DNA of 64,000 nucleotides from the NCBI RefSeq assembly GCF_001561955.1, contig NZ_CP014223.1:496001-560000 (forward strand), in the 5' to 3' direction. A program made the position numbers and the translations under genes. This document shows, in pieces, positions 1 to 64,000 of the stretch. Below the pieces are notes generated by a model. That model was given only the letters and a program-made list of their open reading frames with translations. It was not told where the DNA came from and made no database searches. This stretch comes from Anaerotignum propionicum DSM 1682. Its GTDB lineage: Bacteria; Bacillota; Clostridia; Lachnospirales; Anaerotignaceae. Positions within the stretch are counted from its first letter, which is position 1, and each line of letters opens with the position of its first letter.

Positions 1-1436
1 CTGTCGTTGGGTTTATTATAGACTACTTTTTCAACGACTGCTTTAAATGCCGCTCTTTTGCCCTCTGTACTCACCTCTTCGTCCTGTAGCAAGGAGACTA
101 TATCTAAGGGCTTATCGTAGGTAGAAGTATTGCCTAAGGTTTGGTGTTGCCGCTGACTTAATGTAGTTCTCTTTTTATTCAGCCGTTCCAATGCGGTATC
201 GGTTTCCATTTTGACTTTTCTGTATTCTTCTAAGGAATCGATACCTGCCAAGTATGCTTCTTTTGCTTTTGCCAATCTTCCTTTTGTTTTACGAACCATT
301 TGATCAATGAATTCTGTCTCATCAATTTCTAGTTTATGCCTAGTTGCATGATATTTCTCTCTTCCTTCGTTTCTAATGGTCACTTCTTGCAGTGATTCAA
401 AGAGTGCCGGAAAAAGACGATTTGAAGATAGGGAATGGGAAATATGGCACTGACCATGGTTATACCTTCCACATTGCAAGTGGAAAGCATCCTTTTTTTT
501 ATAATTTCCCGAGATAGATAGGCTGCAGCCACAGGCAGAGCATTTAATCATACTGCTAATCCAATGCTTTCCTTCTGTTTCCGGACGCTTATGAGAATAG
601 TGGGTTCTTTTTTCTTTTGCTGTACGCATTGCGGCAGCTTCCCAAAGTTCTTCCGAAACCAATGGCTGCCAAGTACCTTTTGCTATCACGCTATCAGGAT
701 TATGAAAATCTCTACGAGTTCGCCCTGTTGGTGTCCAGCGGGAATAACCCTTATAAACAGGATTATTTAAAATGTATTGCACTGTTCTATTTTCGAAAAG
801 GCCACCACGGTGGGTACGAAAGCCCATTTGGTTCAGATGCCGACTGAGGGAATACATACTTTCTTTTCCCAAAGCGTAAGCTTCAAAGAGAAAACGGATC
901 ATAGCTGCTTCTTCGGGAATGGGGGTTAAAACCTTGTTTTCCATGGTATATCCGAAGGGTGGGGGTGCTTGGTATTCTCCCTGATGGGCCTTTTTTACCA
1001 TGGTTTTTTTTACCTCTTCCGATAAATTCAATGAATAATATTCAGCCATTGCTTCTAGCATAGACTCATAAATAACTGCAAATTTATCATCTTGCGGGAT
1101 GGGTTCTCTCACAGAGATTACCTTTACGCCGTCTTTTTTTAACAGGGCTTTATATAGGACTGCATCCTCTTTATTTCTGGCAAAGCGGTCATACTTATGT
1201 ACAATAATGTACTTGATTTTGTTTTGTTTTTTTCGTGTTTGACGAATCATTTCTTGAAATCCGGGTCGTTTTTCTGCACTTCTTCCTGATATTCCTTCAT
1301 CTTTAAAAATAAACGCATTTGGTATTTGAAATCCATTTTTTTCAGCATAAGAAAGAATCTCTTCCAGCTGTACAGCGGGTGAGTAATCCATTTGTTCATC
1401 TGTGGAAACACGTATGTAAGCAGCAGCAAGAATCAT
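1..1436 (-). CDS. Large serine recombinase (site-specific integrase), 3' end outside window
   Basis: The frame is open from an ATG at 1436 to the left edge (about 478 codons, no stop). The N-terminus shows the resolvase catalytic pattern YIRVSTDEQ, with the nucleophile Ser at about residue 11, then KDEGISGRS and KYDRFARN (catalytic-domain Arg residues). A Recombinase domain follows (AHQGEYQAPPPFGY region, then NPVYKGY). Next is a zinc ribbon with CSACGC and a later CGRYNHGQC pair, and then a long charged coiled coil. This order is typical of large serine integrases of phages and conjugative elements and of SpoIVCA-type recombinases. The gene lies at the start of the window with its 5' end facing chromosomal-looking genes, so an attachment site may lie between about 1440 and 1580. 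The element itself would extend leftwards out of view. It appears intact where visible. Confidence 0.93.
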   Translation of the reverse strand, partial: MILAAAYIRVSTDEQMDYSPAVQLEEILSYAEKNGFQIPNAFIFKDEGISGRSAEKRPGFQEMIRQTRKKQNKIKYIIVHKYDRFARNKEDAVLYKALLKKDGVKVISVREPIPQDDKFAVIYESMLEAMAEYYSLNLSEEVKKTMVKKAHQGEYQAPPPFGYTMENKVLTPIPEEAAMIRFLFEAYALGKESMYSLSRHLNQMGFRTHRGGLFENRTVQYILNNPVYKGYSRWTPTGRTRRDFHNPDSVIAKGTWQPLVSEELWEAAAMRTAKEKRTHYSHKRPETEGKHWISSMIKCSACGCSLSISGNYKKKDAFHLQCGRYNHGQCHISHSLSSNRLFPALFESLQEVTIRNEGREKYHATRHKLEIDETEFIDQMVRKTKGRLAKAKEAYLAGIDSLEEYRKVKMETDTALERLNKKRTTLSQRQHQTLGNTSTYDKPLDIVSLLQDEEVSTEGKRAAFKAVVEKVVYNKPND

Positions 1437-1439
1437 AAA

Positions 1440-1481
1440 AAGACCCCCTTTCTTTTTTTGTATGGTAAGAAAGGGGGTCTT
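1440..1481 (-). repeat. Perfect 15-bp inverted repeat covering the recombinase ribosome-binding site
   Basis: AAGACCCCCTTTCTT at 1440-1454 is exactly complementary to 1467-1481, with a 12-base loop. Read on the minus strand, the 3' arm carries the only purine-rich (GGGGG) Shine-Dalgarno-like stretch. It is followed by TTTTT and the ATG of the recombinase. The hairpin could therefore act as a terminator/attenuator or hide the ribosome-binding site. It could also be an arm-type site at the element's edge. Confidence 0.75.
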
Positions 1482-1580
1482 ATGCTTAATTTGATTTACC
1501 TAAACACATGAAAATGCTATGTATGTTGAATGCCACACTTTGTGGATGACAAAAATACGATGTTTCATTGATTCTACTAA

Positions 1581-2180
1581 TTAGTTTGCTTTCTCTTCTT
1601 CGGGCGTCCCGCCAAAAGAGCTGTTCAGATTATCAGCATAGGAGAGAAGTCCACCGGTAATGCCATCTGCAAGATCCTCAGTAGGAATGATTATCCATCC
1701 TGTTTCCTTTTTCTCTAATTGGATATTCACCTCTGTTTCTTTTATTGTTTCTTTATTTGTTTCAAGGGCTTTTGCAAAAGCTTCATTTTGTTTTGCCTCA
1801 AGTGCTTCTGCATCCAAACCGGAGAATGCTAAAGAAAGCAGTTCGCTGAATACTTCTCCCATTACGGTTTTCATATCAATATTTTTAATGGAAGTTTTGA
1901 CAGTAGCCGTTGTATCTTTTGCATCTGTAGAGACTACTTCATAGGTAAGGTTTTTTAAAATAGATTTAATTAGAGTATTGGCTGACTCATCCTCTGTTTC
2001 TGAAAGAATTTCATCATTTTCTTCATTTACGAAGGCTTTTGCAGATGTAAGATCCCCATTTTTGAGAGCATCTAAGTAACTGGCTACTACTTTGTCTGGT
2101 GGATCAATTTTTTCTCCACAACTAATACAGCTAAACGCCATGACGAAAGTAAAAATAACTGCTAAAGATTTTTTGAACAT
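1581..2180 (-). CDS. Putative lipoprotein with DUF4878/DUF5105-like fold
   Basis: The 199-residue protein starts with a lipoprotein signal peptide: MFKKSLAVIF, a hydrophobic core, then SCISCGEK with a lipobox Cys near residue 21. The mature part begins with PPDKVVASYLDALKNGD, which resembles the NTF2-like DUF4878/DUF5105 lipoproteins common in Firmicutes (a helix followed by alternating strands). The rest is acidic, with an alanine-rich helix at about residues 125-150 and a closing IIIPTEDLADGI segment. It is probably anchored on the outer face of the membrane. No partner gene is adjacent. The function is unknown and the family match is from pattern only. Confidence 0.8.
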   Translation of the reverse strand: MFKKSLAVIFTFVMAFSCISCGEKIDPPDKVVASYLDALKNGDLTSAKAFVNEENDEILSETEDESANTLIKSILKNLTYEVVSTDAKDTTATVKTSIKNIDMKTVMGEVFSELLSLAFSGLDAEALEAKQNEAFAKALETNKETIKETEVNIQLEKKETGWIIIPTEDLADGITGGLLSYADNLNSSFGGTPEEEKAN

Positions 2181-2493
2181 AGTTTCCCTCCAAGATAAGT
2201 TGAATAAATTTTTCTCTTTAAATATAGTAGTACTGTAAATCTTTTTTATGCTTTTTTTGAGTATGAAGATTCAGTATGAATGACTTTTATTTTTAGGAAT
2301 TTCCTATGAAGTCAATGACAAAATACCTCCTTTTTATAAACAGTATATCATAATATTACAAAATATTCCATAACGAAATAAATGGTGGATACAAAGATCA
2401 AAAGAGATTTGAAGACTGAGAAAGAGAAATGACTCATCTTTGATGGGCACGAATCAAAGCATAGGACAATTCTGGGGAAACATACCTTAAAAC
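2181..2493. other. Intergenic region, no gene seen
   Basis: AT-rich spacer between the divergent lipoprotein gene and the small plus-strand gene at 2508. I see no convincing RNA gene. The short open frames here lack ribosome-binding sites. Confidence 0.5.
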
Positions 2494-2507
2494 AGGAGGT
2501 GTTGGAT

Positions 2508-2702
2508 TTGCAGAAACCGCTGAAAGTAGATATATATGTTCGTATGAAAGACAAGATAATTCCTTATGAAACATTAAGCTATGATGAAAAAAAAGCATTG
2601 GGAATTCGATTAAGCCGTAGGGGGTTGCAGGCTGCTGCAAGGGTTGATGGGTATAAACTGGAGTTTTTTAACCCACCAGAGATGGATACTGATATTGATT
2701 AA
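2508..2702 (+). CDS. Small conserved-looking protein, unknown function
   Basis: The frame encodes about 64 residues. AGGAGG lies at 2494-2499. A GTG at 2499 overlaps that site, so TTG at 2508 (spacing 8) is the better start. The sequence is QKPLKVDIYVRMKDKI..., then SYDEKKALGIRLSRRGLQAAARVDGYKLEFF. The strong ribosome-binding site and the amphipathic, non-random sequence support a real gene. I do not recognise the family. It stands alone between minus-strand genes. Confidence 0.6.
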   Translation: MQKPLKVDIYVRMKDKIIPYETLSYDEKKALGIRLSRRGLQAAARVDGYKLEFFNPPEMDTDID

Positions 2703-2943
2703 CCCAAAGAGATTCATTTAGGAAGAGGCATTTACTTGGTATGATTTTATGAAAAAATTTTTCGGCAGTAGAAAGATAGAACTTTTATATTCAGGATGGG
2801 ATACATAGGGCATTTGATGTAATTTGTTTTTGGGGGACGTATGAAGAAAGTTTATTTCATAATTAGGAAAAGGAGTAAACGATTAATGAATCAGGTGGGG
2901 ACGTCTGCTTCGTTGCAGAAAAAAAGGAGCCGAAGCTCCTTAG

Positions 2944-3117
2944 TTAATCATCTCCGCGGAGTAAGTTTTCCGCGTAATCCTTTAGATTCTCCATGGAGCA
3001 AACACCATTGGCTCTCGTGCTGATTTGTTCACGAACATAATCCGGGAGTTTATCAAAGTATTGTTTCGCATTTTTATCATTCTGGAAAAGATCATACATA
3101 TCGTTATATTTTTGCAT
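2944..3117 (-). CDS. Small clostridial protein, 57 residues
   Basis: Translation from the ATG at 3117 gives MQKYNDMYDLFQNDKNAKQY, then FDKLPDYVREQISTRA, ending ENLLRGDD. GAGAGGTGATAAG upstream is a good ribosome-binding site. The pattern (short helix, 'YFDKLPDYVREQI', then 'LKDYAENLL') matches a recurrent class of small helical proteins in Clostridia whose role is unknown. It lies 16 bases downstream of another small minus-strand gene with a very similar GAGGTG ribosome-binding site. Confidence 0.7.
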   Translation of the reverse strand: MQKYNDMYDLFQNDKNAKQYFDKLPDYVREQISTRANGVCSMENLKDYAENLLRGDD

Positions 3118-3133
3118 CTTATCACCTCTCGTC

Positions 3134-3274
3134 TTATAAATCTTGTAAATCTACCGCAGGCATATTGTTTTCAATATTGTCTCTAGCTAAGTCCGTATCA
3201 ATAACTGGATAGGATTTAGAGATAGGTTTTTCAACTTCACCATCTACCGGCAGTTGTCTTTTCTTTTCATCCAT
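3134..3274 (-). CDS. Small acidic protein, 46 residues, unknown
   Basis: The ATG at 3274 follows CCGAGGTGAAATAA, a clear ribosome-binding site. The product begins MDEKKRQLPVDGEVEKPISK and ends NNMPAVDLQDL. It is charged, probably extended, and has no membrane segment or Cys. It sits just upstream of the 57-residue gene, so the two are probably co-transcribed. I do not recognise it. Confidence 0.55.
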   Translation of the reverse strand: MDEKKRQLPVDGEVEKPISKSYPVIDTDLARDNIENNMPAVDLQDL

Positions 3275-3407
3275 TTATTTCACCTCGGCTTTAGGGTAAC
3301 CAAAAAGGTAGCATTTATGTTATATCTCAGGATGAAAATTTTGAGGAAAAACTCTAGTTAAAAAAAACACCCGAGGAGTGACTTTAAAAAGATATGTATT
3401 TTATGAC

Positions 3408-3569
3408 TTATATAATATCATTTTGAGATCTGCGCGCCAAAATAGCAGTGATGGCATCACTTAATAAAGATAAATCTGCACTTAATATTTCCAATTCCTC
3501 ATCAGAAAGGCATTCGGATATTTGACAAGCCAGCAATGTAATTGCCACAATATCAGGACAGTTTTCCAT
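3408..3569 (-). CDS. DUF6774-like small protein
   Basis: The ATG at 3569 follows TGAGGTGATTACC. The 53-residue product reads MENCPDIVAITLLACQISEC, then LSDEELEILSADLSLLSDAI. The combination of an N-terminal Asn-Cys, an alanine/isoleucine-rich helix, 'CLSDEEL' and 'LLxxLSDAIxxI' resembles the DUF6774 family of small clostridial proteins. It is probably helical with two conserved Cys. No function is known. It has the same orientation and the same ribosome-binding-site style as the two preceding small genes. Confidence 0.65.
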   Translation of the reverse strand: MENCPDIVAITLLACQISECLSDEELEILSADLSLLSDAITAILARRSQNDII

Positions 3570-3930
3570 GGTAATCACCTCAATGCAATATATGATAAAG
3601 TGGAGTGAATTAAAACAAAATTCAGGAAACAGTAGATATTATATGGTGGCTTTCTTTAAGAAGGGTGGGCTGTGAAAATTTTGAAAGAGTGTATCTAATT
3701 ATACGAATTATACGAAGCAATGAGCTGATGCAATGGATGGGGCGGTCAGAGTGATATATAGAACAAGCTATTTTTAAAAGTCAAAACACGATGTAGTTTT
3801 CTAGGGCGATACTATTAGATATTGGAGCTATATTAAATTATATAGGTAGAAAAATTTATACGACTAGTATATAATTACAAATAATGGTTGTTTCTATTGA
3901 AAAACGTATTAAAAAATATAATTGAAGATT
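3570..3930. other. Intergenic region, no gene seen
   Basis: AT-rich region upstream of the isochorismatase-family gene. No convincing gene, RNA or palindrome was found. A usable ribosome-binding site (AGGAGGAAG) appears only at its right end, for the next gene. Confidence 0.5.
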
Positions 3931-3945
3931 TAGGAGGAAGAAGCT

Positions 3946-4638
3946 TTGAAGGAAAATCCAACACACTCTGCACTTATTGTTATAGATATGGAAAATGGAT
4001 TCATTGAACCCCAAAGTGCCCATTGTATTCATGGAGCGCAGGGAACAATTCCTAATTGTGTGAAAGCAATTTCCAAGGCTCGAATGATTGGGATTCCAAT
4101 ATTTTTTGTAAAGCGGATTTACCGTGGCGACGGCAGCGATGTAGAGTTATCACGTTTTGAGAAATGGAAGGAAGGGGGGCGTGCAATGACACCCGGCTCA
4201 CAAGGATTGTGCAGTGCCCAGGCCCCTGAGGGTCTAAGGCCGATCGCTGGAGATTATACCATCATCAAGCCCCGCTGGAGTGCTTTTTTTCATACAGAGC
4301 TGGATTTAATTCTACGCCGTTTGAATATAAAGACTGTAATTTTGATTGGTACTACAACACCGAATTGTATTCGCACCACTGCTTTTGATGCAGACTCTTT
4401 GGAGTACAATGTAGTTATCTTAGAAGATTGTTGCTCTTCCCAGACGGAGGAAATTCAAAGAGCCAATATAGATGATCTTCGGCGAATGGGTGCTGTGATT
4501 ATGGACAGCCCAGAGTTTGAGAAATATGGAGCTGAGAATGCTCCTAATCTTCAATTACAGGTGCGCACAGAGATGTTGCGGGACAATCAAGATCCTGAGC
4601 CTTTCAAAGAAAATCACTCATGGACAGATTTATGGTGA
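3946..4638 (+). CDS. Isochorismatase-family cysteine hydrolase
   Basis: The 230-residue protein has the family triad: Asp14 in LIVIDMENGF, Lys108 in IIKPRWSAF, and the nucleophile Cys141 in TTPNCIRTTA after a GT/T cis-peptide region. The fold is the Rossmann-like cysteine hydrolase used by nicotinamidases, N-carbamoylsarcosine amidases and isochorismatases. The YRGDGSDVE stretch and the extended C-terminal tail (about residues 195-230) are more like uncharacterised clostridial members than true nicotinamidases. The start is TTG at 3946, seven bases after AGGAGGAAG. No pathway genes surround it, so the substrate cannot be assigned. It is probably cytoplasmic and monocistronic. Confidence 0.9.
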   Translation: MKENPTHSALIVIDMENGFIEPQSAHCIHGAQGTIPNCVKAISKARMIGIPIFFVKRIYRGDGSDVELSRFEKWKEGGRAMTPGSQGLCSAQAPEGLRPIAGDYTIIKPRWSAFFHTELDLILRRLNIKTVILIGTTTPNCIRTTAFDADSLEYNVVILEDCCSSQTEEIQRANIDDLRRMGAVIMDSPEFEKYGAENAPNLQLQVRTEMLRDNQDPEPFKENHSWTDLW

Positions 4639-4690
4639 TAGCTACAAATGGAGTAGGTTTTCATGAAGAGCACGGAGTATTCGCTTCACG

Positions 4691-4879
4691 TTATTTATGA
4701 TATAAGCCCTTTATTTTTGGCGGATCAAAGCAAAATGTTTCAAGGCAAGGTATCAACGTATGGACATATATCCTCATGGAGTATGGGCCACCATATTGTT
4801 CCAACATGATTTTAGCTAAACGAGCATCTGGTTTTTTAATTTTAATTGGAAATTCCAGTTTTTTTTCATAAATCCACAT
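4691..4879 (-). pseudogene. cotJC: cotJC fragment (N-terminal remnant of Mn-catalase-like coat protein)
   Basis: The frame starts MWIYEKKLEFPIKIKKPDAR and continues LAKIMLEQYGGP, which is the conserved start of CotJC. It then departs into an unrelated tail (YSMRIYVHTLIP...) and stops at 62 residues. Full CotJC is roughly 190 residues, with a di-manganese catalase four-helix bundle that is absent here. The gene keeps a good ribosome-binding site (GAAAGGAG) and lies one base from cotJB. A deletion that removed about two thirds of the gene, or a frameshift plus deletion, best explains it. The convergent isochorismatase gene ends 53 bases away and may have been brought in by the same event. Confidence 0.75.
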
Positions 4880-5164
4880 TTACATACACTCCTTTCCTGC
4901 AAAAGAAACGTTAGCTTCTTTCTGCCAAGGCCAAGGATTATCTTTCCATTGCCAATTTTTCGTATCAACGGCATAGCTGCGGAAGGAGCAAAGAGGGCCA
5001 AATTTTTCTTCATATTTTAGACGAAGGGCATCTGCAGCGGTAATGACCTGGTTATACGTATCAATTGCCTCAGTATGATCTGGGTGGGTGTTCAAAAATA
5101 GACCTAGGTCAAGAGAGATAAAATCTAACTCCATCAATTTTGTCAACATATCATCTTGTGTCAT
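4880..5164 (-). CDS. cotJB: Spore coat protein CotJB
   Basis: The 94-residue protein matches CotJB: MLTKLMELDFISLDLGLFLNTHPDH, then 'YNQVITAADALRLKYEEKFGPL', ending in the aromatic WQWKDNPWPWQKEA tail. CotJB is a small inner-coat component made in the mother cell and assembled with CotJA and CotJC. The start is ATG 5164 after AAAGGAGG. The gene is 3 bases from cotJA and abuts the cotJC remnant, so the operon order cotJA-cotJB-cotJC is kept. Its normal partner CotJC is truncated here. Confidence 0.93.
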   Translation of the reverse strand: MTQDDMLTKLMELDFISLDLGLFLNTHPDHTEAIDTYNQVITAADALRLKYEEKFGPLCSFRSYAVDTKNWQWKDNPWPWQKEANVSFAGKECM

Positions 5165-5167
5165 TGT

Positions 5168-5419
5168 TTAAACCTCCTTTGCAAAGCGATATAGATGCCA
5201 ACCTGAACAATATGGTACTACTAAATCATAGAAAGCTGTTCCGCATACAAGGCTTTGAGCTTTATCCATGGGCTCCATATAAGGCTGAAAAGGTACGTAT
5301 GCCTGTGCCAATTCCATGGATTCTTCAATGATAACACTATAATCGGAAACCATGTTTTTGGGTTTTTGACCAACAGAGGTACAGTCGCTGGGAACGAAAT
5401 TCTTACACATTTCCTTCAT
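5168..5419 (-). CDS. cotJA: Spore coat-associated protein CotJA
   Basis: The 83-residue protein carries the CotJA signature: a central AQAYVPFQPYMEPMDKAQSLVCGTAF motif with the repeated aromatic/proline pattern, followed by a short C-terminus with VPYCSGWHLYRFAKEV. The first gene of the cotJ operon, it starts at ATG 5419 after AGGAGG (spacing 9). The product is a mother-cell coat protein. Sporulation-specific control by SigE is expected from the family; I could not identify the promoter confidently. Confidence 0.92.
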   Translation of the reverse strand: MKEMCKNFVPSDCTSVGQKPKNMVSDYSVIIEESMELAQAYVPFQPYMEPMDKAQSLVCGTAFYDLVVPYCSGWHLYRFAKEV

Positions 5420-5535
5420 AATGAAATGCCTCCTTCTTCAATTTACAATATTATGATATGGGGGAATATTGATATAGTGCAAGGACTAAAATGATGAAAT
5501 TACCTTGGCTTATGGGGAAAAATCAGAAGGTTCCT

Positions 5536-5582
5536 AAATAAAAAACACTTCTATTGAAGTGTTTCACTTAACAGAAGTGTTT
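5536..5582 (-). terminator. Terminator downstream of bioY
   Basis: On the minus strand the sequence reads AACACTTC-AATA-GAAGTGTT followed by TTTTATTT. A second copy of the half-arm (CACTTC/GAAGTG) on the bioY side allows alternative pairings. Confidence 0.75.
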
Positions 5583-5605
5583 TTTGATATGTAGTGAATG
5601 AAGCC

Positions 5606-6130
5606 TTATGATTTAAGATAGTATTGTATTTTCCGCCCCAGAATACAAGAAAGGAAAATCTTAACAATATCCAAAGGGATGAAAACAAAGGCTCCCATGG
5701 GTAATGTTGAAAGAAAAGAGGCGTTTGTTACTTTTGATAACCAAAAAGTTCCGATGGAATAGGTAGCTAGGGTGCCCAGCAAAGCCCCCATCATTTGCAG
5801 TGTAGGGGAGTCGGGAAACTTTCTTACAAAATAGGCGCTGATGGCAACTAAAAAAAGATATCCCACCAAATAGCCGCCGCCGGGGCCTGCAAATTTAGCA
5901 AAACCAGCGGTGTATCCGGAAAATACCGGAATGCCAATGGAACCAATAAATAAATACAAGGCAGTTGCTGCAATTGCCTGTTTTGGCTTCAAAACATAGG
6001 CAGACAAATAAAGAGCAAAGGTACATAGCGTTAGCGCCACTGGACTAAAAGGGATTGGAATGCTGATAGGGGCTAAAATACAAATGATTGCGGTCATAAG
6101 TGAGATTGTTGCTAATTCTTTTGTTCTCAT
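5606..6130 (-). CDS. bioY: Biotin transporter BioY (S component of ECF transporter)
   Basis: The 174-residue integral membrane protein has about six hydrophobic segments and typical BioY motifs: ICILAPISIPIPFSPVALTL near the N-terminus, FAKFAGPGGGYLVGY around residues 80-95, and FIPLDIVKIFLS near the C-terminus. It binds biotin and works with the shared energy-coupling module (EcfAAT), which is not encoded here. The start is ATG 6130 after AAAGGAG. It is monocistronic. The promoter region carries BirA half-sites, so repression by biotin-loaded BirA is expected. Confidence 0.95.
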   Translation of the reverse strand: MRTKELATISLMTAIICILAPISIPIPFSPVALTLCTFALYLSAYVLKPKQAIAATALYLFIGSIGIPVFSGYTAGFAKFAGPGGGYLVGYLFLVAISAYFVRKFPDSPTLQMMGALLGTLATYSIGTFWLSKVTNASFLSTLPMGAFVFIPLDIVKIFLSCILGRKIQYYLKS

Positions 6131-6160
6131 TGTAAACTCCTTTTGCAGTTTTTAAAAGGA

Positions 6161-6214
6161 TTGTAAACCTTTAAGGGGAGATTTGTCAACTTTAATGATG
6201 AAAAAGGTTTACAA
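6161..6214 (-). promoter_or_regulatory. bioY promoter with BirA operator
   Basis: On the minus strand, a -35 TTGACA (6184-6189) and a -10 TACAAT sit 18 bases apart. Overlapping them is TTGTCAAC-N16-GTTTACAA (6183-6214), which fits the Firmicute BirA operator. A further half-site TTGTAAACC lies at 6161-6169 and another (TTGTAAACT) at 6130-6138 next to the start codon. This arrangement predicts repression of bioY when biotin is abundant. Confidence 0.85.
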
Positions 6215-6297
6215 TTAAAATTTAAGAAAAAGTTTTATGACGAATATAAAAATCTATGATAAACTTGAAATAGGCTTTTTGCGAAAGGATGATTTTG

Positions 6298-6750
6298 ATG
6301 AGCAGAAAATGTATACATTGTGGTCAGAATGTTGGTGAAGTAGATGTTTATTGCATAAACTGCGGAAATATACTAAACAAGACTGAAAAAAAAGGGGAAA
6401 AGACCCAAGTGCAAGAAGCTTTGCCTAGGGATGACATCTATGCGCCCCTATCAGTAGGAGATTATCTGTTTATTGGTTTCATTTTAATGATTCCTATCAT
6501 CAACATAATTGTTTTTTTCATATGGGCTTTTGATAAATATAGTAATGTAAATCGAAGAAATTTGGCGAAAGCAGGACTGATTTATCTCGGCATCTGCGTT
6601 GCTTTACTTACCATTTTGGGGGTTGGCATGTTTCGTGCAGTGCAATTGGACCAGCAATTTTATCCTGAAGAAAGATATTATGAATATGACAGGGAATTCC
6701 CTGATTTCGATGACTGGACGCAGCTCCCGTTTGACGCAAAGGAAACCTAA
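6298..6750 (+). CDS. Zinc-ribbon membrane protein, unknown function
   Basis: The 150-residue product begins with a zinc ribbon, CIHCGQNV...YCINCGNIL (two CxxC pairs within the first 25 residues). A charged linker follows, then two hydrophobic helices (about YLFIGFILMIPIINIIVFFIWAF and LAKAGLIYLGICVALLTILGVGMF) and an acidic aromatic tail ending near DDWTQLPFD. This zinc-ribbon plus two-TM layout is common in clostridial proteins of unknown role. ATG 6298 is chosen over ATG 6289 because AAAGG at 6284-6288 gives a spacing of 9 to it. No operon partner. Confidence 0.8.
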   Translation: MSRKCIHCGQNVGEVDVYCINCGNILNKTEKKGEKTQVQEALPRDDIYAPLSVGDYLFIGFILMIPIINIIVFFIWAFDKYSNVNRRNLAKAGLIYLGICVALLTILGVGMFRAVQLDQQFYPEERYYEYDREFPDFDDWTQLPFDAKET

Positions 6751-7630
6751 GTGTATGATTCCTCGTGTATTTCCCGAAAAATAATATGATTTTGCAGTTA
6801 TCAATTTATATAGACAGATATCTCTCGTATAGCGGAAGATCATGAGTTGATTATAGAAAAATAAAGGTACAAAAAAGGATTTAGTTAATTTTATTATATA
6901 TTAATGAAAGAATAGCTAATTATGATCTTTATGTGGAGGGAACAATGCTAAGATTGGGTAGAAGATTTGATTTGAGTGAATCGGTGCAGAGGAAAGGCTC
7001 GGATTATTTTCAGGTTCTTCTTTTTTAAATATTTACAACCAAACAGCGAAAAGAAAATAGAGCGTTACCGTTCTAAGCTGTTAAAGATTTACTTAATTTT
7101 AGACTTTCTTATTATTTTTTTAGATTGGTTTGAAGGCAGACGGAGAAGGTGTAAAAGCATCAAAAAATAATAAATGCTTTAAAAGAGAAATAGCTAATTA
7201 AAAATAAGTTTTATGGGAAAAAAGCTATTATTTCGGATGCGAATCTTTTTAGTAGTATTGACTATGAGTTGTATGACAATAGGAGGGAGAAAATTTTTGC
7301 TTCCATGCGAAATATATTGACATAGAAAAGACAATAGTGTAAAGTAAAGAAGGACAAAAAAGCTAGAGTTGCACATACCTTTGGGGTATTGTGTACTTTT
7401 TTAGAGTATATATCTTGCATACTAAATATTAGTCAGTTTTCATTTTATTATGTTTATTTGGGCAAATAAATATGAGAAAATATCGGCAACAAGGAAGAAA
7501 ACAAGGTATATGTGCTTATAGAAGTACAATTTGCAAAATGGCTTTTTGTGGTTTTTTTTATGCTAATTTCGCTGAAAAATACGGCGGTATTACCATAAAA
7601 CGTGGTCGTTTTTTATGGAATATTTATTAA
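6751..7630. other. Long AT-rich intergenic region; one weak small ORF
   Basis: About 0.9 kb with no recognisable gene. The only candidate is a 27-codon frame at 6945-7028 (MLRLGRRFDLSESVQRKG...) preceded by GTGGAGGG, which I regard as weak. Other open frames here are poly-Lys/Phe products of AT-rich DNA without ribosome-binding sites. Confidence 0.45.
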
Positions 7631-7638
7631 CAAATGAG

Positions 7639-7667
7639 TTGACAATTTTTAAACAAAAATGTTATAT
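7639..7667 (+). promoter_or_regulatory. Strong promoter for the bcd-etfBA operon
   Basis: TTGACA (7639-7644), a 17-base spacer and TTATAT (7662-7667). The transcript would have an unusually long leader of about 180 bases. That leader contains two copies of ACAACGTTAA 14 bases apart (7738-7747, 7752-7761) and a small hairpin near 7801-7820 before AGGAGG. Confidence 0.8.
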
Positions 7668-7854
7668 TCATGATGGACGTGCGAAAGGCATTTTCTTATT
7701 GTGCAAGCGATCTTGAAATGTATTTGAACGTCTTGTAACAACGTTAATGCGACAACGTTAAGAAGTAGCAAGTGAAGTTGTAGGTTATTAAATAAAATGA
7801 TTGATGGCCCGCATCGATTGTTTTAAAATTTTTTAAAAATAGGAGGAATATTAA

Positions 7855-8994
7855 ATGGATTTCAAATTAACAAAAACTCAAGTGCTTCAGCAAGAGTTGT
7901 TCAGAAAATTTGCTGAAACAGAAATCAAACCCATAGCAAAGGATATGGACGAGTCTGAAGAATATGATCAGGGCCTCGTTGCAAAGCTGCAGAAGGCTGG
8001 TATGTTCGGTATTCCTTACTCCAGAGAATACGGCGGCCAGGGCGCAGATGTTCTTACATACACATTGGCTATGGAAGAAGTATCTAAAGTTGACGCATCC
8101 ACAGGTATCACTCTTTCCGTTCATACATCTCTTTGCTGCCCTTGTATCAATGAATTCGGCACCGAAGCTCAGAAGCAGGAATTCTTAAGACCATTGGTTG
8201 ATGGTCATAAAGTTGGTTGCTTTGGTTTGACAGAGCCCGGCGCTGGTACAGATGCTTCCGGTGTTCGTACAGAAGCACTCAAAGATGGCGATGACTATAT
8301 CATCAATGGTACAAAGATCTTTACAACAAACTCCGGCTTTGCTGATACATTCATTGTATTTGCTTTGACAGACAAGACTTTGGGACCTAAAGGTATGTCC
8401 GCATTTATTTTGGATAGAACAATGCCTGGTATTACAGTAGGTGAAAATATTGAACGTATGGGTATCAGAGCTGCTTCCAACTGTGAAGTTGCTTACGAAA
8501 ACGTAAGAGTACCCGCAAGCAGATTGCTTGGTAAAGAAGGACAGGGCTACAAAATCGCTATGACAGCTCTTGCTGGCGGTCGTATCGGTATCGGTGCTCA
8601 GTCTGTAGGTATCGCTCAGGGCGCTATCGACGAAGCAATGAAGTATGTTAAAGAAAGAAAGCAGTTTGGCAAAACAATCAACAAGTTCCAGAACACACAG
8701 TTCAAACTTGCTGAATGCCAGACAAAAGTTGATGCTGCTAGATTGATGGTTTGGAGAGCAGCAACAGCGAAAGACAATCATGAAAATTTTGCTCCTTTGG
8801 CAGCTATGTGCAAGCTGTTTGGCTCTGAAGTAGCTAACGAAGTAACTAGAGTATGTGTTCAGCTGCTTGGTGGCTACGGTTACTGCCGCGAATACCCTGT
8901 AGAAAGAGCTATGCGTGACGCTAAGATTACAGAAATTTACGAAGGTACATCCGAAGCAATGAAGATGATTATCTCCGGCGCAATGAAGGTTTGA
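7855..8994 (+). CDS. bcd: Short-chain acyl-CoA dehydrogenase (butyryl-CoA dehydrogenase type)
   Basis: The 379-residue flavoprotein closely follows clostridial Bcd. It has an N-terminal helical domain (MDFKLTKTQ...), FAD/substrate motifs GCFGLTEPGAGTDASG and IINGTKIFTTN, the middle beta-domain, and a C-terminal helical domain with VQLLGGYGYCREYPVER and the catalytic base Glu363 in IYEGTSE. It reduces a short enoyl-CoA such as crotonyl-CoA, taking electrons from EtfAB; with Etf this can be coupled to ferredoxin reduction. etfB and etfA follow directly, but thl, crt and hbd are not here, so the exact acyl chain is inferred. The start is ATG after AGGAGG. The codons are strongly biased, as expected for high expression. 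Cytoplasmic. Confidence 0.93.
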   Translation: MDFKLTKTQVLQQELFRKFAETEIKPIAKDMDESEEYDQGLVAKLQKAGMFGIPYSREYGGQGADVLTYTLAMEEVSKVDASTGITLSVHTSLCCPCINEFGTEAQKQEFLRPLVDGHKVGCFGLTEPGAGTDASGVRTEALKDGDDYIINGTKIFTTNSGFADTFIVFALTDKTLGPKGMSAFILDRTMPGITVGENIERMGIRAASNCEVAYENVRVPASRLLGKEGQGYKIAMTALAGGRIGIGAQSVGIAQGAIDEAMKYVKERKQFGKTINKFQNTQFKLAECQTKVDAARLMVWRAATAKDNHENFAPLAAMCKLFGSEVANEVTRVCVQLLGGYGYCREYPVERAMRDAKITEIYEGTSEAMKMIISGAMKV

Positions 8995-9059
8995 TAAATA
9001 GTTTCTGAATCTAGATACGAAGCGAGATACTACTATATTTTGGAAGGAGAACAACTATA

Positions 9060-9851
9060 ATGAAAATCGTTGTATGTATTAAACAAGTACCAGACACAGT
9101 TGAAGTTAAAATCGATCCTAAAACAGGCACCCTGATTCGTGATGGTGTACCTTCTATCATTAACCATGATGACAAAACAGGTATCGAGGCTGCTCTTCAG
9201 TTGAAAGAACAATTGGGTGGCACTGTAACAGTTGTATCCATGGGACCTCCTCAGGCAGACGTTGCTTTGAGAGAAGCTTTGGCTATGGGTTGCGACGAAG
9301 CTTACCTTGTTTCCGCTAGAGAATTCGGTGGCTCCGATACATATGCTACATCCGGTATTTTGGCTGCAGCTTTAAAGAAAATCGGCTATGACTTGATTAT
9401 CACAGGCCGTCAGGCTATCGATGGTGACACAGCTCAGGTTGGTCCTCAGATTGGTGAAAAATTGCAGGTTCCTCAGGTTTCTTATGTTGAAGAAGTTCAG
9501 GAAGCTACAGAAGAATATGTTGTTGTTAAGAGACAGTTTGAAGATGGTTACCACATCATCAAAATCAAAACTCCTTGCTTATTGACAGCAATCGCTGAAT
9601 TGGCTACCCCTAGATACATGTCCGTAAAGGGTATCGTTGAAGCTTATGAAAAAGAAGTTAAAACTTTAGGTTTTGAAGATTTGAAAGCTGAACTTGAACT
9701 TGACATGATCGGTTTAAAGGGTTCCCCTACAAACGTATATCAGTCCTTCACAAAAGAAGTTAAGGGCGCTGGTACAATTCTGAAAGATCTGTCCGCAGAA
9801 GAGGCAGTTCAGGCTATTATCGACAAGTTGGAAGCTAAGTTTATCATCTAA
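9060..9851 (+). CDS. etfB: Electron transfer flavoprotein subunit beta
   Basis: The 263-residue protein has EtfB features: MKIVVCIKQVPDT at the start, an AALQLKEQLGGTVTVVSMG segment, LIITGRQAIDGDTAQVGP (nucleotide binding), the CLLTAIAEL region and ATPRYMSVKGI. With EtfA it carries FAD and passes electrons between NADH, ferredoxin and the acyl-CoA dehydrogenase encoded upstream. It starts at ATG 9060 after GAAGGAGA, 65 bases after bcd and 70 before etfA. Same operon and the same optimised codon use. The bifurcating type is plausible but was not proved from motifs. Confidence 0.95.
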   Translation: MKIVVCIKQVPDTVEVKIDPKTGTLIRDGVPSIINHDDKTGIEAALQLKEQLGGTVTVVSMGPPQADVALREALAMGCDEAYLVSAREFGGSDTYATSGILAAALKKIGYDLIITGRQAIDGDTAQVGPQIGEKLQVPQVSYVEEVQEATEEYVVVKRQFEDGYHIIKIKTPCLLTAIAELATPRYMSVKGIVEAYEKEVKTLGFEDLKAELELDMIGLKGSPTNVYQSFTKEVKGAGTILKDLSAEEAVQAIIDKLEAKFII

Positions 9852-9921
9852 TTTGCAAACAACTTTAATCGAGCAGAAAGAACTATATACTAAATTTGGA
9901 ATATAAGGAGGAAACCCTACA

Positions 9922-10974
9922 ATGAGTAAAGGTATTTTTGTAGTAATTGAACAGAGAAGCGGTAAAGTTCAGAACGTAGGTCTGGAACTTGTTGGCGAAT
10001 CCACCAGATTGAAAGAAGACCTCAAGGATGAAGTAGTTGCAGTCCTGTTGGGTCATGAAATTGAAGGTCAGGTTGACAAACTTTTCCACTACGGTGCAGA
10101 CAAGGTTATCCTTGTTGACAGCCCTTATTTGAAAGAGTATGTAACAGAGCCTTATACAAAAGCTATCACAGCAATCGTTAACGAATATGATCCCGAAATC
10201 ATGCTGTTTGGTGCATCTTCCATCGGTCGTGACGTGGCTCCTCGTGTAGCTAGCCGTGTAAAAACAGGTTTGGTTGCAGATACAACAGGCTTGAGAATGG
10301 CAAAGACAGAAGAAGAATTCGCGAAGGAAGCAGCTATGGGCTGTGAAGATCCTACAAGAGCACTTCTTATGACTCGTCCTGCATTCGGTGGTAACATCAT
10401 GGCAACATTGATGTGCCCTAGAACAAAACCTCAGATGGCAACAGTACGTCCTGGTGTTATGAAGAGAATTGCAAAAGACACAACAAGAACAGGCGAATTA
10501 ATCAAATTCAACGTTGATTTTACTGACGCTGATATGAACGTTGAAATTCTTGAAGTTGTAAAGGCTGACAAGAAGGCTGTTGACTTGACAGAAGCAAAAT
10601 TGATCGTATCCGGTGGCCGTGGTATCGGTGGTGCACAGGGCTTCGATTTAATCAGAGACGTAGCAGATGCATTGGGCGCAGAAGTTGGTTCTTCCAGAGC
10701 ATGTGTTGACGCTGGTTGGATTGAAAAAGATCGTCAGGTTGGCCAGACAGGTAAGACAGTACGCCCTGACCTGTACATGGCTTGTGGTATTTCCGGTGCA
10801 ATTCAGCACGTTGCAGGTATGGAGAACTCCGAATTGGTTATTTCCATCAACAAAAACGACACAGCTCCCATTTTCGAAGTTTCCGACTTGGGTATCGTTG
10901 GTGACGTTAAGGTTATCCTGCCTAAATTGGCTGATGCAGTCAGAAAATACAAAGCAGCAAAGGCTAACAACTAA
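9922..10974 (+). CDS. etfA: Electron transfer flavoprotein subunit alpha
   Basis: The 350-residue protein has the N-terminal EtfA domain (MSKGIFVVIEQRSGKVQNVG) and the C-terminal FAD-binding domain with VSGGRGIGG, then SRACVDAGWIEKDRQVGQTG and YMACGISGAIQHVAGM. It lacks the ferredoxin-like N-terminal extension seen in some EtfA fusions. It forms a heterodimer with EtfB and serves the Bcd-type dehydrogenase at the head of the operon. ATG 9922 follows AAGGAGG. The operon ends with a strong terminator 20 bases after the stop. Confidence 0.95.
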   Translation: MSKGIFVVIEQRSGKVQNVGLELVGESTRLKEDLKDEVVAVLLGHEIEGQVDKLFHYGADKVILVDSPYLKEYVTEPYTKAITAIVNEYDPEIMLFGASSIGRDVAPRVASRVKTGLVADTTGLRMAKTEEEFAKEAAMGCEDPTRALLMTRPAFGGNIMATLMCPRTKPQMATVRPGVMKRIAKDTTRTGELIKFNVDFTDADMNVEILEVVKADKKAVDLTEAKLIVSGGRGIGGAQGFDLIRDVADALGAEVGSSRACVDAGWIEKDRQVGQTGKTVRPDLYMACGISGAIQHVAGMENSELVISINKNDTAPIFEVSDLGIVGDVKVILPKLADAVRKYKAAKANN

Positions 10975-10995
10975 TTATTTTATAAATGTATCCAG

Positions 10996-11029
10996 AAGCT
11001 TCCTTTGGTTTCCAAAGGAAGCTTTTTTT
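10996..11029 (+). terminator. Terminator of bcd-etfBA
   Basis: AAGCTTCCTTTGG and its exact complement CCAAAGGAAGCTT form a 13-bp stem around TTT, followed by seven T. Confidence 0.95.
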
Positions 11030-11442
11030 GTTTGCTTTAGATTAATATCATTATCTGCTCAGAATATAGAGGCTTGGTTTTTTTCGGTCTTTTATGAATA
11101 CCCAAGGCCTTTTAGAAAACGCTTAATGGTAGCAAGAAGATTTTAGCATTTCAAAACGCCATTTAAAGCTGCAATTAGTGGTCCCTCATAGGGGCAAAAC
11201 TATATGATTCTATCTATAAAATCAGATAAAATATAAGAGCCTTCATCCAAGGAGTTGGTTGTGTTGTAATTGAATGAAAAGAAGGATTTCCTGATTAAGA
11301 AGTATTGGTAAAGTAAACAAAAAAATCAAATACAAATTTGTATAAAACAACTCACATTTGTAGCTATTTTTCTTGGATAGTAACCTCAATCGGAATCTTA
11401 AAATTTTCTAATGTCAAAGTAAAGCGAAAAATCCTGCAAAAA
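11030..11442. other. Intergenic region, nothing recognised
   Basis: AT-rich spacer between the etfA terminator and the promoter of the alarmone synthetase gene. Open frames here overlap the etfA reading or lack ribosome-binding sites. Confidence 0.5.
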
Positions 11443-11471
11443 TAGACATATTTCTTTACTTATGTTATACT
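11443..11471 (+). promoter_or_regulatory. Promoter for the small alarmone synthetase gene
   Basis: TAGACA (11443-11448), a 17-base spacer and TATACT (11466-11471). The gene starts 33 bases later. Confidence 0.65.
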
Positions 11472-11503
11472 GAAAATAATCTGAAGGAGAGGATTGAGCC
11501 GGA

Positions 11504-12184
11504 ATGAATTTGATGGAGCTGGATTATGATGCGAAAATGTTATCCATACAACCGGAAATAATTATAAGGGAAGCAAAACCTTTTATGGAATTGATGATGG
11601 AGTGCAAATGTGCTCTGATGGAAGTGGAGACAAAGCTAAATGTTTTGAACGCCGAGTTTGCTTTAAAATACAATAGAAATCCTTTTGAGTCCATTAAATC
11701 AAGAATAAAAAGCCCTATGAGTATTGTTGAGAAGTTGAAAAGAAAGGGTTATCCCCTTACTGTAGAAAGTATGGAGAGAAACCTATTTGATATTGCAGGG
11801 ATACGGGTAATTTGCTCCTTTGTAGATGATATTTATGCCATTGCTGCATTGTTGGTGCAACAGGATGACATTACATTATTAGAAGCAAAGGATTATATAA
11901 AGAGCCCTAAGGAGAACGGGTACCGTAGCTTACATCTTATTCTGGAGGTTCCTGTTTTCTTGGCAGAAAAGAAAAAACCTATGAAAGTGGAAGTGCAGTT
12001 TCGTACCATTGCCATGGATTTTTGGGCAAGTTTGGAGCATAAGTTAAAATATAAGAAGGATATTTCCGATGCAAAAGAGATTTTTGAAGAATTGCAGGAG
12101 TGTGCTGATATTATTAGTAATATGGATTTGAGAATGCAAGAAATTCGAAACCGAATTGAAGAAAGAGAGGATACAAACCCATAA
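11504..12184 (+). CDS. Small alarmone synthetase (RelQ-like GTP pyrophosphokinase)
   Basis: The 226-residue protein is a single RelA/SpoT nucleotidyltransferase domain without the hydrolase, TGS or ACT domains of long Rel proteins. Visible motifs are the PFESIKSRIKSPMSIVEKLKRKG substrate region, DIAGIRVICSFVDDIY, SPKENGYRSLHL and the catalytic-strand VEVQFRTIAMDFWASLEHKLKYK. It makes (p)ppGpp from ATP and GTP/GDP in the cytoplasm. Its size and motifs match the RelQ/YjbM group. It has its own promoter and is followed by a terminator near 12408. A second, longer synthetase of the same family is at 62713-63522. The start is ATG 11504 after GAAGGAGAGG. Confidence 0.92.
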   Translation: MNLMELDYDAKMLSIQPEIIIREAKPFMELMMECKCALMEVETKLNVLNAEFALKYNRNPFESIKSRIKSPMSIVEKLKRKGYPLTVESMERNLFDIAGIRVICSFVDDIYAIAALLVQQDDITLLEAKDYIKSPKENGYRSLHLILEVPVFLAEKKKPMKVEVQFRTIAMDFWASLEHKLKYKKDISDAKEIFEELQECADIISNMDLRMQEIRNRIEEREDTNP

Positions 12185-12407
12185 GCCATGAAACCTAGTG
12201 TATCTTTTTGAATCTAGTTTTAAGAGTAAGTTATTTCCATAGGCATTCTCTAAAGAGGTATTTTGGGTCAAAAAAAGAGAAAATTATTTCCAAGACTTGT
12301 TGTGAAAAACTCACAAAATGATGTTTTTGCTCAAAAAATATATTTAGAATGTGCTACTAAGAGAGCTGCATGTTTATCTCTAAAAAACCAAGATAGGTAC
12401 AATTGAA

Positions 12408-12440
12408 ACAGATATATGTTTATATCTGTTTTTTATTTTG
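12408..12440 (+). terminator. Terminator after the alarmone synthetase gene
   Basis: AACAGATATA-TGTT-TATATCTGTT hairpin followed by TTTTATTTT. It lies about 220 bases after the stop codon. Confidence 0.75.
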
Positions 12441-12460
12441 CGAATTTTGGGGAGAATCTG

Positions 12461-12589
12461 ATGTTTTTGCGGAAGAAAAATGGAATAGCACGACAGCGTT
12501 TGACAGAAAGTGCAGGGCCCCCGTGGTATATTTTGGACAAGCAGAAAGTCTTTGGAGGAAAGCCAAAGAAACATGCCAGCGGATTTTGA
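12461..12589 (+). CDS. Possible small basic protein, 42 residues
   Basis: ATG 12461 follows TTGGGGAGAATCTG, a reasonable ribosome-binding site. The 42-residue product begins MFLRKKNGIARQRLTESAG and ends PKKHASGF. It is strongly basic, with a PPWYILDKQKVFGGKPKK stretch. It lies between a terminator and the next gene, 19 bases before the LysM protein, so it would be the first gene of that transcript. Not recognised; the non-random spacing and ribosome-binding site are the only support. Confidence 0.4.
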   Translation: MFLRKKNGIARQRLTESAGPPWYILDKQKVFGGKPKKHASGF

Positions 12590-12608
12590 ATAAAAGGGAG
12601 GATACACA

Positions 12609-13784
12609 ATGCGGCAGTATTATGACGGAGATATGAATTTGTATGACTATGGCGTAGATGAGGGAGCCTCAATTTTGCCAGAGAAAACAAAGCAAATGGG
12701 TGCACTGGAAAGTCAAATACGAATCTACATTGAAGATTACGTGCATACATATTTATATCAATATGGCAAAAGCGGTGGAGGTAAGGAAAAAACAGCAGCC
12801 TTAGTAGGGCGGCACTTGGAGATTAACGGTGAGGAATCCGTAATTATTTCCGGTGCAATTCAAAGTAAGGATATACCACAGAAAAGTGGTGCAGAAGGTT
12901 TTAGTGAAGAAACGTGGGAATATATTGGCAGTCAGATGGAAACCTATTTTAAAGGAATGAGCTTGGTAGGTTGGGCCCATTTGCAGCCTGGCTTTGGTTC
13001 TTTTCTGATGGCAAAGGACGAGCTGTTTCATGAGGAGTTTTTTAAGGAAAACTGGCAAGTTTTATTTGTCATTGACAGCTTGGATAAAATGGATACATTT
13101 TATATATACAACGAGGAAGGAAGAGGATTAAGGCAGTCAAGGGGTTATTTTGTTTATTACGACAAAAACAGGGAAATGCAGGAATATATGCTGGACAACA
13201 GCACAGTATATCCAAAAGAGGATTTATCGGCGATGGCTATGGAGGAAAGTTTTCCGGAAGAGGAAATGGAGAACGGCTTTGAACGTAAAAAGCGCAGGCC
13301 AAGACCGGAAGAGCGGATGGATGCGGCAAAGGAAATTCGCAGAGTTTTACAGAAAAGAGCAAAAGAGGCGGAAGAGGTACAAAAAGGAAAATATACTATG
13401 CTGGCGGGAATAAGCGGTGCCCTCTGCGTTGTTTGTTTGTGTATGGGATTTGCCTTAATGAGTAATATGACCCGTTTGAGGAGCTTGGAAGGGGAAATTT
13501 TAATGGTGCAAAGCTCTTACCAAAAGCTGGAGGAGAGTATTGAAGGCGTCAAGGTGCAGGCGGCATTTGCGGCAGAGCCCAAGGTTGAGGAAGAGCCAAA
13601 GGCAGAACCCAAAAAGGAAAAGGAAGCAGTTGAAACTTGGTACACAGTAGAAGCCGGTGATAGCTTAGGTTATATCAGTAGAAAATACTATGGTGATAAT
13701 AGCGGTGTGAATAAAATCATCCAGGCAAATGAACTGGAAAATGCAGATATGATTTTCGCGGGACAGTCTCTATTGATACCATAA
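12609..13784 (+). CDS. Membrane LysM protein with N-terminal degenerate MPN/JAMM-like domain
   Basis: The 391-residue protein has three parts. Residues about 30-180 look like an MPN (JAB/Mov34) domain: ESVIISGAIQ, then LVGWAHLQPGFGSFLMAKDELF, then WQVLFVIDSLDKMDTFYIY. Aligned to the JAMM pattern H-x-H-x7-S-x2-D, His124 and Asp137 are kept but the second His is Gln126 and the Ser is Met134. Metal-dependent peptidase activity is therefore unlikely. After a charged linker comes one transmembrane helix (about 262-285, ISGALCVVCLCMGFALM), a short coiled coil, an acidic PKVEEEPKAEP linker and a C-terminal LysM (TWYTVEAGDSLGYISRKYYG, to LLIP). This suggests an inside MPN-like sensor tethered to peptidoglycan outside. 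ATG 12609 follows GGGAGG. Confidence 0.7.
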   Translation: MRQYYDGDMNLYDYGVDEGASILPEKTKQMGALESQIRIYIEDYVHTYLYQYGKSGGGKEKTAALVGRHLEINGEESVIISGAIQSKDIPQKSGAEGFSEETWEYIGSQMETYFKGMSLVGWAHLQPGFGSFLMAKDELFHEEFFKENWQVLFVIDSLDKMDTFYIYNEEGRGLRQSRGYFVYYDKNREMQEYMLDNSTVYPKEDLSAMAMEESFPEEEMENGFERKKRRPRPEERMDAAKEIRRVLQKRAKEAEEVQKGKYTMLAGISGALCVVCLCMGFALMSNMTRLRSLEGEILMVQSSYQKLEESIEGVKVQAAFAAEPKVEEEPKAEPKKEKEAVETWYTVEAGDSLGYISRKYYGDNSGVNKIIQANELENADMIFAGQSLLIP

Positions 13785-14070
13785 TAAAGTTTTTATTTTG
13801 TTAATTATTATAAGAAAAAAATTGGGGAGTAATTTTTATTCAGGTTTCAAAAGCAATTATATTTCGTTTTTTCATTGTTTTTGCCGAGTAAATACCCAAG
13901 GAATCTTTTCATTAAAATACAAAGCTTATTTTTAAAGTTGCTCCAGAGTGGGAAATTACTATACACCGAAAAGATCGGATATTACAAAAAAATGTTGCGA
14001 TATCAAAAATAATGTGATACAATACTAATGCTGTTTTAAGTGGATAAGACTCAGAATAATGAGCAAAATA
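13785..14070. other. Intergenic region upstream of secG
   Basis: AT-rich. A likely -10 (TACAAT/TACTAA area near 14019-14028) precedes secG, but I could not fix a -35 with confidence. No gene seen. Confidence 0.4.
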
Positions 14071-14086
14071 TATAGGAGGATTTGAA

Positions 14087-14329
14087 ATGACAACAATTGG
14101 TATGGTGTTAACAGGCATTTTAGCTGTTTTGGCAGTAGTATTGAGCATAATTATTTTGATGCAGTCTAAGCGTTCTGCAGGCTTGGGCGCGATTAGCGGC
14201 GGTGGCAGCAGTGATACTTACTGGAGTAAGAACAAAGGTCATTCGGTAGAAGGTGCGTTAGAGAAGTACACAAAGATTGGTGGCGCCCTTTTTATGATAC
14301 TTGCTTTTGTGATTAATTTGGTTGGCTAA
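14087..14329 (+). CDS. secG: Protein translocase subunit SecG
   Basis: The 80-residue protein has two transmembrane helices (TIGMVLTGILAVLAVVLSIIILMQ and IGGALFMILAFVINLVG) separated by the conserved loop with QSKRSAGLGAISGGGSSDTYWSKNKG. SecG is the small accessory subunit of the SecYEG channel. ATG 14087 follows ATAGGAGG. rnr lies 70 bases downstream beyond a terminator; the secG-rnr order is the usual Firmicute one. Confidence 0.96.
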   Translation: MTTIGMVLTGILAVLAVVLSIIILMQSKRSAGLGAISGGGSSDTYWSKNKGHSVEGALEKYTKIGGALFMILAFVINLVG

Positions 14330-14336
14330 ACGATGG

Positions 14337-14363
14337 GAGATGCAGAAGTGCATCTCTTTTTTT
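14337..14363 (+). terminator. Terminator between secG and rnr
   Basis: GAGATGCA-GAAG-TGCATCTC with a GAAG tetraloop, followed by seven T. Confidence 0.92.
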
Positions 14364-14399
14364 GTAAACAAATGAATTGGATAAAAATAGGAGGTATTT

Positions 14400-16541
14400 A
14401 TGGAATTGAATCATATTTTAGAAGAAAGAAAAGAAAAGCTCCTTGGTTATATTACGAGTGAAGAGTATATTCCCTTAAAGCGCAGAGAGATTCGTCAGAT
14501 GCTTTCTGTGCCGGACGGTGATAAAGAGATATTTGAAGGGTTGCTAGGGGAGCTCATCGCAGAGGGTAAGGTAGTGGAAACAAAGAAAGGAAAGCTTATG
14601 GCGCCAAAGGCCTTAAATATGTCCACAGGGGTTTTTACAGGTCATGCAAAGGGCTTTGGGTTTGTGACCCCTGACGAAGGTGGAGCGGATATATTTATTC
14701 CTGCAAATGAAACTGCTAGTGCTATGCAAAAGGACAGGGTCTTATATAAGGTAATAAACCAAGGTGAGGGAGACAAAAAAGCAGATGGCGTAATTATAAA
14801 GGTTCTGGAGCGAGGGATTGTTCGAGTTGTTGGCCTTTATGAACAAAGCAAGGGCTTTGGTTTTGTTATTGCAGATGACAAGAAGTTTGCCAAGGATATT
14901 TTTATTGCTAAGGAAAATGCCAAAGGTGCGGTGAGCGGCCATAAGGTTGTTGTTGAAATCATTAGCTATGGAGAGGAAAGAAGAAATCCGGAAGGAAAGA
15001 TTGTAGAAATATTAGGCCACGTGAACGATCCCGGGGTGGATATTCTTTCTGTCATTCGCCGCTTTGATTTGGCAATAGAGTTTCCTGAAAAGGTTTATCA
15101 GGAAATTGAAAAGCAAGCAACAGAGGTTTTGGAAAAAGACAAAGAGGGCAGAGAGGACTTTCGAAGCCTTCTCACCATTACCATTGATGGGGAGGATGCC
15201 AAGGATTTAGATGATGCTGTATCATTAACAAAAATGGAGAATGGGAACTATTGGTTAGGGGTGCATATTGCCGATGTAACTCATTACGTTCGTGAGCATA
15301 CAGCCTTGGATCAGGAGGCATACGCCAGAGGTACCAGCGTTTATTTGGTTGATCGAGTGATTCCCATGTTACCCCATAAGTTGAGCAATGGCATTTGCTC
15401 CTTAAATCCTGAAACGGACAGATTAACATTAAGCTGTATGATGGAAATAGACCCGAAGGGAAATGTAGTTTCCCACAAAATTTGTGAATCTATGATATAT
15501 TCTGATTTTCGTATGACTTATACGGCGGTTCGAGAAATTATTGAGGACAAGACTCCTGAGCTTTTGGAAAAGTACGCTGAAATTGTGCCTATGCTGACCT
15601 TAATGAATGAGCTTAGGCAGATTTTAGGTGAAAAGAGAATGAAGCGAGGATCGGTAAACTTTGACTTGCCAGAGTCTAAAATTATTTTAGATGAGCGAGG
15701 AAAGCCCATTGAAATTCGACCTTATGAAAGAAGTATTGCAACAAATTTGATAGAGGAATTTATGTTGGTTTGTAACGAAACTGTTGCTGAGAATGCTTTT
15801 TGGCAAGAGATTCCATTCATGTATCGTACTCATTTAGAGCCGGACGAAGAAAAGCTTAAAAAAATGGAGCAATTCATTCGTGGCTTTGGGTATCATCTGA
15901 AGAAAAAAGACGGCGAGATCCATCCAAGAGAGATTCAAAGGGTTTTGCAAGAAGCAGAAGGAACAGAGCAGGAGCGAATCATAACCAGAATGGTTTTGCG
16001 CAGCATGATGCAGGCTCGCTATGCTGCAGATAATCTCGGGCATTTTGGGCTGGCGGCAAAATATTATTGCCACTTTACTTCACCCATTCGCCGTTATCCT
16101 GATTTGCAAATTCATAGGCTTTTAAAGAAGATGCTTCATGGGGAGCTGGGAGAGACTCAAACAAGAGAGTATCATAAAAAGATGCCTGATATGGCTCTAC
16201 ATTGCTCGAGGAGAGAGCGTATTGCAGACGAAGCTGAACGAGATACAGAGCAGTTGAAAAAGGTTGAATTCATGTCGGATAAAATTGGCCAAGTTTTTCA
16301 GGGCATTATCTCCGGCGTAACCAATTGGGGAATTTATGTGGAGTTGCCAAACACCATTGAAGGAATGGTGTCGCTGGCAATGCTGGACGACGATTATTAT
16401 GAGTTTAATGATAAAAGTATGATGGTCTTTGGAAAAAGGACTGGAAAAAGTTACCGTTTGGGAGATAAGGTAACAGTTGTTGTTGCCAAGGTTTCAAAAG
16501 AGCTTGGAACCATTGATTTTTTATTTGAAGAGGAAGAATAA
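14400..16541 (+). CDS. rnr: Ribonuclease R
   Basis: The 713-residue protein has the RNase R layout. It runs from an N-terminal helical RNA-binding part, through cold-shock domains (TGHAKGFGFVTPDEGG and VGLYEQSKGFGFVIADDKKFAKDIF), to the RNB catalytic domain with TIDGEDAKDLDDAVSL (the Asp cluster that binds Mg) and HYCHFTSPIRRYPDL-type motif (here YYCHFTSPIRRYPDL). A C-terminal S1 domain follows (GQVFQGIISGVTNWGIYVEL). It degrades structured RNA 3' to 5' and takes part in trans-translation and RNA quality control. The basic C-terminal tail usual in many homologues is short here. The smpB gene that often follows is not present; a terminator closes the unit. ATG 14400 after AGGAGG. Confidence 0.96.
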   Translation: MELNHILEERKEKLLGYITSEEYIPLKRREIRQMLSVPDGDKEIFEGLLGELIAEGKVVETKKGKLMAPKALNMSTGVFTGHAKGFGFVTPDEGGADIFIPANETASAMQKDRVLYKVINQGEGDKKADGVIIKVLERGIVRVVGLYEQSKGFGFVIADDKKFAKDIFIAKENAKGAVSGHKVVVEIISYGEERRNPEGKIVEILGHVNDPGVDILSVIRRFDLAIEFPEKVYQEIEKQATEVLEKDKEGREDFRSLLTITIDGEDAKDLDDAVSLTKMENGNYWLGVHIADVTHYVREHTALDQEAYARGTSVYLVDRVIPMLPHKLSNGICSLNPETDRLTLSCMMEIDPKGNVVSHKICESMIYSDFRMTYTAVREIIEDKTPELLEKYAEIVPMLTLMNELRQILGEKRMKRGSVNFDLPESKIILDERGKPIEIRPYERSIATNLIEEFMLVCNETVAENAFWQEIPFMYRTHLEPDEEKLKKMEQFIRGFGYHLKKKDGEIHPREIQRVLQEAEGTEQERIITRMVLRSMMQARYAADNLGHFGLAAKYYCHFTSPIRRYPDLQIHRLLKKMLHGELGETQTREYHKKMPDMALHCSRRERIADEAERDTEQLKKVEFMSDKIGQVFQGIISGVTNWGIYVELPNTIEGMVSLAMLDDDYYEFNDKSMMVFGKRTGKSYRLGDKVTVVVAKVSKELGTIDFLFEEEE

Positions 16542-16545
16542 AAAG

Positions 16546-16584
16546 AAAGCCTGTATGCGAGATGTTTCGCAATGCAGGCTTTTT
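16546..16584 (+). terminator. Terminator of rnr
   Basis: AAAGCCTG...CAGGCTTTTT stem with an inner TGCGA/TCGCA stem, ending in a T-run. Confidence 0.85.
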
Positions 16585-16664
16585 ATGTGCAATGAAAATA
16601 TAACATTATAAATGGAATAAAGCGAACTGCTTTGGCAAACTTATGTAAATAAGGAAGGAATGTC

Positions 16665-17009
16665 TTATAATTGCTTCGAATTTAAAGTGATTTTCAGCTT
16701 ATAACAGCGATACAATCCAAGCATAAAGCCCCCTGCATAAATCAGCATTGAAAAAGCGAGGAAAGGCTTGGGGCATGTCAAATGGGTTATTTTCTGATAA
16801 ATCCAACAGCCAAGCACAAGTATTCCACTGGTTGCGGAACAGGCTGAAATCGTAAAAAAATGTTTTGCTGCAAGTGCTGCTGTTGAAGCATCAGCATTAA
16901 ATTCAGGCAGAAGGCGGGAGGCCATTTTCCGTGTTTGCCGTGTCTCACTATAAAAAAATATGGAAATTAAGAATAAAACAACGGTGTAAAAAAGCATAAG
17001 CGCCTCCAT
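16665..17009 (-). CDS. Small membrane protein, unknown
   Basis: The 114-residue protein has three hydrophobic segments: an N-terminal MLFYTVVLFLISIFFY, then FFTISACSATSGILVLGCWIY, then FLAFSMLIYAGGFMLGLY. A charged region with ETRQTRKMASRL follows the first. The start ATG at 17009 follows a GGAG-like sequence (GGAGGCG on the minus strand overlaps the start region). It is transcribed alone, opposite to its neighbours. I do not recognise a family. Confidence 0.6.
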   Translation of the reverse strand: MEALMLFYTVVLFLISIFFYSETRQTRKMASRLLPEFNADASTAALAAKHFFTISACSATSGILVLGCWIYQKITHLTCPKPFLAFSMLIYAGGFMLGLYRCYKLKITLNSKQL

Positions 17010-17294
17010 TTTAAAACTGTTGCGTATGTTTGGACTAGTAACAAAATAAGACTATCATTTAATTTCATATAGAGTAGTGTAACATTTTATAATATATAAG
17101 GCAAGAAATTAAATCGACAAAAGAAGAAGGAAAAGTTGATGGCATAATAAACATAAAAATATTTGTATTTATAAAAAAACATAACATATTTCAGCTTGAG
17201 CGTTGTATTCTATAGAAAAGTATGTTACTTTTATAGAGTAAAGCATAGCTGTATCGATGCGGTTATGTGCAAAAGAAATAAGGGGAGAGGTAGT

Positions 17295-18653
17295 ATGGAT
17301 CAAGGATTAGAGAAAAGATATGGCCTTTTAACTGCGATTGCTATGGTAGTTGGTATTGTTATTGGCAGTGGCGTGTTTTTTAAGGCAGAAAAGGTTTTAG
17401 TTGCAACGGGAGGAAACCTGAGCCAGGGTATTTTGGCGTGGTTCCTAGGTGGTTTGGTTATGGTTGCCTGTGCGTATAATTTTGCGGTTTTGGCTACACA
17501 TCACGAAAAGGTAAGTGGCATTGTTGACTATGCAGAAACAATGGTAGGACCCAAATATGGTTATTTTTTTGCATGGTTCATGGCCACAATTTATTTTCCG
17601 GCAATGACCTCTGTTTTAGCTTGGGTTTCTGCCAGATATTTTTGTGTATTATTGGGTTGGAACATTGTTGGACCTGAAGCAATGACAATTGCAGGGTTAT
17701 TTTTGGTAAGCAGCTATGTGCTCAACGCCATTTCTCCAAGACTGGCAGGCAAATTGCAAGTATCCACTACAATTATCAAGCTGATTCCATTAGCCTTAAT
17801 GGCAGTTGTGGGCACCATTTTTGGCCTGAAAAGTGGTATTTTAGTGGAAAACTTTAATGGCACAGTACTCACTGAGGTGAAGGGCAATCCTTTGTTTACC
17901 GCAGTTGTGGGTACTAGTTTCGCTTATGAGGGTTGGATTTGCGCAACCAGCATTAATGCCGAGCTAAAGGATGCAAAACGCAATTTACCTCTGGCGCTGG
18001 TGATTGGTACCATATTTACTGTTTTGATGTATGTACTTTACTATGTTGGTTTGGCTGGAGCAGTTGAAAACAGTGTCATGATGGAAGGTGGAGAAGCTGG
18101 GGCAAAAATCGCTTTTTCTACCGTATTTACAAATGCAGGTGGAACGTTGCTTTTTGTGGTTGTGGTTATTTCCTGTTTAGGTACCTTAAATGGTTTAATG
18201 TTAGCATGTACCCGCAGTTTTTACGCCATGGCAGCAAGAAATGAAGGCCCAATGCCTCATGTTTTTAATGCGGTGGATAAGGTAACAAATATGCCAACCA
18301 ATTCATCTGCTATGGGCGTTTTAATGGCAGCAATTTGGCTGACCTATTTTTATGGTGCAAATTTAACGGAACCATGGTTTGGGCGATTTTGCTTTGATAG
18401 CTCCGAATTGCCGATTATAACAATCTATGCTATGTATATACCCATTTTCTTACTGCAGATGAAAAAAGGGAAGGACTTGGGAACATTTAATCGTTATATA
18501 GCGCCGGTTTTAGGAATTGTGGCTAGTGTATTTATGGTAGTTGCGGCGGTTGTTTCTTTAGGAAAGGCGATTATTTATTACTTAATTTTATTTGCTGTGA
18601 TAATGTGCATTGGGTTCGCATTGAAAAACTATGGTCATGAAAAAGCGAAATAA
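17295..18653 (+). CDS. APC-superfamily amino-acid permease
   Basis: The 452-residue polytopic protein has about twelve membrane helices. Its APC signature is in helix 1, AMVVGIVIGSGVFFKAEKVL, with the unwound G-x-G/S region that binds the amino-acid backbone, and it continues with GTSFAYEGWICATSINAELKDAKRNLPLAL (helix 6 to loop). It is probably a proton- or antiport-driven amino-acid transporter; the substrate is not clear. An open frame extends upstream to 17196, but ATG 17295 follows AGGGGAGAGG and begins the conserved part. It is monocistronic, with a hairpin terminator downstream. Confidence 0.9.
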   Translation: MDQGLEKRYGLLTAIAMVVGIVIGSGVFFKAEKVLVATGGNLSQGILAWFLGGLVMVACAYNFAVLATHHEKVSGIVDYAETMVGPKYGYFFAWFMATIYFPAMTSVLAWVSARYFCVLLGWNIVGPEAMTIAGLFLVSSYVLNAISPRLAGKLQVSTTIIKLIPLALMAVVGTIFGLKSGILVENFNGTVLTEVKGNPLFTAVVGTSFAYEGWICATSINAELKDAKRNLPLALVIGTIFTVLMYVLYYVGLAGAVENSVMMEGGEAGAKIAFSTVFTNAGGTLLFVVVVISCLGTLNGLMLACTRSFYAMAARNEGPMPHVFNAVDKVTNMPTNSSAMGVLMAAIWLTYFYGANLTEPWFGRFCFDSSELPIITIYAMYIPIFLLQMKKGKDLGTFNRYIAPVLGIVASVFMVVAAVVSLGKAIIYYLILFAVIMCIGFALKNYGHEKAK

Positions 18654-18752
18654 TTGAGTATTTTGCGTTAAAGTTTGTGGGACTATAGAGACATTCTTTA
18701 AGGTAAAGAACGAAAAATCTTTTTCCCCAAGCGAAATTATATGATACGAAAA

Positions 18753-18820
18753 AAGAAAAAGCCCCCGTTTAAAAGGATTTGAAGAACAAATCTGGAGAAT
18801 GGAAATAGGGCTTTTTTCTT
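18753..18820 (+). terminator. Terminator of the amino-acid permease gene
   Basis: AAGAAAAAGCCC pairs with GGGCTTTTTTCTT around an inner region that can form its own small stem. A/T tracts on both sides allow bidirectional use. Confidence 0.65.
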
Positions 18821-18841
18821 GTGTTAATAGGGAAGAAAATG

Positions 18842-18869
18842 TTGACATATCATTGTTAAGTTGTATACT
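18842..18869 (+). promoter_or_regulatory. Promoter for the DUF134-mrp pair
   Basis: TTGACA (18842-18847), a 16-base spacer, TATACT (18864-18869). Confidence 0.7.
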
Positions 18870-18907
18870 GTAATAAGTAACATATGTCGAAAATGAGGAG
18901 GGACTTT

Positions 18908-19282
18908 ATGGCGAGACCAAGAAAGTGCAGAAAAGTTTGTGCATTGCCTGAAAATTGCGGCTTTGCTCCAATGAAAGAGATGAACGATGAAAATCGTGTC
19001 ATTATGGCGGTAGACGAATATGAAACCATTCGACTGATTGATTTAGTTGGATACACCCAGGAAGAATGCGCAGCTCAAATGCACATTGCCAGAACAACTG
19101 TACAGGGCATTTATAACGAAGCAAGAAGAAAGCTGGCAGATGCCTTAGTAAATGGGAAATCCCTTCACATTGAAGGCGGCGATTTCGACCTTTGCGAGGG
19201 GGATAGCTTGCATTGTGGGAAAAAATGCGAAAAATTTTGTTATAAGAAAAGAAAAATGGAAAATATTTCTAAGGAGATGTAA
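18908..19282 (+). CDS. DUF134-family HTH protein
   Basis: The 124-residue protein starts MARPRKCRKVCALPENCGFAP, the conserved DUF134 head. It then has a helix-turn-helix related to sigma-factor region 4 (DEYETIRLIDLVGYTQEECAAQMHIARTTVQGIYNEARRKLADAL) and a Cys-rich tail (CEGDSLHCGKKCEKFC). It is likely a DNA-binding regulator that may carry a metal or Fe-S cluster through the Cys. ATG 18908 follows GAGGAGGG. It is 2 bases from the Mrp-type ATPase gene. DUF134 genes are often next to Mrp/NifX-type iron-sulfur genes, which fits a role in that pathway. Confidence 0.9.
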   Translation: MARPRKCRKVCALPENCGFAPMKEMNDENRVIMAVDEYETIRLIDLVGYTQEECAAQMHIARTTVQGIYNEARRKLADALVNGKSLHIEGGDFDLCEGDSLHCGKKCEKFCYKKRKMENISKEM

Positions 19283-19284
19283 TT

Positions 19285-20109
19285 ATGAGCGAGAATTGTT
19301 CACACAACTGCGGAAGCTGTTCTTCCGACTGTTCAAGCAGAAAACCTGCTGATCTTTTGGTGCCGCCCAACGAGCATAGTGAAATTAAAAAGGTAATTGC
19401 TGTTGTCAGCGGTAAGGGTGGCGTTGGAAAATCAATGGTGACCTCGTCTATGGCTGTTTTAATGAATCGGTTGGGCAAAAAAACAGCGATACTGGATGCA
19501 GATATTACAGGTCCATCCATTCCAAAGGCTTTTGGCATGACACAGAAGGCTTATGGAACAAAAACTGAAATAATTCCTTGTGAAACCAAAACGGGGATAA
19601 AGGTAATGTCTGTGAACCTTTTGCTGGACAATGAAACAGATCCTGTGGTATGGCGTGGGCCAATTATTGCAGAAACTGTAAAGCAGTTTTGGAAGGACGT
19701 TGTTTGGGGCAATGTTGATTATATGTTTATTGATATGCCTCCGGGTACAGGGGACGTTCCCTTGACGGTATTTCAATCCATAGCCATTGACGGAATTATT
19801 ATTGTCACATCTCCACAGGAACTGGTAGGAATGATTGTGGATAAGGCTGTCAAGATGGCTGAAATGATGAATGTACCAATACTGGGTATTGTAGAAAATC
19901 TTTCATATTTTGTCTGTCCCCAGTGCAGTGAAGTACATAAGATTTTTGGGGAAAGTAATATAGATGCTATTGCTAAGAAACACAATATACCCACGGTTTG
20001 CAAATTGCCCATTGACCCTAGTATTGCAGCACGCTGCGACAGAGGAGAAACTGAAGAATTAGAGGGAGAATGGTTATTGCCAATGGTTTCATTTTTAGAA
20101 GAAAAATGA
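19285..20109 (+). CDS. Mrp/NBP35-family ATPase (iron-sulfur carrier)
   Basis: The 274-residue P-loop protein has the deviant Walker A (VVSGKGGVGKSM) and the MinD/Mrp motifs LDADITGPSIPKAFG, then DMPPGTGDVPLTVFQS. A CPQC motif near residue 211 is typical for binding a bridging [4Fe-4S] cluster at the dimer interface. The N-terminus adds a four-Cys stretch (CSHNCGSCSSDC), which is seen in NBP35-like versions. It is likely an Fe-S cluster scaffold or carrier in the cytoplasm. It is co-transcribed with the DUF134 gene just upstream, and a terminator follows at 20241-20289. Confidence 0.92.
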   Translation: MSENCSHNCGSCSSDCSSRKPADLLVPPNEHSEIKKVIAVVSGKGGVGKSMVTSSMAVLMNRLGKKTAILDADITGPSIPKAFGMTQKAYGTKTEIIPCETKTGIKVMSVNLLLDNETDPVVWRGPIIAETVKQFWKDVVWGNVDYMFIDMPPGTGDVPLTVFQSIAIDGIIIVTSPQELVGMIVDKAVKMAEMMNVPILGIVENLSYFVCPQCSEVHKIFGESNIDAIAKKHNIPTVCKLPIDPSIAARCDRGETEELEGEWLLPMVSFLEEK

Positions 20110-20240
20110 CGGGGCTCTACTTTTACGCATAATAGATAAAAATAGATTTGTTAAGCTTAAAAAAACAGAGGCAGTAATATTTTTTGCGGAAGCGTTTAAA
20201 GTATTTTTCATGAACTTATGGAGAACGAAATACTTCTACT

Positions 20241-20289
20241 AAGAACAGAGTATTTAAAACTTTTGGTTTTAGAGCCCTCTGTTCTTTTT
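20241..20289 (+). terminator. Terminator of DUF134-mrp
   Basis: AAGAACAGAG pairs with CTCTGTTCTT, followed by TTT; the loop is long (26 bases). Confidence 0.7.
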
Positions 20290-21095
20290 ATTTCTACAAG
20301 GTAGGGAGGGAATAAGTTTTCTAAAAACGAACAGGATCTTTTTGAGTGGTTTCCTTGCAGGTAAACCTTGATACAAGTGAAAAGGATTAGCCTGACTCCG
20401 ACAAAATGAAATTAGGCAGGGTTAGGGAATTCAATTATATGGATAATGAAGGAATCCATGATTCATATTGAGAAGATATATAAACATAAAGTTAAGGGTT
20501 CTTTATTTATGATGCATGAGCAATCATTTGAAATTAACATTTTCCTTTAGACAAGTAAGAAGAGATACTATGAACAAAAAAAGCGGCAATGTCTGTTTAT
20601 ACGGCAAGAAAGGAAGAGAAAATACGTAATAATTGCTGTAAATATGCACAACGAGGGAAATATGAGGTTTTTGTTTTAACTATGTATCGCCAAAAATACG
20701 ATAAAATGTTGAAAATGAGTTATTATTTAGTACTTTATAGCAATTTCTTGCTTTATATTTAAAATAATTTCGTTAAAATGTATCAATTCCTTCGAAATGA
20801 AAACTTTCCGTTTTTTAAGACTGAATGAATAAATTAAGTCAAAAAGTTTTGGGTTTTTTAATAAAAATTGTACATTTTTAAGTAAAAAGGCTTGTTAAGG
20901 TTATTTTCATTTATAAAAAAATACTTGTTTTTTTGCTGTAATAATATAAAATAGTAAATAGGTTACAGAATCTGAGGGAACATCTTTATTTTGTATTCGA
21001 CAATAAAAATCATTCGTTATCGTGGGGACGATGAATACTGTCATACAAAGAGTAGGGGTGATGGTTCTGACCGGTGAAATTATCTTATAAATAAT
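20290..21095. other. Long leader/intergenic region upstream of the first symporter
   Basis: About 0.8 kb, very AT-rich. I looked for a glycine riboswitch, which often precedes this symporter family, and did not see its conserved core. A 57-codon frame at about 20588 (MSVYTARKEEKIRNN...) has no ribosome-binding site. A partial hairpin lies around 21011-21035 (TCGTTATCG...CGATGA). Confidence 0.45.
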
Positions 21096-21110
21096 TTGGG
21101 AGGTAGTAAA

Positions 21111-22490
21111 ATGGAAGCAATTAACAATTTTGTGTCCACCATCAATGGTTTTGTGTGGGGTCCTGTAATGCTGGTTTTGTTGTTTGGTACACACGTGTTC
21201 CTGACAATCAGAACAAAATTTATTCAGAGACACATCGGTAAGGCAATTAAGCTTTCTGTAACAGCTGACAATGAGGCAGAGGGCGATGTTTCCGGTTTTG
21301 GTGCATTAGCAACTGCATTGGCTGCTACAATTGGTACAGGTAATATTGTTGGTGTTGCAACAGCGGTAGCTTTAGGTGGTCCTGGTGCAGTTTTCTGGTG
21401 CTGGTTGACAGGTCTTTTCGGTATTGCAACAAAATACGGCGAAGCTTTGTTGGCAATCAAATACAGAGTGAAGGACAGCACTGGTTCTATGATTGGTGGT
21501 CCTATGTATGCATTGGAAAGAGGCCTTGGACAAAAATGGTTGGGCGTATTATTTGCACTGTTTGCAGGTATTGCATGTTTCGGTATTGGCAATATGACTC
21601 AGGCAAACTCCATTTCTACAATGGTACGCGATAACTTTGGTTTACCTACTTGGATTACAGGTATTGTTATTACTGTTGCCACAGGTTTGGTTATTTTGGG
21701 TGGCGTAAAATCTATCGCTAAGGTTTGTGAGAAATTAGTACCCTTAATGGCAGGTTTTTATATTTTAGGTTGTCTTATTATTATTGTAATCAACGCTCCT
21801 TATATTGGTTCTGCGTTTAAGATGATTATTGGTAGTGCGTTTACAGGTACTGCAGCTGGCGGCGGTTTTGCCGGAGCAACAGTAATGATGGCAATTCGTT
21901 TCGGTATTGCTCGTGGTTTGTTTACAAACGAAGCTGGTTTAGGTTCCGCACCTATCGCAGATGCTGCTGCTATGACAAGAAACCCTGTTCGTCAGGCTTT
22001 GATTGCTATGTCCGGTGTTTTCTGGGATACAATTATTGTTTGTGCTTTAACAGGCTTGGTTTTGGTAACTTCTATTTTGAAGAGTCCAGAAGCTATGGCA
22101 GGATTAAACGGCGGTGCATTGACATCTGCTGCATTTAATCATATTCCGGTAATTGGTCCTATCGTATTAACAATTGGTCTGATTACATTCGCATGGTCTA
22201 CAATTTTAGGTTGGAGCTATTACGGCGAAAGATCTTGGGTTTACTTAGTGGGCACAAAATCAGTTATGCCTTTCCGTCTTGCTTGGGTTATTGTAGTATT
22301 TATCGGTAGCGTTACTGCCCTTGACTTAGTATGGAATATTGCGGATACATTAAATGCGATGATGGCATTCCCTAACTTAGTTGCTTTACTTGGATTAAGT
22401 GGCGTAATTGTATCTGAAACAAAGAAATTTCTGTGGGATGACAATATGGAAGGTTGGTCCACAGATGAAATCCCTACAGTTAATAGATAA
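21111..22490 (+). CDS. Alanine/glycine:cation symporter (AGCS), copy 1
   Basis: The 459-residue sodium:alanine symporter has about eleven helices. The family motifs are GALATALAATIGTGNIVGVATAVALGGPGA near residue 65, CWLTGLFGIATKYGEALLAIKYR, IRFGIARGLFTNEAGLGSAP and FAWSTILGWSYYGER. It imports small neutral amino acids (alanine, glycine) with Na+ (or H+). ATG 21111 follows GGGAGGTAG; all three copies start MEAIN. Its codons are biased as in bcd-etfBA, which suggests strong expression. It is the first of three tandem paralogues with separate terminators. Confidence 0.95.
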   Translation: MEAINNFVSTINGFVWGPVMLVLLFGTHVFLTIRTKFIQRHIGKAIKLSVTADNEAEGDVSGFGALATALAATIGTGNIVGVATAVALGGPGAVFWCWLTGLFGIATKYGEALLAIKYRVKDSTGSMIGGPMYALERGLGQKWLGVLFALFAGIACFGIGNMTQANSISTMVRDNFGLPTWITGIVITVATGLVILGGVKSIAKVCEKLVPLMAGFYILGCLIIIVINAPYIGSAFKMIIGSAFTGTAAGGGFAGATVMMAIRFGIARGLFTNEAGLGSAPIADAAAMTRNPVRQALIAMSGVFWDTIIVCALTGLVLVTSILKSPEAMAGLNGGALTSAAFNHIPVIGPIVLTIGLITFAWSTILGWSYYGERSWVYLVGTKSVMPFRLAWVIVVFIGSVTALDLVWNIADTLNAMMAFPNLVALLGLSGVIVSETKKFLWDDNMEGWSTDEIPTVNR

Positions 22491-22515
22491 TTCAGTGTTT
22501 TAAATCCCACGCGAG

Positions 22516-22543
22516 AAAGACGGCTTAAATGCCGTCTTTTTTT
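22516..22543 (+). terminator. Terminator of symporter copy 1
   Basis: AAAGACGGC-TTAAAT-GCCGTCTTT followed by further T. Confidence 0.92.
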
Positions 22544-23160
22544 ATGCATAAATGTAAACCGAAGTAAGCTATCCCATATCCAACGTTATCTGAGAAGCTA
22601 CACGTAAATCATTCTGAGTTTAACTTATGGTGTTTAGGAAAAAAGGCGCTAGATGAATTATATTTTGGAAGTCTCAGAGACTTGCTGAAAAGACTTTATC
22701 ATGTTGGATAGAGTCTTTTCTAAATGAATTTGAAGCTATTTCTTCAAATAGTATAAAAAATATTTTTTGGGCTAACAAAACAGATGATACAACTGCATTG
22801 TTCAAAAAAAACTGTATACTAAAATAAAAAACGAGATAATTTATAAAATTTTTACGACAAATTTCATATGTTAAATGCAAAAAAATAATAGATGTTATAT
22901 TAATTTTGAAAAAATTAAGAAGTCATGACAAATAATTCGTGGATATTTTCAAAAAATTGTCCTGAAATTTGTACAAAAAATGTCCTCCCATAATAAACAC
23001 TTGTATTTTCATAAAAGTTATGTACAATGAATACAAGGTCTGAAGTTCTTAATAAAATACTTTTTATTGCATAAATAATAGTTTGTTTTTTAAATATTAT
23101 AGATGTAATTTTATAAATCAGACCTAAATGAACTAATATATACATTATATAATTTTAGGG
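22544..23160. other. Intergenic leader between symporter copies 1 and 2
   Basis: AT-rich, about 0.6 kb, no gene recognised. Its length is close to that of the next spacer (684 and 694 bases between stop and start), but I see no clear sequence identity between the two by eye. Confidence 0.45.
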
Positions 23161-23174
23161 AGGAAATAAAAATT

Positions 23175-24554
23175 ATGGAGGCAATTAACAGTTTTGTAGA
23201 TGCAGTAAATGGTTTTGTCTGGGGACCAGTCATGCTTGTTTTGCTATTTGGTACACACATTTTTTTAACAGTTCGTACAAAATTTATACAACGGTACACA
23301 TTCAAGGCAATTAAACTTTCTGTCACACCTGATACTGAGGCCGAAGGAGATGTATCGGGGTTTGGTGCATTAACAACCGCATTGGCAGCGACAATTGGTA
23401 CTGGTAATATTGTGGGTGTTGCAACAGCAGTTGCATTAGGTGGCCCAGGTGCCATCATGTGGTGTTGGCTAACAGGTTTGTTTGGCATTGCAACAAAGTA
23501 TGGAGAGGCGTTGCTGGCAATTAAATACAGAGTGAAGGATAAAACAGGAGCCATGGTTGGAGGCCCTATGTATGCCCTTGAGAGAGGACTTGGCCAGAAA
23601 TGGCTAGGCGTTATATTTGCTATATTTGCTGGTGTTGCGTGTTTTGGCATTGGTAATATGACACAGGCAAACTCCATTTCAACGATGGTACTAAACAATT
23701 TTCATGTTCCGCAATGGATTACGGGTATTGTTTTGACTGTTGCTACGGCTTTAGTTATTTTAGGAGGCGTAAAGTCAATTGCTAAGTGTTGCGAAAAGCT
23801 GGTTCCGCTAATGGCAGGATTATACATATTAGGATGTGTAGTGATATTAGTGATTAATGCACCTTATCTTGGAGCAGCATTTAAGTTAATTGTAAGTAGT
23901 GCGTTTACGCCAACGGCTGCAGGCGGCGGATTTGCCGGTGCTACGGTTATGATGGCAATTCGTTTTGGTATTGCACGTGGTTTATTTACCAATGAATCAG
24001 GCTTAGGTTCCGCACCCATTGCGGCAGCAGCAGCGATGACAAAAAATCCTGTTCGCCAGGCATTAATTGCAATGTCAGCTGTATTTTGGGATACAATTAT
24101 TGTTTGTGCCTTGACAGGTCTGGTGCTGGTTAGTTCTATATTAAAATCACCAGAAGGAATGGCAAATTTGGATGGAGGGGCTTTAACATCAGCTGCGTTT
24201 AATCATATCCCTGTAATTGGTCCAATTGTATTAACCATCGGCTTGGTTACATTTGCATGGTCTACTATTTTAGGCTGGAGTTATTACGGTGAGAGAGCAT
24301 GGGTTTATTTGGTAGGGACAAAGTGCATTAAGCCTTTTCGTATTGCTTGGGTTATTGTATCATTTGTTGGTTGCGTTATGTCCTTAAAGTTGGTCTGGAA
24401 TATTGCAGATACGTTAAATGCCATGATGGCATTTCCGAACTTAATTGCTTTATTAGGCTTGAGTGGGGTCATTGTATCAGAAACAAAGAAGTATTTATGG
24501 AGTGAGAATTTAGATGACTGGTCGGCAGATGAAATTCCATCACTTGATAGATAA
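23175..24554 (+). CDS. Alanine/glycine:cation symporter (AGCS), copy 2
   Basis: Same length (459 residues) and motif order as copy 1, with conservative changes throughout (for example MEAINSFVDAVNGF at the start, GLFTNESGLGSAPIAAAAAMTKNP mid-protein, ending WSADEIPSLDR). It carries the same Na+/amino-acid symport core. Its codon use is noticeably less biased than that of copies 1 and 3, with more rare A/T-ending and mixed codons. This suggests lower expression or a different history since duplication. ATG 23175 follows TAGGGAGGAAAT. A terminator follows at 24571. Confidence 0.95.
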   Translation: MEAINSFVDAVNGFVWGPVMLVLLFGTHIFLTVRTKFIQRYTFKAIKLSVTPDTEAEGDVSGFGALTTALAATIGTGNIVGVATAVALGGPGAIMWCWLTGLFGIATKYGEALLAIKYRVKDKTGAMVGGPMYALERGLGQKWLGVIFAIFAGVACFGIGNMTQANSISTMVLNNFHVPQWITGIVLTVATALVILGGVKSIAKCCEKLVPLMAGLYILGCVVILVINAPYLGAAFKLIVSSAFTPTAAGGGFAGATVMMAIRFGIARGLFTNESGLGSAPIAAAAAMTKNPVRQALIAMSAVFWDTIIVCALTGLVLVSSILKSPEGMANLDGGALTSAAFNHIPVIGPIVLTIGLVTFAWSTILGWSYYGERAWVYLVGTKCIKPFRIAWVIVSFVGCVMSLKLVWNIADTLNAMMAFPNLIALLGLSGVIVSETKKYLWSENLDDWSADEIPSLDR

Positions 24555-24570
24555 AAGAAGACTCATTTTT

Positions 24571-24599
24571 AAAAACGGTGCAGTAGTGCCGTTTTTTTT
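24571..24599 (+). terminator. Terminator of symporter copy 2
   Basis: AAAAACGG...CCGTTTTTTTT, stem with a 10-base loop. Confidence 0.85.
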
Positions 24600-25235
24600 G
24601 TGTAGCGATTTATAATTACGAAGAACCGGTTTAAGAAATGAGGGGACTGTATATATATTTAGGCAAAATAGTGGAAAAAAGAGAGAGGGTAAAGAATAAT
24701 TGCAGATGAATTTGAATGGCTTTTTTTTCTTAAATTACAAGCAAGAAAAAAGCCAAAGTATAAAAATGATGTTAAGAACTTGTTAAAAAAAAGACGCCGT
24801 TGTCGTATTTTTATGGAAAATGAAGCTAATTGAAGCAAAATGCTGCTTATTGAGGAATGGTCTTGTATGCAAATTGACTTAAAATATGGATTTATATTAG
24901 TTAAAATTTAAGTTTGTTACAATCTTTTTGAAAAATCTCAAATTTTACTATGTATTTTTAATATATATTACACAAATATTTTTAAAAAATTGTTATTATA
25001 ATAAGAATGAATGCATAGTTTTATAATAAAAAAAATATAAAACGTGTTTTGAAGTCACAAAAATAGCTTGAAATTTGCAGAAAAATCGGTAAAATAGGAT
25101 ACAAGCAAGAGGCTCTGGTCTGTCAACAAAGAGGCTGACAATGATAATCTATTAACAAAGTTAATGTGGGGTGAACAGTAACAAAGGCATTTAGAATTAG
25201 AGACTCTGGCGAACGCACTCATTCTTAATTAATTT
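24600..25235. other. Intergenic leader between symporter copies 2 and 3
   Basis: AT-rich. It contains an A/T inverted repeat at about 24717-24754 (GGCTTTTTTTTCTT ... AAGAAAAAAGCC), which may be a further terminator. No gene recognised. Confidence 0.45.
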
Positions 25236-25248
25236 AGGGGGGAATAAC

Positions 25249-26628
25249 ATGGAAGCAATAAATAATTTTGTATCCACCATCAATGGCTTCGTTTGGGGCC
25301 CTGTTATGCTGTTTCTGTTGTTCGGCACACATGTGTTTTTGACAATTAGAACAAAATTTGTACAGAGACACATTGGCTTAGCAATCAAACTTTCTGTAAC
25401 ACCTGACAATGAGGCTGAGGGTGATGTATCCGGCTTTGGCGCTTTGGCAACTGCTTTGGCAGCAACAATTGGTACCGGTAATATTGTTGGTGTTGCAACT
25501 GCCGTAGCTTTAGGCGGCCCCGGTGCAATTTTGTGGTGCTGGTTGACTGGTCTTTTCGGTATTGCTACAAAATACGGCGAGGCTCTGTTGGCAATCAAAT
25601 ACAGAGTAAAAGACAAAACCGGATCTATGGTGGGCGGACCTATGTATGCACTTGAAAGAGGTCTGGGACAAAAATGGTTAGGCGTATTATTTGCTATATT
25701 TGCAGGCATTGCTTGCTTCGGTATTGGTAATATGACTCAGGCTAACTCAATTGCAACAATGGTTGAAGCAAACTTTCATATTCCCACATGGATTACAGGC
25801 ATTGTTTTAACGATTGCAACAGCCTTAGTTATTTTGGGCGGTATTAATTCCATCGCAAAGACTTGTGAAAAGCTGGTTCCTTTTATGGCTGGTTTTTATA
25901 TCTTAGGTTGTATTATCATTCTTATCATTAATGCACCTTACATAGGTGCTGCGTTTAAGACAATCGTAGTTAGTGCCTTTACACCAACGGCAGCAGGTGG
26001 CGGATTTGTGGGTGCAACAGTAATGATGGCAATTCGTTTTGGTATTGCCCGTGGTTTATTTACAAACGAATCCGGTTTGGGTTCTGCACCTATTGCTGAT
26101 GCTGCTGCAATGACAAGAAACCCTGTACGTCAGGCTTTGATTTCCAGCTCGGGCGTTTTCTGGGATACAATCGTTGTTTGCGCATTAACAGGTCTGGTTT
26201 TGGTAACTTCTATTTTGAAGAATCCGGATGCAATGGCAGGCTTAAACGGTGGTATGCTGACAACAGCAGCTTTTGATACAATCCCTACAGTTGGACCTAT
26301 CGTACTTACAGTTGGTTTGATTACATTTGCTTGGTCTACCATTTTGGGCTGGAGCTACTATGGCGAAAGATCTTGGGTTTATCTGGTTGGTACCAAGGCA
26401 ATCAAACCTTTCCGCGTTGCATGGGTAATCGTTGTATTCATCGGCTGTGTAACAGCTCTTGATCTTGTTTGGAACATTGCGGATACATTGAATGCGATGA
26501 TGGCATTCCCTAACTTAGTTGCTTTACTTGGATTAAGCGGCGTTATTGTTTCTGAAACAAAGAAATATCTTTGGGATGACAATATGGACGGTTGGTCTAC
26601 AGATGAAATTCCTACAGTTAACAAATAA
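25249..26628 (+). CDS. Alanine/glycine:cation symporter (AGCS), copy 3
   Basis: A 459-residue paralogue closest to copy 1: both begin MEAINNFVSTINGFVWGPVM and both end DGWSTDEIPTVN-type (copy 3 ...VNK, copy 1 ...VNR). It has all family motifs, including ATIGTGNIVGVATAVALGGPG and GLFTNESGLGSAP. Its codons are biased like copy 1. The start is ATG after GGGGGGAATAAC. It has its own terminator. Three near-identical symporters in a row suggest heavy reliance on alanine/glycine uptake or different regulation of each copy. Confidence 0.95.
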   Translation: MEAINNFVSTINGFVWGPVMLFLLFGTHVFLTIRTKFVQRHIGLAIKLSVTPDNEAEGDVSGFGALATALAATIGTGNIVGVATAVALGGPGAILWCWLTGLFGIATKYGEALLAIKYRVKDKTGSMVGGPMYALERGLGQKWLGVLFAIFAGIACFGIGNMTQANSIATMVEANFHIPTWITGIVLTIATALVILGGINSIAKTCEKLVPFMAGFYILGCIIILIINAPYIGAAFKTIVVSAFTPTAAGGGFVGATVMMAIRFGIARGLFTNESGLGSAPIADAAAMTRNPVRQALISSSGVFWDTIVVCALTGLVLVTSILKNPDAMAGLNGGMLTTAAFDTIPTVGPIVLTVGLITFAWSTILGWSYYGERSWVYLVGTKAIKPFRVAWVIVVFIGCVTALDLVWNIADTLNAMMAFPNLVALLGLSGVIVSETKKYLWDDNMDGWSTDEIPTVNK

Positions 26629-26652
26629 CTTTGTGCAATAAAACCCCACGAC

Positions 26653-26682
26653 AAAAGGACGGCATTTGATGCCGTCTTTTTG
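26653..26682 (+). terminator. Terminator of symporter copy 3
   Basis: GACGGCA-TTTGA-TGCCGTC followed by TTTTTG. Confidence 0.92.
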
Positions 26683-26712
26683 TTTGCAAAAAACTTTGAA
26701 TAATGCACAAAA

Positions 26713-26740
26713 AAAACCACGATTTAAAAATCGTGGTTTT
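26713..26740 (-). terminator. Terminator of tRNA-Arg
   Basis: AAAACCACGATTT and AAATCGTGGTTTT form a 13-bp stem with a 2-base loop. On the minus strand it lies just after the tRNA and is followed by T-rich sequence. Confidence 0.85.
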
Positions 26741-26744
26741 AAAG

Positions 26745-26818
<74 letters not shown>

Positions 26819-26840
26819 ATATCTTTTTGGAACATTACAT

Positions 26841-26869
26841 ATGATAATTGATTCGGACAAATTTGTCAA
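26841..26869 (-). promoter_or_regulatory. tRNA-Arg promoter
   Basis: On the minus strand, TTGACA (26864-26869), a 17-base spacer, TATCAT (26841-26846). Confidence 0.75.
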
Positions 26870-26914
26870 GAGATATTTTGTATATTTGTAAAATAATTGG
26901 CGTTGTATGATAAA

Positions 26915-26946
26915 ACATTCAGTCGGAGTTTACTCCGACTGAATGT
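26915..26946 (-). terminator. Perfect palindrome, probable terminator of the glycosyltransferase gene
   Basis: ACATTCAGTCGGAGT and its exact complement form a 15-bp stem around a 2-base loop. On the minus strand it is followed by TTTTATC. The T-run is short, so another role is possible. Confidence 0.65.
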
Positions 26947-27059
26947 ATAAGCTGTCCGTTGATAATGGCATTATTTATGTTTATTGATATAAGGTAAAAT
27001 TTTTGCAAGCTGTTTTGTATAGGAGAATCTATTTTCCACCAGCTTTCGTGGTAACTTAG

Positions 27060-28283
27060 TTATTTTTTTGCAGCCCTTGCACCGATAACCAAAGGAATTG
27101 CAGGGGGAGATACCTTTTCCGGTTTATTTCCGCTTTGCAGTATTTTTTCATAAAGGCTCTCAACACAGGTGCAAAAGTTTTCGGCAGAAAGGTTTTTCAT
27201 CGTTTCCATGCCTGCTTTTGAGAGATTGTTGTGCAAAGCTTCATCGGTAAGCAACTGATAAAGTAAGTCAGGTAAAGCTTCTGCATCTTCAAATAATAAG
27301 CCTGTTTTGTTGTGGCTGATAATGTTTTGAATACAAGGGTCGTCTTTAGCAACAACAGGTACACCTGCCGCCATTGCTTCGGCAAAGGTCAGGCCTTGTG
27401 TTTCTGTTACAGATGCACTGCAAAAAACATTCCCCAGTTGATAGTATTTGCCGATTTCAGTCCATGGTTTTCCTCCGGTAAAAATAAGATGATCCCCGAT
27501 GCCTAAATTTTTCGCCAAAAGCTCCAGATTTTCTTTCTCTGGCCCTTCACCTACAATTACCATCTTCGCATCAGGCAATTTCTCCAAAAGTTCTGGCATG
27601 GCACCTAATACCACGTCGATGCTTTTTTCCTTTGCTACACGACCGATTGAGAGAACAACGGGAGTATCTGCCTCAAGTCCCACAGAATGGCGCAGGGCAA
27701 GAATTTCTTCTGGGGAATAATTCTCTTTACGAAAATGGGCAGTATCAATTCCTGTTGGTATAATTGAGATTGGGGTAGTAACCCCATAACTGATAAGAAG
27801 ATCCTCAGTTTTTTTTGTTGGTGCAATCACATCTGTAGTTGCATTACAGAAAAATTTGCTATACTCTCTAGCCATCTCCTGGGTGATGATATGACCACCC
27901 GCAATGTAGTGCACATAGTCTTCATACATTGTGTGATACGTGTGCACCAAGGGAATTCCCTGCGTAGTCGAAATGTATTTGCCCAAAAAACCTAAAGAGA
28001 ATTCTGTTTGGGTATGAATAATGTCCAAATTCATAGAATGAATTTTTTTGGAAAGATGAGGTGGGCATAGCAAGCCGGCACGGAAATTCTTCAAAAATAA
28101 GAATGGCATGCTGGGAATTCTATATACATTTGGTTCATCTATTTCCGGTGTACGTGGATCCCATGGGGTGAAAATGTAAACATTATGTCCCTTTTTCTCC
28201 AGTCCGTGAGCCAATGTGCGAATGGATGTGGCGACACCGTTTAGTTGAGGATAATACGTGTCTGAAAATATACCTATATTCAT
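27060..28283 (-). CDS. GT4-family glycosyltransferase (diacylglycerol glucosyltransferase-like)
   Basis: The 407-residue GT-B protein begins MNIGIFSDTYYPQLNGVATS, the typical head of GT4 lipid and mannose transferases with the Gly-rich acceptor loop. It has HTHTEFSLG-type acceptor residues (here IHTQTEFSLGFLGKY), a central VVLSIGRVAKEKSID, and the C-terminal sugar-nucleotide motif SVTETQGLTFAEAMAAGVPVVA. It resembles bacterial 1,2-diacylglycerol 3-glucosyltransferases, which make membrane glycolipids on the inner leaflet; the exact lipid is inferred. ATG 28283 follows TAAGGAGC; the longer frame to 28304 has no ribosome-binding site. Monocistronic. Confidence 0.9.
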   Translation of the reverse strand: MNIGIFSDTYYPQLNGVATSIRTLAHGLEKKGHNVYIFTPWDPRTPEIDEPNVYRIPSMPFLFLKNFRAGLLCPPHLSKKIHSMNLDIIHTQTEFSLGFLGKYISTTQGIPLVHTYHTMYEDYVHYIAGGHIITQEMAREYSKFFCNATTDVIAPTKKTEDLLISYGVTTPISIIPTGIDTAHFRKENYSPEEILALRHSVGLEADTPVVLSIGRVAKEKSIDVVLGAMPELLEKLPDAKMVIVGEGPEKENLELLAKNLGIGDHLIFTGGKPWTEIGKYYQLGNVFCSASVTETQGLTFAEAMAAGVPVVAKDDPCIQNIISHNKTGLLFEDAEALPDLLYQLLTDEALHNNLSKAGMETMKNLSAENFCTCVESLYEKILQSGNKPEKVSPPAIPLVIGARAAKK

Positions 28284-28453
28284 AAAAATGCTCCTTAACT
28301 CCATAATAATAAATCATGTCCTTGTTGAAAGTTTAATACACTTCTAATTTTTTTACAACTAAGAAATATTTATGAAATTGTAAAGAATTTATTAAACTGC
28401 TCCGTTTGCTGTTTTATGATATACTGTAATAAGTATAGAATGGAGCGTAAAAT

Positions 28454-30307
28454 ATGAGTAAATTGCTAAACGAAAATCAAAGAATTGCAGTGAATCATGG
28501 GGAAGGACCCATGTTGGTTCTGGCTGGGCCGGGCAGTGGAAAGACTACGGTAATCCTATGCAGATTGCGGCGGTTTTTGTCGGAAAATAAAAATAAAGGA
28601 ATTCTTGTTGTGACTTTTACAAAGGCAGCCGCAACGGAAATGAAGGAAAGGTTTGGAGAACGAGGAAGTGACAGAATTTTATTTGCTACATTCCATAGTC
28701 TCTTTTTTCGTATTTTACGGCGTACCTATGGATATACCTCCGAAAAAATCATAGGGGAGGAGGAAAAATCCAAAGTTTTGCAAGGAATTCTATCAGAAAA
28801 AAATTGGAGCTTAAACGACCCTGAGGAGTTTATTTCCCAATTTATAATGCAGGCCTCTTTTATGGGCAATGAACTGCTTACGCCTATGGAGTTTATTCCA
28901 GAAGGTATGGAACGGGACATGTTTCGGCAATTGCATCGGGCATATGAGAGTTATAAAGAGCGCCATGGAAAGCTTGATTTTGATGATATGCTGATTCAAT
29001 GCTATGAGCTTCTTATGGAAGATCAAAAGACCTTAGCTTTTTGGCAAGAAAAGTTTCCATATATTATGGTGGATGAATTTCAGGATATAAATAGGGTGCA
29101 ATATGAATGCTTGCGTTTATTGGCGGCACCAAGAAATAATCTGTTTGTGGTGGGTGATGATGACCAAAGCATATATGGTTTTCGGGGCTCTCGCCCTGAT
29201 TTTCTTCTGGAATTTGAAAGGCAATATCCTGAGAGTCAAAATGTAGTTTTAGATATAAACTATCGTTCTAGCGAACGCATTCTCTCTCTGGCAGGAAAAG
29301 TAATTGACGTGAATGAACGACGCTTTGGCAAGGAATTGAAGGGAGCCAATGGAAAAGGGGAAAAGGTCTCCTTTTTTCTGGCGGAGGATACTACGGCGGA
29401 AGCAGAAAAAGTTGCGGAGAAAATAGGCAGTTTACTGGAAGACGGTATTGCCCTGAATGAAATTGCTGTTATCTATCGTACCAATCTGCAAGGAGGTGCC
29501 TTTGCCAGGGCGCTGTATCGCCGGGGGATTCCTTATGTGATGCGAGAGGGCGGGGGGAACATTTATGACCATTGGATTGCCAAGGACATCCTTGCGTATC
29601 TAACCCTTGGGGAGAGCGCAGATGCAGACAGTGCTCTGCGGCGCATTATAAATAAGCCAAAACGTTACATAAGTAAAGAAATGTTAGAAGATGCGGAAAA
29701 GATGCCATATACCTTGCTCAGAAGTTTTTTTGTCTGCCCTTCTTTAAAAAAGTGGCAGGAAGAGAGCCTTGAGAATCTACAGCGGGATTTGATACAGATA
29801 GGAAAAAGAAATCCTTATAATGGGATAAACTATATACGGCGGGTAATCGGTTATGATGAATATTTGGAGGAATATGCAGCATTTCGCAAATCCAGCGGAA
29901 GGGCATTTCTAGAAATTGCCGATGAAATAACGGAAATTGCGAAAAAAACAATGGACGTAAGAGAATTTCGTGGAAATCTGGAGGAAATGAGCCGCCAAAT
30001 GCAGGAACAAGTTCGAGAGAAAAACGTCATAAATAAAGGGGTTACCTTATCCACCATGCATGGTGCAAAGGGCTTAGAGTTTTATGCAGTTTTTTTACCT
30101 TCGCTGACAGAAGGGGTAGTGCCCCATGAGCGTGCAATGGAAGGTCTGGAGGAAGAACGACGTTTGTTTTATGTGGCTTTGACCAGAACCAAGGAAAAGC
30201 TATGCTTATCTGCCACCAGAAATCGCTACGGTAAGGAAACAAAGCCTTCCAGATTTTTGAAGGAGATGGGTTTAGATGTGGATGGGCTATATATAAAGAA
30301 ACCTTAA
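28454..30307 (+). CDS. UvrD/Rep-family DNA helicase
   Basis: The 617-residue superfamily 1A helicase has a Q-motif (LNENQRIAVNHGEGPMLVLAG), Walker A (AGPGSGKTTVI), motif Ia (VVTFTKAAATEMKERF), motif II DEFQDIN (residues about 213-219), motif III GDDDQSIYGFRGS, motif IV INYRSSERIL, motif V VTLSTMHGAKGLEF and motif VI FYVALTRTKEKL. At 617 residues it is shorter than PcrA/UvrD (about 720-750) because of a reduced 2B/C-terminal region. It is a 3'-5' helicase for repair or replication. ATG 28454 lies at the end of a TATACT-bearing promoter region; its ribosome-binding site GGAGCG is weak. Confidence 0.93.
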   Translation: MSKLLNENQRIAVNHGEGPMLVLAGPGSGKTTVILCRLRRFLSENKNKGILVVTFTKAAATEMKERFGERGSDRILFATFHSLFFRILRRTYGYTSEKIIGEEEKSKVLQGILSEKNWSLNDPEEFISQFIMQASFMGNELLTPMEFIPEGMERDMFRQLHRAYESYKERHGKLDFDDMLIQCYELLMEDQKTLAFWQEKFPYIMVDEFQDINRVQYECLRLLAAPRNNLFVVGDDDQSIYGFRGSRPDFLLEFERQYPESQNVVLDINYRSSERILSLAGKVIDVNERRFGKELKGANGKGEKVSFFLAEDTTAEAEKVAEKIGSLLEDGIALNEIAVIYRTNLQGGAFARALYRRGIPYVMREGGGNIYDHWIAKDILAYLTLGESADADSALRRIINKPKRYISKEMLEDAEKMPYTLLRSFFVCPSLKKWQEESLENLQRDLIQIGKRNPYNGINYIRRVIGYDEYLEEYAAFRKSSGRAFLEIADEITEIAKKTMDVREFRGNLEEMSRQMQEQVREKNVINKGVTLSTMHGAKGLEFYAVFLPSLTEGVVPHERAMEGLEEERRLFYVALTRTKEKLCLSATRNRYGKETKPSRFLKEMGLDVDGLYIKKP

Positions 30308-30575
30308 AAAATCGTAAGGAAATGTTAAAACATTACATCTTTTTGATTGCTATAATAGAATCTAGTTAAAAAAGCATCAAAGCACCTTGTTTTTAAGGCT
30401 CTTCAACGTCAAAATAGGGAGGACAGCTTTGTTTTATAAAAAGTTGTTTTTCCTGAAAGACTTAAAAAGTTTTCATTGTACTGGAGACTAGATTGGATTC
30501 CATTCTGGAAAATGACAAAAAATTCTATCAGTCACATAGGTAATACCATAACAATGAACGGTTTTATTATTAATA
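30308..30575. other. Intergenic region upstream of the envelope cluster
   Basis: No gene recognised. An open frame from 30476 is only an upstream extension of the next gene. TTGATT...TATAATAG (about 30342-30360) could be a promoter (TTGATT, spacer, TATAAT). Confidence 0.45.
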
Positions 30576-30589
30576 TTGCGGAGGGGATT

Positions 30590-33112
30590 ATGAAATATCA
30601 AAAGAAGCAAGAAATGAAGAAAAAGATATTGGCAATGATTGCAATGCTTATGGCATGCATAATGGTTTTAAGTTTGATTGCACCGTTTACAATTTTTGCC
30701 GCACCAGTAACTACAAACGCGAAAGCAGCAATTGTAAGCAATGGAGACGAAAGTGCGGTGGATGATACCATCGGGTCATTAAAAACCTTCGGAAAGGAAC
30801 AATTCGATGTTGAGCTTCAAGCCGGCTTTGATGGTAATTATATTGTAAAAAAGACAATGCCTGTGCGGGGTGTGATTACCAATCATGGTAATGCTTTTCA
30901 TGGAGAGGTGCAAATTAAGGCTTATACAAGAACTGTAAATAGAGATAAGGAATATGCCATCTATTATCAAAAGCTCGATTTGGAACAAGGTGCTTCCAAG
31001 GCAATTGATATGGCGGCAACCATGGGGAGTATACACAAATACTTAGAAATATCTTTGGTCGATGAAAAAGGAAATAAGGTTTATCAGGATTATTTATTTT
31101 TAACGGCTAAGGACCCCAAAACAATTGTGATTGGCGTGCTAAGTGAGAGTACTCAGGATTTAAAGTATCTGAGCAATTTACATCTTGCTCAGATTATTGA
31201 GGATAATCAAGCTACCCAAGAAAATTATCAAACAGAATTGAATAAAAAATATGACTATCCTGTGTATTTAAATGAAAGTACTTTTCCCAGTAACATTGAA
31301 ATATTAAATAGCTTTTCTGTTTTCGTTGTGGATGATTTTGATTTTTCTGCACTCACCCAGGAGCAGAGACAAGCTCTTCATCAGTGGGTTCTGGGTGGCG
31401 GAACTATAGTGGTAGGTACAGGTGCGGCGGCACAAAAAACACTGAAAGGCTTGGATTTTTTAGCAAACATTCAGGTGAAGGGAACCACCACAGCCGCTGA
31501 GGTAATGGGAGTAACAGGAGAAATTCCTCTGGCGCAACTAAGCGGAGAAGGCTTAGCTGATTTATGGGGAAGTGATGGGATAAAGTATCTTTCGGTTTTA
31601 GAAGCAGGTAAAGGTCATGTGATTCTCAGTCATTTTTCTTTATCCCAAGCCCCTATGGCAGGACAGGATACAACATTGGAAATGCTGACTGTGGCTCTAC
31701 GTCAAGTGGCGTCTGAGGCTTTCGCTGTAAATTTATATGATGAGGGTTATTATGACAGCTTGCGCTACATTGCTACTGATTTTCCTCCTTTTGAAATGAA
31801 CTCTATCTTATTCATCTTTGGTGCAATTGGAGTTTACATTGTAATAGTAGGACCAATTCTTTATTTCATTCTAAAGAAAAGGGATAGGAGAGAGAAAGGT
31901 TGGATTTTTGTTCCTGCTTTTTCTCTTGTGTTTATGGGATTGGTATTCCTTTTGGCACAAAGTAGTACCTACAAAAGTGGTATGATTCATACGGTTTCGG
32001 TTGTTGAAATGCAGAAAGGTTCTCATATTGCAAAGGCAGATACAGGTATGGCAATCAAATATGCAAGCAAAGGGAGTGTAACCTTTAGCTCTGATGAAAA
32101 AATACCAATAAGCATCAATATGGATGAAAATTATTACAGAGAATCCTTAAGCAATAATGAGAAATGTGCATATCGCATTTTATGCGGAAATACAACAGAG
32201 GTAACCTTTTCAGACAGTGAAAGCTGGGGTACTCAGTATTTTGGCACACAAAGCAGTGTGGACTTGGGTGGTAATGTTGAGAGCACCGTTAAGATGAAGG
32301 ATGGAAAATATGTAGGTGAAATTATCAATCATACCAATATTGATTTCTATCGGGTAGTCTTGATGTTGGATGGTAATTTTCATGCATTTGAGTCTTTGAA
32401 GGCCGGAGATACGCTAAAGGTTGACCTCAAAAAAGCTGATCTGGAAAAAGAGAATGAAAATCTTTATGGGGGATTCAACGATGAAGCCATCAGAAAACAA
32501 GTGACAAACGGTGAAATAACGAGGAAAGAAGCCTACATGTGGTACATGGAGCACGATTTGCGTGAGCGTTACTATAATTATCAACAAAACACGTCTTTAA
32601 TCCCAGTTACTTTTTACGGTTATAGTCAAAAGTCTATTTTGAGTGGGGAGAAAAAGTTGAATGGAAAGCAGGTGCTGGAAGATAGTTTGACTATGTATAA
32701 ACAAGATTTTCCGCTGGAGTTATCCAAACAGGAACAGTTTGAAATTGGCTTGAAGGGAACCATTGATTCAAACGCAAAATTCAACGAAAATTATGATGAA
32801 TTTGGTTCCACGCTATATCCTTATGAGGAATCAGATTTTTATATTACCTATGCTTTGCCGGAAGGGGTTAAGGTCAATCAGATGGAGCTTCAGGGAACTG
32901 CCAGAGATTATGTGTCGCTTCCTGAAGTGCTGACTATATTTAACCGAAAGACCAAGGAATGGGATGAAGTTAATTTGGGAGAGAAACTTGCTGTTGAAAA
33001 TTATATTGATGATAGCAATATGGTGGAAATAATGATGCATTGCTTAAAAGAAAAAGAAACGGTTTTGCCTAAATTATGGATGCAAGGAGGTGGTCTGTTT
33101 GCTGGAAATTAA
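30590..33112 (+). CDS. Large secreted/membrane protein of the VWA-ABC envelope cluster
   Basis: The 840-residue protein starts with KYQKKQEMKKK, then a signal peptide (ILAMIAMLMACIMVLSLIAPF, cut after about FAAPV). The large extracytoplasmic N-terminal part includes a glutamine-amidotransferase-like stretch, FVVDDFDFSALTQEQRQALHQWVLGGGTIVVGTG. Two central membrane helices follow (FIFGAIGVYIVIVGPILYFIL and VPAFSLVFMGLVFLLAQ), and then a long beta-rich C-terminal domain outside. Similar proteins sit next to BatA-type VWA proteins. ATG 30590 follows GCGGAGGGG, and the open frame upstream to 30476 is not used. It overlaps the ABC ATPase gene by 14 bases, so translation is probably coupled. Precise function unknown. 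Confidence 0.8.
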   Translation: MKYQKKQEMKKKILAMIAMLMACIMVLSLIAPFTIFAAPVTTNAKAAIVSNGDESAVDDTIGSLKTFGKEQFDVELQAGFDGNYIVKKTMPVRGVITNHGNAFHGEVQIKAYTRTVNRDKEYAIYYQKLDLEQGASKAIDMAATMGSIHKYLEISLVDEKGNKVYQDYLFLTAKDPKTIVIGVLSESTQDLKYLSNLHLAQIIEDNQATQENYQTELNKKYDYPVYLNESTFPSNIEILNSFSVFVVDDFDFSALTQEQRQALHQWVLGGGTIVVGTGAAAQKTLKGLDFLANIQVKGTTTAAEVMGVTGEIPLAQLSGEGLADLWGSDGIKYLSVLEAGKGHVILSHFSLSQAPMAGQDTTLEMLTVALRQVASEAFAVNLYDEGYYDSLRYIATDFPPFEMNSILFIFGAIGVYIVIVGPILYFILKKRDRREKGWIFVPAFSLVFMGLVFLLAQSSTYKSGMIHTVSVVEMQKGSHIAKADTGMAIKYASKGSVTFSSDEKIPISINMDENYYRESLSNNEKCAYRILCGNTTEVTFSDSESWGTQYFGTQSSVDLGGNVESTVKMKDGKYVGEIINHTNIDFYRVVLMLDGNFHAFESLKAGDTLKVDLKKADLEKENENLYGGFNDEAIRKQVTNGEITRKEAYMWYMEHDLRERYYNYQQNTSLIPVTFYGYSQKSILSGEKKLNGKQVLEDSLTMYKQDFPLELSKQEQFEIGLKGTIDSNAKFNENYDEFGSTLYPYEESDFYITYALPEGVKVNQMELQGTARDYVSLPEVLTIFNRKTKEWDEVNLGEKLAVENYIDDSNMVEIMMHCLKEKETVLPKLWMQGGGLFAGN

Positions 33113-34025
33113 GGATCTAGTCAAAAATTATGGTAAATTTACCGCGGTGGACCGCCTGACATTATCAGTGGGAAAAGGTGCAATCTGCGGATTTGTAGGA
33201 CCAAATGGTGCGGGGAAGACTACCACCATGCGTATTATGTCGGGGTTATTGAATGCTACCTCTGGCAATGTGATTATAGATGGTGTTGACGTAACAAAAA
33301 ACCCCAGAGCTTTGCGGGAAAAAATCGGTTATATGCCTGACTTTTTTGGAGTATATGATAATCTAAAGGTAACAGAGTATATGGATTTTTATGCGGGAGC
33401 TTATGGCATTGCGTATAAGGATAGAGCGCCAATTATTGATAATCTTTTGGAAATTGTAGACTTATCCCATAAAAAAGATAGTTATGTTGATTCCCTTTCA
33501 AGGGGAATGAAGCAAAGGCTTTGCTTGGCAAGAAGCCTTGTCCATGACCCTGAACTTTTAATTTTAGATGAACCTGCGTCAGGCCTTGACCCAAGAGCCA
33601 GGGTAGAGATGAAAGAGGTTTTAAAGCAGTTGCAGGAGATGGGAAAGACCATTATCATCAGCTCTCATATTTTGCCTGAACTGGCAGAAATGTGTACAGA
33701 GGTATGTATTATTAATCATGGAAAGCTGGCGGCGCAAGGTTCTGTTCAGGAAATCATGCAGAAATTGAGTCAAAAGAGAATCATTCACATTGAACCTCTC
33801 AGAGAAATGGAAAGGATGATTCAAATTTTGAAGGAACAGCCCATGATTCGATCTATTGTGGAAAACACGAAAGATGTGGAGCTGGATTTTACAGGCACCA
33901 ATGAAGAACTTTCCGACGTTTTAAAGCAATTGATATTGGCGGATATTCCACTGCTTTCCTTCAAGGAGAAGGAAGGAAATCTGGAAGAAGTGTTTATGCA
34001 GGTAACAGGAGGTGAAAGCATATGA
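33099..34025 (+). CDS. ABC transporter ATP-binding protein
   Basis: The 308-residue ATPase has Walker A (VGPNGAGKTTTMRIM), Q-loop (GYMPDFFGVYDNL), signature SLSRGMKQRLCLARSL, Walker B LLILDEPASGLDP, and H-loop SSHILPE, plus a C-terminal extension. It belongs to the export-type (CcmA/NatA-like) family. TTG 33099 gives a spacing of 8 from AGGAGG; a GTG at 33090 overlaps that site. Its stop overlaps the permease start (ATGA), so the two are coupled. With the permease it probably forms an exporter or an energy module for the cell-surface assembly encoded around it. Confidence 0.95.
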   Translation: MLEIKDLVKNYGKFTAVDRLTLSVGKGAICGFVGPNGAGKTTTMRIMSGLLNATSGNVIIDGVDVTKNPRALREKIGYMPDFFGVYDNLKVTEYMDFYAGAYGIAYKDRAPIIDNLLEIVDLSHKKDSYVDSLSRGMKQRLCLARSLVHDPELLILDEPASGLDPRARVEMKEVLKQLQEMGKTIIISSHILPELAEMCTEVCIINHGKLAAQGSVQEIMQKLSQKRIIHIEPLREMERMIQILKEQPMIRSIVENTKDVELDFTGTNEELSDVLKQLILADIPLLSFKEKEGNLEEVFMQVTGGESI

Positions 34026-34927
34026 TGAACCCTGTATTAAGAAGAGAGGCAATTACCTCCTTACGTGGATGGAAAAACTACGCTGTATTGACGTTTTATT
34101 TGCTTATGATGACATTGGGGGCAGGCGTTTTCTTTTACGCCAGCGTGTTTCAATCGTATCGTTTCTCCTTTGATCCTCAAAATATTGTTTATTTGTACGT
34201 AACCTTAGCAGCGATACAGATGGCATTGATTGTGTTATCGGTTCCTGCCTTGACTGCGGGCAGTATCAGCGGGGAAAGAGAGCGACAGACTTTGGATTTG
34301 CTCTTGGTGACTAAGCTTTCACCTTTTTCTATCGTAACTGGAAAGCTTTTATCCTCTATGGCGTTTGTACTGCTTTTGATTGTTAGTACACTGCCTGTTT
34401 TCTCCATTGTATTTTATTTTGGAAGTTTGGGTATTAGTTCCCTTTTGATGATGATTGGTTTTACTTTGACCACAGCGTATATGCTTGGTGGAATCTCTGT
34501 ATTCTTTTCGTGCATTTACAAAAGAACGGTGGTTTCCATTATGCTGGTGTATATTGTGACTGGCGTTTTATGTTTTGGGACATTGCTTATGGTATTATTG
34601 CCGATGGCAACAAGGGGTTATGGCCAACTTTCAAGTACAGCCACCCTTATAAAATTAATTCCAAATCCAGGGGTTGGATTCTTTTCTTTGATTGATCATC
34701 AGATTGGTACCAGTATTGTAGATAATGTATTTTTTAATAATATAAATGGCACAAAAAGAAGCTTTGTTTTATGGGCATCAGGAAACCTTTGGGTACTGCA
34801 TATGGCATTTCAGGTTGTCATTGGGTCCATTTTTGTAGTATTGGCGGCAGGTTTAATTAATCCTGTGCGAGAGCATAAGCAAAGAGATAAAGTAACTAAG
34901 ACGAAAAAGAAAAAAAGCGAGGAATAA
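34022..34927 (+). CDS. ABC-2-type transporter permease
   Basis: The 301-residue protein has about six membrane helices in the ABC-2 pattern. It begins MNPVLRREAITSLRGWKNYAVL and has the conserved loop AGSISGERERQTLDLLLVTKLSPFSIVTGKLLSSM. The C-terminus is lysine-rich and cytoplasmic. It pairs with the ATP-binding protein just upstream, which overlaps it by four bases, and lies 3 bases before the coiled-coil protein gene. The transported molecule is not known. Confidence 0.93.
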   Translation: MMNPVLRREAITSLRGWKNYAVLTFYLLMMTLGAGVFFYASVFQSYRFSFDPQNIVYLYVTLAAIQMALIVLSVPALTAGSISGERERQTLDLLLVTKLSPFSIVTGKLLSSMAFVLLLIVSTLPVFSIVFYFGSLGISSLLMMIGFTLTTAYMLGGISVFFSCIYKRTVVSIMLVYIVTGVLCFGTLLMVLLPMATRGYGQLSSTATLIKLIPNPGVGFFSLIDHQIGTSIVDNVFFNNINGTKRSFVLWASGNLWVLHMAFQVVIGSIFVVLAAGLINPVREHKQRDKVTKTKKKKSEE

Positions 34928-34930
34928 GCG

Positions 34931-36409
34931 ATGGGCAAGTTTCATACCCTATTGGTTCCATTAAAAAGAAAATTGTTTTTTGAAGGTTTTCTTCAAAAAC
35001 TCATTGGTTTTTGGCTGGCGGCAAGTATACTTGGACTTGCCGTTACTTTGCTGTCAAAAATTATTTTTCTGCCTGATGTAATTTTAATTATTCTTGGTAT
35101 TTTTATGCTTGCTTTTCTTTTAGCGGCAGGATATGCCATTGCAAAGCGCCCGGATTTTCGTAAAGCGGCGGCGGCGGCAGATGCTTTAGGCGGTCAGGAA
35201 CGTATGATTACTACCTTGGAGTTATTGCAAAAGCAGGAGCCCTCCAGTATGGAAAAAATGGCAATAGCGGATGGAATGAAAATTGGCTCGCAAACGAATT
35301 TCTCCAAGGCATATCGGGTGGGCATTCCAAAGAGATTGCTTCAATGGATAGCATTGTTTCTAATTCTTACCATGGCGACAGGCTTTTTGCCATCTCCTCG
35401 AGAGGAAAAGGCTGAGATTTATGCAAAGGCAAAACTTGTACAGATTGAAAAGGTAATCAAGGATGTGGAAAAAGACGAAGCCCTTTCTGCGGAAGAGAAG
35501 AAGCTTTTGCAAAAGGAAATGAAAGCACTTTCTAAGGAACTTAAGCGTGCTCCCAGTAGGGAAGCAGGGGAAACAGCGGTGCAAAAAGCACAACAGGAGA
35601 TGAAACAGCTGGAGAAGGACAGTGTCTCTAAGGATTTAAAGAAGTTGGCTCAGGAATTTGCAAAAGAAGAGCTTACTGCACCATTATCTGAGGCTGCGGA
35701 AAAAGGTGACGCAAAGGCAATTGAACAGGCAATTGCAAAGCTTCAGGAGCAAATGAAGAAGCTTACAGAGGAGCAGCTTTCTGCTTTGGGCAAACAGATG
35801 GGCGCAGCGGCGGCGCAAATGAGTGATGCGGATTTGGCAAAGGCACTGGAGCAATTAGCAGAAGCTTTGGAAAACGGAGAAATCTCTTCCAAGTTGTTGG
35901 AACAGCTTCAGCAACAAATGACTTCCCAAAGCCTAGAAAATGCAGAATTAAGAAAAGCACTGCAAAATGCCAATCAGGCGTTAGGCGATGCAAGGGGTGA
36001 AAAACCTCAGCAAGGCCAAGGCCAAGGCCAAGGTCAGGGTCAAGGGCAAGGCGCAGGCCAAGGACAAGGTGCAGGTCAAGGACAAGGTGCAGGTCAAGGA
36101 CAGGGGCAGGGAGGCGCAGGCCAAGGCGGCAACGGTCGAGGTAGCGGACATATTGAAGGAGAAGAAATATTTACGAGAAAAGCCGCAGACAAGGCGGGAT
36201 ATAACACCCAAGTAAGCGGAACCAAGAATGAGGGTGGTGATAGTTCCATAACCCAGCAGAAAACCATCGGAGAGGACGGGGAACGTTTGCCTTATGAGCA
36301 GGTTTTCCATAGCTATCAGAATGATGCAATAAAGGCATTGGATGAACAAAATACTCCTTTTGGTATGCGTCAGCTGGTATCTGATTATTTTTCCACGCTA
36401 GAGAGATAG
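34931..36409 (+). CDS. Membrane-anchored coiled-coil protein with Gly-Gln repeats (DUF4175-like)
   Basis: The 492-residue protein starts with two membrane helices (IGFWLAASILGLAVTLLSKII and VILIILGIFMLAFLLAAGYAIA). After a cytoplasmic stretch ADALGGQERMITTLELLQKQ it has a third hydrophobic helix near residue 145. A long Lys/Glu/Ala/Gln coiled coil (about 165-345) and a low-complexity Gly-Gln region (about 355-400) follow, then a conserved-looking C-terminal segment with YEQVFHSYQNDAIKALDEQ. The layout resembles DUF4175-type proteins found beside VWA genes. The repeat is coded by 18-base tandem units. ATG 34931 after GAGGAATAAGCG. It is part of the same operon. Confidence 0.75.
   Translation: MGKFHTLLVPLKRKLFFEGFLQKLIGFWLAASILGLAVTLLSKIIFLPDVILIILGIFMLAFLLAAGYAIAKRPDFRKAAAAADALGGQERMITTLELLQKQEPSSMEKMAIADGMKIGSQTNFSKAYRVGIPKRLLQWIALFLILTMATGFLPSPREEKAEIYAKAKLVQIEKVIKDVEKDEALSAEEKKLLQKEMKALSKELKRAPSREAGETAVQKAQQEMKQLEKDSVSKDLKKLAQEFAKEELTAPLSEAAEKGDAKAIEQAIAKLQEQMKKLTEEQLSALGKQMGAAAAQMSDADLAKALEQLAEALENGEISSKLLEQLQQQMTSQSLENAELRKALQNANQALGDARGEKPQQGQGQGQGQGQGQGAGQGQGAGQGQGAGQGQGQGGAGQGGNGRGSGHIEGEEIFTRKAADKAGYNTQVSGTKNEGGDSSITQQKTIGEDGERLPYEQVFHSYQNDAIKALDEQNTPFGMRQLVSDYFSTLER
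36011..36130 (+). repeat. Tandem repeat coding for Gly-Gln(-Ala) units
   Basis: Short direct repeats, first of 6 bases (CAAGGC/CAAGGT) and then of 18 bases (CAAGGACAAGGTGCAGGT units), code for GQGQGA. The length is likely to vary between strains by slippage, always in steps that keep the frame. Confidence 0.85.
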
Positions 36410-36458
36410 GCCTTGGTTTCGGAGCAGGAATTTGCTTCACAAAAAAAGAGTTCTTGTT

Positions 36459-36526
36459 AAAAGTTTGGGTCAAGCCTTCAAAGGCTTGCTGGTTTCGGGG
36501 TGGTGCCACGAGACTTTGGGCTTAAG
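36459..36526. repeat. Dispersed hairpin repeat, unit 1
   Basis: About 68 bases: AAAGTTTGGGTCAAGCCTT, a short hairpin (AAGCCTTCAAAGGCTT), a second imperfect hairpin around GGTTTCGGGGTGGTGCC, ending CTTAAG. It is related to unit 2 at 36572. It looks like a small intergenic repeat family. It sits in the gap where MoxR/DUF58 genes would be expected. Confidence 0.7.
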
Positions 36527-36571
36527 TCAGCATTTGATTTAATTAGAAAAAACTTGAGAATAAGATTGTTT

Positions 36572-36640
36572 AAAGTTTGGGTCAAACCTTTACAAAGGCT
36601 TGCAGAGTTCGGAACAGCGTCCTTAAACTCTGACCTTAAG
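36572..36640. repeat. Dispersed hairpin repeat, unit 2
   Basis: Same orientation and layout as unit 1: AAAGTTTGGGTCAAACCTT, then AAAGGCTTGC, then GAGTTCGGAACAGCGTCC, ending CTTAAG. About 70% alike by eye. Confidence 0.7.
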
Positions 36641-36679
36641 ATTTTAACCTTACATTTGACCTTAGAAAGGGGGGAGCGT

Positions 36680-38476
36680 ATGCGCTTTTTCACACCATGG
36701 GGATTGCTTGGACTTTTGGCGGTACCTGCAATTATTTTCATGTATTTGCTGAAACAAAAATATAAAGAGACGAAGGTTCCCAGCCTTTATCTATGGAAAA
36801 AAGCAATTCCGGAGTCAAAAGCACAGGAACCATGGCAAAAGCTTAGGAAAAATATCCTTATGTTCCTCCAAATTGCAGCGGCTGCGGTTTTGGCGTTTGC
36901 ATTGGGCAGTCCGTATATTATGGGCAAAACCCAAGTGGTAGATTACGTCCTTGCTTTGGATTGCTCCATAAGTATGCAGGCTCGGGATGTGGCAGAAAGT
37001 AGATTTGTCGCCGCAAAAAAGGATATGCTTCGTTTGGTTGATGAGGCAGCTCCGGAAACTACCTTTTCTTTTGTGTTGCTGGGAGAGGAACCATCTTTGG
37101 TTTTAAGTGGCACCCAAGAAAAACAGGAAATACTTCGCTGTATTCAGGACACACAAGTGACAGACGGCGGCGTAGCTTGGGATAAGGCAAAGGAAATTTT
37201 GGAAGCGGAACGAGACGTTCTTGGTGGACAGATTGTTGTTTTTACCGATGATTATGGTTCAATGGGTGATTTGCCTGTAGAAGAACAGGTTTATAATAAA
37301 GGCGGAAATAATAGCGCTTTATCTCTATTGTCTTATTCTGAGCAAGAGGATGGTCTTTCCGTTTTGACCCGTTTGGAAAATTGGGGAGTTGGCGGAGAGG
37401 AGAAAACGGTAACTCTTTATGTGGATAATGCCGTTTTCGATACGAAGAGTTTTTTACTTGAGCGAGGAGAATCCAAGGATGTGACCTTTCGGGGAGTACC
37501 CAAGGACGCCAACTCTATCATGGTTCGCTTGTTCCCTGAGGATGACTTGATGACGGATAACATGCGCTATGTGGGTGTTTCCTCGTCAAGCAGTGAAAGA
37601 GTGCTTTTGGTTACAGAAAATAATATGTTTCTGGAAAAAGCCCTTTCTTTAATAGACAATGTGGAATTATATAAAGCTTCTCCCGAAAAAATGACGGGTA
37701 TTTCAGGCTATGGGCTATATATTTTTGATGGATGCCTTCCTGAGAAAATGCCTGACGACGGGTTTATACTATTGCTGAATCCTCCTGAGAATGCATATGT
37801 TACTATGGGCGAAAAAAAGAATATAACAGCCACAGCCCGTATGTTGGATAATACCGGTCTTGCGGATATTTCTACCATTTCCTTTGAGGTATCAAAGGCA
37901 CGTGCTCTGAACGCAAATTGGGGCAAGCCTCTCATACGTAGTGGAGGGGATAGCTTGGCAGTTTTTGGAGAATATCAAGGGAAGAAAACGGCTGTCTTTG
38001 GTTTTGATTTGCATGATTCGGATTTGCCCTTAAATGCAGGTTTCCCTATCTTATTTTATCGCCTAATGGAGTGGTATTTTCCTGATGGCGAAGGTGCCTT
38101 AACCCAACATCAGGCGGGAGAGACAATCTCGTTTTCATTGCGTCCGGAAACGGAAAAAGCGTGGGTTATCACGCCCCAAGGAGGCAAGATGGTTGTGGCA
38201 CCCCCCTTCCCGTCACTGCCCTATACCCAAACATCGAAAACAGGTTTTTATTCTTTGGTTGAAGAAGATGGAAGCGGAACTCAGACAACTCAAATATTTG
38301 GAATAAACCCCAAGACCGAGGGCGAGTCTGACTTAACATTAAAGGGAGAACAAAAGACAGTAGAAGGTGGGCAAGCAAAGACAGTGCATGCAGGAAAGTC
38401 GATGCGAAATTTATTGCTACTGCTTTTATGCGCAATATTAATAATAGAATGGCGGGTGAATTGCCGTGAACATTGA
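36680..38476 (+). CDS. BatA-like protein with von Willebrand factor A domain
   Basis: The 598-residue membrane protein begins with the BatA N-terminal signature MRFFTPWGLLGLLAVPAIIFMYLLKQKYKE. It has a second membrane helix (ILMFLQIAAAAVLAFALGS) and a VWA domain with an intact metal-site start ALDCSISMQARD (DxSxS), followed by QIVVFTDDYGSM. A central region and a C-terminal helix (NLLLLLLCAILIIEW) complete it. Such proteins work with MoxR ATPases in envelope assembly or stress. ATG 36680 follows GGGGGGAGCG; the frame to 36500 crosses a repeat and is not coding. It overlaps the next VWA gene by 11 bases. Confidence 0.88.
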   Translation: MRFFTPWGLLGLLAVPAIIFMYLLKQKYKETKVPSLYLWKKAIPESKAQEPWQKLRKNILMFLQIAAAAVLAFALGSPYIMGKTQVVDYVLALDCSISMQARDVAESRFVAAKKDMLRLVDEAAPETTFSFVLLGEEPSLVLSGTQEKQEILRCIQDTQVTDGGVAWDKAKEILEAERDVLGGQIVVFTDDYGSMGDLPVEEQVYNKGGNNSALSLLSYSEQEDGLSVLTRLENWGVGGEEKTVTLYVDNAVFDTKSFLLERGESKDVTFRGVPKDANSIMVRLFPEDDLMTDNMRYVGVSSSSSERVLLVTENNMFLEKALSLIDNVELYKASPEKMTGISGYGLYIFDGCLPEKMPDDGFILLLNPPENAYVTMGEKKNITATARMLDNTGLADISTISFEVSKARALNANWGKPLIRSGGDSLAVFGEYQGKKTAVFGFDLHDSDLPLNAGFPILFYRLMEWYFPDGEGALTQHQAGETISFSLRPETEKAWVITPQGGKMVVAPPFPSLPYTQTSKTGFYSLVEEDGSGTQTTQIFGINPKTEGESDLTLKGEQKTVEGGQAKTVHAGKSMRNLLLLLLCAILIIEWRVNCREH

Positions 38477-41213
38477 TTTTATGAAGCCTTACTGGCTATG
38501 GCTCTTACCCATTCTTGTTGGATTCATTTGGTATTTGGCGAGAAAGGGGCAGTTTGCCTCCACTTTTCGTCGCAGACTGCATACAGGAATGCGGATTGCT
38601 GTTTGCAGCTGCATCGTGCTGGCAATGGCTACTCCCCAAATATCAAAAAAATCGGATATTACTGCTACAGTATTTGCCGTAGATCGTTCTGCCAGTGTGA
38701 AAAACATAGATATTAGTGCTTTTATGAAGGAAGCAAACGATGCCCGAGGTATCAAGGACAGTGTAGGTATGGTGTGCTTTGGTAAGGAAGCGGGGGTAGA
38801 ACTTTTACCTTCCTTAGAAGGGACTTTGCCTACAGAAGGATTTTTAACTTATGTGGATGAAGGCGCATCGGATTTGGCTTCAGCACTCAAGCTTTCTGGA
38901 AGCATTCTTCCTAAAGGAACGGCGAAACGTATTGTTTTGGTATCCGACGGCGAGGAGACTACATCCGATGCCCTTTTGCAGGCCAAAGCTTTGGCGGCAC
39001 AAGGCGTGACCATTGATGGCTATGGGCTAACGGAGGAAATAGGGCAGGAAGTTCAAATTACAGATTTGGAGATACCTGCACTTATCAATAAGAATACGGC
39101 TTATGATATTGCTGTTCGTATAGATTCCAATGTGGGCACGCCTTTGAATGTGCGTCTCTATAAAGGAAACACATTGATTGCCAATGAATCAATCAGTGTT
39201 ACATCAGGGGAAAGTCGCATTGTATTTTCAGATACGACTGCTGAGGGCGGCGGTGTGGTTTATCGGGCTGAAATTACCCCTGAAAAAGATACCCAGAGTA
39301 AGAATAATAAATTTTTTGCCTACACCTATATTGATGATATTCCAAGAGTGTTATTAATTGGTGATGGAAAAGACACAGAAGGCTGGAATGGTATTATCTC
39401 TGCTTCCAAATTGCAAGTAGAGCGGGTCTCCGCCGGTGGTGTGCCTGTTTCTACAGAACGATTGCAAGGGTATGACTGTGTGGTTATGGCTAATGTTTCA
39501 GCGAAAGATTTACCGGAAGGATTTTTAGAGGTTTTGGAGGCCTATGTGAAAACATTGGGCGGCGGTTTGATTGTCAGTGGTGGCGAAGATTCTTATGCTT
39601 TGGGGGAATATTTTCATACCCAGCTTGCTGATATGCTTCCTGTTGATATGGAGCTGAAAACAGAGGGAGAAGAGCCGGATTTGGCAATGATTATGGTGAT
39701 TGACCGTTCAGGAAGTATGTCAGGGGGAGCCTATGGCATCACTCAGCTTGAGATGGCAAAAGAAGCGGCAATCCGCAGTTTGGATGGTTTTAAGGAAAAG
39801 GATCAAGTAGGTATTATTGCTTTTGACGACCAGTATCAGTGGGCAGTGCCTATGACATTGGTCAGTGGAAACAAAGCTGCCATTCAACAGCAAATTGGTG
39901 AAATTCAAGTTGGCGGCGGAACCAGTATTCTACCCGGTTTAACAGAGGCGGTACGGGCATTGTCTGAATCCAAGGCAAAAGAGAAACATATTATTCTTTT
40001 GACGGATGGGCAGGCGGAGCAGGAGGGCTATGACCCTGTATTGGCTAAAATTAAGAATAATGGAATTACCCTATCTTCTGTAGCCGTTGGTAGCGGGGCA
40101 GATACCAGTCTGTTGCGCAAATTGGCAGATGCAGGTAATGGGAGATATTACTTTACCGATGAATTTACGGACTTACCCAGTATTTTTGCCAAGGAAACCT
40201 TGTTGGCAGGAAAAGAATATCTAAACAACCGCCATTTTTATCCGAAGCAAAAGGATGCATCGGCAATATTATCAGATATCACCTCTGTTCCCAGATTAGG
40301 GGGATATATTGGCACAACGGCAAAAAGCCGTGGAGACGTGGTTTTAATCAGCGATAGAGACGAACCTATTCTTGCCACATGGCAATACGGACTTGGCAGA
40401 ACTGTGGCATGGACCCCTGATGTTGGGGGAAGATGGACAAAGGAATGGCTGAGTTCAAAGGAAGGAAGCAGCATTTTAAGAAATACCCTGGGGTGGGTAA
40501 TCAATGCACAAATGGCGCAGGATATGAAGCTGACTGCGGAAAGCGGCGCAAAAAAAAGCAGCCTTCGGCTGGAAATGCCCTTTGACGAAAGTATAAGTAA
40601 AATTACGGCTACTGTTTTAAATTCTCAAGGGAAGGAATTTAAAACCCAATTCAACATGACTGCTCCGGGGGTTTATCAAGGAGAGCTGGAGACAGCCCAA
40701 GAAGGTGCCTATGTTGCAAATCTTCTAATAGAAAAGAAGGAAAGCAAAGATTACTATAAAACGGGTTTTGCGCTTTCCTATCCCTCTGAATATGATATGA
40801 CAAAAAAAGGAAGTGGATCTGCTTTGTTACAGCAGATAGTATCTGCAAGTGGTGGAAGGATGCTGACTAAAGGCAATGAGGTATTTGCATCTCGTCCTTT
40901 GCCTGAGGTGAACCAAAAGGACTTATCCATGCTTTTCATGGTACTGGGAATGCTCTTATTTCTACTGGATATTGCTTTCAGACGATTTACCGTTTTATTA
41001 TTGACCTTGGAAGGTATGGGCTTTTCAATGGGAAATGTGAAAAAAATAGCTGTGAAAGAGAAGAAAAACCCGTTGGAAAATGTGGCAAAGAACAAAGTTT
41101 CGGAACAGATTCCTATAAAGGCAAAGGCGGATAAAAAAGAAATCTTAGAGAAGGCTACGAAAGAGAATACAGCAGCAAAATTGGTGGCGTCGAAGAAAAA
41201 AAGGGGAATTTGA
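38466..41213 (+). CDS. Large membrane protein with two VWA domains and a GATase-like region
   Basis: The 915-residue protein has N-terminal membrane helices (WLWLLPILVGFIWYLA; RIAVCSCIVLAMATPQI). A first VWA with AVDRSASVKN (DxSxS) and RIVLVSDGEETTSD follows. Next is a glutamine-amidotransferase-like segment (YDCVVMANVSAKDLP...GGGLIVSGGEDSYALG), then a second VWA with MIMVIDRSGSMSGG (DxSxS) and HIILLTDGQAEQEGYD. The C-terminal membrane helix (LSMLFMVLGMLLFLLDIAF) is followed by a long basic cytoplasmic tail. The gene starts GTG at 38466, inside the preceding gene. It is the last gene of the six-gene cluster, followed by a terminator. A role in assembling or sensing surface complexes is inferred. 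Confidence 0.88.
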   Translation: MNIDFMKPYWLWLLPILVGFIWYLARKGQFASTFRRRLHTGMRIAVCSCIVLAMATPQISKKSDITATVFAVDRSASVKNIDISAFMKEANDARGIKDSVGMVCFGKEAGVELLPSLEGTLPTEGFLTYVDEGASDLASALKLSGSILPKGTAKRIVLVSDGEETTSDALLQAKALAAQGVTIDGYGLTEEIGQEVQITDLEIPALINKNTAYDIAVRIDSNVGTPLNVRLYKGNTLIANESISVTSGESRIVFSDTTAEGGGVVYRAEITPEKDTQSKNNKFFAYTYIDDIPRVLLIGDGKDTEGWNGIISASKLQVERVSAGGVPVSTERLQGYDCVVMANVSAKDLPEGFLEVLEAYVKTLGGGLIVSGGEDSYALGEYFHTQLADMLPVDMELKTEGEEPDLAMIMVIDRSGSMSGGAYGITQLEMAKEAAIRSLDGFKEKDQVGIIAFDDQYQWAVPMTLVSGNKAAIQQQIGEIQVGGGTSILPGLTEAVRALSESKAKEKHIILLTDGQAEQEGYDPVLAKIKNNGITLSSVAVGSGADTSLLRKLADAGNGRYYFTDEFTDLPSIFAKETLLAGKEYLNNRHFYPKQKDASAILSDITSVPRLGGYIGTTAKSRGDVVLISDRDEPILATWQYGLGRTVAWTPDVGGRWTKEWLSSKEGSSILRNTLGWVINAQMAQDMKLTAESGAKKSSLRLEMPFDESISKITATVLNSQGKEFKTQFNMTAPGVYQGELETAQEGAYVANLLIEKKESKDYYKTGFALSYPSEYDMTKKGSGSALLQQIVSASGGRMLTKGNEVFASRPLPEVNQKDLSMLFMVLGMLLFLLDIAFRRFTVLLLTLEGMGFSMGNVKKIAVKEKKNPLENVAKNKVSEQIPIKAKADKKEILEKATKENTAAKLVASKKKRGI

Positions 41214-41279
41214 AAAAAGTTCCTGTAATGTAATAAAAAAGTAATGTAATTTTTGACGATAAATATTGTAATTTAAAAT

Positions 41280-41349
41280 ATACTCCGTTATGATAGATTT
41301 ATTGACTGAATTTACAAATTCAGTTATTTACATAGCGGTGTATTTTTTT
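41280..41349 (+). terminator. Structured terminator of the VWA-ABC operon
   Basis: The outer stem ATACTCCGTTATG/CATAGCGGTGTAT (one mismatch, one G-U) encloses an inner hairpin ACTGAATTT-AC-AAATTCAGT and is followed by a T-run. Confidence 0.75.
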
Positions 41350-41770
41350 CCGGTTTTTGCAATATTCTAATTTAATGAATTGAAAGAAATACTGGTATAT
41401 CTAAAGATTATAAAAGTTTTTACTAAATAATAGCATTTTATCCACGGTTGAAAAGGACAAAAGCTTTGTGCAATGCGGAGAGAAGCTTGGAAGAAGTAAT
41501 TTATTCCATGCAATTTTTGTGGCCGGCAAAGCCTGTAAATAATCCATGAAGTCACTAGAATAATAAGGTTTTTTACCAGATTACAAGTGTGAAATACCCT
41601 TTGTTATAAGTAATATTTATCAAAATATTACAATTACGGATTTTGTGAATAACGTGATGGCCCTTGATAAAAAAGCGGGTTTTAAATGCAAGTTTTAGAA
41701 GAAAGCATACTATAATTGAATTAGAATGATTCTGTTATTGTTAAATCTGGGGGGCAGCCGTAGAAATAGG
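41350..41770. other. Intergenic region upstream of vanW-like gene
   Basis: No gene recognised. A likely -10 (TATAAT at 41711-41716) with TTGAAT-poor surroundings may drive the next gene. Confidence 0.4.
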
Positions 41771-41780
41771 GGGTTAAAGG

Positions 41781-43319
41781 ATGGAACAAAAAAGTGGAGG
41801 TAGACGATTTAGGAGCCGACCCAAGAAAGCAAGGGCGGGTATTTTCATTGGCCTTGTTGCAGTGTGCATTTGTATAGCTGGGGGCTATTTTGTCTATGCA
41901 AATAATCAAAATCAAAAATTAAGAGGAATTTTATCACAAAGTGGGATTTATCCTGGGATTACCATTGAAGGGGTTGATGTTAGTGGGCTAAGCAAGGAAG
42001 CCGCTACGGATTTGTTGACGGGTACCCATGGGAAAGATGCTTCAACACAGACATTGGTATTATTTTATGAAAATGAGGAATGGAATTATACTTTTCAAGA
42101 AATTGGTGCGAAATTTCAAGTAGAGAAGGCTGTTGAAGAAGCATATCAGCTAGGTAGATCGGGAACGGAAAAAGAAAATATGAAGGTGGTTGCCTCTTTA
42201 ATAAAAGAAGGTAAGGATATCCCTCTGGAATTTTCTTATGACGAGATAAAAATGCAGGATATTCTCATTGAGGTTGCTGCTGCCTTTGATCAAGAGGCAA
42301 AAAACAGCTCCTTAAGTCGTAGCAATGGACGATTTACCATAACCAAAGAGGTGCAAGGACGAAAAATGGATGTGGGCGCCACCATGCTGAATGTAGATGG
42401 TGTTATGCAAACCATGAAAAATGGGAGGGCTGCAATTGTGGCAAATACCACAGAGCCTGATATTACCTATGAGGAGAATCAGTATGTCACAGATTTAATT
42501 GGTTCATTCTCTACAAAGTATACCGCTTATGATAAAAACAGAAACACCAATTTGGTGGTTGGTTGTAAATATATCAACGGAACAATCATTGCTCCCGATG
42601 AAGTTTTTTCAGCTTCGGCAGGATTGGGCGAGCAGACCTATGCCCGTGGATATCGTGACGCAGGGGTATATGTAAACGGAAAGGTAGAGGCCGGAATGGG
42701 TGGTGGCGTTTGCCAGATAACGTCTACACTTTACAATGCTGCCATTTATGCAGAATTGGACATTGTGGAAAGATCGCCTCATTCAATGACTGTGGGATAT
42801 GTTCCTTTGGGTAGAGATGCCGCTATAGCAGGAAACTATAAAGATTTAAAGATTAAGAATGATACAGGATACCCTATTTATTTGGAGGCATATGCTTCAA
42901 ATGGTGTTTTGCAAATAAACCTTTACGGACATGAGATTCATGAAGCGGGTAGAAAAGTTGAATTTGAAACGGTTTATGAGGCTACTATTGAAAAGCCACA
43001 GGAAATTGTGAAGGAAGACCCTGAAAAGCCGGAGGGTGAAAGGGAGGTTACAAGCAAAGGCAGAACAGGCGCTAAGGTTTCTGTGTTCAAAAAAGTTTTT
43101 CAAAACGGAAAACAGGTAAGCAGAGAACGTTTTAGCAGCTCATCTTATCGTGCCGCAGCCGATGAAGTAACAATAGGTACAAAAAAGGCAGTGACGGCAA
43201 GTCAGCCTGTAACCAAGCCAATTTCTCAGGGGAATGACAGCCAAACCAATAATCAGACTGATGTTCAAACTGATTTCCAAACCGGTTACCCAGGGGATAA
43301 TTCTTTTGGAATACAATAA
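41781..43319 (+). CDS. VanW-family protein with PG-binding and G5-like domains
   Basis: The 512-residue protein has a basic N-terminus, one membrane helix (AGIFIGLVAVCICIAGGYFVYA), two tandem peptidoglycan-binding-4 type repeats (PGITIEGVDVSGLSKEAAT...; a second around residues 150-225), and then a VanW domain: DKNRNTNLVVGCKYINGTII, GLGEQTYARGYRDAGVYV, GGGVCQITSTLYNAAIYAEL, HSMTVGYVPLGRDAA. It ends with a G5-like segment and a Ser/Thr/Gln-rich tail. It is probably anchored with its domains in the cell wall. The VanW name does not imply vancomycin resistance. ATG 41781 follows AGGGGGTTAAAGG. A terminator follows. Confidence 0.93.
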   Translation: MEQKSGGRRFRSRPKKARAGIFIGLVAVCICIAGGYFVYANNQNQKLRGILSQSGIYPGITIEGVDVSGLSKEAATDLLTGTHGKDASTQTLVLFYENEEWNYTFQEIGAKFQVEKAVEEAYQLGRSGTEKENMKVVASLIKEGKDIPLEFSYDEIKMQDILIEVAAAFDQEAKNSSLSRSNGRFTITKEVQGRKMDVGATMLNVDGVMQTMKNGRAAIVANTTEPDITYEENQYVTDLIGSFSTKYTAYDKNRNTNLVVGCKYINGTIIAPDEVFSASAGLGEQTYARGYRDAGVYVNGKVEAGMGGGVCQITSTLYNAAIYAELDIVERSPHSMTVGYVPLGRDAAIAGNYKDLKIKNDTGYPIYLEAYASNGVLQINLYGHEIHEAGRKVEFETVYEATIEKPQEIVKEDPEKPEGEREVTSKGRTGAKVSVFKKVFQNGKQVSRERFSSSSYRAAADEVTIGTKKAVTASQPVTKPISQGNDSQTNNQTDVQTDFQTGYPGDNSFGIQ

Positions 43320-43335
43320 TAATGCATAGCAAAAT

Positions 43336-43370
43336 AAGTACCTCTGATACAACAGTGTTCAGGGGTACTT
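43336..43370 (+). terminator. Terminator of the vanW-like gene
   Basis: AAGTACCTCTGA pairs with TCAGGGGTACTT (one G-U), followed by TCTCT. Its presence argues against ATG 43322 as the next start. Confidence 0.75.
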
Positions 43371-43393
43371 TCTCTACGAAGGGACTGAAAAGA

Positions 43394-44401
43394 ATGTTTA
43401 AAATTGGAAAGATTCCTCCGGAAATATTAGAGGATATTGTAATGGATCCTATTAGAAAGAATAATGTGAAGCGTGAAGATGTTGTGCTTCGGCCAAAAAC
43501 CGGTGAAGATTGTTCCGTAATTGACTTGCAAGGAGAGCTGTGTGTATTGTCTACAGACCCCATTACCGGAGCAGCAAAGGATATTGGATATTTGGCGGTT
43601 CAAATAAACTGTAATGATATTTTTTCTGCCGGAGGGGAACCTGTTGGAATTTTGCTTACGGTTCTATTGCCTGAGGGCAGTAATGAGACGGATTTAGAGG
43701 AAATAATGGAGGGGGCCTTAAAGGGTGCTCAGGAATTAGGGATTGAGATATTAGGAGGACATACCGAGGTTACCAATGCGGTGTGTAAGCCTATTGTTTC
43801 AGCGGCGGTAATCGGGCGCAGCAGGGAAAGAAGAATCATCCAAACAGGTGGTGCGAAGGTTGGTCAGGATGTGGTTATGACCAAGTGGGCTGGGTTGGAA
43901 GGAACGGCTATCATTGCTAAGGAATATGAAAAAGTGTTGTGCCAGCGCTTACCCATGGAATTGGTTTTTTCGGCGCAGAATATGAAGGAGTATCTTTCTG
44001 TGGGAAGGGAGTCTTTCATTGCGGCACAGCATGGGGCAACGGCGATGCATGATGCCACGGAGGGCGGCATTTTAGGTGCTGTTTGGGAGGTGGCAGAGTG
44101 CTCGCAAACAGGGGTAGAAATTTGGCAGGACAAAATCCCTGTTAAAGAAGAAACGAAATTAATTTGTAAAGAAGGGCAGATTGACCCCCTAAGACTAATT
44201 TCCAGCGGAACCATGATTATTACTACAGAACATGGTGCTGAACTGGTGGACAAGTTGGCTAAGAATGGGATTTCTGGGGCAATCATAGGGAAAATAACAG
44301 AAAAGGATCGCATTTTGATTTCAAATCAGTGCAGAGAGTTGCTGGAAGAACCAAAAAGTGATGCATTATATCAAGTAAAGTTTGATAGCTTAAATTACTA
44401 A
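43394..44401 (+). CDS. AIR-synthase-related protein (HypE/ThiL-like fold)
   Basis: The 335-residue protein begins MFKIGKIPPEILEDIVMDPI. It has the PurM/HypE/SelD fold motifs: RPKTGEDCSVIDL (ATP binding), LSTDPITGAAKDIGYLAVQINCNDIFSAGGEPVGIL, GILGGHTEV-type (here EILGGHTEVTNAV) and AVIGRSRERRI, then HDATEGGILGAVWEVAE. It is close to HypE but lacks the C-terminal Cys motif of true HypE (ends ...KFDSLNY). No hydrogenase genes are near. ATP-dependent activity on an unknown substrate is inferred. ATG 43394 follows AAGGGAC; the longer frame from 43322 runs through a terminator hairpin. Confidence 0.88.
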   Translation: MFKIGKIPPEILEDIVMDPIRKNNVKREDVVLRPKTGEDCSVIDLQGELCVLSTDPITGAAKDIGYLAVQINCNDIFSAGGEPVGILLTVLLPEGSNETDLEEIMEGALKGAQELGIEILGGHTEVTNAVCKPIVSAAVIGRSRERRIIQTGGAKVGQDVVMTKWAGLEGTAIIAKEYEKVLCQRLPMELVFSAQNMKEYLSVGRESFIAAQHGATAMHDATEGGILGAVWEVAECSQTGVEIWQDKIPVKEETKLICKEGQIDPLRLISSGTMIITTEHGAELVDKLAKNGISGAIIGKITEKDRILISNQCRELLEEPKSDALYQVKFDSLNY

Positions 44402-44520
44402 AATACCAATTAAACTAATGTTTTATAGCATATTTAGAGTTGCTTCTAGTTTTTTCTGGTGATAGGATATTATATCAGATAAGCGTGGGAAAAAGGGACA
44501 TAAGAGAAAGGCGGAAGAAT

Positions 44521-45690
44521 ATGAGAGATTTTGTGGCAAAAAACGTTGCAGATTTGCCCCCCTCGGGAATCAGAAAATTTTTTGATGTTGTGGCGACCAT
44601 GTCGGGCGTTGTTTCTTTGGGGGTTGGTGAACCTGATTTTAAAACACCTGAACGTGTAAGACAGGCAGCCATTGATTTGCTTGAGGAAGGTAGAACCCGC
44701 TATACGGCGAATTTGGGTATGCCTGCTTTACGGGAGCGAATTGCCCACTATCTGGAGCGTCGTTTTCATACGGTGTATAATCCTTTAGACCAAATTATGT
44801 GTACCATTGGTGCATCGGAGGCCATTGATGTTGCCCTGCGCACAATATTAGAGCCGGGGGACGAGGTGCTGGTAATTGAGCCTTGTTATGTTTCTTATAA
44901 GCCATCCATTCTTTTACAGCATGGTGTGCCTGTTGTTGTGACAACGAAGGTTGAAAATGATTTTAAATTGATGCCCACAGAATTGGAAAGAGCGATTACA
45001 CCAAAAACCAAAGCTATCATTCTGCCTTATCCCAACAATCCCACAGGAGCAATCATGGAAAAAGAGGATTTAGAGAAAATCGCCCCCATAATCGTTAAGC
45101 ATGATTTGCTGGTTATTTCGGATGAAATTTATGCTGAGTTGACCTATGGCGGAAAAGACCATGTTTCTGTTGCATCCATTGAGGGAATGTATGAAAGAAC
45201 CATAGTTTTAAATGGTTTTTCCAAGTCCTTTGCAATGACAGGCTGGCGTTTGGGATATGCGGCAGGGCCTAAGGACTTAATCAAACAAATGAATAAAATT
45301 CACGCTTATGTGGTAATGAGTGCACCGGTAATGAGCCAACAGGCGGCAATTGAAGCTTTGCGGGACGATGCCCTTTGTGACGAGGATATCCGAATGATGC
45401 GGGAAGCATATGACGAGAGAAGAAAGTACTTAATTGGTGAATTTAATAGACTTGGACTGACCTGCTTTGAACCGAAGGGTGCATTTTATGTATTTCCTTC
45501 CATTCAAAAAACAGGGCTTGGTTCTGAGGAATTTTGTGAAAAGCTGCTTTTTGAGGGTGGGGTTGCGGTTGTTCCAGGGAATGCTTTCGGAGATTGCGGC
45601 GAAGGGTTTATACGTATTTCATACGCATACAGTATGGAGGAGCTAAAGATTTGCATTCAAAAAATAGAGGGCTTTTTAGTTAAAAAATAA
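44521..45690 (+). CDS. Class I/II pyridoxal-phosphate aminotransferase
   Basis: The 389-residue fold-type I aminotransferase has SLGVGEPDFKTPERVRQAA, TRYTANLGMPALRERIA, PYPNNPTGAIM (the Asn that contacts PLP), ISDEIYAELTY (Asp/Tyr for PLP), the Lys in NGFSKSFAMTGWRLGYAAGP, and the C-terminal FIRISYAYS with the carboxylate-binding Arg. It probably transaminates aromatic, alanine or aspartate-type amino acids; the substrate is not assigned. ATG 44521 follows GAAAGGCGGAAG; the upstream frame to 44440 is not needed. A terminator (45702-45739) closes the unit. Confidence 0.93.
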   Translation: MRDFVAKNVADLPPSGIRKFFDVVATMSGVVSLGVGEPDFKTPERVRQAAIDLLEEGRTRYTANLGMPALRERIAHYLERRFHTVYNPLDQIMCTIGASEAIDVALRTILEPGDEVLVIEPCYVSYKPSILLQHGVPVVVTTKVENDFKLMPTELERAITPKTKAIILPYPNNPTGAIMEKEDLEKIAPIIVKHDLLVISDEIYAELTYGGKDHVSVASIEGMYERTIVLNGFSKSFAMTGWRLGYAAGPKDLIKQMNKIHAYVVMSAPVMSQQAAIEALRDDALCDEDIRMMREAYDERRKYLIGEFNRLGLTCFEPKGAFYVFPSIQKTGLGSEEFCEKLLFEGGVAVVPGNAFGDCGEGFIRISYAYSMEELKICIQKIEGFLVKK

Positions 45691-45701
45691 AATGAGCTTA
45701 G

Positions 45702-45739
45702 GCAGTGTTTGGGAGAAAGGCGCCATACACTGCTTTTTT
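45702..45739 (+). terminator. Terminator of the aminotransferase gene
   Basis: GCAGTGT pairs with ACACTGC around an inner TGG/CCA, followed by TTTTTT. Confidence 0.85.
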
Positions 45740-45818
45740 ATAATTCAATTTAGAATGAGATAGTTGACGATTCTGGAAAAATATGAGATGATATTTGTAT
45801 ATAATTAAAAGGAGCGAA

Positions 45819-45917
45819 ATGGGTTTGAGCGCAGATGGGGATTATCATGTCAATACTTATTTAAAGAATTTATATTCCATTGAAATGTTGGAAATAATAA
45901 GGGTGTACTTTGTCTAA
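45819..45917 (+). CDS. Candidate small peptide gene, 32 residues
   Basis: ATG 45819 follows AAAAGGAGCGAA. The peptide begins MGLSADGDYHVNTYLKNLY and ends MLEIIRVYFV. It has its own upstream AT-rich promoter-like region (TTGTATATAAT just before the ribosome-binding site) and its own hairpin terminator 14 bases after the stop. It therefore looks like a tiny complete transcription unit. No family recognised. An alternative is that it is the leader of the CNNM gene. Confidence 0.4.
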   Translation: MGLSADGDYHVNTYLKNLYSIEMLEIIRVYFV

Positions 45918-45930
45918 AACAAAATGTTTT

Positions 45931-45955
45931 TAAGGCAAGGTATGCCTTTTTTTGT
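45931..45955 (+). terminator. Terminator after the small peptide gene
   Basis: AAGGCA-AGG-TATGCCTTTTTTTG: short stem and T-run, ahead of the CNNM/CBS gene. Confidence 0.75.
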
Positions 45956-45988
45956 TTTTTTGCAAGGGAAAGTCAGGAGGAAGAATTT

Positions 45989-47299
45989 ATGTTTATAGGT
46001 CCGTTAATATTACAAATTGTTTTGATTGCAATGAATGCAGTTTTTGCCAGCGCTGAAATAGCAGTTATTTCAATGAATGATGCTAAAATGAAGCGAATGG
46101 CATTGAATGGGGATAAAAGAGCGGAAAGACTGATTTATTTAACAGATCAACCTGCCCGTTTTTTGGCAACGATACAGGTAGCAATTACCCTTGCAGGTTT
46201 ATTAGGTAGTGCGTTTGCAGCCGAAAACTTTGCAGGTGAGCTGGCGCAATTTCTGAAAAACAGCGGTGTAGACACTTCCTTAAGTTTCTTACGCTCTCTT
46301 TGCGTGTTTATAATTACTCTCATTTTGGCCTATTTTAACTTGGTTTTCGGCGAGTTGGTACCTAAGCGAGTAGCTATGAAAAATGCGGAAAAGTTGGCTT
46401 TGGGAATGAGTGGCATGCTGAAGCTGGTTTCTAAGCTATTTGCACCTTTAGTGTGGCTCCTGTCGGCCTCAACCAATGGGATGTTAAGATTAATTGGGAT
46501 TGACCCTGAGGATGAAGAAGAAGTCATTTCTGAAGAAGAAATATTTATGATGTTGGATCAAGGCAGTGAAAAAGGTACGATTGATTTAGAGGAAAGTACA
46601 TTTATACGAAATGTGTTTGCTTTTGATGATATTCCTGTGGAGCAGGCGTGCACCCACCGCGTCGACGTGGTGATGCTTGAAATTGAGGATGATATGGAAA
46701 CATGGGATAAGATAATTCTGGAAAACAGATTTACCTATTTCCCCATTTGTGGTGAGGACAGTGATGATATTTTAGGTGTCCTTGACACCAAGTCCTATTT
46801 CCGCATGAAGGAGAGAAGTCGTGAGTTGGTGATGGAGGAGGCTGTGGAAAAGCCGTATTTTGTGCCGGAAACCATGAAGGCGGATGTGTTGCTTCGGAAT
46901 ATGAGAAAAAACAGAAGGCATTTTGCTATGGTTTTAGATGAATATGGTGGTTTGAGCGGCGTCATCACGCTGCGTGATTTGGTTCAGCTTTTAATCGGAG
47001 ATATGCTGAATGATGCAGAGGAGGAAGAAATTAAAAGTATTGGTGAAGAAGAGTGGCGTATTATGGGCAGTGCTTCCTTGGAGGATGTGAGTGATGCGCT
47101 AAACATTCCCTTGCCAATAGATGAATATGAAACCTATGGTGGGTTTATTTTTAGCGAGCTAGGGAAGATTCCCGAGGATGGAAGCCAGTTTACCATTGTT
47201 ACCTGTGGTATGGAGATTCATGTTAAGGAAGTTCTGAATCATCGAATTGGTGAAACAGTTGTAAGGATATTGCCTGTAACATCAGAAAAGGAAGATTAA
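45989..47299 (+). CDS. CNNM/CorC-type membrane protein with CBS domains (HlyC/CorC family)
   Basis: The 436-residue protein has an N-terminal DUF21 (CNNM) membrane domain with four helices (from LILQIVLIAMNAVFASAEIAVISMN to ...LAYFNLVFGELVPKRVAMK). A tandem CBS pair follows (DIPVEQACTHRVDVVML... and VEKPYFVPETMKADVLLRNMRKNRRHFAMVLDEYGGLSGVITLRDLVQLLIGD) and then a C-terminal CorC/HlyC domain. The family handles Mg2+/Co2+ or other divalent ions; the older haemolysin label is misleading. ATG 45989 follows CAGGAGGAAG. Monocistronic. Confidence 0.95.
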   Translation: MFIGPLILQIVLIAMNAVFASAEIAVISMNDAKMKRMALNGDKRAERLIYLTDQPARFLATIQVAITLAGLLGSAFAAENFAGELAQFLKNSGVDTSLSFLRSLCVFIITLILAYFNLVFGELVPKRVAMKNAEKLALGMSGMLKLVSKLFAPLVWLLSASTNGMLRLIGIDPEDEEEVISEEEIFMMLDQGSEKGTIDLEESTFIRNVFAFDDIPVEQACTHRVDVVMLEIEDDMETWDKIILENRFTYFPICGEDSDDILGVLDTKSYFRMKERSRELVMEEAVEKPYFVPETMKADVLLRNMRKNRRHFAMVLDEYGGLSGVITLRDLVQLLIGDMLNDAEEEEIKSIGEEEWRIMGSASLEDVSDALNIPLPIDEYETYGGFIFSELGKIPEDGSQFTIVTCGMEIHVKEVLNHRIGETVVRILPVTSEKED

Positions 47300-47410
47300 A
47301 GTGATGCAGGTTGGTTGTAAAACTGGAAAAAATATGATAAGCTATATGAAAACAGGGGAGCCCGTTATTGGGCTCTCTCATTTTGCGGAAATGATAAAGG
47401 AGGGGCTTTT

Positions 47411-48145
47411 TTGGAGGATAATATAGCTTTACTAAAAAAATGGATTCAGGAAAGTGACAACATTGTTTTTTTTGGCGGTGCAGGTGTTTCCACAGAAAGT
47501 GGTTTGCCTGATTTTCGTAGTGAAAACGGCATTTTTTCTGCCATGAGCGAGTATGGATATAGACCGGAAACTATTTTGAGCCACTCTTTCTTTGAGCGCA
47601 ACCCAGAGGTCTTTTTTCGATATTACAAAAAGACTCTTCTATACCCCGATGCAAAACCAAATGATTGCCATAAGGCCTTAGCAAAACTTGAAGCAGATGG
47701 AAAACTAAGGGCTGTGATTACACAAAATATTGATGATTTGCACCAAAAGGCTGGGAGCAAAAAAGTTTTCGAGCTTCATGGAACTCTTTATCGTAATTAT
47801 TGTGTAAAGTGTGGGCAAGAATTTCCTCTGGAATATGTAACAAAAGAAGAAGGTGTTACTAGATGCAATCTTTGTGGTGGTGTGGTGCGTCCTGATGTGG
47901 TGCTTTACGAGGAAAGCCTAAATGAAGAAACAATTGAAAAATCTGTCTCCTTTATTGCCAATGCAGATGTTTTAATTATTGGTGGTACAAGTTTAAATGT
48001 GTATCCTGCGGCAGGACTGATTCGCTATTATGATGGAAAGAAAATGGTTCTAATCAATAAGAGTGAGACGCCCTACGATGACAAAGCATCCCTTATTATT
48101 ACGAAAAGTATTGGAGAGGTATTTCGAGAAATCGTTGAATTCTAA
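47411..48145 (+). CDS. NAD-dependent protein deacylase (sirtuin, CobB/SIR2 family)
   Basis: The 244-residue protein has sirtuin motifs: FFGGAGVSTESGLPDFRSENGIF (NAD binding), TQNIDDLHQKAGS, FELHGTL with the catalytic His, the zinc Cys pairs YCVKCGQEF and CNLCGG, VVRPDVVLYEESL, and GGTSLNVYPAAGLI. It removes acyl groups from lysines with NAD. The YxxR pair that marks Sirt5-like desuccinylases is not evident here, so deacetylation is the likelier main activity. TTG 47411 after AAAGGAGGGG is the start. It sits just upstream of the rRNA promoter. Confidence 0.95.
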   Translation: MEDNIALLKKWIQESDNIVFFGGAGVSTESGLPDFRSENGIFSAMSEYGYRPETILSHSFFERNPEVFFRYYKKTLLYPDAKPNDCHKALAKLEADGKLRAVITQNIDDLHQKAGSKKVFELHGTLYRNYCVKCGQEFPLEYVTKEEGVTRCNLCGGVVRPDVVLYEESLNEETIEKSVSFIANADVLIIGGTSLNVYPAAGLIRYYDGKKMVLINKSETPYDDKASLIITKSIGEVFREIVEF

Positions 48146-48195
48146 AGGTTTTTTAAAACAAATTAAAAAAAATAGAAAAAATTGAAAATTAATGC

Positions 48196-48224
48196 TTGAC
48201 TTTTAGCCGAGCTTTAGATATAAT
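48196..48224 (+). promoter_or_regulatory. rRNA promoter
   Basis: TTGACT (48196-48201), a 17-base spacer, TATAAT (48219-48224). It lies about 175 bases before the mature 16S. Confidence 0.9.
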
Positions 48225-48257
48225 AAATTCTGCGCTGTGAAAGTGCTGTGAACTTTG

Positions 48258-48271
48258 AAAATAGAATAGCG
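48258..48271 (+). other. 5' arm of the 16S processing stem
   Basis: AAAATAGAATAGCG is exactly complementary (14 of 14) to 49958-49971 downstream of the 16S. This is the expected RNase III processing stalk that loops out pre-16S rRNA. Confidence 0.85.
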
Positions 48272-48398
48272 TTTGAAAAAACACAACCCATAGTCAATTC
48301 AACTTTTCTGCTTTGCGGAAAAGAAAAAGACAAAGAGTTTGCCGATTTCGAAAAAATCGGAAAGTAAGCCAGACATTAAGACTGGCAGGACAAAACTT

Positions 48399-49935
<1,537 letters not shown>

Positions 49936-49957
49936 TGGAGTATTGGTTGTTAATCAG

Positions 49958-49971
49958 CGCTATTCTATTTT
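49958..49971 (+). other. 3' arm of the 16S processing stem
   Basis: CGCTATTCTATTTT pairs perfectly with 48258-48271. The pair encloses the whole 16S gene. Confidence 0.85.
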
Positions 49972-50022
49972 GAGAGCTTACAGGATATGTAATCATTTTC
50001 TTTGTAAGCGCACATTTTAATT

Positions 50023-50103
50023 GGGTGGATTCCCGAGCGGCCAAAGGGGGCAGACTGTAAATCTGTTGCGATAGCTTCGAAGGTTCGAATCCTTCTCCGC
50101 CCA
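50023..50103 (+). tRNA. tRNA-Tyr (GTA)
   Basis: A class II tRNA: acceptor GGGTGGA/TCCGCCC, anticodon stem GCAGA/TCTGT around CTGTAAA (anticodon GTA), a long variable arm, T loop TTCGAAT, discriminator A, CCA not encoded. It is in the place where the 16S-23S spacer would be. Confidence 0.97.
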
Positions 50104-50110
50104 TATTTTA

Positions 50111-50137
50111 AACAAACCTTAGGGTTTGTTTTTTTTA
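50111..50137 (+). terminator. Terminator of the 16S-tRNA-Tyr unit
   Basis: AACAAACC-TTAG-GGTTTGTT followed by a run of T. It closes the transcript 8 bases after the tRNA, so no 23S rRNA can be co-transcribed. Confidence 0.92.
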
Positions 50138-50335
50138 TGTGAAAAGCCTTAAGCTTGAAAGTACTTTAGAAATAAATAAGATAAATAGAAAATCAAGTAA
50201 ATTAAATGCTTCCTTTAATTAGCTGAATTAGGTCAAAATTCTGTCCGTTAAAAACACTGTAATGGAGTGTTAACTTTGCTCCTTTAGACACAAAGTCTTC
50301 CGAAAGTCTTTATTTGGGGGAGTAAAAATATATTC

Positions 50336-50382
50336 TTGACATACATAGAATATCTAGGTAAACTATACCTAGTTGTTCTATG
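50336..50382 (+). promoter_or_regulatory. padR promoter with nested palindromic operator
   Basis: TTGACA (50336-50341), a 17-base spacer and TAAACT (50359-50364). Centred on the -10 (base 50363) is a two-layer palindrome: outer CATAGAA (50344-50350) with TTCTATG (50376-50382), inner CTAGGTA (50354-50360) with TACCTAG (50366-50372). This is a fitting autoregulatory site for the PadR protein encoded just downstream. Confidence 0.85.
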
Positions 50383-50405
50383 CATATATGAAGGGAGTTA
50401 TCTAA

Positions 50406-50744
50406 GTGGATAAAGGATTGATTGGTGGCAGCTCTATTTTAATGTTGCTTTCCTTGTTACAGGAAAAGGATTACTATGGCTATGAAATCATTAAAGAAAT
50501 AGAACAAAGAAGCAACTCTGTTTTTCAATTTAAAGAGGGAACGTTGTACCCAGTTTTACATCGCATGGAAACCCAAGGATTCCTAAAATCTTATAAAGCA
50601 AAGTCAGAGACGGGTAAGGAGCGAAAGTATTATCAAATAACAACAAAAGGGAAAGAGCAGCTTGCAAAGGAAAAAGAACAGTGGAGCACCTTTACAGGCT
50701 CCGTTCAGAAGGTATTAGGGGGTGCGGGGTATGCATGTACCTGA
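50406..50744 (+). CDS. PadR-family transcriptional regulator
   Basis: The 112-residue winged-helix protein has the PadR pattern GSSILMLLSLLQEKDYYGYEIIKEIEQRS (helix-turn-helix), FKEGTLYPVLHRMETQGFLKSY (recognition helix and wing) and a C-terminal dimer helix TKGKEQLAKEKEQWSTFTGSV. It probably represses its own operon through the palindrome over its promoter. GTG 50406 is the start. The last codons overlap the next gene, a HAAS-domain protein. PadR-HAAS pairs are common in Firmicutes. Confidence 0.93.
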   Translation: MDKGLIGGSSILMLLSLLQEKDYYGYEIIKEIEQRSNSVFQFKEGTLYPVLHRMETQGFLKSYKAKSETGKERKYYQITTKGKEQLAKEKEQWSTFTGSVQKVLGGAGYACT

Positions 50745-51456
50745 TTGGGAAAAATACCTGAAGGAAGTTTTATCCCACGTGAAATTTAGATATGATCATA
50801 ACCCTATATACGTTGAGTTAAGCAACCATATGGAAGATCGGTATGAGGATTTTATATCAGATGGAATGGACGAGGAGCAAGGGAAAAGGGCAGTCTTAAC
50901 TTGTATGGGGGATGCGGATACCCTTGGGGAGGAATTGAACAAAGTTCACTCACCTGTGATTGGCTGGATTTGGCTAAGCTTACGGAATCTACTCATTATA
51001 CTAATACTTATAAATTTTTTTCCTGTGTTTTCTCTTATTACCACCTCTTTCATTTCAGTCTTTGAAACTTATAAGGATAAAGAAGATAGTCCGTTGGTAT
51101 ATACCATTGATGTAGGCTACAAAGAAAAAGTATATGATACCACATATATCATTGATAAAATTTTATATTATGAGGATAATACAATGGAAATTCGCTATGC
51201 TACTTGGACGAATCCGTTTTCTGATAGCATAAAGTGGAGTTTATCAATCAATCCACAGATATATGTTGGTGAAACTCAATTACCCAGAGGTGGGAATGGA
51301 TGGAAAAGCGGAAGCTACTACGGTCGTGGGCAGGAATTTAGAGAAGATGTGCCTTTAGATGCAACAAAAATTATCATTCCTTTGATCTATAATAATAATA
51401 ATAAGGAAATTTCCATTGATTTAACAGAGAGGCGGATGATGGCGAATGAATCGTAA
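50731..51456 (+). CDS. HAAS/DUF1700-type membrane protein
   Basis: The 241-residue protein starts with a cytoplasmic helical HAAS-like domain (DWEKYLKEVLSHVKFRYDHNPIYVELSNHMEDRYEDFISDGMDEEQGKRAVLTCMGDADTLGEELNKVH pattern). One membrane helix follows (LLIILILINFFPVFSLITTSF) and then an external beta-rich domain. It overlaps padR by 14 bases and the next gene by 11, so it is one translational unit. ATG 50731 gives good spacing from TTAGGGGG; a GTG at 50722 is too close. Its function is probably to sense or signal an envelope condition. Confidence 0.82.
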   Translation: MHVPDWEKYLKEVLSHVKFRYDHNPIYVELSNHMEDRYEDFISDGMDEEQGKRAVLTCMGDADTLGEELNKVHSPVIGWIWLSLRNLLIILILINFFPVFSLITTSFISVFETYKDKEDSPLVYTIDVGYKEKVYDTTYIIDKILYYEDNTMEIRYATWTNPFSDSIKWSLSINPQIYVGETQLPRGGNGWKSGSYYGRGQEFREDVPLDATKIIIPLIYNNNNKEISIDLTERRMMANES

Positions 51457-52060
51457 AAGGCAAATCTTTCTTTTTATTATCATTATTCCGTTGCTGTATA
51501 TATCATTTTTGCGGCTGGAAGGGTATTATCTAACAGCTGAGCGGGTTTTCTATGCTTGTGAGAAGGGGCTTCACTATGGGCCCTCTGAAAAGATATTAGC
51601 TCAATATGAGCTTTCCAAGGGGAGCAAATTGATTGTAGGGAAATGGGATGGTAATCTTTCAGCAGTTCCAGTGGAGCCGGAATTTGGTGTCCTATGGAAG
51701 CTGAAAAGCGGAGGCGTAAGTGGTTTAATTCCTTGTGATAAAGAAGTAAGCACGTATATTGTTAGAGAGGATAGAATCATAGGGCTTACTTCTATTAAAG
51801 AAGTGAAGGAGATTTCTTGCAGGATTGAGTACGGAGATAGTAATCATCCATCCATTAAGGAAATTACCATGCAAGTGGATGAGGATGGTTATTTTACGGG
51901 AATTTGGGGGGAACAAAAAGGAGAAGATTATTATGTATATATCTCTTATTTGGAAGGTAAAAACAGCAAGGGACAAGTGGTTTACAGGGATGGCAAGTCT
52001 CTGGATGGCACGTACTATAATGATGGTGTTTTAAATGACACAGAAGGAAAGAGAGAATAG
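51446..52060 (+). CDS. Single-pass membrane protein of the padR operon, unknown
   Basis: The 204-residue protein has a basic N-terminus and one membrane helix (IFLFIIIIPLLYISFLRLEGYYL). It then has an outside domain rich in strands (KLIVGKWDGNLSAVPVEPEFGVLWKLKSGG; CRIEYGDSN; GQVVYRDGKSLDGTYYNDG). It overlaps the HAAS-domain gene and has the same layout as that protein's outer part. Not recognised. The operon suggests the two act together. Confidence 0.75.
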   Translation: MNRKRQIFLFIIIIPLLYISFLRLEGYYLTAERVFYACEKGLHYGPSEKILAQYELSKGSKLIVGKWDGNLSAVPVEPEFGVLWKLKSGGVSGLIPCDKEVSTYIVREDRIIGLTSIKEVKEISCRIEYGDSNHPSIKEITMQVDEDGYFTGIWGEQKGEDYYVYISYLEGKNSKGQVVYRDGKSLDGTYYNDGVLNDTEGKRE

Positions 52061-52173
52061 AGAGGAATTATCCTAAGAAGTAGGACGAAAGAGATGTCGC
52101 TAAGAACGAATAAGCATAGCAAAGGAAGCTGTACAAATATTAATACTACAGAAAAAAATCCTGAAAAAAAGTA

Positions 52174-52202
52174 TTGACAAATTAGCTTGTCTTTGATATA
52201 TT
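52174..52202 (+). promoter_or_regulatory. Promoter of the tRNA array
   Basis: TTGACA (52174-52179), a 17-base spacer, TATATT (52197-52202). Confidence 0.85.
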
Positions 52203-52232
52203 AAATGAGCGGTTTAAACGAGCAAGAAACTT

Positions 52233-52316
52233 GCCCGAGTGGCGGAATTGGCAGACGCACAGGACTTAAAATCCTGCGGGGTAACACCCGTACCGGTTCG
52301 ACCCCGGTCTCGGGCA
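52233..52316 (+). tRNA. tRNA-Leu (TAA)
   Basis: A class II tRNA with acceptor GCCCGAG/CTCGGGC, anticodon loop in GGACTTAAAATCC (anticodon TAA), long variable arm (GGGGTAACACCC), T arm with GGTTCGACC, discriminator A. Confidence 0.97.
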
Positions 52317-52339
52317 TAACCGCTTAAAAATCAATATGT

Positions 52340-52415
<76 letters not shown>

Positions 52416-52421
52416 TATTTT

Positions 52422-52493
52422 GCGCGAGTGGCTCAGTGGTAGAGCATCGCCTTGCCAAGGCGAGGGTCGCGAGTTCGAATCTCGTCTCGCGCT
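52422..52493 (+). tRNA. tRNA-Gly (GCC)
   Basis: Acceptor GCGCGAG/CTCGCGC, anticodon stem CGCCT/AGGCG with GCC, T loop TTCGAAT, discriminator T, no CCA. Confidence 0.97.
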
Positions 52494-52496
52494 TGA

Positions 52497-52524
52497 AAAA
52501 AGTGTCTTTATAGACACTTTTTTT
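52497..52524 (+). terminator. Terminator of the tRNA array
   Basis: AAAGTGTCT-TTAT-AGACACTTTTTTT. Confidence 0.9.
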
Positions 52525-52982
52525 ATTTGTATACTTTATCTGGAGAAAATCACCTGCTTTGCTTGGGAGGGAAATGATTTTTGGTTTTTATATTTGCTGA
52601 AAGACGTTTGCTTTTACTTATAGCAAGAGGACTTTGTATCGTCGTAATTGTTACATGAATAGGGTTTTTAATTCCATTTTAGACACTGCAAGTAACAGCT
52701 GCCTATAAGTTGAGGAAAACCAGCTGAACTGGTGCTTCTGATTGTATCTATATTTTAATCAGAATGTAATTGGAGGAACTCTTGATTATTGTGTACTTTA
52801 TAATAATGAGCGCCTTAGAAAACATTAGTTTTGTTAAATATTTCAAGTCAAACCTTGTATTAATGGTATATACAAGGTTTTTTATTTTATTTATAACCAA
52901 TAGCCTTTAAGGTTTGCTGTTGAAATTTTTAAAACAACGGACATAGAATCAAGGATATTATCTATAAAAATGGATATAAATC
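52525..52982. other. Intergenic region with an orphan terminator
   Basis: No gene recognised. AACCTTGTAT...ATACAAGGTTTTTTATTTT at 52851-52886 is a clear terminator with no obvious gene before it, so a small untranslated or small-ORF transcript could end there. A short frame from about 52784 (TTG start after GGAGG) runs through this hairpin and is unlikely to be real. Confidence 0.5.
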
Positions 52983-53011
52983 TTGACGGAATGAGTTAGG
53001 CGTGATAAACT
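52983..53011 (+). promoter_or_regulatory. Promoter of the feo operon
   Basis: TTGACG (52983-52988), a 17-base spacer, TAAACT (53006-53011). A degenerate AGTTAGT...CTACT site follows near 53020-53036. Confidence 0.7.
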
Positions 53012-53058
53012 TTAAATAAGTTAGTTGTGGCTACTATGTGTCGGAAGGGGGAGTGAAT

Positions 53059-53268
53059 ATGCCACTAACATTAGCAAGTGCAGGAAGTCCACAAATTATT
53101 AAGCGTATTGGTGGAAAGGATGAGACACAGCGCTTTTTATCTTCCCTTGGATTTGTAACAGGAAGTGAAGTCACTGTGATTTCCGAATTTGATGGAAATG
53201 TTATTGTAAATGTGAAAGAATCCAGAGTTGCAATCAGTAAGTCGATGGCGAATAGAATTATGGTATAA
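53059..53268 (+). CDS. feoA: FeoA-type SH3-like protein 1
   Basis: The 69-residue FeoA domain reads MPLTLASAGSPQIIKRIGG, RFLSSLGFVTGSEVTVISEF, GNVIVNVKESRVAISKSMANRIMV. It helps FeoB-mediated Fe(II) import, probably by binding its cytoplasmic part. ATG 53059 follows GGAAGGGGGAG; an upstream extension to 53038 is less likely. It lies 8 bases before a second, different feoA, the common clostridial arrangement. Confidence 0.94.
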   Translation: MPLTLASAGSPQIIKRIGGKDETQRFLSSLGFVTGSEVTVISEFDGNVIVNVKESRVAISKSMANRIMV

Positions 53269-53276
53269 GGTGGGAT

Positions 53277-53501
53277 ATGATGAGAACTTTAAAGGATGCA
53301 AAAATAGGTGAACGGATTTCTGTAATTAAAGTTACAGGAGAAGGCCCGGTGAAGCGCAGAATTATGGATATGGGTATTACCAAGGGTGTAGAAATTTTTG
53401 TAAGAAAGGTTGCTCCATTGGGTGATCCAGTTGAGGTTACGGTTAGAGGGTATGAGCTTTCTTTAAGAAAAGCAGATGCCCAGATGGTTGTGATTGAGTA
53501 A
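53277..53501 (+). CDS. feoA: FeoA-type SH3-like protein 2
   Basis: The 74-residue FeoA domain reads LKDAKIGERISVIKVTGEGPVKRRIMDMGITKGVEIFVRKVAPLGDPVEVTVRGYELSLRK in pattern, of the classic type with the 'RR(I/L)xDMG(I/L)' and 'DPxE(V/I)xVRGYxLSLRK' motifs. It is the better match to canonical FeoA than the first copy. It is followed by 78 bases with two palindromes and then feoB. Confidence 0.95.
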   Translation: MMRTLKDAKIGERISVIKVTGEGPVKRRIMDMGITKGVEIFVRKVAPLGDPVEVTVRGYELSLRKADAQMVVIE

Positions 53502-53515
53502 AATATTTATAAAAT

Positions 53516-53563
53516 AGTTAGTAAAAACTAATTTTTTTTGCAGAATGGTTAGTTTAAACTAAC
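53516..53563 (+). promoter_or_regulatory. Two palindromic metal-regulator sites before feoB
   Basis: Site 1 is AGTTAGT-AAAA-ACTAATT (53516-53533, one mismatch). Site 2 is GTTAGT-TTAA-ACTAAC (53548-53563, perfect). The centres are 31 bases apart, about three helical turns. The half-site resembles DtxR/MntR-type operators (TTAG...CTAA). A 20-base version occurs before the flavodoxin operon at 61770. A second start of transcription for feoB may lie here. Confidence 0.8.
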
Positions 53564-53579
53564 GAAAAGGAGGATAATT

Positions 53580-55748
53580 ATGTCAATAAAAATTGCGCTT
53601 GCCGGAAATCCAAACAGTGGTAAGACAACATTATTCAATGCTTTGACCGGTTCCAATCAGTTTGTGGGAAACTGGCCGGGTGTTACCGTGGAGAAGAAGG
53701 AAGGTAAGCTGAAGGGGCACAAGGATGTAACCATTACGGATTTACCTGGTATTTATTCCTTATCGCCATATACATTAGAAGAGGTTGTGGCAAGAAATTA
53801 TTTAATGCAAGAAAAACCCGATGCAATTTTAAATATTGTAGACGGTACCAACATTGAAAGAAATTTATATTTAACAACGCAATTGTTAGAATTGGGTTTC
53901 CCTATGGTGATTGCCGTAAATATGATGGATGTGGTTAAGAAAAATGGCGATACCATACATATTAAACAGTTGGCTGAAAAGCTTGGATGTACAGTTATGG
54001 AAATCTCCGCCTTAAAAGGAACAGGAATCAAGGAAGCGGCTCAGGCAGCAGTTCAGGCGGCAACCCAAGGAGGTTCTCCTAAATACCATAGTTTCTCGGT
54101 TCAGGTAGAAGAGGCCTTATCTACCATTTCTGCTCGGTTATCCCAGGGAGTTGAAGAGAAGCAAAAACGTTTTCATGCGATTAAGTTGTTTGAAAGAGAC
54201 AAGAAGATTTTAGAGGGGAAAGTTTCCGCCTCTGCTTTTGAAGATATTATTTCTAAGATTGAAACTGAATTTGATGACGATAGCGAAAGCATCATTACAA
54301 ATGAGAGATATATTTATATCGGTGAAATTATAAAAGGCTGTTATAAGAAGCACAACAAAGGTAATTTGTCATTATCTGATCGTATCGATAGGGTTGTTAC
54401 AAATCGTTGGCTGGCACTGCCCATTTTTGCTTTAGTCATGTTTTTGGTTTATTATGTTTCTGTAACAACAGTAGGTACTTATGCAACAGACTGGGCCAAT
54501 GACGGTGTGTTTGGCGAGGGTTGGGAATTGTTTGGCTTATGGATTCCCGGTGTTCCTGTTATAGTTGGTGACTTTTTGGCAAGCATTAACTGTGCCGAGT
54601 GGTTACAAGGCTTGATTTTAGATGGTATTATTGGCGGCGTTGGTGCTGTATTGGGATTTGTTCCTCAAATGCTTATTTTGTTTATTTTCTTGGCATTTTT
54701 GGAAGCTTGCGGTTATATGGCTCGTATCGCATTTATTATGGATAGAATTTTCCGGCGCTTTGGTTTATCAGGAAAGTCATTTATTCCTATGCTCATCGGC
54801 TCCGGCTGTGGTGTTCCTGGTATTATGGCATCCAGAACCATTGAAAGCGATAGAGACCGTAAAATGACCATTATTACAACAACATTCATCCCCTGTGGTG
54901 CTAAATTGCCTGTTATCGCTTTAATTGCAGGTGCATTATTTAACGGGGCGCCATGGGTTGCACCGAGTGCATATTTTGTGGGAATTGCCGCAATTATTAT
55001 TTCAGGTATTATACTTAAAAAGACAAAGATGTTTGCAGGAGATCCCGTTCCCTTTGTTATGGAGCTTCCTGCATACCATATGCCTACCGTTTCCAATGTA
55101 TTACGCAGTATGTGGGAAAGAGGCTGGTCCTTCATTAAGAAGGCTGGTACTATCATTTTACTTTCTGCTATCTGCGTATGGTTCCTTTCCAACTTTGGTT
55201 ATGTGAATGGCTCTTTTGGCATGGTAGATGATTTAAGCAATGGATTCCTTGCATCCATTGGTAATACAGTTGCTTGGATTTTCTCACCTTTGGGCTGGGG
55301 AAATTGGAAGGCAGCAGTGGCAGCTCTTCTTGGATTGGTTGCAAAGGAAAACGTAGTAAGCACCTTTGGTGTTCTCTATGGATTTGCCGAGGTTGCAGAG
55401 GATGGTGCTGAAATTTGGGGTACATTGGCATCAAGCTTTACTCAGGTTGCTGCATACAGCTTCTTGGTGTTCAATTTACTGTGTGCCCCTTGCTTTGCAG
55501 CAATTGGTGCAATCAGCAGAGAAATGAATAGTGCAAAATGGACATGGTTTGCAATTGGATATCAGACGATCTTTGCTTATGCTGTTTCTTTCTGCGTATA
55601 TCAAATTGGTTCAGTGATTACCGGGGATTTGGCATTCGGCTTCGGAACAGTAATGGGGATTTTGGTTATCATTGGTTTCCTGTATTTAATGATTCGCTCA
55701 AATACAAAAGCAAAAGATAGTAAGGTTTCTGTTAGCGTTGCAGGCTAA
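53580..55748 (+). CDS. feoB: Ferrous iron transport protein B
   Basis: The 722-residue protein has an N-terminal GTPase domain (G1 GNPNSGKTTLFN, G3 DLPG, G4 VNMMD in IAVNMMDVV, G5 SALKG), a helical GDI-like region and a C-terminal membrane domain with paired Gate motifs (GFVPQMLILFIFLAFLEACGYMARIAFIMDRIFRRFGLSGKSFIPMLIGSGCGVPGIMASR and FSPLGWGNWKAAVAALLGLVAKENVVSTFGVLYG). Fe(II) importer. It follows two feoA genes and precedes the FeoB-associated Cys-rich gene. ATG 53580 follows AAAAGGAGG, and two palindromes cover the sequence just upstream. Full length. Confidence 0.97.
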   Translation: MSIKIALAGNPNSGKTTLFNALTGSNQFVGNWPGVTVEKKEGKLKGHKDVTITDLPGIYSLSPYTLEEVVARNYLMQEKPDAILNIVDGTNIERNLYLTTQLLELGFPMVIAVNMMDVVKKNGDTIHIKQLAEKLGCTVMEISALKGTGIKEAAQAAVQAATQGGSPKYHSFSVQVEEALSTISARLSQGVEEKQKRFHAIKLFERDKKILEGKVSASAFEDIISKIETEFDDDSESIITNERYIYIGEIIKGCYKKHNKGNLSLSDRIDRVVTNRWLALPIFALVMFLVYYVSVTTVGTYATDWANDGVFGEGWELFGLWIPGVPVIVGDFLASINCAEWLQGLILDGIIGGVGAVLGFVPQMLILFIFLAFLEACGYMARIAFIMDRIFRRFGLSGKSFIPMLIGSGCGVPGIMASRTIESDRDRKMTIITTTFIPCGAKLPVIALIAGALFNGAPWVAPSAYFVGIAAIIISGIILKKTKMFAGDPVPFVMELPAYHMPTVSNVLRSMWERGWSFIKKAGTIILLSAICVWFLSNFGYVNGSFGMVDDLSNGFLASIGNTVAWIFSPLGWGNWKAAVAALLGLVAKENVVSTFGVLYGFAEVAEDGAEIWGTLASSFTQVAAYSFLVFNLLCAPCFAAIGAISREMNSAKWTWFAIGYQTIFAYAVSFCVYQIGSVITGDLAFGFGTVMGILVIIGFLYLMIRSNTKAKDSKVSVSVAG

Positions 55749-55765
55749 AAAAGGAGGTATGGATT

Positions 55766-55903
55766 ATGACACCGGGAACAATTATTGTAGGGCTGATTTT
55801 GCTTGGAGTCGTAGTTGCAATTATAAGAAGTTTGAGGAAGAAGAAGGGTGGATGCAGTTGTGGTACAGATTGTTCTTCCTGCAATCACTGTGACCATTCC
55901 TAA
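55766..55903 (+). CDS. FeoB-associated Cys-rich membrane protein
   Basis: The 45-residue protein has one membrane helix (GTIIVGLILLGVVVAIIRSL), a basic patch RKKKGG, and a Cys-rich tail CSCGTDCSSCNHC. It matches the FeoB-associated Cys-rich family (PF12669). It may bind iron or help assemble the transporter. ATG 55766 follows AAAGGAGG, 17 bases after feoB. Last gene of the operon. Confidence 0.92.
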   Translation: MTPGTIIVGLILLGVVVAIIRSLRKKKGGCSCGTDCSSCNHCDHS

Positions 55904-55937
55904 AAGCTTCGATGGAGCTTCATAAAGTGTAGCTGAT

Positions 55938-55984
55938 ATAGGTCTTCTATGAAATGCTTTTATTTCATAGAGGGCCTATTTTAG
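55938..55984 (+). terminator. Terminator of the feo operon
   Basis: ATAGGTCTTCTATGAAA pairs with TTTCATAGAGGGCCTAT (with small interruptions), then TTTTAG. It marks the end of host sequence on the left side of the IS110 element. Confidence 0.8.
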
Positions 55985-56044
55985 TACCATAAAAGTGTAA
56001 GTGTTAAACACATCATTAGTGCTAAAACATTTGCACTTATTTCT

Positions 56045-56131
56045 TTATAATAAAGGGAGTAGTTGGTCTGGCGTGGCCTATTTTGGATTTATACATCCGT
56101 CACAAAAACCGTCAACCACCCCTTATTATAA
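56045..56131 (+). ncRNA. Candidate bridge RNA core of the IS110 element
   Basis: TTATAATAA (56045-56053) pairs with TTATTATAA (56123-56131). GGG pairs with CCC next to it, and GTTG (56062-56065) with CAAC (56113-56116). The enclosed loops include a small GGAT/ATCC hairpin. In IS110 elements the left non-coding end codes a bridge RNA with internal loops that pair with target and donor DNA. The position, upstream of the transposase, and the shape fit. Further small stems lie at 56150-56192. Guide segments were not assigned. Confidence 0.5.
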
Positions 56132-56251
56132 GCATTCGATTAAGCAGGTTGAAACTCATAAATGAGCTTTCGTGTAACGAACTAAAATGAATTGTAATAA
56201 GTGTGGATGGTAACAACTACAAATATTTTTTGATTTGGAGGGATGGAGTCA

Positions 56252-57451
56252 ATGATTAGTGTTGGAATTGATATTTCAAAAGGAAAGAGTACGGTTTGTA
56301 TTTTAAAACCATATGGAGAGTTGATTTGTTCACCGTTTGAAATAGAACATACAGAGCAAGGATTATCTGAATTGTCATCTATGCTTTTAAGATTTAATGA
56401 AGACGTTAAAGTTGTAATTGAGGCAACAGGAATCTATCATCTTCCGGTGTTTGATTTTCTGCAAGAACGAGGGATTTTTGTAGCTGTAATAAACCCATTT
56501 GAAATGAAACAGTACAGAAGTCAAGGACTTAGGGCAATAAAAACAGATAAGCAGGACTCCATTGCAATAGCAAATTACGGAATTGATTACTGGTTTCGCC
56601 TCAAAAAATACGAAATGTCCGAAGGTATTTATCAAGAACTTAAAATATTGGGCAGACAGTATTCACATTATATGAGAATGAGAATAGAGAGTGTACAGTC
56701 CTTGACACATTTGTTGGACTATACAATGCCTGGTATAAAAAAATTGTTGAAGGGATGGCAAGATTCAACTGGTAAAGACAAATTATCAGATTTTGTAGAG
56801 ATGTATTGGCATTTCGATAATATAACAAAACTGTCAGAGATAGATTTCATTAATAATTATTTAGCGTGGGCAAAAGAAAAAGGATACCATCAGAACCATA
56901 ATAAAGCCGTCAAGATTTATTCCCTGGCACAAGATGGTATCCCTACATTGCCTGCTGAAATGGAATCAACTCAGATTATGATTCAGCAGGCAGTTGGTGT
57001 ATTGAGGCAAGTCAATACTACCTTGAAGACTATTTTAACACGGATGAAAGAACTCGCCAAGCAGTTGCCAGAATATTCTGTAGTAAGGTCAATGGGGGGA
57101 GTTGGAGATGTATTAGCACCAAAATTAATAGCAGAAATTGGTGATATTCGTAGATTTCATAGCAGCAGGGCTTTGATTGCATTTGCAGGAATAGATGCTC
57201 CACCATACCAATCAGGGCAATTTATAGGAACGAATCGTAAAATAAGCAAGCGAGGTTCCTCGACGCTAAGAAAAATCGGATATGAAGTGATGAGGGTCTT
57301 AAAGACACACAGTGCACCAGCAGACAGCTCTGTTTATTGGTATATTTTGAAAAAAGAATCTGAAGGCAAAGCTAAGAAATTGGCAAAAATTGCAGGTCTC
57401 AATAAATTTCTGCGGATATACTATGCACGAGTAAAAGAAGTATATCAATAA
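56252..57451 (+). CDS. IS110-family transposase (recombinase)
   Basis: The 399-residue protein has the RuvC-like DEDD N-terminal domain, ISVGIDISKGKSTVCIL (first Asp), VVIEATGIYHLPVF (Glu), RAIKTDKQDSIAIANYG (the Asp pair). It has a middle helical region and the C-terminal Transposase_20 domain with SMGGVGDVLAPKLIAEIGDIRRFHSSRALIAFAGIDAPPYQSG, then RKISKRGSSTLRKIGYEV, which carries the catalytic Ser (KRGSS). ATG 56252 gives good spacing from GGAGGG; ATG 56243 overlaps it. It appears intact and so may be active. Confidence 0.95.
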   Translation: MISVGIDISKGKSTVCILKPYGELICSPFEIEHTEQGLSELSSMLLRFNEDVKVVIEATGIYHLPVFDFLQERGIFVAVINPFEMKQYRSQGLRAIKTDKQDSIAIANYGIDYWFRLKKYEMSEGIYQELKILGRQYSHYMRMRIESVQSLTHLLDYTMPGIKKLLKGWQDSTGKDKLSDFVEMYWHFDNITKLSEIDFINNYLAWAKEKGYHQNHNKAVKIYSLAQDGIPTLPAEMESTQIMIQQAVGVLRQVNTTLKTILTRMKELAKQLPEYSVVRSMGGVGDVLAPKLIAEIGDIRRFHSSRALIAFAGIDAPPYQSGQFIGTNRKISKRGSSTLRKIGYEVMRVLKTHSAPADSSVYWYILKKESEGKAKKLAKIAGLNKFLRIYYARVKEVYQ

Positions 57452-57469
57452 AATCAAATCTAGTATTAG

Positions 57470-57498
57470 AAGACTGGCTGAATGAATCCAGTCTTTTT
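57470..57498 (+). terminator. Terminator after the transposase gene
   Basis: AAGACTGG pairs with CCAGTCTT, followed by TTT, 18 bases after the stop codon. Confidence 0.8.
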
Positions 57499-57533
57499 AG
57501 TCATGTGTGAAAAAAGATGGTTTATAAAAAAGG

Positions 57534-57583
57534 AAACCTGCTAGAAGTCAAATTAACTATTGACTTTTCTTAGCAGGTTTTTG
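57534..57583. repeat. Long imperfect hairpin near the right end of the IS110 element
   Basis: AAACCTGCTA-GAAGTCAA pairs with TTGACTTTTC-TTAGCAGGTTT, followed by TT. It may be a terminator for the region to either side or a structure at the right end of the element. Confidence 0.6.
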
Positions 57584-57734
57584 CAGAAAGCCCAGGGTGT
57601 GCCACTATTTTTTTTATTACGTCATACTAATTTTAAACACTAAGAAAGGTGTAAGGAAATACGTGAGAATCGATGGAAATTCTGTGACAATGTTACGAAT
57701 CTTTCTGGTTGAACAACAGATTACGGAATAGTAT

Positions 57735-57762
57735 TTGACTTAGCAGAAAAGACCGATATAAT
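57735..57762 (+). promoter_or_regulatory. Promoter of the chemoreceptor gene
   Basis: TTGACT (57735-57740), a 16-base spacer, TATAAT (57757-57762). Confidence 0.75.
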
Positions 57763-57823
57763 AGAGACATAATAGAAAGATATGGAATTTAGGATGTTAT
57801 TGAAATGCAAATGAGGTGAGTGT

Positions 57824-59971
57824 ATGAGTAAATTAAGCCGCAAAAACATGTTATCTTTTAGAATTTCGTTCATGAACACAGGTATTATTTTTGTAATTAT
57901 TGGGGCAATATGTTTTTCTTTGGCCGGAATGACAAGAAAGGTGGTAACGAATCAAGTTAAAAAAGAAATCACTTATATTGCTGATGCAAATGCAGCAGTT
58001 GCTCGGTCTTACCTACAAAAAATGTATGTTTTTTCAACTAGTCTGTCTTCGGAGGTATCAAGGTATCAAAGCTTAGAGAAAGAAACTTCTGAAAAAATGT
58101 TAATGGATTCTTTGAAAAATGTACTGAAAGATCAGAAAATTTTTTCTGCATACTTTGCCTTTGAACCAAATAAATTCTTCCCTGATACACCTAAGGGTCG
58201 TTCTTATTATTTATACAGGGATGGTTCGGGTACCGCGTTGGATATAAATGATGACTATGACATTTATGGGTCGGCTGACTATTACGCACCGGCCAGGGAT
58301 AAAATGTCCACACATATCACAGAGCCTTACTCTTATCAATTGACAAACGGGCAGACCGTTTGGATGGTAACACTAAGCTCTCCCATAACAGATAGTACAG
58401 GTAAATTTATTGGTGTTGCCAATTGCGATATTTTGACAGATAGTGTGAATTCTTTGGAGTATGATAATGGAGAATTCAAAACTGCCCATACGTATGTAAT
58501 GACAGGAAAGGGAACTTTGATTGCAGACAACTTAGACAAAAACGTGATTGGTCAGAGTTTTCAAGTGCATACTGAGAATGATCAAAAAATTTTAGATGCT
58601 GCTGCAAGAGGTGCATCCATTTTAGTTGAGGATAAAAACGATTCTTTTAATGATGAAGCCGCTTGGATTGTACATATACCCGTATCCTTAGCGGGAACAG
58701 ACTCATTATGGTCCAGTGCTTATGTTGTGAGTAAATCTGAGGCTTTGGCTGTGGTGAATCAGATTACCTATACTATGGCGGCAATTGGGTTGTTGGGATT
58801 GATTGTTCTTTCCCTTTTCAGCTATTACACACTGAAAAGAGCATTGGCACCGGTAAACGACGTAATGGCTATGGCGGAAAAAATGGGTGCCGGAGACTTA
58901 AGGGTGGATCATAGTTTAATGGTTACATCAAGGGATGAATTAGGTATTCTGGCAAATATTTTTAAAGAAACATCTGAAGTATTATCAGGTTATATCCATG
59001 AAATTTCGTATCTTTTAGAGGAAATTGCAGCAGGAAATTTAACAGAAGAAATCCAAAGAGAATATATGGGAGATTTTACTGCGATTCAGCGCTCGTTCGA
59101 TCATATTCAGACTGCCCTAAGTCAAACCTTTGGAGAAATGTCCTTTGTGGCGGAGCAGGTTTCTTCCGGCTCCGAGCAGGTTGCCAGTGCGGCGCAAGCG
59201 CTAAGTCAAGGAGCAACCCAGCAGGCTAGCTCTGTAGAAGACCTTACTAGAACCATTATGGATATTGCAAGGCAAATTGATGGCAGTGCCGCAAAGGCGG
59301 CGGAGGCAAGTCAAAAGGCAATAGAAGTCGGGATGGCAATGGAAAATAGTAATCAAAAAATGAGCCAAATGCTGGACGCTATGAATAGTATTTATAATAA
59401 ATCCAGTGAGATCGGAAAGATCATCAAAGCCATTGAAGAAATAGCATTTCAGACCAATATACTTGCTTTAAATGCAGCGATTGAGGCGGCAAGGGCAGGA
59501 TCTGCGGGAAAAGGCTTTGCAGTTGTTGCAGATGAGGTGCGCAATCTGGCGGCGAAAAGTGCAGAGGCGGCAAAGGATACTACAAAATTAATTGAAAGTA
59601 CCCTGCTTTCTGTGGATGATGGTTTTAGGGTAGCAAATGATACTGCGGATGCACTGTCAAATGTGGTGGTTGAAGCAAGAGAAATCATCACTTCCATCAA
59701 CCATATATCCCAAAATGCCCAAGAGCAAGCAGAGGCAATAACCCAAGTCAACGTGGGTTTGGGGCAGATTACCGATGTGGTGCATACCACCTCAGCAATG
59801 GCTGAGGAGAGTGCTGCTACCAGTGAGGAGCTTTCAGGTCAAGCGGAAATTTTAAAGGATTTAATTTCAAATTTCAAGATTAAGGACCAAAAGAATAATA
59901 CGATAAATGATTATGAAAATTCTGAAGAAGCAGAAGTGTTTGATAGTGAAGCTTTTGGAGATAAATACTAA
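57824..59971 (+). CDS. Methyl-accepting chemotaxis protein with dCache sensor
   Basis: The 715-residue receptor has a first membrane helix (ISFMNTGIIFVIIGAICFSLAGM), a large outside sensor (about 40-305) of dCache type with FEPNKFFPDTPKGRSYYLYRDGSG and YYAPARDKMSTHITEPYSYQLTNGQTVWMVTLSSPI, and a second helix (MAAIGLLGLIVLSLFSYYTL). A HAMP domain follows, then a long cytoplasmic coiled coil with the MCP hairpin tip (IEEIAFQTNILALNAAIEAARAGSAGKGFAVVADEVRNLAAKSAEAA). It signals to CheA/CheW. dCache domains of this kind often bind amino acids or carboxylates. Single gene; ATG 57824 after AATGAGGTGAG. Confidence 0.95.
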   Translation: MSKLSRKNMLSFRISFMNTGIIFVIIGAICFSLAGMTRKVVTNQVKKEITYIADANAAVARSYLQKMYVFSTSLSSEVSRYQSLEKETSEKMLMDSLKNVLKDQKIFSAYFAFEPNKFFPDTPKGRSYYLYRDGSGTALDINDDYDIYGSADYYAPARDKMSTHITEPYSYQLTNGQTVWMVTLSSPITDSTGKFIGVANCDILTDSVNSLEYDNGEFKTAHTYVMTGKGTLIADNLDKNVIGQSFQVHTENDQKILDAAARGASILVEDKNDSFNDEAAWIVHIPVSLAGTDSLWSSAYVVSKSEALAVVNQITYTMAAIGLLGLIVLSLFSYYTLKRALAPVNDVMAMAEKMGAGDLRVDHSLMVTSRDELGILANIFKETSEVLSGYIHEISYLLEEIAAGNLTEEIQREYMGDFTAIQRSFDHIQTALSQTFGEMSFVAEQVSSGSEQVASAAQALSQGATQQASSVEDLTRTIMDIARQIDGSAAKAAEASQKAIEVGMAMENSNQKMSQMLDAMNSIYNKSSEIGKIIKAIEEIAFQTNILALNAAIEAARAGSAGKGFAVVADEVRNLAAKSAEAAKDTTKLIESTLLSVDDGFRVANDTADALSNVVVEAREIITSINHISQNAQEQAEAITQVNVGLGQITDVVHTTSAMAEESAATSEELSGQAEILKDLISNFKIKDQKNNTINDYENSEEAEVFDSEAFGDKY

Positions 59972-59975
59972 CAAG

Positions 59976-60012
59976 AAAGGTGGTTTGGGCTGTTCCCCAG
60001 CCACTTTTTTTC
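59976..60012 (+). terminator. Terminator of the chemoreceptor gene
   Basis: AAAGGTGG...GGGCTG-TTCCC-CAGCC...CACTTTTTTT: imperfect stem then T-run. Confidence 0.75.
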
Positions 60013-60356
60013 TATGAAGGAGCAAGACTATTGGATACTATTGAAATTAATATAGATTTTGATGTGTAGAGAGAATCGTGAATGATGAAAAAGTTAAAAA
60101 TAAATAAGGGGAGGGGAATTGGGGATATTTCAAGTGTTATCAGGTGTTTACATGCTTATAGACAAGAAAAGAACTTACTTATTTCCGGTAGCAATTTAAC
60201 ACGTGAATTAACGTTATCATGTCGACAAAACAGCGATTTAGAGAATGAATTATAAAATGTTCAGCCGCTTATATCAATGTTTTGGTGAAACGAACTAAAG
60301 TTGTTCTATTAGATTCTCTATATGAAACGTTTAGACATAGTAAAATGCCAAAGGAA
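60013..60356. other. Intergenic region between convergent units
   Basis: No gene recognised; AT-rich with several stop codons in all frames. Confidence 0.5.
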
Positions 60357-60382
60357 GGGGCACCTGTTGTCACAGGTGCCTC
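60357..60382 (-). terminator. Hairpin after the flavodoxin gene
   Basis: GGGGCACCTGT-TGTC-ACAGGTGCCTC forms an 11-bp stem (one G-U). On the minus strand it lies 37 bases after the flavodoxin stop; the following sequence is only moderately T-rich. Confidence 0.65.
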
Positions 60383-60419
60383 AAGGGAAAAGGTTCGAAA
60401 ATGATTCACTTTGTCTTTT

Positions 60420-60836
60420 TTAATAAGCTGCAAAGTCCTGACCTAGTTTTGTGCAGCTTGTTTTACCGTCTGCATCGGGGAAACCGCAAAGGATTAAACC
60501 TTCTTCATTAAAAAGGTTCACGTTTGCCTTTTCGCATCTTGCACACCAATCACGCATCCACTGACCATCACCCCAACCATAGGAACCGAATAAAGCAACT
60601 TTTTTGCCAGACAGTTTGCTTTCGATGGAAGAGAAGAATGGTTCAAATTCAGCTTCTTCTAAAACTTCATCACCCATAGAGGGGCAACCAAATGCAATCT
60701 TATCATAGTCACTGATATTACCATGGAAAGCATCTACAGTAAAAATTTCTGTATCAGCACCCATGCCCTGAGCGATTTCTTTTGCCATAACTTCAGTATT
60801 ACCTGTTCCGCTCCAATAAATAACAGCTTTCTTCAT
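60420..60836 (-). CDS. Short-chain flavodoxin
   Basis: The 138-residue flavodoxin has the FMN phosphate loop WSGTGNTEVMAKEIAQG, the 50s loop FGCPSMGDEVLEE and the 90s loop GSYGWGDGQWM, with the usual clostridial ending. It carries low-potential electrons in place of ferredoxin when iron is scarce. The start is ATG 60836 after AGGAGG, two bases from the end of the DUF3793 gene, so the two are translationally coupled. The longer frame to 60929 overlaps that gene and is not used. It is the last gene of a three-gene operon with a metal-type palindrome at its head. Confidence 0.95.
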   Translation of the reverse strand: MKKAVIYWSGTGNTEVMAKEIAQGMGADTEIFTVDAFHGNISDYDKIAFGCPSMGDEVLEEAEFEPFFSSIESKLSGKKVALFGSYGWGDGQWMRDWCARCEKANVNLFNEEGLILCGFPDADGKTSCTKLGQDFAAY

Positions 60837-60838
60837 GT

Positions 60839-61432
60839 TTAAAAAACCTCCTGTAATGTTTGTTTTGCTTCTAATAAAGAGAGAATTGGAATTCCCTTGG
60901 AAGCCTGATGTAATAATTTTTTTCTGCAATATGTATACTGACGAAAGGTTGCTACAGCGGACTTTTCGTCACCGTAGACCTTCCAATAACCACAGAGCTT
61001 ATAATTTTGTCCCTTTTCCTCAATGAAGGCAAAGACATCCTCAGGCGGATAGCCTAAGAAAAACCCGATTTCATGTGGAAATTCATTGCGTTGTTGAATA
61101 CGTCGGCGCAGAAAAGCCAAAGTATTCAACAAAGAGGATTCTTGGTTTACATGAAAAGGATAACCTGTCTCAACCAAAAAAGCTTTTACGGCAGGATTGC
61201 TGAAATATTCCAGTAAACTTTCCTTTCTGTAGACCAAGAAGAAAACCCGCTTCTTGCAACAATAAAGATACTGCAAAGAAACCCCTCTTTTTTCAAGTTG
61301 TTTTTGATAAGACGCAACTTCATCTTTCAGGGATTGAAGGCAGGATAAGGGTAATGAAAATAAATTTGCCTGCTTAATCCCAAACAGAGTTGGGGCGCCA
61401 TGATAAAGCATCTGCATTTCGAAATCAGACAT
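60839..61432 (-). CDS. DUF3793-family protein
   Basis: The 197-residue protein begins MSDFEMQMLYHGAPTLFGIKQANLFSL and has SLQYLYCCKKRVFFLVYRKESL, LLNTLAFLRRR, FPHEIGFFLGYPPEDVFAFIE and KLCGYWKVYGDEKSAVATFRQYTYCRKKL. These are typical for DUF3793 (PF12672), a family of unknown function in anaerobic Firmicutes. The conserved Cys and His (HGAPTL, CC, FPHEIG, YC) could bind a metal or cofactor. It lies between the DUF2325 and flavodoxin genes in one operon. ATG 61432 after AAAGGAGG. Confidence 0.9.
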   Translation of the reverse strand: MSDFEMQMLYHGAPTLFGIKQANLFSLPLSCLQSLKDEVASYQKQLEKRGVSLQYLYCCKKRVFFLVYRKESLLEYFSNPAVKAFLVETGYPFHVNQESSLLNTLAFLRRRIQQRNEFPHEIGFFLGYPPEDVFAFIEEKGQNYKLCGYWKVYGDEKSAVATFRQYTYCRKKLLHQASKGIPILSLLEAKQTLQEVF

Positions 61433-61462
61433 AAGTAACCTCCTTTATTAGTAATGGCTAAC

Positions 61463-61747
61463 TTAAGCCTGACAGTATGAGCTTAAAATTTTGTTTAAAG
61501 CAGAAGAAGAGGAGCTGTGGGAACGAGCAATAGTAATTTGATTACGTTCTGCCTCTTGTACTGCGCCTGCAACCATAATATGAGAAACTGTGCTGGTAAA
61601 AAGCACAATTAAATCAGCCTTTCCGATCTGGCTGCGGAAGTTTCCGGGCATTTGGGTGAAAACTTTGCTTTTGCAATTATATTTTTTACAAATATCCATA
61701 TATTGACGAACCATACGATCGTGGCCGCCTACGATGACAACGCTCAT
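61463..61747 (-). CDS. DUF2325-family protein
   Basis: The 94-residue protein is a compact Rossmann-like DUF2325 (PF10087) domain: MSVVIVGGHDRMVRQYMDIC, FRSQIGKADLIVLFTSTVSHIMVAGAVQEAERNQI. The family often sits with DUF3793 and with metal uptake genes. It is first in the minus-strand operon, starting at ATG 61747 after AGGAGG and directly below a 20-base palindrome. Function unknown. Confidence 0.9.
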   Translation of the reverse strand: MSVVIVGGHDRMVRQYMDICKKYNCKSKVFTQMPGNFRSQIGKADLIVLFTSTVSHIMVAGAVQEAERNQITIARSHSSSSSALNKILSSYCQA

Positions 61748-61769
61748 GGAATACCTCCTAAATCGTTTT

Positions 61770-61789
61770 TAGTTAGTCTTTACTAACTA
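61770..61789 (-). promoter_or_regulatory. Perfect palindromic operator before the DUF2325-DUF3793-flavodoxin operon
   Basis: TAGTTAGT-CTTT-ACTAACTA, an 8+8 perfect inverted repeat, directly after the -10 of the operon's promoter. It matches the two sites before feoB (53516-53533, 53548-53563) and so marks a shared, probably iron-responsive, regulator of the DtxR/MntR or Fur type. Confidence 0.85.
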
Positions 61790-61796
61790 TGTGCTA

Positions 61797-61825
61797 ATGC
61801 TACCATTAGAAGAAAGAAATGTCAA
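61797..61825 (-). promoter_or_regulatory. Promoter of the DUF2325-DUF3793-flavodoxin operon
   Basis: On the minus strand: TTGACA (61820-61825), a 17-base spacer, TAGCAT (61797-61802). The palindrome begins 7 bases further on, where a bound repressor would block RNA polymerase. Confidence 0.75.
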
Positions 61826-62105
61826 GGCTTTTTTTACTATTTTAATTTATAAACCATGGAACAATATGGATTAATGTTTTAGATTATGCTATAATAATCA
61901 AAAGGAGAGATGTTGATGTTAAAAACAAATTAGATATTTTTGGTTCTAGAGAATCAATTAAAGGCCTTGGGCAACAAAGATTAAGTGTTTGCTTTTTAAA
62001 GGCTTAGCTTCTGTCTACAGCTTAGATACGATGCAACCATAAGAAAACTGACATAAATAATAATTCATAACCTTTGATTATGAACGAATAGAAGGAGAAA
62101 GAACA

Positions 62106-62642
62106 ATGATAGAAACAGAACGATTGATATTACGCAGTATAACCAAAAGGGATGCAGCGGATATTTTTGAATATAGCAAAGAGCCGGAAGTAGGGGAGAA
62201 TGCAGGCTGGAAACCTCATGAAACCATAGAGGAAACCAAAGAAATATTGGATGTCGTTTTTTTAGAAAAGGAAGATATATTTGGTCTCGTTGAAAAGGAA
62301 AGTGGCAAGTTGTTTGGTACCATAGGTTTGGTACCTGACGTCACCAGGGAAAATGAAGGGTCAAGAATGCTTGGCTATGCCATTGGTAAGAATTTTTGGG
62401 GAAGAGGGTACATGACCGAAGCAGTTGGTGCTATTCTTTCCTATGCGTTTCATGAGAAGGGCTATGATTTGATTTCAGTTTCCCATTATACGGACAATTT
62501 GCGTTCCCAGAGAGTGATTGAAAAGTGTGGTTTTCAGTTTGAAGGAGTACAACGTCAGTCAGAATTGCGTTATGATGGAGACATGAAGGATAAAAGATGG
62601 TATTCAATGACAAAGGATGAGTTTTGTCGTAATTTAAAATAA
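62106..62642 (+). CDS. GNAT-family N-acetyltransferase (RimJ/RimL type)
   Basis: The 178-residue protein begins MIETERLILRSITKRDAADIFEYS. It has the acetyl-CoA binding strand-helix LGYAIGKNFWGRGYMTEAVGAILSYAF and the later SVSHYTDNLRSQRVIEKCGFQFEG, which is the RimJ/RimL-like Acetyltransf_3 pattern. It acetylates an amine on an unknown substrate (protein N-terminus, small molecule or drug). ATG 62106 follows AGAAGGAGAAAG. It lies 70 bases before the second alarmone synthetase gene. Confidence 0.93.
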   Translation: MIETERLILRSITKRDAADIFEYSKEPEVGENAGWKPHETIEETKEILDVVFLEKEDIFGLVEKESGKLFGTIGLVPDVTRENEGSRMLGYAIGKNFWGRGYMTEAVGAILSYAFHEKGYDLISVSHYTDNLRSQRVIEKCGFQFEGVQRQSELRYDGDMKDKRWYSMTKDEFCRNLK

Positions 62643-62712
62643 AATCAAAGGTTTTCGTATGTAATTTCGTAACACAAAAGCAGGTTTTTGAAGTAAAATA
62701 GGAGTCAGTGCG

Positions 62713-63522
62713 ATGAGAAGAGGTGTTTTTGTGGAAATAGTCAACTGGAAAGAGCTTTTATATCCGTATGAACAAGCGGTGGATGAACTGCTTTTAAAAT
62801 TTCGCTGTTTAGACAAGGAGTGTAGGCATCTAGGAATATATTCACCCATTGACTCGGTAACGGGGCGATTGAAGAAGCCGGCAAGTATTTTAGAAAAGGC
62901 GGGTAAAAAACAAATACCCCCGGAAAAAATCGAGGAAAAAATTGAGGATATTGTAGGTATCCGTATTCTTTGTCAATTTGTTGAGGATATTGAAAAGGTT
63001 GTAACCATGGTTCAGTCCAGAAAAGATATGACTGTGTTGGAAGAGCGAGATTACATAACGAATACAAAGCCCAGTGGATACCGCAGTTATCATATGATTA
63101 TTCGATATCCATTGAGTACTGCTTTAGGGCCCAAGGAGGTTTTGGCTGAAATCCAAATTCGTACCAATGCCATGAACTTTTGGGCAACAGCGGAGCATTC
63201 CCTTAGGTATAAATATAGCGGCAATATTCCAGAAAATTTGCAGCATCGGCTAAGAATTTGTGCAGAGGCCGCATTTCATTTGGATCGAGAGATGTCTACC
63301 ATTCGCGAGGAAATCACCAATGCCCAACGACTCAATGAAATTAAGGGGAATTTGGTTACAAATATTTTAGACAATATTCAAAGTTTGCATTTTGGGGCAG
63401 ACTTAGATGAAATGGATGAAATCAATAAAGAATTTGTGGATATTTGGAACAACGAAGATATAGATGAACTGAAGGCATTTAATGAAAAGTTGAATGTATT
63501 GGCAGAGGTTTATCGGGTGTAA
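62713..63522 (+). CDS. Second small alarmone synthetase (GTP pyrophosphokinase)
   Basis: The 269-residue protein is a lone RelA/SpoT synthetase domain with a longer C-terminal helical tail than the copy at 11504. Its motifs are GRLKKPASILEKAGKK, IEDIVGIRILCQFVEDIEKV, TKPSGYRSYHMIIRYP, AEIQIRTNAMNFWATAEHSLRYKY. The YRSYHM and EIQIRT motifs show an intact active site. It makes (p)ppGpp or related nucleotides. ATG 62713 lies 8 bases after GGAG; a GTG at 62731 after GAAGAGGTG is a possible alternative. A metallophosphoesterase gene starts 16 bases downstream, so they probably share a transcript. Confidence 0.9.
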   Translation: MRRGVFVEIVNWKELLYPYEQAVDELLLKFRCLDKECRHLGIYSPIDSVTGRLKKPASILEKAGKKQIPPEKIEEKIEDIVGIRILCQFVEDIEKVVTMVQSRKDMTVLEERDYITNTKPSGYRSYHMIIRYPLSTALGPKEVLAEIQIRTNAMNFWATAEHSLRYKYSGNIPENLQHRLRICAEAAFHLDREMSTIREEITNAQRLNEIKGNLVTNILDNIQSLHFGADLDEMDEINKEFVDIWNNEDIDELKAFNEKLNVLAEVYRV

Positions 63523-63537
63523 AAAAGGAGCAGCAGC

Positions 63538-64000
63538 ATGGGGCTATTTGCAATTGCAGATCTCCACTTTGGGTTTTCTGTGAATAAACCAATGAGTATT
63601 TTTGGTGCCAATTGGGAAGGTCATAGTGAGAGAATTATTGAAAATTGGCAGCAAGAAGTTGGTAAGGAAGACACAGTTTTAATCCCCGGGGATATTTCCT
63701 GGGCTATGAAAGAAGAAGATGCTGCGGCTGATTTACAGGTGATTCAAGGTTTGCCCGGAAGAAAGATCTTTATAGAGGGAAATCATGATTACTGGTGGAA
63801 ATCTGCCTCTAGGCTAGAAAGAACTTTTGAAGGGATGCGTTTTTTGAAAAATGACTGCGACCTTTATGAGAGTCTATATATCTGTGGTTCAAGGGGATGG
63901 CTATGCCCAAATGACAGCCGCTTCACGGCGCAGGATCAAAAGCTTTATGAACGGGAACAGATTAGATTGAGGCTTTCTCTAGACAGCGCCATGAGAAAGG
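63538..64000 (+). CDS. Metallophosphoesterase, 3' end outside window
   Basis: The ATG at 63538 follows AAAAAGGAGCAGCAGC, and the frame is open to the window edge (154 codons). The calcineurin-like motifs are visible: FAIADLHFGF (DxH), LIPGDISWAM (GD), IFIEGNHDYWWKS (GNHD). Further C-terminal metal ligands lie outside the window. It is similar to clostridial serine/threonine phosphatase-like or phosphohydrolase proteins of about 230 residues. It is linked to an alarmone synthetase, which may hint at nucleotide turnover, but that is inference only. Confidence 0.92.
   Translation, partial: MGLFAIADLHFGFSVNKPMSIFGANWEGHSERIIENWQQEVGKEDTVLIPGDISWAMKEEDAAADLQVIQGLPGRKIFIEGNHDYWWKSASRLERTFEGMRFLKNDCDLYESLYICGSRGWLCPNDSRFTAQDQKLYEREQIRLRLSLDSAMRK

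What the first reader, a model, noticed from the sequence alone, without database searches (positions are those of the whole stretch)
55985..56251. Candidate bridge RNA upstream of an intact IS110 transposase
IS110 recombinases are known to be guided by a bridge RNA from a non-coding end. Here about 250 bases before the transposase contain an 87-base stem (9-bp outer helix plus GGG/CCC and GTTG/CAAC inner helices) with open internal loops, plus smaller stems. The transposase keeps its D-E-D-D residues and KRGSS serine motif, so the element may still be active. The guide loops would predict its target.
Basis: partly seen in the sequence, partly recalled or inferred. Interest (0 to 1): 0.58.

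Follow-up and report, generated by a model that had tools for sequence, protein, structure and literature searches.

The report
Bridge-RNA transposon that targets terminators
This is a recently mobile bacterial jumping gene whose left end encodes a guide RNA, and the guide sequence matches the transcription "stop signals" into which it and its relatives have inserted, so it appears to be an RNA-guided element aimed at the ends of genes.

Summary
Confirmed, and more specific than proposed. Ends come from a second copy in the same genome (one indel apart) and a 99% copy in Anaerotignum neopropionicum. The left target guide (GGCCTATTTT, 56075-56084) matches the left flank 10/10. Across relatives each guide fits its own flanks better than permuted flanks (left: 36 flanks, 0 of 100,000; right: 30, 0 of 100,000; 54 further loci found with a covariance model: 0 of 100,000). 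Donor guides match the element's own ends. The targets are mostly intrinsic terminators: the element sits between hairpin and U-tract. Of T-rich-guide insertions, 22/36 plus 19/25 (held out) have the hairpin, against 8/29 for other guides. Related species show the uninterrupted terminators; one matches the predicted target 13/14. In 17 of 22 distinct right ends the element's own hairpin abuts the captured U-tract, which would rebuild a terminator. RNA expression and activity are untested. Bridge RNAs are known; I found no report of terminator targeting in the papers searched.

The parts
55939..55978 (+). Host intrinsic-terminator hairpin (end of the feo operon), the left target
   Evidence: 18-bp stem, score 21.5, ends at the insertion point; syntenic uninterrupted terminator in a sister species
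55979..57582 (+). IS110 element, about 1.6 kb (ends ambiguous within the T runs 55979-55982 and 57578-57582; TT core inferred)
   Evidence: blastn of copies, aligned ends, second genome copy identical but for one indel
55979..55988 (+). Left end / right donor half (TTTTAGTACC)
   Evidence: shared by the 39 aligned relatives apart from a few changes
55985..55990 (+). Candidate -10 (TACCAT) that meets the -35 at 57560 only in the circular form
   Evidence: 17-nt spacing in 22 of 22 distinct junctions
55993..56038 (+). Bridge RNA 5' stem-loop
   Evidence: 13-bp stem; 3 pairs with two-sided changes
56045..56131 (+).
56075..56084 (+). Left target guide GGCCTATTTT
   Evidence: 10/10 match to left flank 55973-55982; permutation over 36 flanks
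56101..56108 (+). Right target guide CACAAAAA (reverse complement TTTTTGTG)
   Evidence: 6/8 here, 8/8 at the A. neopropionicum copy; permutation over 30 flanks
56142..56150 (+). Left donor guide AAGCAGGTT
   Evidence: matches right end AGCAGGTT 57572-57579; L076 changes in both
56151..56171 (+). Donor-binding-loop apical helix
   Evidence: pairs 182-201 and 183-200 with 12 and 11 two-sided changes
56181..56187 (+). Right donor guide ACTAAAA (complement of left end TTTTAGT)
   Evidence: RNAalifold pairs it with the left end
56243..57451 (+). IS110 DEDD transposase, 402 aa (399 aa if started at ATG 56252)
57471..57499 (+). Hairpin plus T run after the stop codon: candidate transposase terminator
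   Evidence: read from the sequence
57534..57579 (+). Right-end hairpin whose 3' arm is the left donor half, flush against the target-derived U-tract
   Evidence: z = -4.9 for the genome copy with the identical right end; 17 of 22 distinct right ends z <= -2.6
57560..57565 (+). Candidate -35 (TTGACT)
57578..57590 (+). Captured target U-tract and right flank

Best explanation
This is an IS110-group element whose left end encodes a bridge RNA. The target-binding loop carries a left guide reading 'last bases of a terminator stem plus T-run' (GGCCTATTTT) and a right guide reading the rest of the T-run (TTTTTGTG); the donor-binding loop reads the element's own ends (AGCAGGTT | TTTTAGT). By analogy with IS621, the recombinase uses this RNA to recombine a circular intermediate into intrinsic terminators, between hairpin and U-tract, in one orientation. 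The host hairpin keeps a short T-run from the left end, and in most relatives the element's right-end hairpin takes over the host U-tract, which should recreate a terminator and make insertion nearly neutral. Shown: anatomy, guide-flank and guide-donor matches, insertion sites, uninterrupted sites. Inferred: RNA synthesis from the circle-junction promoter, catalysis, terminator activity, selective benefit. Confidence is for the bridge-RNA reading (about 0.95) with terminators as the main target of this clade (about 0.85); the terminator-rebuilding step alone is about 0.5.
For: Guide versus own left flank: 7.97/10 against 6.92 permuted, 0/100,000, n=36; without the final TTT 3.92/7 against 3.15, 1/100,000. 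Right: 6.93/8 against 6.00, 0/100,000, n=30. Held-out loci: 8.65/12 against 7.16, 0/100,000, n=54, including sister clades with unrelated targets. Donor: L076 has AAGCAAGTT in guide and AGCAAGTT in right end. Structure. Hairpin score >=8.5 at 22/36 insertions against 30/116 non-coding sites matching a guide >=9/10, Fisher 1.4e-4; held out, 19/25 with T-type guides against 8/29 with other guides, Fisher 4e-4. Uninterrupted site of the A. neopropionicum copy in a third species: hairpin then GGTCTATTTTTGTG against predicted GGCCTATTTTTGTG, 13/14; feo site GAGCCTATTTTTTTTGTGG in a fourth. Two near-identical genome copies.
Against: No RNA or transposition data. The window's right guide fits only 6/8. 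14 of 36 first-set insertions and 6 of 25 held-out T-guide insertions lack a clear hairpin, so the terminator is common, not obligatory. Unoccupied guide-like sites in the own genome have a hairpin in 7 of 29, so the excess at insertions may partly reflect purging of intragenic insertions. The right-end hairpin is absent from 5 of 22 right ends. The species of the feo comparison has diverged; the G004 site for the second copy keeps no clean terminator. The -10 TACCAT is a weak sigma-70 match. TTATTA at 56123 can pair with either the target or the donor stem.
Confidence: 0.88

Rival explanations
1. The guide simply reads a short sequence, and terminators are over-represented because insertions in genes are lost and intergenic GC-then-T sequences are often terminators; nothing about terminators is selected.
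For: Only 7 of 29 unoccupied guide-like sites in the genome have the hairpin; 14 of 36 insertions lack one; sister clades with the same scaffold target other short sequences.
Against: Enrichment persists against non-coding guide-matched controls (22/36 versus 30/116) and tracks guide type in held-out loci. Guides of many elements keep the stem-end-plus-T-run form while the rest varies, and most right ends carry a hairpin flush to the U-tract.
Confidence: 0.4
2. The recombinase or bridge RNA also recognises the hairpin itself (as proposed for group IIC introns), in addition to sequence.
For: Hairpin excess beyond guide match; two non-T-guide insertions also follow long perfect hairpins (L184, L157).
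Against: Insertions without hairpins exist; non-T guides are nearer background (8/29); IS621 works on a short duplex target (recalled, in line with the passages of PMC11208160 read).
Confidence: 0.15
3. The left-end structure is a cis-acting leader of the transposase mRNA, not a guide.
For: It lies directly upstream of the CDS on the same strand.
Against: Loop segments vary with each copy's flanks, which a leader would not do.
Confidence: 0.02

Closest known systems
IS621 and its bridge RNA (PMC11208160, PMC11208158; passages read)
   Same: DEDD-serine recombinase, bridge RNA in a long left end, 5' stem-loop then target- then donor-binding loop, left guides matching top strand and right guides its complement, predicted promoter across the RE-LE junction
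   Different: IS621 targets REP elements with a CT core; here the core lies in a T-run, the target is an intrinsic terminator and the right end often carries its own hairpin. Protein similarity is low (E 1e-15, two separate stretches).
ISEc21 and other IS110/IS1111 seekRNA elements (PMC11187229; passages read)
   Same: Non-coding RNA from the IS selects a target that differs between elements
   Different: Targets named in the passages seen are linear sites, attC and REP; 'terminator' occurs 3 times there, always for plasmid constructs
Group IIC introns (PMC7923331; passages read)
   Same: Mobile RNA-guided elements inserting just after a terminator stem-loop
   Different: Retrohoming ribozymes, unrelated enzyme

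Membership tests
IS110 family, IS110 group | DEDD RuvC-like domain plus Transposase_20 domain with catalytic serine | tested here: met
   Pfam PF01548 2e-33, PF02371 4.7e-19; NF033542 207 bits, cut-off 140; D10 E60 D102 D105 S324 by alignment to 8wt6
IS110 family, IS110 group | Longer non-coding end upstream of the transposase | tested here: met
   About 265 bases before the CDS, about 130 after it
IS110 family, IS110 group | No IS1111-type subterminal inverted repeats | not tested
   Not searched systematically
Bridge RNA | 5' stem-loop plus two stem-loops with large internal loops, conserved across orthologues | tested here: met
   the donor stem's outer helix is ambiguous
Bridge RNA | First loop complementary to target flanks and changing with them | tested here: met
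Bridge RNA | Second loop complementary to donor ends | tested here: met
   Constant match AGCAGGTT and ACTAAAA, plus one compensatory case, L076
Bridge RNA | Transcribed RNA that binds the recombinase | not testable with these tools
   Needs small-RNA sequencing and binding assays
Bridge RNA | Match to a curated Rfam family | tested here: inconclusive
   No family at gathering score; only chance-level hits below it. Whether Rfam 15 holds a bridge RNA family was not checked.

The most novel reading that the evidence does not exclude
A widespread clostridial IS110 lineage has guides evolved to read a functional class of host sites, intrinsic terminators, and carries a terminator-like donor end, so that each insertion swaps the host hairpin for its own and leaves termination intact on both sides; sister lineages on the same RNA scaffold have been re-aimed at other generic signals, including Shine-Dalgarno sequences.
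Probability: 0.5. Interest if true: 0.75.

Novelty: new variant of a known kind. Interest (0 to 1): 0.6.

Why it matters
It gives a predicted guide, target, donor and uninterrupted site for an element that may be recently active, from anaerobic Clostridia, and suggests that bridge-RNA elements can use terminators as safe harbours. That makes testable how RNA-guided transposons evolve target choice, and offers a bridge recombinase system with natural target sites in many genomes.

Tried and rejected
Rfam at gathering score and at E <= 1 found no matching family. The explanation of the hairpins by guide match alone was tested with controls of increasing strictness and with genome-wide guide-like sites; it explains part but not all of the excess. 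A first genome search used a 7-T target; uninterrupted sites later showed that 5 T is the better register. Upstream-gene orientation was weak evidence only: 22 of 54 T-guide insertions follow a same-strand ORF end by 15-200 nt. A first attempt at the guide extraction failed for most rows because of a pattern length and was redone. An internal promoter at TATAAT 56046 was considered and dropped (no -35 at proper spacing, by eye). Structure prediction and fold search were not used. Rows left out: 39 of 76 loci scanned had a recognisable left end (the other 37 were more distant, truncated or duplicates); 3 of the 39 had too little left flank; one search used the 30 with both guide and right end; one search used 22 distinct right ends (7 of 39 loci had none, the rest were duplicates); I entered 56 of the 70 model matches (14 with 69.7 bits or less omitted), of which 54 were used; 5 of these were re-anchored on CTACTACAAT by script.

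Full report
WHAT IS THERE. The window is bases 496001-560000 of a single-contig 3.12-Mb genome. Its genus is inferred to be Anaerotignum: the same-genus genome G001 has a contig of the same length and match position as A. neopropionicum NZ_LRVM01000005.1. The transposase at 56243-57451 is a complete IS110-family protein. Copies define the element: a second copy in the same genome (99.7%; over the element it differs only by one extra T, after 56384, which frameshifts it), a 99.3% copy in A. neopropionicum, and relatives mostly at 59-88% protein identity in Lachnospiraceae and other Clostridia, two viral contigs, one plasmid and one metagenomic phage record.

THE RNA. RNAalifold on 30 distinct left ends gives the same target stem and, tellingly, pairs the very left end TTTAGT with ACTAAA in the last loop, which is the expected donor-guide complementarity. 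Counted on the named structure, 97.5% of cells pair, against 41-50% when slid; covariation 0.190 against 0.127 shuffled, 0 of 500. Helices of the target stem vary mostly on one side or not at all, so they rest on conservation rather than compensation.

GUIDES AND TARGETS. [quoted passage not shown] Here the left guide GGCCTATTTT equals the left flank GGCCTATTTT exactly. Over 36 distinct flanks the guide matches its own flank at 7.97 of 10 positions with a sliding register (6.92 in permutations, 0 of 100,000 as high), 6.92 against 6.15 in fixed register (2 of 100,000), and 3.92 of 7 outside the final TTT (3.15; 1 of 100,000). Right guides: 6.93 of 8 against 6.00, and 3.93 of 5 outside the first TTT against 3.00, 0 of 100,000 each, n = 30. 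A covariance model built from the 30 left ends matched 72 of 397 genomes of one related family and 29 of 391 of the class at E <= 1e-4. In 54 further loci the flank fits its own guide at 8.65 of 12 against 7.16, 0 of 100,000. These include clades with quite different targets, for example GGGCTAATTT, ACAGTCCCT, AATTCCAA and CTCCTTTC, which removes the worry that T-runs drive the result. Matches are imperfect in many copies; identical guides occur at differing flanks.

DONOR. The left donor guide AAGCAGGTT matches the right end AGCAGGTT; L076 has AAGCAAGTT in the guide and AGCAAGTT in the right end. The circular junction would join TTGA(C/T/A)N, 17 bases and TACCAT or TGCCAT in 22 of 22 distinct junctions, comparable to the junction promoter described for IS621.

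TARGETS ARE TERMINATORS. The window copy follows an 18-bp hairpin after the feo genes; the second copy and the A. neopropionicum copy also follow hairpins. Scores of at least 8.5 occur at 22 of 36 insertions, against 107 of 549 and 30 of 116 non-coding control sites with guide match of at least 8 and 9 of 10 (Fisher 1.8e-7 and 1.4e-4). In held-out loci, 19 of 25 with T-type guides against 8 of 29 with other guides. For the A. neopropionicum copy, an aligned third species (G007) has the hairpin AGACCTAATCC...GGATTAGGTCT followed by ATTTTTGTGC uninterrupted, and both flanks align: the predicted target GGCCTATTTTTGTG is met at 13 of 14. For the window copy, species G006 has the feo terminator ending GAGCCTATTTTTTTTGTGGG, with synteny on both sides. 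For the second copy the aligned species G004 gave no clean uninterrupted terminator. Against a strong reading: only 7 of 29 unoccupied guide-like sites in the genome have hairpins (30 of the 45 sites were held as loci, one being the occupied site), so either structure is also read or intragenic insertions are purged. The data do not decide.

RIGHT END. In 17 of 22 distinct right ends the last 58 bases form a hairpin (z -2.6 or lower) ending exactly where the target-derived T-run begins; 5 lack it (L076, L079, L080, L082, L102). Insertion would thus give host hairpin plus T-run on the left and element hairpin plus host T-run on the right. That this preserves termination is inference.

KNOWN OR NEW. 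Bridge RNAs and target diversity are established. Searches for IS110 with bridge RNA and terminator, rho-independent terminator, transcription terminator and insertion site, or insertion sequence with intrinsic terminators gave no paper describing terminator targeting by an IS110 element among the titles and abstract starts listed; I read passages of PMC11208160, PMC11208158, PMC11187229, PMC9208149, PMC3875467, PMC5395568 and PMC7923331. Subscription papers and preprints are largely outside this library. Group IIC introns offer the precedent of RNA-guided elements after terminator stems.

Noticed in passing
They may target ribosome-binding sites.
   Followed up: partly
L221 (own genome C1:1864335-1864571): A third bridge-RNA-model match in the same genome (E 8e-13) with no complete IS110 gene beside it (one 19-aa tblastn match): orphan or decayed element.
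   Followed up: partly
window 48399-49932: A 16S rRNA gene followed by a tRNA and a PadR-like gene (name by eye); Rfam finds no 23S or 5S gene in the window, so the 16S gene appears unlinked.
   Followed up: partly
   Followed up: no
window 56121-56137 and 56193-56201: Conserved CTTATTA can pair with the upstream TATAATAA or the downstream TAATAAG, so target and donor stems may be alternative folds.
   Followed up: partly
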